Source of the DNA: Candidatus Desantisbacteria bacterium CG1_02_49_89
GTDB lineage: Bacteria > Desantisbacteria > UBA1551
Length of the DNA stretch: 23,639 nt
Reading direction: 5' to 3'
Assembly (NCBI GenBank): GCA_001871075.1
Contig: MNUP01000101.1
Span: 1 to 23,639 of the forward strand
Made by a program: the position numbers and the translations under genes
Notes under the pieces: generated by a model
What the model was told of the DNA's origin: nothing
What the model saw: the letters and a program-made list of their open reading frames with translations, nothing else
Databases searched by the model: none
In this document: positions 1-23,639 of the stretch, in pieces
Position numbering within the stretch: the first letter of the stretch is position 1
Layout of the letters: each line of letters opens with the position of its first letter

Positions 1-445
1 CGACCTTTATCGGGAAACCGTTATTGTGAGCGGTTCTGTAAACGTCTATGCCGCAGGCTTCCATCGAAGGCCGCGCTTTTTCCGGGTGCGCGCAATGCTG
101 CGGGCACCTGGAGCAGAGATTGCACGGACCTGCTGCCATCGCGAACGCCTTATAAAAACCGTCCAGGAACATTTCCCTTTCAAGGACCGCAACGGCCTTG
201 CGGATGTCCGTCCACTCCCCGCCATGGACAAGCAGGGCGTATTTATAATCGCCCAGCATCTTTTTTGTCTGCTGGGGCGCGGGCGAATTCGGGGGACAGG
301 TCAAGGCGTGGCCGTACCCGTCACACCCGAACTGGCATTTCATCCTTACCCATTCGGCTGTCTTAATGCTGGAAGCGCGGATGACCTTGGCGTTTTTTGC
401 CCCCAGTTGTTTTGCCGATTTAATATATTTTGTGTATTGTTTCAT
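1..445 (-). CDS. DUF2284 predicted metal-binding protein, C-terminus cut by window edge
   Basis: The reverse strand from an ATG at 445 stays open to the left edge (148 codons seen). The protein has the cysteine pattern of DUF2284: C37, C41 and C50 in a CxxxC...TCPPNSP block, then C108, C111, C114 and C118 in a CxxCxxCPxxC block, followed by HPEKARPSMEACGIDVYRT, with C131. In this family the cysteines are thought to bind metal or an Fe-S cluster; no reaction is established. No good Shine-Dalgarno site precedes the ATG: the upstream DNA is a GGGGGA-rich repeat that itself gives the only purine-rich stretch, about 11 bases away. It is the last gene in the direction of transcription, 343 bases after the GH51 gene. 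The family call is confident; the exact start is less so. Confidence 0.85.
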   Translation of the reverse strand, partial: MKQYTKYIKSAKQLGAKNAKVIRASSIKTAEWVRMKCQFGCDGYGHALTCPPNSPAPQQTKKMLGDYKYALLVHGGEWTDIRKAVAVLEREMFLDGFYKAFAMAAGPCNLCSRCPQHCAHPEKARPSMEACGIDVYRTAHNNGFPIKV

Positions 446-455
446 TGCGTGTTTA

Positions 456-491
456 AATCCCCCTACATCCCCCTTTTACAAAGGGGGAATG
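456..491 (+). repeat. CCCCCTTT hairpin repeat, copy 1
   Basis: AAATCCCCCTACATCCCCC followed by TTTTACAAAGGGGG forms a stem CCCCCTTT (469-476) / AAAGGGGG (480-487). A near-identical sequence lies at 17320-17358 on the other strand, in frame inside the flavoprotein gene. Confidence 0.85.
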
Positions 492-672
492 AAATAAACA
501 CCCTCACCCTACTACGCCAAGGCTTCGTAGGGCACAGCCTTACATCCTCTCCCGCCTCATCCACCCCCACCTCAATCCTCCCCCGTCCCACCCAGTAAGA
601 TTGGCGGGTCTTCGACAAGAGGGAGGAAAATTATGAAATTAACTTAAATCCGAAGGGGGAGAGGGAAATACG

Positions 673-693
673 CAACCTAAAGGTTGTGGCTAC
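673..693. repeat. AA-loop hairpin, half element
   Basis: CAACCT-AA-AGGTTG followed by TGGCTAC. It has the same design (perfect short stem, AA loop, then a GCTAC or GTTAC tail) as hairpins at 768-789, 2337-2359 and 2405-2426, but with a different stem sequence. Confidence 0.75.
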
Positions 694-704
694 ATCTCAA
701 TCTC

Positions 705-728
705 GGGCGTGATAAATCACGCCCCTAC
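705..728. repeat. AA-loop hairpin GGGCGTGAT
   Basis: A perfect 9-bp stem GGGCGTGAT/ATCACGCCC around AA, followed by CTAC. Related by design to the hairpin at 2312-2333 (GTGCGAT/ATCGCAC around AA). Confidence 0.75.
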
Positions 729-729
729 A

Positions 730-761
730 CTTATCCACTTATCCACGTATCCACGTATCAA
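730..761. repeat. 8-bp tandem array, unit CKTATCCA
   Basis: Four units in a row: CTTATCCA twice, then CGTATCCA and CGTATCAA. The units contain TTATCCAC, which resembles a DnaA box, but the overlapping spacing and the presence of many other arrays of similar unit length argue for a simple tandem repeat. Confidence 0.85.
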
Positions 762-767
762 CTAACC

Positions 768-789
768 GCAGGGCAAGCCCTGCAGCTAC
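768..789. repeat. GCAGGGC hairpin touching the GH51 stop codon
   Basis: GCAGGGC-AA-GCCCTGC then AGCTAC. Read with the gene, the GH51 stop TAG (791-789) is followed at once by TAGCTGCAGGGC, so its last base is the first base of the element. A near-identical copy sits at the GH2 stop (2405-2426). There is no T-run after the stem, so it is not a classic intrinsic terminator. Confidence 0.85.
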
Positions 790-2243
790 TATGACACGGT
801 TTTCATTTTGACTGCCGTGACGGACATCGCGGGGAATTTTTTGATCTCTTTTGCCCTGATCTCAGCAGGCTTAACCATGTCCGGCTCTTCGAAAGTATTG
901 TGGGTGTGTATGTCCTTGGCTGAAAGCTGCCGTATTTCTTTTATCTCCCATTTCTGCCCGGAAATCACGCGCAGATCAGCGTCGATATTATTTTTAAGGT
1001 CGAGGTTGGCGATCGAAACAAAAAGCTCTTTTCCGTCATCCGAAACCGATGCCGAGACCGAGACCGCGTCCTTCTTTTTCCCGTCAGGCAGGTTCAGGGC
1101 CGGGTTTCCGTTTAGCTCAGCCGGGACAACCGCTGCATCCCTGTGCGGCATGAACATTTCGTATACGTGGTATGTCGGGGTAAGCACTGCCTTGCTTCCT
1201 TTTGTCAGGATAAGCGCCTGGAGCACGTTTACGGTCTGCGCCATATTGGTCATGAACAGCCTGTCGAATTTGTGGAAACAGTGGAAGCTTGCGGCGGTGA
1301 AAAGCGCGTCCCTCATAGTGCTCTGCTGGCAGACCCCGTTTTCCACGACCGCTTCCTTGTACCATGTTCCCCACTCGTCCATTATCACGCCTATCGGATG
1401 GCCGTAAGCGCTGTAAGACTGGGTAAGACCGCTTGCCCTCTTTATGTTGTCGTCCATTGTTATGACGCCGGCGATCGTCCTGTAATAATCCTCGTCCGTG
1501 AAATTCACTTCAGGACTGCCGCCCGTGTATATGTTAAGAGCTATGTAGTCAACAAGGCCCAGCGCGGGTTTCAGTTTTACCAGGAACCGCTCATCCCAAT
1601 CTATTATGCCGGGATGCGAACCGCACGCGATAAGCTTAATATCCCCGCCTGTGGGGCGCATATAACCCGCGAACTGCCGGTACAGGTCAGCGTAATGCTC
1701 GGGTTCCATTGCGCCGCCGCAACCCCAGTTCTCGTTCCCCACACCCCAGAACTTTACGTTGTAGGGCTCCGGATGGCCGTTGGTCCTGCGCTGCCCCGTA
1801 ATTGCTGTATCCTGGCTTGAATTGCAGTATTCAACCCAGGCGCAAGCCTCTTCAACCGTACCGCTTCCCACGTTCACGCAAATATACGGCTCTGTCCCTA
1901 TCCTGGCGCAGAAGCGCATGAACTCATCCGTGCCGAACTGGTTGGTCTCAGGCTGGTTCCACCAGAGGTTGTGCCTTTTCGGCCTTTTGTCCTTTGGGCC
2001 GATGCCGTCCTTCCAGTGATAGCTGTCTGCAAAACATCCTCCGGGCCAGCGCAGGGCAGGCAGGGCGACTTTTTTAAGCGCCTCTGCGGTGTCAAGCCTT
2101 ATGCCTTTCTCGTTCTTAATGGCTGAGTCTTCGCCTGCCCAGATCCCGTTATAAATGCATCTTCCTATGTGTTCCGCGAAATGCCCGTAAAGATATCTGC
2201 TGATCTTGTGCTGCTTTACTTCAGGCCTTATCGTTATCTGCAT
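789..2243 (-). CDS. abfA: alpha-L-arabinofuranosidase, GH51
   Basis: 484-residue protein of the glycoside hydrolase family 51 type, expected to release terminal alpha-L-arabinofuranosyl units from arabinan, arabinoxylan or arabino-oligosaccharides with retention. The N-terminus (ISRYLYGHFAEHIGRCIYNG) and LRWPGGCFADSYHWKDGIGP are family hallmarks of the (beta/alpha)8 barrel. The acid/base is E171 in FWGVGNENWGCGG and the nucleophile is E290 in IMDEWGTW. The C-terminal beta domain (about 390-484) is present, so length is normal. No signal peptide or membrane segment is seen, so it should act in the cytoplasm on imported oligosaccharides. AGAGGT lies 5 bases before the ATG. It follows the GH2 beta-mannosidase by 179 bases of repeats, and its stop codon touches a hairpin repeat. 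Confidence 0.95.
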   Translation of the reverse strand: MQITIRPEVKQHKISRYLYGHFAEHIGRCIYNGIWAGEDSAIKNEKGIRLDTAEALKKVALPALRWPGGCFADSYHWKDGIGPKDKRPKRHNLWWNQPETNQFGTDEFMRFCARIGTEPYICVNVGSGTVEEACAWVEYCNSSQDTAITGQRRTNGHPEPYNVKFWGVGNENWGCGGAMEPEHYADLYRQFAGYMRPTGGDIKLIACGSHPGIIDWDERFLVKLKPALGLVDYIALNIYTGGSPEVNFTDEDYYRTIAGVITMDDNIKRASGLTQSYSAYGHPIGVIMDEWGTWYKEAVVENGVCQQSTMRDALFTAASFHCFHKFDRLFMTNMAQTVNVLQALILTKGSKAVLTPTYHVYEMFMPHRDAAVVPAELNGNPALNLPDGKKKDAVSVSASVSDDGKELFVSIANLDLKNNIDADLRVISGQKWEIKEIRQLSAKDIHTHNTFEEPDMVKPAEIRAKEIKKFPAMSVTAVKMKTVS

Positions 2244-2260
2244 TTTTACCTCTTTTTATT

Positions 2261-2297
2261 GATGATTACAGCGATGTTAAATAACGATTGCAGCGAT
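2261..2297. repeat. GATTACAGYGAT-type repeat before the GH51 ribosome-binding site
   Basis: GATTACAGCGATGTTAA followed by ATAACGATTGCAGCGATAAA, two diverged units of a repeat that also sits just before the ribosome-binding sites of the GH2, flavin reductase and CPBP genes. Confidence 0.7.
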
Positions 2298-2311
2298 AAA
2301 AAATGAATTTA

Positions 2312-2333
2312 GTGCGATAAATCGCACCGCTAT
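2312..2333. repeat. AA-loop hairpin GTGCGAT
   Basis: GTGCGAT-AA-ATCGCAC followed by CGCTAT; same design as 705-728 with a different stem. Confidence 0.7.
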
Positions 2334-2336
2334 AAA

Positions 2337-2359
2337 GCAGGGCTGAAGCCCTGCGTTAC
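2337..2359. repeat. GCAGGGCT hairpin with GTTAC tail
   Basis: GCAGGGCT-GA-AGCCCTGC then GTTAC. The GA loop and GTTAC tail link it to the halves of the 48-bp dumbbell elements at 10510 and 15579. Confidence 0.8.
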
Positions 2360-2369
2360 AAAAGCAACT

Positions 2370-2400
2370 ACTTGACCCTTGATACTTGACCCTTGATACT
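2370..2400. repeat. 7-bp tandem array, unit NCTTGAY
   Basis: ACTTGAC, CCTTGAT, ACTTGAC, CCTTGAT, ACT: four full 7-bp units plus a partial one. The same unit family in reverse orientation occurs at 4973-5007. Confidence 0.9.
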
Positions 2401-2404
2401 GAAA

Positions 2405-2426
2405 GCAGGGCAAGCCCTGCGGCTAC
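2405..2426. repeat. GCAGGGC hairpin containing the GH2 stop codon
   Basis: GCAGGGC-AA-GCCCTGC then GGCTAC. Read with the GH2 gene the element starts GTAGCCGCAGGGC, and its TAG (2425-2423) is the stop codon of the gene. Confidence 0.88.
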
Positions 2427-4867
2427 AGCGTGAGCCATTTGCTGGTATTCAGGCCTCTTATAGTAATCCGCGTGATTTTCTCTGCTGAGGAAATCGTTAT
2501 TTCCTTTTTTTCGCCGGGCAGGAGGAAAAGATAATTGTCCGAATACTGTGCGCCATCAGCATCCGCCGAGACCTTTATCGCCGGCGCGAAGGTATCTGCT
2601 TTCAGGATCAGCTTAACGCAGCCGGAACCCGGCTTCACCTCAGCCTCCAGTTCAGCCCGTTTCAGGCTGAGGTTCCCAAGTTTTTCGAAGAACAGGAAGT
2701 TCCTGAAAACCAGTTCCTTGCCCCTGACAAGGTCAACCACAAGCACCCGGGTTTTAGGGTCATCAACGGTTATGCCTCTGCTGAAGATAAGCTTGTTTGA
2801 ATTAGCCGGGCATTGAGCGGAAACTTCGCTTCTGTAGTACTCGGTCCCGCTGAAATCAAGCAATCTCAGGACAAGCCTGCCTTTGAACGGGACAAGCTCG
2901 TCATTTATAAGGTTTACCTTTACCTTGCCGCTCTCCAGCACAGGGCTCACAATTACTGGCGAGAACGCCCTTTTTGCCGAGAAATAACAGAGCTTTGGCC
3001 TATAGTAATAATCCACAAACGCCCAGGATATTACCGGCCAGCAGTCGTTAAGCTGCCAAAACAGTATCCCCGACGTGATAAATTTCCTCCTGCGCCAGTG
3101 CTCTATCGAAAATTTCGAGCCTTCCGCCCAGTTCACCTGGGAGTAATAAACGAAATCTTCGAACCCCGCGGGCTTAAAACCCAACACTTCCTCAACGCCG
3201 AACCGTATCCAGTCAAGCGGCTTGTCGTAGGCCTTTTCATGCGCGAGTATTGACTTGCCGGCCAGGTCCCAGTCTTCTTTCGGGGCGAATTTCGCGACCG
3301 TTTCTATGTCCGGGAATGACTGGTATCCTGTTTCGCTCAGGAACCTGCCTTTAATGTCCCCGAACTTCCTCCAGTCCCCGCCGCCCCAGCCCTCATAGGA
3401 ATGGAAATCCCCATTCTTCTGCGACATGTAAATAAATTCATCAGGTGAGTAAGGCGAGGAGGGAACGTACGGGCGGGTCGGGTCATGAAGGCGGCATATC
3501 TCCGGGAGGATCCTGTAAAAGAGCGCCTCCCCGTAATACCTTTTTACCTGCCTGCCTTCCTGGCTCACGTAATACCTGGACGATTCGTTCTCGTTGTTGC
3601 CCGACCAGATGACGACCGAAGGGTGGTTGCGCAGCCTTTTGACCTGGAACACCGCTTCTTTTGAAAAAGAATCGTTGAACCATTCCAGGTGGTCAGGCAC
3701 TTCCTCGCACCCGGACATGAAATCCTGCCAGACCATTATGCCAAGCTCGTCGCAGGTATCGTAAAATTCCTCGTCCTCGTATATCCCGCCCCCCCATATC
3801 CTTGCCATGTTCATGTTCGCCTCGGGCATCATTGAGAGGAGCCTGCGGTATCTTTCTTTTGTCACCCTTGTCAGGAACGAATCGGCGGGGATCCAGTTCA
3901 TGCCCTTGCAGTATACCGGGATGCCGTTGATCCTGAATATGAAACCCCTGCCCTCTTTGTCTTTTTCCTGGGCGATCTCTATGGTCCTTAGCCCGAACTT
4001 CACTGACCTTTGGTCCAGCATTATATCCTTATACTTCATGCTTACTTTCACTTCATAAAGGTGCGGGTCCCCGTATCCGTGCGGGAACCAGAGCTTTGGG
4101 TTCCTGATCTCAAACTCCGCCCTGATCAGGTTTGTGCCGTCGATCATGTGATGCCTGACGGTCTTTTTGCATTTCGTCCCCTTGATCTCGAAGCTTACGG
4201 CCACGTCGTCTTTCATCAGGGAATCAGCCTCGACCTGGACCTTTATCCTTGCTTTTTTTCCCGACACTTCAAGCTGCTTGACGTATACGAAATCGAATTT
4301 CGCGTAGTTATAACCCAGCAGGCGCACGCCCTTCCACAGGCCTGATGCCGGGAACCTGGGGCCCCAGTCCCACCCGAAGCTGTACTGCGCCTTCCTTCCG
4401 TAACCGCGTATTGTGCAGAAAGGCCCGTTCATTATCACGCCGTGCTTCTTCTCCAGCTCTGAAAGAGCGCGGGCCGGCGACTTAAACCTTAACTCAAGGG
4501 AATTTTCCTCTTTCAGGAGCCCGTTGACGTCAAAGACATACGGCCTGAACATGTTATCGGCTGAGCCCAGCATGTGGCCGTTAAGGAAGATGTCCGCGAA
4601 GGTATCAATGCCCTCAAAAACAAGCGCTGTTTTTTTCTTATCTACCGTCTCTTTGCTGACAACGAATTTCTTCGTGTAGACCCAGTCTTTTTCCTCAACC
4701 CACTTCAGCTTGGATTCGTTGTCCGAGTAAAAAGGGTCCGGAATAATTTTGTTCGCCATAAGGTCGGTGTAAACGGTCCCGGGAACTTCTGCCGGGGCAG
4801 GATCCTTCAGGACCTCCCCGTTTTCGTCCTTGAAAAACCACCCGTCGTTCAGCAGTATGTTGTCCAT
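2423..4867 (-). CDS. beta-mannosidase, GH2
   Basis: 814-residue glycoside hydrolase family 2 protein of the beta-mannosidase subgroup, which removes terminal beta-D-mannose from manno-oligosaccharides or N-glycan cores. The order is an N-terminal jelly-roll sugar-binding domain (about 1-190, with VPGTVYTDLMANKIIPDPFY and the FGWDWGPRFPASGLWKGVRL block typical of beta-mannosidases), an immunoglobulin-like domain (about 195-300), the TIM barrel (about 300-600) and C-terminal beta domains. The acid/base is E426 in IWSGNNENE and the nucleophile is E512 in FLSETGYQSFP; ARIWGGGIYEDEEFYD precedes them. No signal peptide is seen, so it is probably cytoplasmic. GGAG lies 5 bases before the ATG. The TAG stop is supplied by a hairpin repeat. 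Beta-mannosidase is favoured over beta-galactosidase because of the WDWGP and GNNENE blocks. Confidence 0.93.
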   Translation of the reverse strand: MDNILLNDGWFFKDENGEVLKDPAPAEVPGTVYTDLMANKIIPDPFYSDNESKLKWVEEKDWVYTKKFVVSKETVDKKKTALVFEGIDTFADIFLNGHMLGSADNMFRPYVFDVNGLLKEENSLELRFKSPARALSELEKKHGVIMNGPFCTIRGYGRKAQYSFGWDWGPRFPASGLWKGVRLLGYNYAKFDFVYVKQLEVSGKKARIKVQVEADSLMKDDVAVSFEIKGTKCKKTVRHHMIDGTNLIRAEFEIRNPKLWFPHGYGDPHLYEVKVSMKYKDIMLDQRSVKFGLRTIEIAQEKDKEGRGFIFRINGIPVYCKGMNWIPADSFLTRVTKERYRRLLSMMPEANMNMARIWGGGIYEDEEFYDTCDELGIMVWQDFMSGCEEVPDHLEWFNDSFSKEAVFQVKRLRNHPSVVIWSGNNENESSRYYVSQEGRQVKRYYGEALFYRILPEICRLHDPTRPYVPSSPYSPDEFIYMSQKNGDFHSYEGWGGGDWRKFGDIKGRFLSETGYQSFPDIETVAKFAPKEDWDLAGKSILAHEKAYDKPLDWIRFGVEEVLGFKPAGFEDFVYYSQVNWAEGSKFSIEHWRRRKFITSGILFWQLNDCWPVISWAFVDYYYRPKLCYFSAKRAFSPVIVSPVLESGKVKVNLINDELVPFKGRLVLRLLDFSGTEYYRSEVSAQCPANSNKLIFSRGITVDDPKTRVLVVDLVRGKELVFRNFLFFEKLGNLSLKRAELEAEVKPGSGCVKLILKADTFAPAIKVSADADGAQYSDNYLFLLPGEKKEITISSAEKITRITIRGLNTSKWLTL

Positions 4868-4882
4868 ATGCTCTCCATTTCA

Positions 4883-4901
4883 TTGATTACAGTGATTTTA
4901 A
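4883..4901. repeat. TGATTACAGTGATTTTAA repeat before the GH2 ribosome-binding site
   Basis: One 18-bp copy 8 bases upstream of the ribosome-binding site of the GH2 gene. Very similar copies occupy the same place before GH51, the flavin reductase and CPBP. Confidence 0.8.
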
Positions 4902-4963
4902 CTGATGATCTTTGCTTCGCAACATTCTTTGTGGGCGATGTCGACAACCGACGAATTCCAGTG

Positions 4964-4994
4964 ATTATATTAAGTATCAAGAGTCAAGTATCAA
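4964..4994 (-). promoter_or_regulatory. possible sigma70-type promoter for the GH2 gene
   Basis: On the minus strand TTGATA (4994-4989) and TATAAT (4969-4964) are 19 bases apart, followed by about 90 bases of leader to the GH2 ATG. The -35-like hexamer is one unit of a 7-bp array that offers several TTGAYW hexamers, so the match could be accidental. The 19-base spacing is longer than ideal. Confidence 0.4.
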
Positions 4995-5007
4995 GTGTCA
5001 AGTTTGA
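4973..5007. repeat. 7-bp tandem array, unit AGTNTCA
   Basis: AGTATCA, AGAGTCA, AGTATCA, AGTGTCA, AGTTTGA: five 7-bp units. It is the reverse complement of the NCTTGAY array at 2370-2400. Confidence 0.9.
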
Positions 5008-5026
5008 AACCAGAAAATATTTCTTT

Positions 5027-5090
5027 GTGCCTCCGTGCCTCTGTGGTTATATTTCGTGCTTTCGTGATACTTTCGTGTTTTCGTGGAAAT
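5027..5090. repeat. TTTCGTG/CCGTGCCT interspersed repeat array
   Basis: Units such as CTCCGTGC, CTCTGTGG, TTTCGTGC, TTTCGTGA, TTTCGTGT and TTTCGTGG follow each other at 8 to 11 base steps directly behind the gpmA stop codon. Related sequences fill the gaps at 6061, 6893, 8339, 10558, 15719 and 21487. Confidence 0.75.
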
Positions 5091-5096
5091 CTTGTA

Positions 5097-5846
5097 TCAC
5101 TTCGCTTTGCCCTGGTCTGCCACCGCCTCCATCGCTTTCTTTACTTCCTCGGGATCGCCCAGGTAATAGCTTTTTACCGGCTTCAGGCTCATGTCATCCA
5201 GCTCGTAGACAAGAGGTATGCCTGTCGGTATGTTCATCCCCACGATCTTGTCTTCCGCCACGCTGTCCAGGTACTTGACAAGCGCCCTCAGGCTGTTGCC
5301 GTGCGCGACTATCAGGGCTTTCTTTCCCGCTCTCATGGCCGGCCCGATCGCCTCGTACCAGTAGGGCATAAACCTTGCAACGGTATCCTTCAGGCACTCG
5401 GTCAGCGGTATGTCCTTCTCGGACACGTTTTTATAACGCGGGTCTTTCCCCGAATGTCTCGGGTCGGTCTTCTCAAGCGGCGGCGGGGGTTTGTCGTAAC
5501 TCCTTCTCCATACGAGCACCTGCTGCTCGCCGTATTTCGCTGCCATCTCTGATTTATTCAGGCCCTGCAAAGCCCCGTAGTGCCTTTCGTTCAGCCTCCA
5601 GGAATTGTGCACCGGCACCCACATGAGGTCCATCTCGTCCAGCACGATCCACAGGGTGCGCACCGCCCTTTTGAGCACTGATGTGAACGCGATATCAAAA
5701 GTAAGGCCTTCCGATTTCAGGAGAGCTCCGGCTTTCCTGGCTTCCGCGATCCCCTTTTCAGAAAGGTCAACATCTGTCCAGCCCGTGAACCTGTTTTCCT
5801 TGTTCCAAACACTTTCGCCGTGCCTCAGAAGAACGAGTTTCTTCAT
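5097..5846 (-). CDS. gpmA: 2,3-bisphosphoglycerate-dependent phosphoglycerate mutase
   Basis: 249 residues, the normal length for the cofactor-dependent enzyme that interconverts 3- and 2-phosphoglycerate in glycolysis and gluconeogenesis. The phospho-accepting H9 lies in [21 protein letters not shown]87 in [19 protein letters not shown] is the proposed proton donor, and H182 in [16 protein letters not shown] completes the active site. The [12 protein letters not shown] block and the C-terminal [13 protein letters not shown] block are typical of GpmA and separate it from broad phosphatases of the same superfamily. GGAGGGAG precedes the ATG. A strong promoter-like pair of hexamers lies about 90 bases upstream in an AT-rich tract, so this gene is probably transcribed from its own promoter. 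The stop codon borders a TTCGTG repeat. Confidence 0.97.
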
Positions 5847-5929
5847 AAACTCCCTCCAGTAACTCTATTGACACAGATTTTCACAGATTTAGACTCTGAC
5901 TCTACGTTTATATCCGTGGCTGACTTCTT

Positions 5930-5991
5930 AAGGAATATATTATATCATAAAGTATATTAAATATCAAGTATTTAATAAATATAATATATAA
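5930..5991. other. AT-rich tract carrying the gpmA promoter
   Basis: Roughly 60 bases with very few G or C, unlike the surrounding DNA. It contains the -10 and -35 hexamers for gpmA. No other structure is evident. Confidence 0.7.
5939..5967 (-). promoter_or_regulatory. sigma70-type promoter for gpmA
   Basis: On the minus strand TTGATA (5967-5962) is followed after exactly 17 bases by TATAAT (5944-5939). Transcription would start near 5932 and give a leader of about 85 bases to the gpmA ATG. This is the best promoter match noticed in the window. Confidence 0.75.
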
Positions 5992-5993
5992 AC

Positions 5994-6023
5994 CGTCGGA
6001 CGTCGGACGTCGGACGTCGAACG
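5994..6023. repeat. 7-bp tandem array, unit CGTCGGA
   Basis: CGTCGGA three times, then CGTCGAA and CG. The same CGTCNNN unit builds the long arrays at 16168-16342 and 18145-18247. Confidence 0.9.
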
Positions 6024-6029
6024 TTTTTA

Positions 6030-6054
6030 TATCAAACCTGAAGGTTTGAGTTAC
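6030..6054. repeat. half of a 48-bp dumbbell element
   Basis: ATATCAAACCT-GA-AGGTTTGAGTTAC, identical to the right half of the full element at 15579-15626. Confidence 0.88.
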
Positions 6055-6060
6055 GAAATA

Positions 6061-6085
6061 CAATCCGTGGAAATCCGTGGCTGAA
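6061..6085. repeat. AATCCGTGG repeat
   Basis: CAATCCGTGGAAATCCGTGG then CTGA: two 10-bp units of the CCGTGGAAAT family. Confidence 0.8.
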
Positions 6086-6087
6086 TA

Positions 6088-6117
6088 TTTTTAAGTTCTC
6101 GTAAGCCTGCCCGCCAA
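6088..6117. repeat. 30-bp dispersed repeat, copy 1
   Basis: TTTTTAAGTTCTCGTAAG then CCTGCCCGCCAA. A copy with one mismatch lies in reverse orientation at 12210-12239. Confidence 0.85.
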
Positions 6118-6145
6118 CGCTTTCTGGGAGGGACACGCTGACACG

Positions 6146-6706
6146 TTACTTCTTTTTAGAAAAACCGAAAGACCCCACCTTCTTGCCAAGGCTCCAGTAT
6201 TCACCCTGGTTGAACACGAAGGGCCTTGCCCTTCCGAAGTCTATGTTGCCCTTGCCGTCCAGCACCTCCTCGTCAACGTGCACCGCGACAACCTCTCCAA
6301 GGAACAGGTCATGGACCCCCAGGGATATGACCTGCTTTAATTTACATTCTATATTTACCGGGCATTCTTTTATGAGCGGGGCCTTGACCTTTGAAGAAGT
6401 TGTTTTTGTCAGGCCAAATTCTTTGAATTTGTCCGTGTCCCTTCCGGATACCAAGCCGCATCCGTCTGTTTCAGCCAGCTGTTCCGTGCTGGGAATATTG
6501 ACCACAAATTCCTGCGTTTCCTTGATCAGCCCGTGCGAATACCTGCCGGGCCTTATCGCGATCCCTATCGTCGGCGGGTCAGAACACACGATCCCCACCC
6601 ATGCAAGCGTTATGATATTCGCCTTTCCGTTCCTGTCAGCGCAGCTTACCATTACCGCAGGCACCGGAAAGAGCGCCTCTGAAGGACCCCGTAATTCTTT
6701 AGCCAT
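6146..6706 (-). CDS. flavin reductase family protein (FMN-binding split barrel)
   Basis: 186-residue protein of the flavin reductase-like, FMN-binding split-barrel family that includes flavoredoxins. Seen: ALFPVPAVMVSCADRNGKANIITLAWVG near the N-terminus, PPTIGIAIRPGRYSHGLI, EFVVNIPS, the H-D-L-F-L-G-E-V segment that lines the flavin site, and a C-terminal YWSLGKKVGSFGFSKK tail. Members bind FMN and pass electrons between NAD(P)H or other reductases and partners; the partner is not evident. A perfect AAGGAGG precedes the ATG, and upstream of that lie two copies of the GATTACRGTGATTTTAA repeat. It stands alone, 299 bases before gpmA and 224 after the DegT gene, so it is probably not part of a tight operon. 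Confidence 0.88.
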   Translation of the reverse strand: MAKELRGPSEALFPVPAVMVSCADRNGKANIITLAWVGIVCSDPPTIGIAIRPGRYSHGLIKETQEFVVNIPSTEQLAETDGCGLVSGRDTDKFKEFGLTKTTSSKVKAPLIKECPVNIECKLKQVISLGVHDLFLGEVVAVHVDEEVLDGKGNIDFGRARPFVFNQGEYWSLGKKVGSFGFSKKK

Positions 6707-6723
6707 TTTATTTCCTCCTTTTT

Positions 6724-6766
6724 ATTATGATTACGGTGATTTTAAATGAGATTACAGTGATTATTA
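6724..6766. repeat. two GATTACRGTGATT units before the flavin reductase ribosome-binding site
   Basis: ATGATTACGGTGATTTTAA then ATGAGATTACAGTGATTATTAAAAAT: two copies in tandem, directly upstream of AAGGAGG. Confidence 0.8.
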
Positions 6767-6774
6767 AAAATAGC

Positions 6775-6795
6775 TGTCGGTTGTCAGTTGTCAGC
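6775..6795. repeat. 7-bp tandem array, unit TGTCRGY
   Basis: TGTCGGT, TGTCAGT, TGTCAGC: three 7-bp units. Confidence 0.8.
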
Positions 6796-6850
6796 AAAAG
6801 CCAAAATTTCTCTGTGCCGTAGGGTCATCGACCCCGTTCTGACCCGAAGG

Positions 6851-6889
6851 TCCCTGTGTTAAGTTCCGGTTTCATCGGAACTACAGGGA
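6851..6889. repeat. TCCCTGT...ACAGGGA hairpin element, copy 1
   Basis: Outer arms TCCCTGT and ACAGGGA enclose GTTA and an inner stem AGTTCCG/CGGAACT. The reverse complement of the element at 12270-12307 has the same arms and GTTA spacer but the inner stem AGCCCCG/CGGGGCT. A short GGGTC-ATC-GACCC hairpin lies just before it (6823-6835). Confidence 0.85.
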
Positions 6890-6892
6890 ACT

Positions 6893-6910
6893 CCGTGCCT
6901 CTGTGGTTAA
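6893..6910. repeat. CCGTGCCTCTGTGGTTAA repeat
   Basis: Two 8-bp units of the CCGTG/CTGTG family, almost the same as at 5031-5048. Confidence 0.75.
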
Positions 6911-6930
6911 TTTTGTATTTAGCTTTTGAC

Positions 6931-8151
6931 TTAATCCAAAACGTCTGAGACCTTGTTGACCGCGGCCGCGATATCGCGGATATCGGCTTTGGTGAAATTC
7001 TCGTTGATGCCGATCGTTATGAGTTTGGGCTGTTCTGTGTCTGTCACCGGGCACAGGCCTTCCTTATATTCGATCCTCGCGTCGGTTTTGGGGCAGTCAA
7101 ACGGGCAATGTGAGTTCCCGTAGGTCGTTTTCGAGTGCAGCGCTTCGCTGCAGACGAATATAGGCTTGCCGATATAACCCGAACCGCAGGGCACGCCTTC
7201 AGCGTTAAGGGCTGAGGCGAATTTCTCGGCAGGTGCGTCCAGGACCTTAAAACCGTAGAGCCAGAAAGAAGGCCTGCATCCTTCAAATATTTTCAGAGTT
7301 TTTATCCCGCTGGTTTTCTTTATCAGGCTGTTCAGCAGAATACCGAGTTGCCTTCTTTTTCTTACAACGCTGTCCAGTTTTTTCAGCTGCGCGAGCGCGA
7401 CAGCCGCGGTGAGCTCGTTCATCCTGTAATTCGGGGCGAGGAACAGATATGCCCTCGGGCCGAAACCAGTGCGGTTCCATCCCTTGTCGGCAAAAAGCAG
7501 CATCCTGTCCGCGTATTTTTTATTATCCGTTATGGTTATGCCGCCGTCCCCCGCGCACAGGTGCTTGCTTTGCTGCATCGAGAAACACCCGATATCGCCG
7601 ATCGTGCCTGCAAGCCTGCTTTTATAGTATGTCATATACGCCTGGCAGCAGTCTTCAATAACAGGTATCCCATATTTTTTGCTCATTCTCATTACCGCGC
7701 CCATATCCGCGGGATTTCCGAACAGGTGCACTACAATTATCGCTTTCGTGCGTTTTGTGATCTTCTTTTCGATGTCCGCGGGGTCCATGTTGAACGAATC
7801 CGGATCAACATCCGCGAATACCGGTATGCAGTTCTGAAAGAGAATTCCGGTTATTGTGCCCATATCGGTAATGGGAGCGGTTATTACTTCATCGCCCGGG
7901 TTTGGGTTTATCGCGCCCAACGCGATATGTATGGCGGAAGTTCCCGAGGTGGACGCGACCGCATGCTTAATCCCGTATTTCGCGGCAAATTTCCGTTCAA
8001 GCCCGGAAACCTTTGTCCCTCCCCACCTGAAAAGGTTCTGGGAATTGATTGCTTCCGTAACCTCTTTTATCTCTTCTTTTCCGTACGGCGTTCGCGCGGG
8101 AAAAGGTTTTGCCCTTGCCGGCTTTCCGCCGTCAATTACCAGTTTTTCCAC
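6931..8151 (-). CDS. DegT/DnrJ/EryC1/StrS-family PLP-dependent aminotransferase
   Basis: 406-residue fold-type I PLP enzyme of the DegT/DnrJ/EryC1/StrS family, whose members transaminate keto-sugars or make AHBA-like precursors. K196 in CFSMQQSKHLCAGDGG is the PLP lysine, D167 in IPVIEDCCQAY contacts the pyridine nitrogen, and STSGTSAIHIAL (67-78) and EVITAPITDMGT match the cofactor-binding N-terminal half. The N-terminus LVIDGGKPARAKPFP is typical of members often found beside catabolic or aminosugar genes. The start is GTG, chosen because GGAG lies 5 bases ahead. The next gene upstream is the sialidase-like gene, 213 bases away, so a link to aminosugar metabolism is possible but not shown. 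No nucleotide-sugar genes are nearby to fix the substrate. Confidence 0.9.
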   Translation of the reverse strand: MEKLVIDGGKPARAKPFPARTPYGKEEIKEVTEAINSQNLFRWGGTKVSGLERKFAAKYGIKHAVASTSGTSAIHIALGAINPNPGDEVITAPITDMGTITGILFQNCIPVFADVDPDSFNMDPADIEKKITKRTKAIIVVHLFGNPADMGAVMRMSKKYGIPVIEDCCQAYMTYYKSRLAGTIGDIGCFSMQQSKHLCAGDGGITITDNKKYADRMLLFADKGWNRTGFGPRAYLFLAPNYRMNELTAAVALAQLKKLDSVVRKRRQLGILLNSLIKKTSGIKTLKIFEGCRPSFWLYGFKVLDAPAEKFASALNAEGVPCGSGYIGKPIFVCSEALHSKTTYGNSHCPFDCPKTDARIEYKEGLCPVTDTEQPKLITIGINENFTKADIRDIAAAVNKVSDVLD

Positions 8152-8173
8152 AGTTGCTCCCGGATATAACTTA

Positions 8174-8197
8174 TAGTTTATAAAGTTTACAGAGTAT
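8174..8197. repeat. 9-bp units AGTTTAYAR
   Basis: AGTTTATAA, AGTTTACAG, AGTATTA: two full 9-bp units plus a diverged one, the same family as 20111-20206 and 12441-12476. Confidence 0.75.
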
Positions 8198-8233
8198 TAC
8201 TGATGTTCGCTTAATTGGTTGACGTTTTTTGGT

Positions 8234-8306
8234 GTCATTGCGAGGGCAAAGCCCGTGGCAATCCCGTCGCTAAAAGCGAGATTGCTTCGCTATCGCTCGC
8301 AAAGAC
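8234..8306. repeat. GTCATTGCGAG...CTCGCAAAGAC interspersed inverted element
   Basis: Outer arms GTCATTGCGAG (8234-8244) and CTCGCAAAGAC (8296-8306) pair with one mismatch. Inside are GGGCAAAGCCC, GTCGCTAAAAGCGA and an AGCGAGATTGCTTCGCT inverted repeat. This kind of GTCATTGCGAG element is widespread in many bacterial genomes. Confidence 0.8.
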
Positions 8307-8338
8307 AGCTGTCAAGGTATTATGCAAAACTCGGTAAT

Positions 8339-8368
8339 CTGTGATAATCCGTGGAAATTCGTGGTTAA
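8339..8368. repeat. 10-bp tandem array, unit CCGTGGAAAT, containing the sialidase stop
   Basis: CTGTGATAAT, CCGTGGAAAT, TCGTGGTTAA: three 10-bp units. The TTA at 8365-8367 is the TAA stop codon of the sialidase-like gene. The same three units recur in a different order at 21487-21516. Confidence 0.85.
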
Positions 8369-9612
8369 AAAAATTCGTCTGTAATGATCTTCCCCAGCAG
8401 GAAAAATTTCCTTTCAGGATACCAGAGGACCGTTTTCCCTTTTCTTATAGTAACGCTTGCGTACATCGCAAGGTCGCATCTCTGGGCTGCCCCGAGAGGA
8501 AGCCCTGTGTGGTCCATCAGTAACTTCGGCTCTGAAAACCAGACCGGCTGCCTCGCGTTCTTCCTGAACTCTCCCAGAGCCAGGTATATCGGCCTTCTGT
8601 GGAAAAGGGAATCCAGGGGTCCCCATCTGCGAAAATGCCCGTCGTGGTTGTGGAAAAGAAACATATATCTTTGATCCCCTATTTTGTATACCGGGCAGGG
8701 GCTCAGAGGCTGCGGTATTTTCTGTGAAGTATCGGTGTAACCAAGCGCTTCCGGCTTTGACCAGGTCTGCCCCGAGTCTGCGGAAACGCTCCAATAAGGG
8801 TTCCCTGCGGACGTGCGCATCACTGTGAACAGCCTTTTATCGGGAAGCTCGACAACGCTGGGCTCCTGCACCACACTCAGCTCAGGATGTCCGGGATAAC
8901 CGACCCTCAGGGCATTTTCGTTGCCCGCGAAATAACTTATTTTTATTCCGCTTACAGCCGGGTCGTCATCTATATTCTCAAACCTTAAGAATTCCACAAC
9001 TGATTCCTGCGCTGACCAGTGGTCTATCGGGGGCTTATGGTGGACCGCGAAACTGACCCACCTTGTGAAACCGCTGAAATATTTTCCGCCTGACAGCCTT
9101 TGCGGTTTTTGCCATACGATCCAGTTTGAAGGCATTGACGGATCGGGATTGTCATATATACTGCGCGGCATTGCAATGGTTTCCGGTTTTGACCAGGACC
9201 TGCCCGCGTCATCGCTGTATATGCCTTCCATTAAACCTGTCGTGTGAAAGAATGTGTCGAATTTCCCGATATGCTTGCTGTATATGACGTAGATCCTTCC
9301 TTTTTTAGAAACAAGCGGAAAACCCCAGCTTGCCAAACCACCCTTTGCCGGCGGAACAGGCCCGGCAATGATCCTGGGCAAGGGCCAGGTCTTCCCCTCA
9401 TCTTCTGAGCGCGCAAACACGATCCTCTGATCAGGCTGTCCTTCCGCGGTGCTCTGCGTCCACACGGTCATCAGCGAACCATCAGGGCCGTCAAACACAA
9501 TGAAATGCTCGTTTCCCGTGTCGAAAGTGGAACCGTCAAGGCTCCCCGGCTTGTATACCACAAAATCCGGATTGGTGCTCCGCAGCTCTTTTTCGATATC
9601 TACTGCCTGCAT
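8365..9612 (-). CDS. sialidase-like Asp-box (BNR) beta-propeller protein
   Basis: About 415 residues with three Asp boxes of the form SxDxGxxW: SEDEGKTW near residue 70, SDDAGRSW near 134 and SADSGQTW near 278. These mark the six-bladed propeller of exo-sialidases and related glycosidases. EPSVVELPDKRLFTVMRTS resembles the catalytic Glu/Arg region of sialidases. Terminal sialic acid or another acidic or aldonic sugar is the plausible substrate, but the classical N-terminal RIP motif was not recognised, so the specificity is open. No signal peptide is seen. Two ATGs are possible: the one at 9618 overlaps the panC stop as ATGA but is only 2 bases after GAGG, whereas the one at 9612 is 8 bases after it and is preferred. 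Translation is probably coupled to panC. The TAA lies in a 10-bp repeat array. Confidence 0.85.
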   Translation of the reverse strand: MQAVDIEKELRSTNPDFVVYKPGSLDGSTFDTGNEHFIVFDGPDGSLMTVWTQSTAEGQPDQRIVFARSEDEGKTWPLPRIIAGPVPPAKGGLASWGFPLVSKKGRIYVIYSKHIGKFDTFFHTTGLMEGIYSDDAGRSWSKPETIAMPRSIYDNPDPSMPSNWIVWQKPQRLSGGKYFSGFTRWVSFAVHHKPPIDHWSAQESVVEFLRFENIDDDPAVSGIKISYFAGNENALRVGYPGHPELSVVQEPSVVELPDKRLFTVMRTSAGNPYWSVSADSGQTWSKPEALGYTDTSQKIPQPLSPCPVYKIGDQRYMFLFHNHDGHFRRWGPLDSLFHRRPIYLALGEFRKNARQPVWFSEPKLLMDHTGLPLGAAQRCDLAMYASVTIRKGKTVLWYPERKFFLLGKIITDEFF

Positions 9613-9614
9613 TA

Positions 9615-10460
9615 TCATATCCTCATATTGTCGATCAGGCGCGTTTTTCCGACCTTTGCCGCGATAAGGATCACGCAGCCCTTTTCGATCCTTTTCACCG
9701 GCTCAAGGGTCGTTCCGCCGCGTATCGCGGCGTAATCAAGCTTTATCCCGGGCTGGCTGAGTATCGCGCTGCGTATGCTGTCTGAAAGTTTTTTGGCGTC
9801 CGTGAACCCGTGGTCCCTGGCAGCGTGGACCGCTTTTTTCAGTGTCCTGCTGATCACCAGCGCTGTTTTGCGCTGTTCGGGGCTGAGGTATGCGTTGCGG
9901 GACGATATCGCGAGCCCGTCACGCTCCCGTACCGTAGGGCACGGCACTATTCTCACCGGAAGGTCCAGGTCTTCCGCCATCTTTTTGATCACAAGCAGCT
10001 GCTGATAATCTTTTTCCCCGAAATAGGCCTTGTCAGGCAGGACTATGTTGAATAATTTTGCCACAACGGTCGCAACTCCCCTGAAATGCCCGGGCCGGCT
10101 TGCCGCTTCAAGGACTTTTGCAAGATCGCCCTCCACATTCACGTATGCGGCATACCCTTCGGGGTAGATCTCTTTCGCCTCCGGGACAAAAATGAAGTCC
10201 GCGCCTGCTTTCCCGCACATTTTCGCGTCTTTTTTAAGGTTGCGCGGGTATCTGCGGAAATCTTCCTTAGGCCCGAACTGGGCCGGGTTAACGAATATGC
10301 TTACAACCGCGGCGTCGTTTTCTTTTTTTGCGCGCGTTACAAGGCTTATATGGCCGTCGTGCAAAGCCCCCATTGTGGGCACAAACCCGATTGTTTTTCC
10401 TTTTTTGCGCAGATCCGAAACCACTGATCGCATCTGTAAAATTCTTCTGATAATTTTCAT
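9615..10460 (-). CDS. panC: pantoate--beta-alanine ligase (pantothenate synthetase)
   Basis: 281 residues, normal for PanC, which condenses pantoate and beta-alanine with ATP to give pantothenate for CoA. Seen: the ATP-binding PTMGALHDGHISL (HDGH at 34-37), the FVNPAQFGPKEDFRRYPR segment, RPGHFRGVATVVAKLFN, FGEKDYQQLLVIKKM, and the C-terminal SSRNAYLSPEQR loop. The start at 10460 is chosen because AAAGGA lies 7 bases ahead; an upstream GTG at 10481 would lie inside a TGTGGTTAA repeat without a good site. The gene follows folK by 80 bases filled by a dumbbell element and overlaps the sialidase-like gene. A folK-pan arrangement is known from other bacteria; the attached glycosidases are unusual. 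coaE, the last CoA step, is 12 kb upstream. Confidence 0.96.
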   Translation of the reverse strand: MKIIRRILQMRSVVSDLRKKGKTIGFVPTMGALHDGHISLVTRAKKENDAAVVSIFVNPAQFGPKEDFRRYPRNLKKDAKMCGKAGADFIFVPEAKEIYPEGYAAYVNVEGDLAKVLEAASRPGHFRGVATVVAKLFNIVLPDKAYFGEKDYQQLLVIKKMAEDLDLPVRIVPCPTVRERDGLAISSRNAYLSPEQRKTALVISRTLKKAVHAARDHGFTDAKKLSDSIRSAILSQPGIKLDYAAIRGGTTLEPVKRIEKGCVILIAAKVGKTRLIDNMRI

Positions 10461-10509
10461 GCTACAATCCTTTTTAACCACAGGTGAACACTGTTTTTCT
10501 CAGATTAAA

Positions 10510-10557
10510 GTAACTCAAAACTTTAGTTTTGATATCAAGGCTAAAGCCTTGAGTTAC
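10510..10557. repeat. 48-bp dumbbell element with two hairpins, overlapping the folK 3' end
   Basis: Outer arms GTAACTCA and TGAGTTAC, a central TGATATCA palindrome, left stem AAACT/AGTTT around TT and right stem AGGCT/AGCCT around AA. The full copy at 15579-15626 has exactly the same length, arms and centre but different stems that still pair. The last five codons and the stop of folK lie within it. Confidence 0.9.
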
Positions 10558-11044
10558 ACCTGTGTTGACCTGTGTTAATTCGTGGTTCCAATTTTTTCAG
10601 CAGTTCTTTTATAGTTTTTTTAAGGACCGGGTGCGTGACGCCGGGGGCTATCTCGGCAAGTGGCTTGAGCACGAACAGCCGCCTGTGCATCTCCGGATGC
10701 GGAATTCTAAGGCGGTTTGTTTCAACCGCTTTATCCCCGTAAAGCAAAATGTCTATGTCGATCTTTCTCGGCCCCCATTTTATCTTTTGCGGCTTTCTTC
10801 CGAGCTTTTTTTCTATGCCTTTCAGTATCAGGAACAGCTGCGTTGGCGCCAGAACGGTTTCTGCCAAGACTGCCGCGTTTATGAATTTCGGCTGGTCTTT
10901 GTACCCCCATGGCTCTGTCTCATATAGCTTTGACATCTTCTTTATATTGATGCCTTTTGTCTTCTGCATTACGGCGGCAGCACCGAGAACGTTCTGCCTT
11001 CTGTTCCCGAGATTTGACCCGATCGCAAGGTAGACTGTTTTCAT
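10541..11044 (-). CDS. folK: 2-amino-4-hydroxy-6-hydroxymethyldihydropteridine pyrophosphokinase
   Basis: 167-residue HPPK, which transfers pyrophosphate from ATP to hydroxymethyl-dihydropterin in folate synthesis. Seen: YLAIGSNLGNRRQN at the N-terminus, SKLYETEPWGYKDQPKFINAA, the metal-binding block WGPRKIDIDILLYGD (both aspartates present) and the IPHPEMHRRLFVLKPLAEIAP block. AGGAAATTAAC precedes the ATG, 9 bases after the GH5-like stop, so the two genes are probably co-transcribed. The C-terminal tail after about residue 153 (INTGQHRCNSRL) matches nothing in the family and is translated from a TGTGTT-type repeat and from the 48-bp dumbbell element, which also supplies the stop. The functional core is complete, so activity is expected. 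Confidence 0.95.
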   Translation of the reverse strand: MKTVYLAIGSNLGNRRQNVLGAAAVMQKTKGINIKKMSKLYETEPWGYKDQPKFINAAVLAETVLAPTQLFLILKGIEKKLGRKPQKIKWGPRKIDIDILLYGDKAVETNRLRIPHPEMHRRLFVLKPLAEIAPGVTHPVLKKTIKELLKKLEPRINTGQHRCNSRL

Positions 11045-11053
11045 GTTAATTTC

Positions 11054-12015
11054 CTAAAACTCATTGAATATTTCATGCCCCGGGCGCAGGCTGCCGTCCG
11101 CCTCTATGAACGCGAGGTTACCCGGCGGCCCATAATAGCCGAATTCCGGGCGGTGGGCGTCAGCAATAAGGCTGTGATGCAGAAGGTATACAAGCCATCC
11201 GATATTACGTTTTTTTAGCTCACCGAGAGTGTACCTGATTATTTCCACGCGCCTTCGGTCGTCAAGCGCTCCCCAGCAGGTCTCGGTAGCCAGAAGCAGT
11301 TTCTTTGCTTCCGCGGCAAATCCCGTATAGACATCCAGCGATCTTTCATAAATCGCCTTTTCGTGATGCGTCTGCTCATTCTCGGTCCAGTACGGGTGGA
11401 TGCTTAAAATATCGCTTATAGGCTCTATCTGCTTTATGCCGCCCAGGCCGTGCCCCGGGTGTATACCTACCGTGATCGGCGCTGTCGCATTGAGTTTTTT
11501 ACAAATCCCGTATATCCCTTCAAGCCAGGCGTATTCCGCTTTGACAATCTCGGGAATTTCCTCAGTCGGGCAGGAATATGAAAAAGGCTCGTTACACAGG
11601 TCCCAGGCGAATATCCTGCGGTCTGAAGAATGTCCGCCGACAACCGCTTCCAGGTACGGCAGGAACTGGTCGCTTTTTTGCACCCAGCTGACCCCATGCA
11701 GGAAATGGTCTATATACATCCCGCCGTAATCCAGGACACTGTCGTGCCAGCGGTTGAAAAGCACCGGCATAACGGCAAGCCCGTGTTTATCCGCTATTTT
11801 CAAGGCGGCTTCAAAATTATCCGAAAAGCGCTTCGCGCCGCGGTTGAAAGAATCCCAGGAAAGCCAAAGCCTTATAGCGTTCATTCCGGGAAAATATTTT
11901 TCCCCAGGCCGAGCTCTCTGCCTATGGCCTTCGCGTCGAATTTCTGCCACAGCTCAAACCCGCTGGTCCCGTAACTCGGCTGGTAGTTGAACCCCTTTAT
12001 TTTTGAACAATCCAT
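11054..12015 (-). CDS. GH5-like (cellulase-family) glycosidase interrupted by one frameshift
   Basis: A well-placed ATG at 12015 (AGGAG 6 bases ahead) opens MDCSKIKGFNYQPSYG..., which ends at a TGA after about 44 codons. The next frame continues from there as ...KYFPGMNAIRLWLSWDSF to the stop at 11054. One extra A in the run of five A after GGGG (plus-strand 11897-11905) would join the two halves into about 320 residues. Catalytic candidates in the joined numbering are the acid/base near E143 in FAWDLCNEPFS and the nucleophile near E245 in LLATETCWG; HPYW near 207 and NAIRLW near 46 fit a GH5-type TIM barrel. Beta-linked plant polysaccharide oligomers are plausible substrates. No signal peptide is seen. 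The shift lies in a homopolymer, so an assembly error is as likely as a broken gene. folK follows 9 bases downstream. Confidence 0.8.
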
Positions 12016-12111
12016 ATTCTTCTCCTGAACGTAAAAACTATTTAACCACAGGTTTCCGCCACAATAATTGGCGGACCCGCCAGTCTTTTAGGCGGGAACA
12101 CTCCTTAATAT

Positions 12112-12195
12112 AACAGGGAATTTATGGGATTTAAAAAGCTAAATTATGGCAGTTTAAATTCCCTTTGAATCCCTGTTAAAAGCTTTTTACAGGGA
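12112..12195. repeat. nested inverted repeats with a TCCCTGT palindrome
   Basis: AACAGGGA (12112) pairs with TCCCTGTT (12170-12177), and inside it GGGAATTTA pairs with TAAATTCCC (12155-12163). TCCCTGTTAAAAGCT / AGCTTTTTACAGGGA at 12170-12195 is a near-perfect palindrome with the same arms as the elements at 6851 and 12270. Confidence 0.75.
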
Positions 12196-12209
12196 ACCCT
12201 CCACCAAGA

Positions 12210-12239
12210 TTGGCGGGCAGGCTTAAGAGAACTTAAAAA
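12210..12239. repeat. 30-bp dispersed repeat, copy 2
   Basis: Reverse complement of 6088-6117 with one mismatch (TTGGCGGGCAGGCTTAAG then AGAACTTAAAAA). Confidence 0.85.
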
Positions 12240-12269
12240 CACGATTTCCACGAAAGCACTCCGCCCCGA

Positions 12270-12307
12270 TCCCTGTAGCCCCGATAAATCGGGGCTTAAC
12301 ACAGGGA
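12270..12307. repeat. TCCCTGT...ACAGGGA hairpin element, copy 2
   Basis: Arms TCCCTGT and ACAGGGA, inner stem AGCCCCGAT/ATCGGGGCT around AA, and a TAAC spacer on the right. In reverse orientation it aligns with 6851-6889 in arms and spacer while the stem bases are exchanged in pairs. Confidence 0.88.
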
Positions 12308-12405
12308 CCTACGAGTCAGAGCAAAGTTAATGACTCTACGGTCGGGGCGAGACTTCGCCCACCTTAAAGGATGGGCGAGGAAAGCACGAAAACACACATT
12401 TTGCC

Positions 12406-12432
12406 ACTGAGTTCACTGAATTCACTGAGATT
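12406..12432. repeat. 9-bp tandem array, unit ACTGARTTC
   Basis: ACTGAGTTC, ACTGAATTC, ACTGAGATT: three 9-bp units. A related CTCAGTGAG/CTCAGTGCC pair lies near 15633. Confidence 0.85.
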
Positions 12433-12440
12433 TTTACTAT

Positions 12441-12476
12441 GTAAACTCTGTAAACTTTGTAAACTATGTAAACTGT
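12441..12476. repeat. 9-bp tandem array, unit GTAAACTNT
   Basis: GTAAACTCT, GTAAACTTT, GTAAACTAT, GTAAACTGT: four units that are identical except at position 8, which carries C, T, A and G in turn. Confidence 0.95.
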
Positions 12477-12480
12477 ATTG

Positions 12481-12512
12481 AACCCTGAAACCTTTAAACC
12501 ATTAAACCTTTA
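12481..12512. repeat. 8-bp tandem array, unit AACCNTNA
   Basis: AACCCTGA, AACCTTTA, AACCATTA, AACCTTTA: four 8-bp units just behind the CPBP stop codon. Confidence 0.9.
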
Positions 12513-12526
12513 ATCAAACACTCTTC

Positions 12527-13399
12527 TCATACTTCAGCCGGCTTGCGGTCTGCCAGAAATATCACCAGGTTTACCGCCGCAAGCGCTATGAAACCTGCAA
12601 GGCCCGTCATGCCGGTTAAAAGGTCATTGCCGCCGCTTATCACTATAATTGCCAGCCCTGCCGTGCCGTTCAGGGTCCCGTGCAGAATCGAGGCGGCAAT
12701 AACGGATCTTGACTTTATCCTTATATAACTGAATACGGGGGCGAGCAGCACGCACCACACTATCATCATTAGAGCGCCGGCGTAAGGATGCTGGGGGTAA
12801 TTGTGGCCAAGTATTATTATCGGCATATGCCATATCCCCCAGATAAGGCCTATAAGAAAAGAAGACTTCCAAAAACCCATGGGCAGCAGCTCCCTGAAAA
12901 GAAATCCTCTCCATCCTATCTCTTCGCCGAAACCCGCAACCGCGTTAACCGTAAATCCCGCAATAAGGCCCTGGATCAGGCCGATCCAAAAATAATGGAT
13001 AGGCAGTTTCGCGATCCCCTCCTGCATCTTCTGGAACTGCTCCGGTGTAACCATGCCGCTTAACCTTTCAACCATCCCCTCCATTCCGGGGGTAAACTTT
13101 ATCCCGGGGAAAAGCAGCGCGATGCCCATAACGGCTATGGCGGTCGCCGGCATGATGAACCAGGCAACCAGGAACCAGCGGTTGAACTTGAACGAAATAC
13201 CCAGAGCTTCTTTCATCGGCTCCCTGTAAACAACCTTTTGCAGGATTATCACAACCGCCATGGGAACGAACATAAATCCCGTTGCGACGATCATTGCCGG
13301 TTTCGTGTTCCATTTCCCACCCGACAGGGTGAAGATCAGTATCAACAGCCACGAAAACAATATTGTCAGCCCGATAAACGTCTTTGCCTTCTTTGTCAT
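12527..13399 (-). CDS. CPBP-family (CAAX-like, Abi) intramembrane metalloprotease
   Basis: 290-residue multi-spanning membrane protein with about seven or eight hydrophobic segments (for example 8-25, 36-53, 75-97, 137-155, 181-200, 208-225, 250-280). The motifs of the CPBP family are intact: EEIGWRGFL with E159, E160 and R164; a histidine in IWGIWHMP (H191); and HxxxN in ILHGTLN (H240, N244). Eukaryotic CAAX proteases cut prenylated proteins; bacterial CPBP members act in bacteriocin self-immunity, peptide processing or unknown roles, and nothing nearby identifies a substrate. AAGGAAG lies before the ATG, preceded by a GATTACAGTGATTA repeat. Gaps of 191 and 511 bases to the neighbours suggest its own transcript. 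Confidence 0.9.
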   Translation of the reverse strand: MTKKAKTFIGLTILFSWLLILIFTLSGGKWNTKPAMIVATGFMFVPMAVVIILQKVVYREPMKEALGISFKFNRWFLVAWFIMPATAIAVMGIALLFPGIKFTPGMEGMVERLSGMVTPEQFQKMQEGIAKLPIHYFWIGLIQGLIAGFTVNAVAGFGEEIGWRGFLFRELLPMGFWKSSFLIGLIWGIWHMPIIILGHNYPQHPYAGALMMIVWCVLLAPVFSYIRIKSRSVIAASILHGTLNGTAGLAIIVISGGNDLLTGMTGLAGFIALAAVNLVIFLADRKPAEV

Positions 13400-13414
13400 C
13401 TATTTCTTCCTTTT

Positions 13415-13457
13415 GAATGATTACAGTGATTATCGCAGACTGATGATTACGGTGATA
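13415..13457. repeat. GATTACAGTGATTA repeats before the CPBP ribosome-binding site
   Basis: TGATTACAGTGATTATCGC then AGACTGATGATTACGGTGATATAA: two copies of the repeat seen before GH51, GH2 and the flavin reductase. Confidence 0.8.
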
Positions 13458-13472
13458 TAACTGGTGAAACCG

Positions 13473-13528
13473 GTCCGCCCATTTCAAAAAATGGGCGAGA
13501 TCTCGCCCCGATGTCCATCGGGGCGGAC
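13473..13528. repeat. 56-bp GC-rich dumbbell element
   Basis: Fully symmetric design: closing arms GTCC (13473-13476) and GGAC (13525-13528); left hairpin GCCCATTT-CAAA-AAATGGGC; perfect core palindrome GAGATCTC (13497-13504); right hairpin GCCCCGAT-GTCC-ATCGGGGC. Relatives occur at 12344, 15656, 18998 and 23507. Confidence 0.93.
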
Positions 13529-13560
13529 ATAACTGACCAAACAGACTAAAAAGTTTTTGG

Positions 13561-13590
13561 CGATGAACGATGCACGATGAACGATGCACG
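13561..13590. repeat. 7-bp tandem array CGATGAA/CGATGCA at the GH127 stop
   Basis: CGATGAA, CGATGCA, CGATGAA, CGATGCA then CG; the GH127 stop codon TAA follows immediately on the gene strand. The same units, in reverse, form the array before coaE (23446-23473). Confidence 0.92.
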
Positions 13591-15477
13591 TTACTCTTTA
13601 TGGAACGGTATCCACACCTGCATCTGCGATTCGCCGCGGTTCGCCCAGGCGTAATACGGTATGAATTTAGCTTCCGCTTTTTTCCTGGAGCCTGCTTTTC
13701 TTTCGCCTTTAGGGAGGTAAAGCGGTTTTATCTTTTTCCAGTCCGCCGGATAACTGACCCTGCCTTTTACAAGAATGATCCCGCCCAGCAGGTCTTTTTC
13801 AAAGCCGCACGAGAGCTTCGCGGATCCAAGCTCTATGTCAGGCACCGGGATCCCCGGATTATCCGTGCTTTCAACGCAGTAGACTACAGGACCCCTTTGT
13901 ATAGCAACCGCCCCTCTTGCAGAATCAAGCCTGGGGTGCGCCTCAATAAGAACGGCGGGCATTTCCAGGTCCAGGGTTACGCGATCGCCTTTTTTCCAGG
14001 TCCGGTTAAGGTTCAGGTATGAAGAAGGCCTGGCAGGCTTGCTGATTTTTTTATTGTTTATTGACACGGACGCCTTGCGGCACCAGCCCGGGATCCTGAG
14101 GAACAAAGAAAATTTCTTTTCCTGCTGCAAGCTAACGCTTATTTCTATCCTGCCGTCCCACGGAAAGGCGGTATTCTGCGCGAGCCTGACCTGCGCGCCG
14201 TCTGAAAGGCGGAAGCCGGCAGCTGACTCCCCGTAGAAATGCACCCATATCCCTTCCCTGCTGGTAGTATAGAAATAACCCGGCAGAGAGGCGAACATCC
14301 TCTGGACGTTGGGAGGGCAGCAGGTGCAGCCGTGCCATTCCAAACGTTCCTCTGAAACATGAGGCAGGTCTATATTTTTATCAAGCGATGCGAGCGGATT
14401 GGTATAGAAATATTTCACCCCGTCAAGCGATACTCCTGAAAGGAACCCGTTGTAAAGCACCCTTTCCGCGACATCAGCGAAACGGGCTTCCCCGGTCACG
14501 CAGAGCATCCTCCAGTTCCACATAAGGTTTGCGATCGCCGCGCACGTCTCGGCGTAGGCGCGCAGGTTCGGCAGCTCGTACGCCTGGCCGAAAGATTCCC
14601 ACACGTGGCGGGAACCCACGCCGCCCGTAATGAACATCTTGCGCATTGTAACGTCCTGCCACAGGGAATCAAGCGCCGCCCTGACCTGTTCGTCCCCTGT
14701 CTCGGCAACATAATCCGCGGCCCCGCAGCACAGGTAGCATGCCATCACCGAATGGCCTGAAGACGTAGGCCTGCGCGGTTCCATCTCCCTGTATCCGGGA
14801 AATTCATAGTTATCAAGAAGCTTCTTCGCGTATTCCAGGTATTCCTTTTTTCTCGTGGTCCTGTAAAGCTCCACCATTGCCATTTCAAGTTCAGGATGGT
14901 CCCTGTACATCTTTATTTCTTTATCCGGCCCAACATTTTCAACCCAGAAATCAGCCAGTTTCACGGCAACGTCAAAAAGATCTCTCTTTCCCGTTGCCCT
15001 GTAATGGGCGATCGCTGCCTGGATAAGGTGGCCTGAGCAGTAATATTCGTGGTTAAGCCCTCCGCCTTTCAGGCGTTCCGCAAGATGGGGCCCTGTGAAA
15101 TATGAATTAAGGTATCCGCTTGGCTCCTGGGCTCCGGCTATTGCTTCAACGGCCTTGCCTATCGCGTCAGAGATCTCGCGTGAAGGGCTTGTTTGCAGGA
15201 CAAATGACGCGGCTTCGATCCATTTATACAAATCGGAATCTGTGAAAAGCGGCCCCCTGCGCTCCGCCTGCTTTTTCCCTGAAGCTATAAGGAAATTGTC
15301 CGTTACCCCGTTCTCTTCAAGGAGCTTGAACAGCTTCATTATGCTCGCGTTCCTATTCGCGTCCAGGCGCGGTTTCCAGAAACCGCCCAGCTTCACCGCG
15401 TTGACCGGAATGGTCTTCAGTTTTGCGTTCGGGCTGTTGCTTGTGTCGATAACCCCGGCATCTTTCCAGTTCTCCAT
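13591..15477 (-). CDS. GH127 beta-L-arabinofuranosidase-like glycosidase
   Basis: 628 residues, the usual length for glycoside hydrolase family 127 (formerly DUF1680), whose characterised member HypBA1 removes beta-L-arabinofuranose from hydroxyproline-linked arabino-oligosaccharides of extensin. The N-terminal VKLGGFWKPRLDANRN and AGAQEPSGYLNSYF, GGLNHEYYCSGHLIQAAIAHYRATG (143-166), FITGGVGSRHVWESFGQAYELPN and YAETCAAIANLMW are family blocks of the (alpha/alpha)6 barrel. The zinc-thiolate site is intact: E310 and C312 in ETC, and C386-C387 in WHGCTCCPPN, where C386 corresponds to the nucleophilic cysteine. A beta-sandwich follows from about 430. No signal peptide is seen. AAGGGAG precedes the ATG. 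With the GH51 enzyme it gives the cell both alpha- and beta-arabinofuranosidase capacity, though the two genes are 11 kb apart. Confidence 0.93.
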   Translation of the reverse strand: MENWKDAGVIDTSNSPNAKLKTIPVNAVKLGGFWKPRLDANRNASIMKLFKLLEENGVTDNFLIASGKKQAERRGPLFTDSDLYKWIEAASFVLQTSPSREISDAIGKAVEAIAGAQEPSGYLNSYFTGPHLAERLKGGGLNHEYYCSGHLIQAAIAHYRATGKRDLFDVAVKLADFWVENVGPDKEIKMYRDHPELEMAMVELYRTTRKKEYLEYAKKLLDNYEFPGYREMEPRRPTSSGHSVMACYLCCGAADYVAETGDEQVRAALDSLWQDVTMRKMFITGGVGSRHVWESFGQAYELPNLRAYAETCAAIANLMWNWRMLCVTGEARFADVAERVLYNGFLSGVSLDGVKYFYTNPLASLDKNIDLPHVSEERLEWHGCTCCPPNVQRMFASLPGYFYTTSREGIWVHFYGESAAGFRLSDGAQVRLAQNTAFPWDGRIEISVSLQQEKKFSLFLRIPGWCRKASVSINNKKISKPARPSSYLNLNRTWKKGDRVTLDLEMPAVLIEAHPRLDSARGAVAIQRGPVVYCVESTDNPGIPVPDIELGSAKLSCGFEKDLLGGIILVKGRVSYPADWKKIKPLYLPKGERKAGSRKKAEAKFIPYYAWANRGESQMQVWIPFHKE

Positions 15478-15578
15478 ATATCTCCCTTTTATTTTTGATC
15501 AGAGCGATATAAAATTATCATAAGTCATAAGGTTTAAAAGCATATCAACGTGTCAGAACAAAAACAAGGAATATTATT

Positions 15579-15626
15579 GTAACTCAGGGCTTTAGCCCTG
15601 ATATCAAACCTGAAGGTTTGAGTTAC
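15579..15626. repeat. 48-bp dumbbell element, second full copy
   Basis: Arms GTAACTCA and TGAGTTAC, centre TGATATCA, left stem GGGCT/AGCCC around TT and right stem AACCT/AGGTT around GA. Same length and frame as 10510-10557 with paired changes in both stems. Confidence 0.92.
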
Positions 15627-15655
15627 AAAATCCTCAGTGAGCTCAGTGCCCTTCC

Positions 15656-15696
15656 GCCCCTTTGGGGCGAGACCTCGCCCCGAGAATAATCGGGGT
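15656..15696. repeat. GC-rich dumbbell element with GAGACCTC core
   Basis: GCCCC-TTT-GGGGC, core GAGACCTC (15669-15676), then GCCCCGA-GAATAA-TCGGGGT, bounded by GCCC and GGGC. Confidence 0.85.
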
Positions 15697-15718
15697 GGGC
15701 AGTGGCAAAAATGTTTTC

Positions 15719-15743
15719 TCCGTGCCTCAGTGTCTCCGTGGTG
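15719..15743. repeat. CCGTGCCTCAGTGTCTCCGTGG repeat entering queF
   Basis: A copy of the CTCCGTGCCT/CTCCGTGGT family. On the gene strand it encodes the last residues and stop of queF. Confidence 0.75.
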
Positions 15744-16152
15744 ATCTTTTCGTCTGTATGATCAGTAATTTCGGGAACCTGTAGCCTTTTTTACAGTGGC
15801 GCGCCGTAATGACCGTTTTGACGTTGCCGCGCGGGTTGAAATCCCCGGTAACCTCCACCCACCTCGGGCCCAGGGCTTTTACCAGGTCGTCAAGTATCCT
15901 GTTTACCGCTTCCTCGTGAGAAATATAAACGTTACGGAAACCGTTAATATACAGCTTGATCGATCTCAGCTCGACGATCTTCGTGTCCGGAATATACCTT
16001 ACTTTTATCGCGGCGAAATCCGGGTACCCGCTCCTGGGGCACAGGCAGGTAAATTCCGGCAGAGTTGTTTCTATCAGGTAGTCTCTTTTTTTGTTTTTAT
16101 TCGGCCACGTTTCCAATTTTGCTTTCTTTATCTCTTTTTCCCCGTATTTCAT
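15727..16152 (-). CDS. queF: NADPH-dependent 7-cyano-7-deazaguanine reductase (preQ0 nitrile reductase)
   Basis: 141-residue unimodular QueF, which reduces the nitrile of preQ0 to the amine preQ1 for queuosine in tRNA. The active-site cysteine is C38 in [13 protein letters not shown] and the conserved aspartate is D45 in the same block. The family motif normally written E(S/L)K(S/A)xK(L/Y)(Y/F/W) appears as [14 protein letters not shown] (61-74), with arginine in place of the first lysine. [10 protein letters not shown] and the [11 protein letters not shown] block follow. The start at 16152 is chosen because GGAGG lies 4 bases ahead; longer versions would read into a 7-bp repeat array. The C-terminal tail TKRSPRRH is encoded by a CCGTGG-type repeat and is not part of the fold. 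No other queuosine genes are in the window. Confidence 0.93.
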
Positions 16153-16167
16153 TATGCCTCCGCGGCA

Positions 16168-16342
16168 CATCGAACGTCGTGAGTCTTTCGTCGTGCGTTT
16201 CACGTCGTACGTCGAGCGTCTTACGTCGTGCGTTTCACGTCGAATGTCGTACGTCTTGCGTCGTGCGTATAAGCCTTTAAAACGTACGACTTACGACGTA
16301 TGACGATATTTACGTACGACTTACGACATACGGCTTACGACG
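16168..16342. repeat. long inverted pair of 7-bp arrays, unit CGTCNNN
   Basis: Fifteen 7-bp units run without a break from 16168 to 16272 (CATCGAA, CGTCGTG, AGTCTTT, CGTCGTG, CGTTTCA, CGTCGTA, CGTCGAG, CGTCTTA, and so on). After a short spacer the complementary units follow (ACGTACG, ACTTACG, ACGTATG, ACGTACG, ACTTACG, ACATACG, GCTTACG). The TAA stop of the next gene lies in the unit GCTTACG. Confidence 0.93.
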
Positions 16343-16796
16343 ATTTCTTAAAGATGCCCATCCAGTTCTTACCGAATTTTTTGAAAAGCGTGATCCTGCC
16401 GGTTATTTTCGGCGATTCTATGTCAAACTGGATCTCCCGACCCCACTTGATCTCGGTCCAAAAACCCTTTGCGTATACCTTAACTGTTCCGGCGCCGTAT
16501 TCGCCGTCAGGGATGGTTCCTTCCCATTCCATATAGTCAACCGGGTGGTCTTCAACCGGAATAAAAAGGAACTTGTCCCCGTCTTTCAGTTCTTTGCGCA
16601 CAACAAATGATTTCGCTACCCCGTCCTTTTCAAGCCGCCAGTCATAGTGCAGGCCCGCCTTCTTCGCGTTATGCTCCTGTATTGTAAATTTTGCCTTTTG
16701 CCCAGCAGCCGGGCGGACTGCTACCTCTGCTTTCGGCTCTTTCGTCTTTTTAAAATCTCTTTTCTTCTTATATTCTTTCAGTTTCTCTTCTTTCAT
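16335..16796 (-). CDS. stand-alone LigD 3'-phosphoesterase domain protein
   Basis: 153 residues matching only the 3'-phosphoesterase module of LigD, which removes 3'-phosphates and terminal ribonucleotides during non-homologous end joining. A basic, lysine-rich N-terminus (1-35) leads into FTIQEHNAKKAGLHYDWRLEKDGV with H42, H50, D52 and R54, then EDHPVDYMEWEG with H84 and Y88, and PDGEYGAGTVKVYAKG. These correspond to the metal and phosphate ligands described for the Pseudomonas LigD domain. No ligase, polymerase or Ku gene is seen here. The 37-base gap to the flavoprotein gene upstream is entirely a 7-bp AAAGTTG-type array and there is no good Shine-Dalgarno site. The stop codon lies in a CGTCNNN array. 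Single-domain versions occur in archaea and various bacteria. Confidence 0.9.
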   Translation of the reverse strand: MKEEKLKEYKKKRDFKKTKEPKAEVAVRPAAGQKAKFTIQEHNAKKAGLHYDWRLEKDGVAKSFVVRKELKDGDKFLFIPVEDHPVDYMEWEGTIPDGEYGAGTVKVYAKGFWTEIKWGREIQFDIESPKITGRITLFKKFGKNWMGIFKKSS

Positions 16797-16841
16797 CTTT
16801 AATTTTTAACCTTCAACCTTTAACTTTCAACTTTTAACTGT
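16797..16841. repeat. 7-bp tandem array AACYTTN between flavoprotein and LigD-type genes
   Basis: After CTTTAATTTTT come the units AACCTTC, AACCTTT, AACTTTC, AACTTTT, AACTGTT. The array fills the whole gap and also encodes the final residues and TAA of the flavoprotein gene. Confidence 0.92.
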
Positions 16842-18138
16842 TTCTAGAGGCCGATTCCCCCGCAAGCCTGCCTGTGGAAAATGCCATCTGCAGGTTATAC
16901 CCGCCTGTGGGCGCGTCCAGGTCCACGACCTCGCCCGCGAAATACAGGCCCTTCACTATCTTCGATTCCATCGTGCGGTTATCTATTTCCTCAAGCGCAA
17001 TCCCCCCGCTTGTTATTATCGCCTCTTCTATGGGCCGTGTTTTGCTTATTTCAAACGGCAGGGCTTTCAGCAGTTCCGCGAGATACCGCCTTTCTTTTCT
17101 CGTGATAGTGTTCGCGGGCTTGTCTTCAGGGATGAAGGAAAATCTCACGATAACGGGTATAAGGCTTTTCGGCAGGAGGTCGTCAAGGGAATTGCCGAAG
17201 GTCTTGTTGCTGTATTTAATGAGATCCCTCCGCAGCCTCTGGTCCAGTTTCTCCAGGTCCAGGGCGGGTTTCAGGTCTATTATCAGGACAACGCTGCTCC
17301 TTTCAACAGAATCCTTTTTATCTCCCCCTTCAGAAAAGGGGGATAAAGGGGGATTTTTGTTCGCAAGCCACTTGCCTATTTTTTTGCTCATCGAAAGGAT
17401 TATGGGCCCCGAAACCCCGAAATGCGTGAAAAGCATATCCCCGAATTCTTCCGCTATCTTCTTGTAGCTGCATTTAGCGGTAACCCTGACGTTTTCCAGG
17501 GAAAGCCCCTGCAATTCCTTCGGCCATTCCTCTTTTGTCTCGAGCGGCACAAGCGCCGGCCTGAGTTCAGTTATCGTGTGGCCGTGCTTTTTCGCGATCT
17601 TGTAACCGTCTCCTGTGGAGCCGGTGCCCGGATACGACACCCCCCCCGTGCATAGTATCACGCTGCTGCACCCTATGGCTTCGTCCGCCTTTGTTTTTAC
17701 CGCGCTGACCCTGCCTTTGCGCACCACCAGGTCTTTCACCCTGGTTTCATACAGCAGGTTGACCCTCCCGCTCTTCATATAATTGAGCAGCGCCTTATGG
17801 ATATCCTCGGATCTGTCGGAAGCCGGAAAAACCCTGCCTCCCCTTTCGACCTTTGACTTTACGCCCAGCCCTTCAAAGAACTTTTTCAGGTCCTCGTTGA
17901 AAAAATTGAAAAACGCGGGATATAAAAAATTCCCTTTATTGCCGAATTCCCTGATGAACGCGTCAAGCTCCGCGGAGTTGGTGAAGTTGCACCTGTCTTT
18001 TCCCGTAATAAGGAGCTTTTTCCCCGGTGACTCGGTCTTTTCAAGCAGGAAAGCCTCTGCTCCCCGCTCAGCCGCCCTTCCGGCGGCCATCATTCCGGCC
18101 GCACCTCCGCCCACTACGATTACCTTTGCTTGTTTCAT
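16834..18138 (-). CDS. BaiN/HI0933-family NAD(P)/FAD-dependent oxidoreductase
   Basis: About 434-residue flavoprotein of the HI0933/YhiN/BaiN family. Seen: the FAD-binding VIVVGGGAAGMMAAGRAAERG near the N-terminus, KLLITGKDRCNFTNSA, FFEGLGVKSKVERGGRVFPASD, VILCTGGVSYPGTGSTGDGY, FTHFGVSGPIILSMS, and the C-terminal GLYFAGEVVDLDAPTGGYNLQMAFSTGRLAG. BaiN acts in bile-acid dehydroxylation in gut clostridia, but most members have no known substrate. The ATG at 18138 is preferred: it has CGGA ahead, while the ATG at 18150 lies in a CGTC-type array. An insertion at 17320-17358, in the loop before VLIIDLKPALDLE, is a copy of a CCCCCTTT intergenic repeat read in frame as KNPPLSPFSEGGD. The last residues and stop come from a 7-bp array. 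Confidence 0.92.
   Translation of the reverse strand: MKQAKVIVVGGGAAGMMAAGRAAERGAEAFLLEKTESPGKKLLITGKDRCNFTNSAELDAFIREFGNKGNFLYPAFFNFFNEDLKKFFEGLGVKSKVERGGRVFPASDRSEDIHKALLNYMKSGRVNLLYETRVKDLVVRKGRVSAVKTKADEAIGCSSVILCTGGVSYPGTGSTGDGYKIAKKHGHTITELRPALVPLETKEEWPKELQGLSLENVRVTAKCSYKKIAEEFGDMLFTHFGVSGPIILSMSKKIGKWLANKNPPLSPFSEGGDKKDSVERSSVVLIIDLKPALDLEKLDQRLRRDLIKYSNKTFGNSLDDLLPKSLIPVIVRFSFIPEDKPANTITRKERRYLAELLKALPFEISKTRPIEEAIITSGGIALEEIDNRTMESKIVKGLYFAGEVVDLDAPTGGYNLQMAFSTGRLAGESASRNS
17320..17358 (-). repeat. CCCCCTTT hairpin repeat inside the flavoprotein gene, copy 2
   Basis: On the gene strand AAATCCCCCTTTATCCCCC then TTTTCTGAAGGGGGAGAT, matching 456-491 except at a few bases. It keeps the frame open and adds about 13 residues rich in proline and glycine. 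Confidence 0.85.
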
Positions 18139-18144
18139 ATATTC

Positions 18145-18247
18145 CGTCATACGTCGGACGTCATACGTCGTGCGTAAATGCCGTCATACGTCGTAAGTCG
18201 TACGTTTTAAAGATTTATACGTATGACGTAAGACGTACGACGTTCGA
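18145..18247. repeat. inverted pair of 7-bp arrays, unit CGTCNNN
   Basis: CGTCATA, CGTCGGA, CGTCATA, CGTCGTG, CGTAAATGC, CGTCATA, CGTCGTA, AGTCGTA, CGTTTTA, then after a spacer CGTATGA, CGTAAGA, CGTACGA, CGTTCGA. It runs from the flavoprotein start to the base next to the radical SAM stop codon. Confidence 0.92.
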
Positions 18248-19615
18248 CTATTTTTTATTCAGATCACGCGCGAGATCTTTAAGCTGCTGTAATTTGCCCC
18301 AGTCTTTCACCCCATAAAGCGGGAAAATGGAATTGTTGTGCAGGAGCGGGTCGTTGAATTCGAATTTGTTATCCTGCCAGTCCCGCGTGCCGGGTATGGG
18401 CGAGTATTCGGAAAGGAACACCTTCACGCCCAGGTCCGAGGCGAATATTATTGAATCCCTGACCTCGTCAAGGTCCTGCCCCGGCATTCCCATCATCACA
18501 TACGCGCCTGTCTCTCCCTGTTTATAGCCTGCCCCGTACAGATCTTTAACTGCTTTTTCAAATTCTTTGTTTGTTACCTTCGCGCCTGTTTCTTTCTGTC
18601 TTTTTTCGCTTGAGGTCTCAAGGCTGAGGCGCGGCTGTATAAAATCCGCGCGCCGCATCAGTTCCGCGATGCCTTCTGAAACGTATCTCGCGTGGAGCCC
18701 GTTTGGGGTATGCAGGCCGCAGTTTATCTTCCTTTTTAACAGTTCCTTTAAGATCACGGCTATATGGTTCCCGGCATTGAATAAAAGCGCATCGTCATAA
18801 AAAGCGAAATCCTTTATGCCTTTCTTAAAGAAAAATTCTATTTCATTTGCGACGCTTAACGGCTCGCGCTGGCTGAAATTCTTTGCCAGCAGTCCGGCAG
18901 CGCAGTAGGTGCACCTGAAAGGGCAGCCCCAGGAGGTCCTGATCGCGGCGTATTCCGGTTCCGGGTAAAGGTCGTAGGCGGGAGTGAGAGATTGCCCGCC
19001 CCGATATCCATCGGGGCGAGGTCTCGCCCCGGCTGAAACCGGGGCGGAAAGATTGTCCCGAAGGGACCCCTTTGGGGAAAGATTGAAATCCTTACCTGCA
19101 AGCTTAAATACTTTTTCTGCTATCTTAAAGATATCTCCGCCGGGGAAGACTTCGGCTCCGGAGTATTTCCGCGCGTGCTCTTCGCATATCGTGGCGTAAA
19201 CGCCTCCCAGCAAAACCGGAACACCCCTGAATTTCCGCTTTAAAACCTCTATTGCCTTGAACGCGCCAGGGTACCAGTATGTCATTCCGGAGCTTACAAG
19301 CACTATATCGGGATCTTTGCCTTCAAGTTCATTTTCAAAGAGCCGGACCGGTATACCGTACCTTTTATATTTGCGCGGGATATGCCTGAGCGCCAATGGT
19401 TTTTCGATCTCTTCCCTGTAATACTGCCCGCATCCAAAATCTTCATCTTTCCTGAAATCCAGGCCCGGATGTTTACGGTCAAGGCAATCTATCAGGCTGA
19501 CCTTGCAGCCGGCTTTCCTGAGCGCGTCAGCGATATATAAAAGCCCCAGCGGTTTTGCCCACAGGTCAAAGGCGGCAAAATCATAGATCCATGGATTGAT
19601 AAGCAAAACATTCAT
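18248..19615 (-). CDS. B12-binding-domain radical SAM protein
   Basis: 455 residues. The N-terminal half (1-175) looks like a cobalamin-binding Rossmann domain (MNVLLINPWIYDFAAFD..., KPLGLLYIADALRKAG, DIVLVSSGMTYWYPG, VPVLLGGVYATI). The radical SAM core carries the 4Fe-4S motif C231-x3-C235-x2-C238 in TSWGCPFRCTYCAAGLL, followed by FAFYDDALLFN, QPRLSLETSSEKRQKETG and GAYVMMGMPGQDLDEV. Members make methylations, ring changes or other radical modifications; the substrate here is unknown. Between the two domains (about residues 182-209) lies a GC-rich dumbbell repeat and two small hairpins read in frame, giving a glycine/proline/arginine-rich linker. The ribosome-binding site is weak (GGATTAAG). 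The stop codon TAG directly borders a CGTC-type array. Confidence 0.9.
   Translation of the reverse strand: MNVLLINPWIYDFAAFDLWAKPLGLLYIADALRKAGCKVSLIDCLDRKHPGLDFRKDEDFGCGQYYREEIEKPLALRHIPRKYKRYGIPVRLFENELEGKDPDIVLVSSGMTYWYPGAFKAIEVLKRKFRGVPVLLGGVYATICEEHARKYSGAEVFPGGDIFKIAEKVFKLAGKDFNLSPKGSLRDNLSAPVSAGARPRPDGYRGGQSLTPAYDLYPEPEYAAIRTSWGCPFRCTYCAAGLLAKNFSQREPLSVANEIEFFFKKGIKDFAFYDDALLFNAGNHIAVILKELLKRKINCGLHTPNGLHARYVSEGIAELMRRADFIQPRLSLETSSEKRQKETGAKVTNKEFEKAVKDLYGAGYKQGETGAYVMMGMPGQDLDEVRDSIIFASDLGVKVFLSEYSPIPGTRDWQDNKFEFNDPLLHNNSIFPLYGVKDWGKLQQLKDLARDLNKK
18994..19077 (-). repeat. GC-rich dumbbell element in frame inside the radical SAM gene
   Basis: GCCCCGAT-ATCC-ATCGGGGC (18998-19017), core GAGGTCTC (19018-19025), GCCCCGG-CTGAAA-CCGGGGC (19026-19045), then TCCC-GAA-GGGA and CCCC-TTT-GGGG (19056-19077). 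About 84 bases, a multiple of three, with the reading frame preserved. Confidence 0.9.
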
Positions 19616-19618
19616 TCG

Positions 19619-19658
19619 AGCTTAATCCGTGTAATCTTATTTAAAATCTGTGTAATCA
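19619..19658. repeat. ATCCGTGTAATC repeat between two genes
   Basis: TTAATCCGTGTAATCTTAT then TTAAAATCTGTGTAATCAGG: two units of about 20 bases. On the gene strand the second begins TGATTACACAG, and its TGA is the stop of the small membrane protein. Confidence 0.8.
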
Positions 19659-20093
19659 GGCATCGGCTTTTTGCGGCGCCTCTTTCTTGATCCAGAACAC
19701 GTAAAATGGTTTTGCGCCTAAGCATACGAAAAGCAGCGCCAGCCACCTTGTCCGCAAAAGCAGCGCCTGCGGAATGATCCTGATAAGTATAAGCAGGCCA
19801 AAAATAAACGCGAAATGCGCGTTCATAAGGTCGGAAAAAGTAAATCTCTGTATCCTCCTGTCATACTGCCTGCCGGTTTCGGGATTTACCCTTCCCTCTT
19901 TGGCCCAATATATATAAAGCGATATGACGGCGAACAACGCGCACAGCGGTATAGTCCATTCCAGCCCCACTCCCAGTATTGAGGGAAATGCCTTTATGAG
20001 CGCGATGCAGAGGAATGTCACTGCGGCCTGCGACAGCTTCTCGTCAAGCAGATTGAGCTTTTTCACCCTTCTGTCCAGATCAGCCATGCACAT
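19656..20093 (-). CDS. small integral membrane protein of unknown function
   Basis: 145 residues, not recognised. A charged N-terminus (MCMADLDRRVKKLNLLDEKLSQ, shown here only as its first turn) precedes four hydrophobic segments near 24-43, 46-64, 91-108 and 112-131, with a basic RVNPETGRQYDRRIQR loop between the second and third. The C-terminus WIKKEAPQKADA is charged. GGAG lies 7 bases before the first ATG, which decides the start over the ATG two codons later. It lies 40 bases upstream of the radical SAM gene and 115 after the hypothetical gene, so co-transcription with the radical SAM gene is possible. A role as a membrane anchor or partner is only a guess from position. Confidence 0.8.
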   Translation of the reverse strand: MCMADLDRRVKKLNLLDEKLSQAAVTFLCIALIKAFPSILGVGLEWTIPLCALFAVISLYIYWAKEGRVNPETGRQYDRRIQRFTFSDLMNAHFAFIFGLLILIRIIPQALLLRTRWLALLFVCLGAKPFYVFWIKKEAPQKADA

Positions 20094-20110
20094 GTTCTCT
20101 CTCCTTAATC

Positions 20111-20206
20111 AGTTTATAAAGTTTACAAAGTTTATAGAGTTTATAAAGTCTTATGATTTAAACAAACTATGTAAACTGTGTAAACTCTGTCAACTCTGTA
20201 AACTAT
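20111..20206. repeat. inverted pair of 9-bp arrays, AGTTTAYAR and GTAAACTNT
   Basis: Left arm: AGTTTATAA, AGTTTACAA, AGTTTATAG, AGTTTATAA (20111-20146). Right arm: GTAAACTGT, GTAAACTCT, GTCAACTCT, GTAAACTAT (20171-20206). The arms are complementary and separated by 24 bases, so a long imperfect hairpin can form. It ends 2 bases before the stop of the hypothetical gene. Confidence 0.93.
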
Positions 20207-20208
20207 TT

Positions 20209-20742
20209 TTAGGCAAACCATTTCCTGAATTTTTCCTCAAACCACCTTATATCCGAATCGGCTGATTTCGCGGCAAGCATCGCCGCGTATATCATTATGG
20301 AAAACTGCCAGCCTTCCGCGTGCCCCGCGACCAGGCCTGTCTGCGTGTCTTCCTCTTTTTCAAGCTCGTCTCTAAAGTGCGCTTTTGCCTTTTCAAGAGA
20401 ACCTTCAAAAACATCCACGTTGCTGGTCTGGTTCTTGAACCTCATTGAAGGGAACGAGATGCCCCTGATCATGAAAAACGTTCTCAGCGCCTCGTCGCTG
20501 GCTTTCAGGCCTTCCTCGAACTCAAAGCCTTCGAAGAAAGGCATGTTCTCCGGCAGTATTATCGCGGGTTTATGCATGTTGACCTTTCCCCTGCGCACAA
20601 CCGTGTCGCCCGCGTTCACAAGGGATTCGGCAAGGAATATGTAGGGGATCCACGTCATTTTTGACGGCGCGAGGTAAAGGACCCTTGACCTCAGTACCTG
20701 CGTTGATTCAACCGCTTTTTCCCACTGTTCCTCGAGTTCCAT
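20209..20742 (-). CDS. hypothetical protein, soluble, no family recognised
   Basis: 177 residues with no signal peptide, membrane segment or familiar catalytic motif. The first half is mixed alpha/beta with RSRVLYLAPSKMTWIPYIFL, NAGDTVVRRGKVNMHKPAI and ILPENMPFFEGFEFEEG; the middle (VDVFEGSLEKAKAHFRDE, then LEKEED) looks helical and charged, and the C-terminus has a hydrophobic helix (QFSIMIYAAMLAAKSA) followed by WFEEKFRKWF. The composition and codon pattern look like a real gene. Its ATG is 12 bases after the stop of the membrane protein gene, with GGTGGAG overlapping the spacer, so the two are probably translated together and may act together at the membrane. No function is proposed. Confidence 0.8.
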   Translation of the reverse strand: MELEEQWEKAVESTQVLRSRVLYLAPSKMTWIPYIFLAESLVNAGDTVVRRGKVNMHKPAIILPENMPFFEGFEFEEGLKASDEALRTFFMIRGISFPSMRFKNQTSNVDVFEGSLEKAKAHFRDELEKEEDTQTGLVAGHAEGWQFSIMIYAAMLAAKSADSDIRWFEEKFRKWFA

Positions 20743-20754
20743 TCTCCACCCGGA

Positions 20755-21435
20755 TCAATGCTTCCCAGAAATTTCTTCTCTTCTTTTCCGCCTGAATATC
20801 AGAAAGTAGAATATGACGTAAAGCACCAGCATAGTAATTATGGTTATCGCGGTGACAAGGTTCTGGTTCAGGTTTGCCGTAAGGTCGCGCACCTGCCCGT
20901 AAAAAAACGTCCACATGCCTACGCTGGCGGCAGTTGAAGCAATTACCGTGGTAAGGTTCAGCCGCACGGGAAGGCCCACTATTATGCCTATAATGGAAGC
21001 TGTTATGGGCCCGGTTATGGGCTGGAAGGGGAAAAGCGCGCAGAACGCGACACCGACTATGCCGAAGGTCTTTATCCACTTATGTTCCTTGGTAAAATCC
21101 TCGACCTGGTTGAAAGTATCTTCTATCACCTTGCTTTTTAATACCTTTTTCTTCAGGAGAAGGACAAGGGGGAATATAATAAAAAGGCTTACGATATCCT
21201 GCAGGAAGACTATAAGGGCTGTCAGGAGCCTGCTGTTCAGGAGATGGACGCCTATGGGTATGCTTGCGCCCTTGCCTACGAACTGGCCCGCTATGAGCAT
21301 CTTCAGAAGGTGGTCCCATTTCTGAAAACCGAAAAGCACAAAAAGCAACCCCCCAACGCCGAAAATAAGCCAGGCGGTCCCGAAGAGCAAGCCTTCGGGT
21401 GATTTAAAAAATTTGTCTTTCTTCATTTCTTCCAT
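20755..21435 (-). CDS. multi-spanning membrane protein, similar to the small multidrug export family
   Basis: 226 residues with about five or six hydrophobic segments (15-37, 43-62, 68-92, 120-150, 155-175, 188-210) and a charged C-terminal KRREEISGKH. The pattern of a first half with GASIPIGVHLLNS and a second half KTFGIVGVAFCALFPFQPITGPITASIIGIIVGL resembles the small multidrug export protein family (Sm_multidrug_ex); transport has been inferred, not shown, for most members. The ATG at 21435 is chosen over the TTG at 21438 because GGAG is 7 bases away. It heads a two-gene unit with the hypothetical protein. The family call is tentative; the membrane topology is clear. Confidence 0.75.
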   Translation of the reverse strand: MEEMKKDKFFKSPEGLLFGTAWLIFGVGGLLFVLFGFQKWDHLLKMLIAGQFVGKGASIPIGVHLLNSRLLTALIVFLQDIVSLFIIFPLVLLLKKKVLKSKVIEDTFNQVEDFTKEHKWIKTFGIVGVAFCALFPFQPITGPITASIIGIIVGLPVRLNLTTVIASTAASVGMWTFFYGQVRDLTANLNQNLVTAITIITMLVLYVIFYFLIFRRKRREEISGKH

Positions 21436-21486
21436 CAATAATCTCCGCTGTAAATTTAAATATCAAGGGTCGAGTAGAAGATTAAT

Positions 21487-21534
21487 TCGTGGAAATCCGT
21501 GATAATCCGTGGTTAAATGTATTTCTCTGTGGTT
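21487..21534. repeat. 10-bp tandem array CCGTGGAAAT at the aminotransferase stop
   Basis: TTCGTGGAAAT, CCGTGATAAT, CCGTGGTTAA, then ATGTATTT and CTCTGTGGTTAA. The final TTAA overlaps the TAA stop of the aminotransferase gene. Confidence 0.82.
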
Positions 21535-22729
21535 AAAGTTTCCCCATCCTTGCAACTGCTTCCCTTATTCTTTTGACGCTGACAGTGATCGCGAACCGCA
21601 GAAAGCCTCCGCCTGACGGCCCAAACCCGTTACCGGGAGTAGCAAGCACCCCGCATCTGGAAAGCAGCTTTTCGCACATTTCAACAGAGGAAAGATGGTC
21701 TGCCGGTTCGCCGGTTCGCCGGTTCGCCGGAAAAGACGAAGGAAACCGAGCCCAAATATAAAAAGTGGCCTTTGGAGTGCTGACTTTCCAGCCAAGCTCC
21801 TTCAAACCGTTTACAAGCACATTCCGTCTTTCCTTAAGTATCTTAAGGTTGTTCCTGACGCATTCCTGGCTTGAAGAAAGCGCGGTGATCGCCGCTTCCT
21901 GCACTGCCTGAAAAACACCGGAGTCCAGGTTGGTTTTTATCTTCCCCAGGCCTGACAGTATTTCCCTGTTGCCGCACGCCCACGCGATGCGCCATCCTGT
22001 CATATTGTATGTTTTTGACAGCGAGTTGTATTCTATGCAAACATCCTTTGCGCCGGGAATTTGCAGTATGCTGGGCGCCTTGTACCCCTCAAAGGTCATT
22101 TCCGAATACGTGTTGTCGTAGCAGACAATAAGGCCGTGCTTTTTCGCGAACCTGACCGCGTCTTTCAGGAAACTCACAGGCGCGACCGCGGCTGTGGGAT
22201 TATTCGGGTAATTCAGAAACATCATCTTCGCGTGCCTTAGAACGCTCATGGGTATCTTCGAGAGGTCCGGCAGGAACCCGTTCTTTTCCAGAAGCGGCAT
22301 CAAATAAGGCCTTCCGTCCGCAAATACGGTTCCGGCCAGGTACACAGGGTAACCGGGCTCAGGTATAAGAACAATGTCGCCGGGATCTATAAAGGCAAGC
22401 GGTATGTGGCCTATGCCCTCTTTCGCCCCTATCAGGGAAAGCACTTCATCGGCAGGATCAAGCTTCACACCAAACCTTTTCCTGTACCATCCTGCAACTG
22501 CCTGCCTGAATGACAGCATTCCTTCGTAAGACGGGTAGCGGTGGTGCAGGGGGTTCGCGCACGCCTTTTGAAGCGAGCGCACTATATGGCCGGGCGTGGG
22601 AATGTCAGGGTCGCCTATGCCGAAACTTATGACGTCAACACCCTTCCTGACAGCCTCCTGCTTCATCTTGTCAAGTTTTGCGAATAAATACGGCGGCAGA
22701 ATTTTCAATCTCTTTGCCTGTTCAAACAC
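21533..22729 (-). CDS. dapL: class I/II aminotransferase, LL-diaminopimelate aminotransferase type
   Basis: 398-residue fold-type I PLP enzyme. The N-terminal LPPYLFAKLDKMKQEAVRKG, ISFGIGDPDIPTP and HHRYPSYEGMLSFRQAVAGWY fit the LL-diaminopimelate aminotransferase group, which converts tetrahydrodipicolinate to LL-DAP for lysine and peptidoglycan. K239 in YNSLSKTYNMTGWRIAWA is the PLP lysine, N177 in FLNYPNNPTAAV and Y204/D205 in VCYDNTYSEM hold the cofactor, and an arginine in GGGFLRFAITVS binds the carboxylate. The start is GTG with AAGGAGG 6 bases ahead. An 8-bp tandem repeat (21702-21730) inside the gene encodes ANRRTGEPA in a C-terminal loop. Other class I aminotransferases remain possible. 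coaE lies 108 bases upstream. Confidence 0.87.
   Translation of the reverse strand: MFEQAKRLKILPPYLFAKLDKMKQEAVRKGVDVISFGIGDPDIPTPGHIVRSLQKACANPLHHRYPSYEGMLSFRQAVAGWYRKRFGVKLDPADEVLSLIGAKEGIGHIPLAFIDPGDIVLIPEPGYPVYLAGTVFADGRPYLMPLLEKNGFLPDLSKIPMSVLRHAKMMFLNYPNNPTAAVAPVSFLKDAVRFAKKHGLIVCYDNTYSEMTFEGYKAPSILQIPGAKDVCIEYNSLSKTYNMTGWRIAWACGNREILSGLGKIKTNLDSGVFQAVQEAAITALSSSQECVRNNLKILKERRNVLVNGLKELGWKVSTPKATFYIWARFPSSFPANRRTGEPADHLSSVEMCEKLLSRCGVLATPGNGFGPSGGGFLRFAITVSVKRIREAVARMGKL
21702..21730. repeat. 8-bp tandem repeat inside the aminotransferase gene
   Basis: GCCGGTTC three times plus GCCGG. The 24 bases of three units keep the frame; adding or losing one 8-bp unit would shift it. Confidence 0.93.
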
Positions 22730-22755
22730 TTTTTCCTCCTTAGTTACACGGATTC

Positions 22756-22836
22756 ATACGGTCGCCACTGCGGTCACCACTTCGGCGACCTGCCGACGAG
22801 GCATGGCGACCCGCCAAAGAGGCGGGATGCATACGG
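22756..22836. repeat. three consecutive GC-rich hairpins between ATACGG repeats
   Basis: GGTCGCC (22760) pairs with GGCGACC (22784-22790); TGCC-GACGA-GGCA (22791-22803); CCCGCC-AAAGA-GGCGGG (22810-22826). ATACGG stands at both ends as a direct repeat. Confidence 0.75.
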
Positions 22837-22837
22837 A

Positions 22838-23443
22838 TCAACCGACTGGATGCAAGCAGATTATATTGTAGAGCGCAACCCTGGCTCTTACAGCCAGATC
22901 TTGCAGGGACAAATTATTTTCTATTATCATGCCGGATCTTTTGGCTTTCCTGGCGTCAGGCCACTGCGAGCAGATCATCGCAAGGGCTTTTTTCCGCGGA
23001 ATACCCCTTTTCCCCAGCCTTTTTATACGCAGTTCCCTTGGCGCGGTTATCAGAATAACATGATCGACAAGCCTGTCCCATCCTGCCTCGAAAAGCACTG
23101 CCGCGTTAAGAACAACCGCTTTTCTGCCTTTTTTCCGCAGCAACGCTATTTCTTTCCTGAATTCCTTGGCCATCAGAGGGTGTATCGCCCTGTTAAGGAC
23201 TTTCAATTTCGCGCGGTTGCCGAAGGCGATCCTGCCCAGCTCCCTGCGGTCTATCCTGCCGCTGCTGTCCAGTATCTTTCGGCCGAAGGATTTTACCAAT
23301 TTTTTCCGCAAAGAACGGTTGTTCCCAAGGAGCCTGTGCCCGGTTTTATCCGCGTCTATTACATGCGCGCCGAGTCTTTTTAAAACCCGGGCTGCCTCAT
23401 CCTTCCCTGCCCCAGCACCGCCGGTCAATCCAATCACTATCAT
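22838..23443 (-). CDS. coaE: dephospho-CoA kinase
   Basis: 201-residue CoaE, which phosphorylates dephospho-CoA at the 3' hydroxyl in the last CoA step. The N-terminal IGLTGGAGAGKDEAARVL is the P-loop; position 15 is aspartate where most homologues have serine or threonine after GK. VIDADKTGHRLL (33-44), GRIDRRELGRIAFGN, IHPLMAKEFRKEI, VVLNAAVLFEAGWD and the lid region RIKRLGKRGIPRKKALAMICSQ follow the family order. The start ATG has GAGG 6 bases ahead, and that GAGG lies within a 7-bp repeat array. Downstream is the aminotransferase gene after 108 bases of hairpins. panC, for pantothenate, lies in the same 24 kb. Confidence 0.94.
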   Translation of the reverse strand: MIVIGLTGGAGAGKDEAARVLKRLGAHVIDADKTGHRLLGNNRSLRKKLVKSFGRKILDSSGRIDRRELGRIAFGNRAKLKVLNRAIHPLMAKEFRKEIALLRKKGRKAVVLNAAVLFEAGWDRLVDHVILITAPRELRIKRLGKRGIPRKKALAMICSQWPDARKAKRSGMIIENNLSLQDLAVRARVALYNIICLHPVG

Positions 23444-23445
23444 AT

Positions 23446-23490
23446 CGTGCCTCGTTCATCGTTCATCGTTCATCGTAACATGGTAACATC
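23446..23490. repeat. 7-bp tandem array CGTTCAT with the coaE ribosome-binding site
   Basis: CGTGCCT, CGTTCAT, CGTTCAT, CGTTCAT, then CGTAACATGGTAACATCGT. On the gene strand this reads (CGATGAA)n CGAGGCA CGAT-ATG, so the diverged last unit carries the GAGG of coaE. Confidence 0.92.
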
Positions 23491-23506
23491 GTCAAAATCT
23501 TAATCC

Positions 23507-23558
23507 GCCCCGATCAATATCGGGGCGAGACCTCGCCCTGCCTTTGCTCAGGGTGGGC
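23507..23558. repeat. GC-rich dumbbell element with GAGACCTC core
   Basis: GCCCCGAT-CAAT-ATCGGGGC, core GAGACCTC (23527-23534), then GCCCTG...CAGGG. It is flanked on both sides by ATCGTAACAT/ATGTTACGAT and CGATGCA units in inverted orientation. Confidence 0.87.
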
Positions 23559-23598
23559 GACCAACGATGTTACGATGCACGATGTCACGAGTTTAAAA

Positions 23599-23639
23599 TC
23601 AGCCGGCTCCGCCCCCGCCCCCGCCTCCTCCGCCACCGC
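23599..23639 (-). CDS. glycine-rich C-terminus of a protein cut by the window edge
   Basis: On the minus strand the last bases read ten glycine codons then Ala-Gly and TGA. A poly-glycine tail of this kind is common at the end of TPM-domain (YgcG-like) membrane proteins, but only 13 codons are visible, so neither the frame nor the family can be proven. Confidence 0.4.
   Translation of the reverse strand, partial: GGGGGGGGGGAG

Follow-up and report, generated by a model that had tools for sequence, protein, structure and literature searches.

A GTAA-tagged REP family with unlike hairpin partners, and associated RAYTs, in Candidatus Desantisbacteria

Introduction

Few mobile-looking sequences are as common in bacteria as REP repeats, and both the choice of sites by RAYTs and the reason why paired REPs usually differ are open questions. 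GTAG REPs and BIMEs (Di Nocera et al. 2013, PMC3733652; Nunvar et al. 2010, PMC2817692) are short perfect palindromes with stems of 6-9 bp, 2-nt loops and a one-sided tetranucleotide tag. Their subfamilies differ by complementary stem changes, their RAYT genes are flanked by the repeat, and their dimers favour heterotypic partners, a preference that "has no obvious explanation" (PMC3733652). A survey of these REPs found the tag to be degenerate at no positions other than 2 and 3 (PMC3733652); elsewhere the tag is given as GT[AG]G (PMC6006769). The REPINs of P. fluorescens are RAYT-associated inverted REP doublets, in which like is paired with like and one long hairpin with a spacer is predicted, and singlets resemble decayed doublets (Bertels and Rainey 2011, PMC3116915). 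In the group 3 REPtrons of Marinomonas and Stenotrophomonas (Corneloup et al. 2021, PMC8266576), the short palindrome is perfect, its pairing is needed while stem identity is largely free, and the GTAG tag is the guide for C|T or C|A cleavage. SELEX with the Marinomonas RAYT gave an essential TTNA loop, free at its third position, and mismatches were harmful (PMC8266576). The BIMEs of E. coli alternate two REP subtypes, Y and Z, in opposite orientation and not like with like; these subtypes are distinguished by bulge and by loop length.

The family described here belongs to this known REP/RAYT type of system and is marked by its GTAA tag and its always-different hairpins. It shares the listed traits of GTAG REPs and BIMEs, including the 2-nt loop fitting TY, and its preference for heterotypic partners is absolute in the dyads examined. 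It departs from them at tag position 4 and, having GTAA instead of GTAG, is not filed under the GTAG super-family of REPs. As with REPINs, the unit is a RAYT-associated inverted doublet and singlets look like decayed doublets, but unlike halves are joined, mostly across a spacer of 2-8 nt, and folding mostly favours two hairpins. The subtype difference lies in three middle base pairs, not in bulge and loop length as in E. coli. The perfect palindrome and the largely free but paired stem are common to group 3 REPtrons, the TTNA loop is that of the Marinomonas REP, and the guide role of the tag is probably shared too, whereas the tag itself differs and the RAYTs have His, not Gln, at the position of E. 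coli Gln95. The string GTAA occurs in none of the papers searched on repetitive extragenic palindromes and tyrosine transposase. The family is a clean natural test of both site choice and heterotypy. With it, REP/RAYT biology also reaches a poorly sampled phylum of bacteria, of which two genomes were examined.

Results

The window, i.e. the whole stretch of 23,639 nt analysed (contig MNUP01000101.1 of Candidatus Desantisbacteria bacterium CG1_02_49_89), contains two 48-bp convergent REP dyads. The first, BIME/REPIN-like and without assigned strand (10510..10557, GTAACTCAAAACTTTAGTTTTGA-TA-TCAAGGCTAAAGCCTTGAGTTAC), has stems AAA and AGG and the centre TGATATCA; its halves are an "A-class" REP on the plus strand (10510..10532, GTAAC followed by TCAAAACT-TT-AGTTTTGA) and a "G-class" REP on the minus strand (10535..10557, GTAAC and TCAAGGCT-TT-AGCCTTGA). 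The second (15579..15626, likewise unstranded, GTAACTCAGGGCTTTAGCCCTGA-TA-TCAAACCTGAAGGTTTGAGTTAC) has stems GGG and AAC, with the G-class half on the plus strand (15579..15601, GTAAC and TCAGGGCT-TT-AGCCCTGA) and the A-class half on the minus strand (15604..15626, GTAAC and TCAAACCT-TC-AGGTTTGA). Direct reading of the window agrees exactly with the earlier note, which had described two copies with fixed arms, centre and length and exchanged, still-paired stems; what it described stands well beyond chance. The right half-copy that it reported is also real, a single REP at 6032..6054 (minus strand, GTAACTCAAACCTTCAGGTTTGA) whose partner is lost.

The dyad at 10510-10557 sits between panC (start 10481) and folK, both on the minus strand, and supplies the stop codon of the folK ORF from its inside. 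The dyad at 15579-15626 lies between a GH127 gene (13591-15477) and a QueF-like gene (15727-16203), again both on the minus strand. All copies in this window are intergenic, one of them overlapping the end of folK. No Rfam family matched in the window, and the flanks examined, viewed without a base-exact empty site for comparison, displayed no common direct repeat.

Four solo hairpins of the window, all on the minus strand, had been taken for separated halves. One of them, at 2337..2359 (GTAACGCAGGGCTTCAGCCCTGC), is a relative that bears the GTAAC tag but has GCA as its foot; it scores 38.0 bits with the covariance model described below. The remaining three, the GCTAC-tailed hairpins at 673..693 (GTAGCCACAACCTTTAGGTTG, read from the sequence), 768..789 (GTAGCTGCAGGGCTTGCCCTGC) and 2405..2426 (GTAGCCGCAGGGCTTGCCCTGC), belong to other REP families, which have the GTAG tag and loops and feet unlike those of the GTAAC family, and are rejected as halves of it.

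We searched the genome with a pattern in which arms, apex and centre were fixed, N1-N3 were free and up to three mismatches were allowed; the reversed pattern served as control. The search gave 97 half-element matches against 0 for the control, and N1-N3 were paired in essentially all 97, although pairing was not a search condition. A covariance model, the check proposed in the earlier note, returned 154 matches; about 145 reach 31 bits or more and count as strong. The window copies are not the only ones. The 48-base elements are hairpin pairs of this genome-wide family of about 145 copies. Facing dyads number 19 in the genome, including the two of the window (reversed-pattern control: 0), and 30 in the only other genome of the phylum that was examined. 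The relative G001 holds at least 167 copies of the family; a RAYT of the GTAA clade was not detected in its genome, which is only 87% complete.

The consensus of the hairpin unit is Y-GTAA-C-TCA-N1N2N3-CT-TN-AG-N3'N2'N1'-TGA. Tag, foot pairs TCA/TGA and apical pairs CT/AG are fixed, and only the three middle pairs N1-N3 of eight vary, staying paired. Among 29 distinct half-elements from four genomes, all stem variation is confined to these three pairs, 99.1% of cells are paired, and in 41 cells both partners have changed, where shuffles give 13.0 (none of 500 shuffles was as high). Compensation is therefore evident, and the stem, previously described as free to vary, is free in these three pairs while its foot and apex are fixed. 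This division into fixed and free positions agrees with the SELEX rules for the Marinomonas RAYT (PMC8266576). Some G-U pairs are present among the stems.

Nor do the two halves of a dyad vary freely with respect to one another: their stems are always unlike. In four genomes, equal stems occur in 0 of 80 facing dyads, and the halves differ at two or more of the three variable pairs in 80 of 80. Among 44 distinct dyads, 10.0 with the same stem were expected and 0 found (0 of 5000 permutations as low). Head-to-tail pairs behave in the opposite way: 30 of 30 distinct ones lie within one stem class. The rule, without exception in the dyads examined, splits facing pairs, always of different stems, from tandem neighbours, always of the same class.

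Could this rule be a founder effect only, one heterotypic dyad having multiplied and its stems having drifted afterwards? Many dyads are indeed near-identical, 13 of the 19 in the own genome are AAC+GGG, and in this genome's family N2 is always A in one half of the dyad and G in the other. However, the rule is obeyed in four genomes, which represent at least three groups and use different stem pairs (AAC+GGG, AAC+GGA, AAA+AGG, ACC+AGG, GCC+GGG, CCC+GGG), and halves one step apart occur in no dyad, yet they are common in the stem pool and among head-to-tail neighbours. We regard a founder effect as the sole cause as unlikely, though descent from one heterotypic founder could be a partial source of heterotypy. 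Folding computations would fit a structural reason: natural dyads mostly favour two hairpins, whereas their same-stem versions are predicted to fold as a single hairpin, at -20 to -28 kcal/mol.

A Y1 transposase, expected of such an element, was found inside arrays of the same repeat. Two RAYTs of 160 aa are encoded on contig C23 (1740-2222 and 3766-4248). Directly upstream of one lies a head-to-tail row of six complete REPs plus an imperfect copy; the other is adjoined by 60-bp REP-pair repeats. Because both are embedded in arrays of the GTAAC hairpin, the REP/BIME reading holds. Flanking by the same repeat recurs at the RAYT genes L034, L035, L114 and L115. The solved structure nearest to the two proteins is 4ER8, "TnpArep".

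A classical IS200 TnpA (C83) and other Y1 proteins are encoded in the genome as well, and instead of REPs one might see in the hairpins the termini of transposons of the IS200/IS605 type, or MITEs that belong to a different transposase family. Yet GTAAC hairpins adjoin only the two RAYTs among the Y1 genes examined. Both RAYTs pass the NCBIfam model NF047646 (REP_Tyr_transpos; 94.7 and 99.7 bits, cut-off 80) and stay under the cut-off of the IS200/IS605 model NF033573 (32.4 and 28.4 bits against 55), and the elements of 23 or 48 bp have neither coding sequence nor obvious target duplication. This identity we consider extremely improbable.

Among 80 RAYT relatives, scored for neighbouring tagged hairpins, the tag was GTAG in nearly all with a recognisable one. 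The two RAYTs nearest to those of C23 carry GTAACTCA REPs, as do two more close ones, L114 and L115. In the sequences compared, the GTAA tag is tied to one RAYT clade: the six GTAA RAYTs form one side of a branch (81/81; 86% of bootstraps), with hosts in the own genome, Nitrospinota and Deltaproteobacteria-type genomes. An automatic "GTAA" label of L094 was treated as noise, since it came from one lone hairpin that lacks the CTTNAG apex.

Syntenic sites were compared for Deltaproteobacterium G032, a carrier of the same family other than the window's genome, in its sister genomes around the RAYT gene and in 7 sister genomes for a second region. There, several dyads and the RAYT locus itself are confined to particular lineages. 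Presence and absence are clear at these sites and junctions are not: with 70-92% identity, and intergenic DNA diverged or holding other repeats, the sister genomes offered no base-exact empty site.

The position of all window copies between genes, the end of folK inside one of them, the stable RNA folding of the dyads tested (-18 to -29 kcal/mol) and the occasional G-U pairs would also suit structures that terminate transcription or stabilise mRNA and are maintained by host selection, any mobility being historical. Such a role leaves unexplained the fixed one-sided YGTAA tag, its following of a RAYT clade across phyla, the head-to-tail arrays directly around RAYT genes and the lineage-specific presence in sister genomes; moreover, the sites lack a terminator T-run. 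We find it very unlikely. Genome-wide copies, compensation, embedded RAYTs and presence or absence at sister sites bear out the REP/BIME-like character first proposed. We put at about 0.88 the probability that the elements are REP hairpins facing as BIME/REPIN-type dyads in a RAYT-dependent repeat family, one very probably copied around by this small dedicated transposase. Counting against it are the many copies of G001 beside no detected RAYT of the clade, the absence of the textbook tag GTAG, and sister-genome sites that are not base-exact and belong to G032, not to the window's genome.

Discussion

How might such a family work? In single-stranded DNA, be it the template of the lagging strand or an intermediate of transposition, the halves of a dyad would each fold into an 8-bp hairpin. 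The RAYT from contig C23 would recognise the hairpin by its YGTAA tag, its foot and its CT-TN-AG apex and cut beside it through the HuH/Tyr centre of the enzyme, and dyads would thereby be copied into intergenic sites. The three middle pairs may drift by compensatory change because the enzyme would read tag, shape and apex, not the mid-stem. Identical stems would pair with each other in a single 23-bp hairpin, deletion-prone and hiding both recognition hairpins, and for this reason the two halves would have to be unlike.

Gln95 of E. coli TnpAREP contacts GTAG. Gln is near-universal at this position among GTAG RAYTs, and all six GTAA RAYTs have His, which is His110 in the C23 RAYT; one clade thus combines an altered base 4 of the guide tag with an altered residue at a known tag-contacting position. 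His alone is not sufficient for GTAA, as the GTAG RAYTs L065 and L120 have it as well. By the published guide rule, a GTAA tag would lead to T|T or T|A cleavage in place of C|T or C|A. The base at -1 of the tag is mostly a pyrimidine in both groups (GTAG: T 0.53, C 0.37; GTAA: T 0.50-0.55, C 0.29-0.38), and base composition beside the tag shows no C-to-T shift; the flanks therefore give the guide prediction no support, and a change from C to T is neither supported nor excluded by them. Tentatively, and with doubt prevailing, we propose that Gln-to-His replacement together with the G-to-A change of tag base 4 retargeted cleavage through guide pairing, and that dyads are obligately heterotypic since the enzyme needs two separate hairpins. 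If true, this would be a natural switch of RAYT specificity, to T|T or T|A, with dyads that are heterotypic by necessity.

Within the own genome, nearly all copies carry GTAA, with a few ATAA and GTAG variants. Some long-loop variants occur in the family as well.

Architecture and copy number of the element

The two 48-bp elements described in the earlier note (10510-10557 and 15579-15626) match that description exactly. Each consists of two 23-nt units in facing orientation, the unit being GTAAC followed by TCA-N1N2N3-CT, a 2-nt T-N loop and AG-N3'N2'N1'-TGA. The same note took them for a REP/BIME-like element, and this is correct: they belong to a family of REP/BIME repeats that has a RAYT (REP-associated tyrosine transposase) of its own. 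Since the defining tag is GTAA and not GTAG, the family is not filed under the GTAG-family REPs but is classed as a variant, a GTAA-tagged REPtron. Judged from the sequences compared, the general working of this REPtron is well supported; cleavage, the change of guide and the cause of heterotypy (facing halves with different stems) are what we infer.

In the host genome (G000, 2.48 Mb in 150 contigs, with the window on contig C30), a pattern search with arms, apex and centre fixed, the three middle stem pairs N1-N3 open and up to three mismatches allowed found 97 half-elements, and the reversed-pattern control gave 0 matches in the same genome-wide search. A covariance model trained on 20 distinct units matches 154 sites, and about 145 of these score strongly. 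The second genome of the phylum compared (G001) contains at least 167 copies, many arranged in head-to-tail arrays, and facing dyads number 19 in G000 and 30 in G001. Among 29 further genomes sampled elsewhere across the domain, two had one marginal match each and the others 0. No Rfam families are present in the window.

Long-loop versions of the REP also occur among the loci examined (L011:3641-3691, 3720-3768 and 4466-4513; L013:1777; L022:2216; L024:1166; L028:8726-8815), with loops of about 28-60 nt containing CCTCCTTAAAGATTGGCGG and with likewise variable stems. Each faces a half with the usual short loop. Some of what look like half-copies are therefore complete dyads in which one of the loops has expanded.

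Pairing is preserved in 99.1% of cells among 29 distinct units from four genomes and close relatives. Two-sided changes affect 41 cells versus 13.0 in shuffles (0/500 as high), only N1-N3 being informative because the search pattern fixed the arms of this set; a mismatch-tolerant search set gives the same pairing picture. The foot TCA/TGA and the apex CT-TN-AG are invariant. The shape of the unit is kept and the middle of its stem is free. These fixed and free positions are close to the SELEX rules of a Marinomonas RAYT, with a T-T-N-A loop of free third position and paired outer T and A, harmful mismatches, and free stem positions 2 and 3 (PMC8266576).

RAYT genes and the GTAA tag

Ten Y1-transposase matches were found in G000. 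Contig C23 encodes two adjacent 160-aa proteins, 86% identical to each other, both of which exceed the NCBIfam cut-off for REP-associated tyrosine transposases and match E. coli TnpAREP (4ER8), with the HuH motif and catalytic-Tyr region present. Immediately upstream of one gene lies a head-to-tail array of six complete units plus an imperfect one, and a further unit abuts the stop codon of this gene; the other adjoins 60-bp REP-pair repeats. No GTAAC units were seen beside the other Y1 loci examined in G000. A further RAYT-like gene of about 188 aa (L009, G000:C111:7597-7926 plus flanks) has repeated 7-bp hairpins on both sides, CCTCAACTTGTTGAGG upstream and CCCCAACAAGTTGGGG and CCCGAACAAGTTCGGG downstream. 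Stem changes in these hairpins compensate each other and the GTAG tag is missing; the locus is possibly a second unusual REPtron.

Among 80 RAYT relatives gathered from named genomes of many phyla, those flanked by hairpins of this architecture almost always have the GTAG tag. The two nearest relatives, from Nitrospinota (L034) and Deltaproteobacteria (L035), have GTAACTCA units, and the same applies to L114 and L115, close RAYTs added later. On the RAYT tree a single branch (81/81, 86% of bootstraps) separates the six GTAA RAYTs from the others, and the next branch, L036, is GTAG. No member of the GTAA clade was detected in G001, whose assembly is 87% complete. Because the genome of L114 carries a second RAYT of GTAG type (L125) with GTAG units of its own, tag and enzyme are paired within one genome. 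The L034 gene is itself a pseudogene that a stop codon interrupts in frame at a conserved Trp, and at least 14 GTAA-type dyads still remain in its genome.

Position 110 of the C23 RAYTs aligns with Gln95 of 4ER8, which published work lists among the residues that contact or recognise the GTAG tag (PMC8266576; PMC6006769). His stands here in 6/6 GTAA RAYTs (in L034 the stop falls just before it) and Gln in 44 of the 46 GTAG-labelled relatives with a cleanly read motif, His and GTAA counting on the RAYT tree as one joint change and not as repeated proof. The GTAG RAYTs L065 and L120 have His as well, so His is not sufficient for GTAA. By the published guide rule, in which A3G4 selects C|T and T2G4 selects C|A (PMC8266576), a GTAA tag would direct cleavage to T|T or T|A; the flanking bases of the units do not show this predicted change. 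Of 193 distinct GTAG-tagged hairpins from loci L034-L127, 90% have a pyrimidine immediately preceding the tag (T 0.53, C 0.37), and a pyrimidine mostly precedes GTAA too; YGTAR seems to be the tag's true form.

Facing halves carry different stems

All 80 facing dyads of the GTAA family in G000, G001, G031 and G032 combine two different stems, and in every case two or all three of the variable pairs distinguish the halves. For 44 distinct dyads, random pairing within genomes predicts 10.0 with the same stem, and 0/5000 permutations had none, the test being weaker after collapse to unordered stem pairs (381/5000). Head-to-tail neighbours are of one stem class in 30/30 distinct pairs, 18 of them identical, where the class (N2=G or not) was defined post hoc and tandem duplication alone makes like neighbours likely.

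In DNA folding of 11 natural dyads, two hairpins reach -10 to -14 kcal/mol, and a single long hairpin reaches -3 to -13. The two-hairpin form is favoured in most dyads, and those with AAA stems are near a tie. Same-stem versions would fold into a single hairpin of -20 to -28 kcal/mol, and because of this fold such a dyad would amount to a long palindrome in which the two recognition hairpins are hidden. A preference for heterodimers was already described by Di Nocera et al., who considered it unexplained and suggested protection from clearance (PMC3733652).

Genomic context

Copies in the window are intergenic with neighbours on the same strand, namely panC/folK and a GH127 gene/QueF-like gene; a further copy has same-strand histidine-phosphatase and flavin-reductase genes on either side. 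The folK gene terminates inside the 10510-10557 dyad, which supplies its last codons and stop within 10541-10557, its final residues being CNSRL and its stop TAG lying in the hairpin, as expected if the element landed at the gene end. The C-terminus of the L115 RAYT appears REP-encoded too (residues AKALSYR).

The RAYT region of the deltaproteobacterium G032 is syntenic across sister genomes. G273 has the RAYT at the same place, and in most comparable sisters the corresponding interval is short or holds a few REPs at most. In a second region, G032 has one GTAA dyad and two GTAG dyads that are absent from the sisters readable across it. As the junctions lack base-exact resolution, this comparison shows gain or loss and not insertion chemistry.

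In five places (L013:5492; L019:12174; L028:7458; L029:4638; L030:1112), CATCGGGGCGG is fused directly to ATAACTCAGGGC, with the first tag base changed from G to A, suggesting that the REP and a GGGGCG hairpin repeat are copied together as a composite. The box AACAAGGAATTTTAT, a possible preferred insertion site, lies immediately before a REP dyad or a GCCCGCCCC element at 15566 of the window and at L019:12114, L020:9276, L022:2203, L028:993 and 7398, and L030:1183. The window also contains degenerate intergenic minisatellites of a 9-bp TGTAAACTC type and a 7-bp ACGTCGT type (12427-12497, 20111-20218, 16166-16342 and 18137-18248), with inverted copies elsewhere in it.
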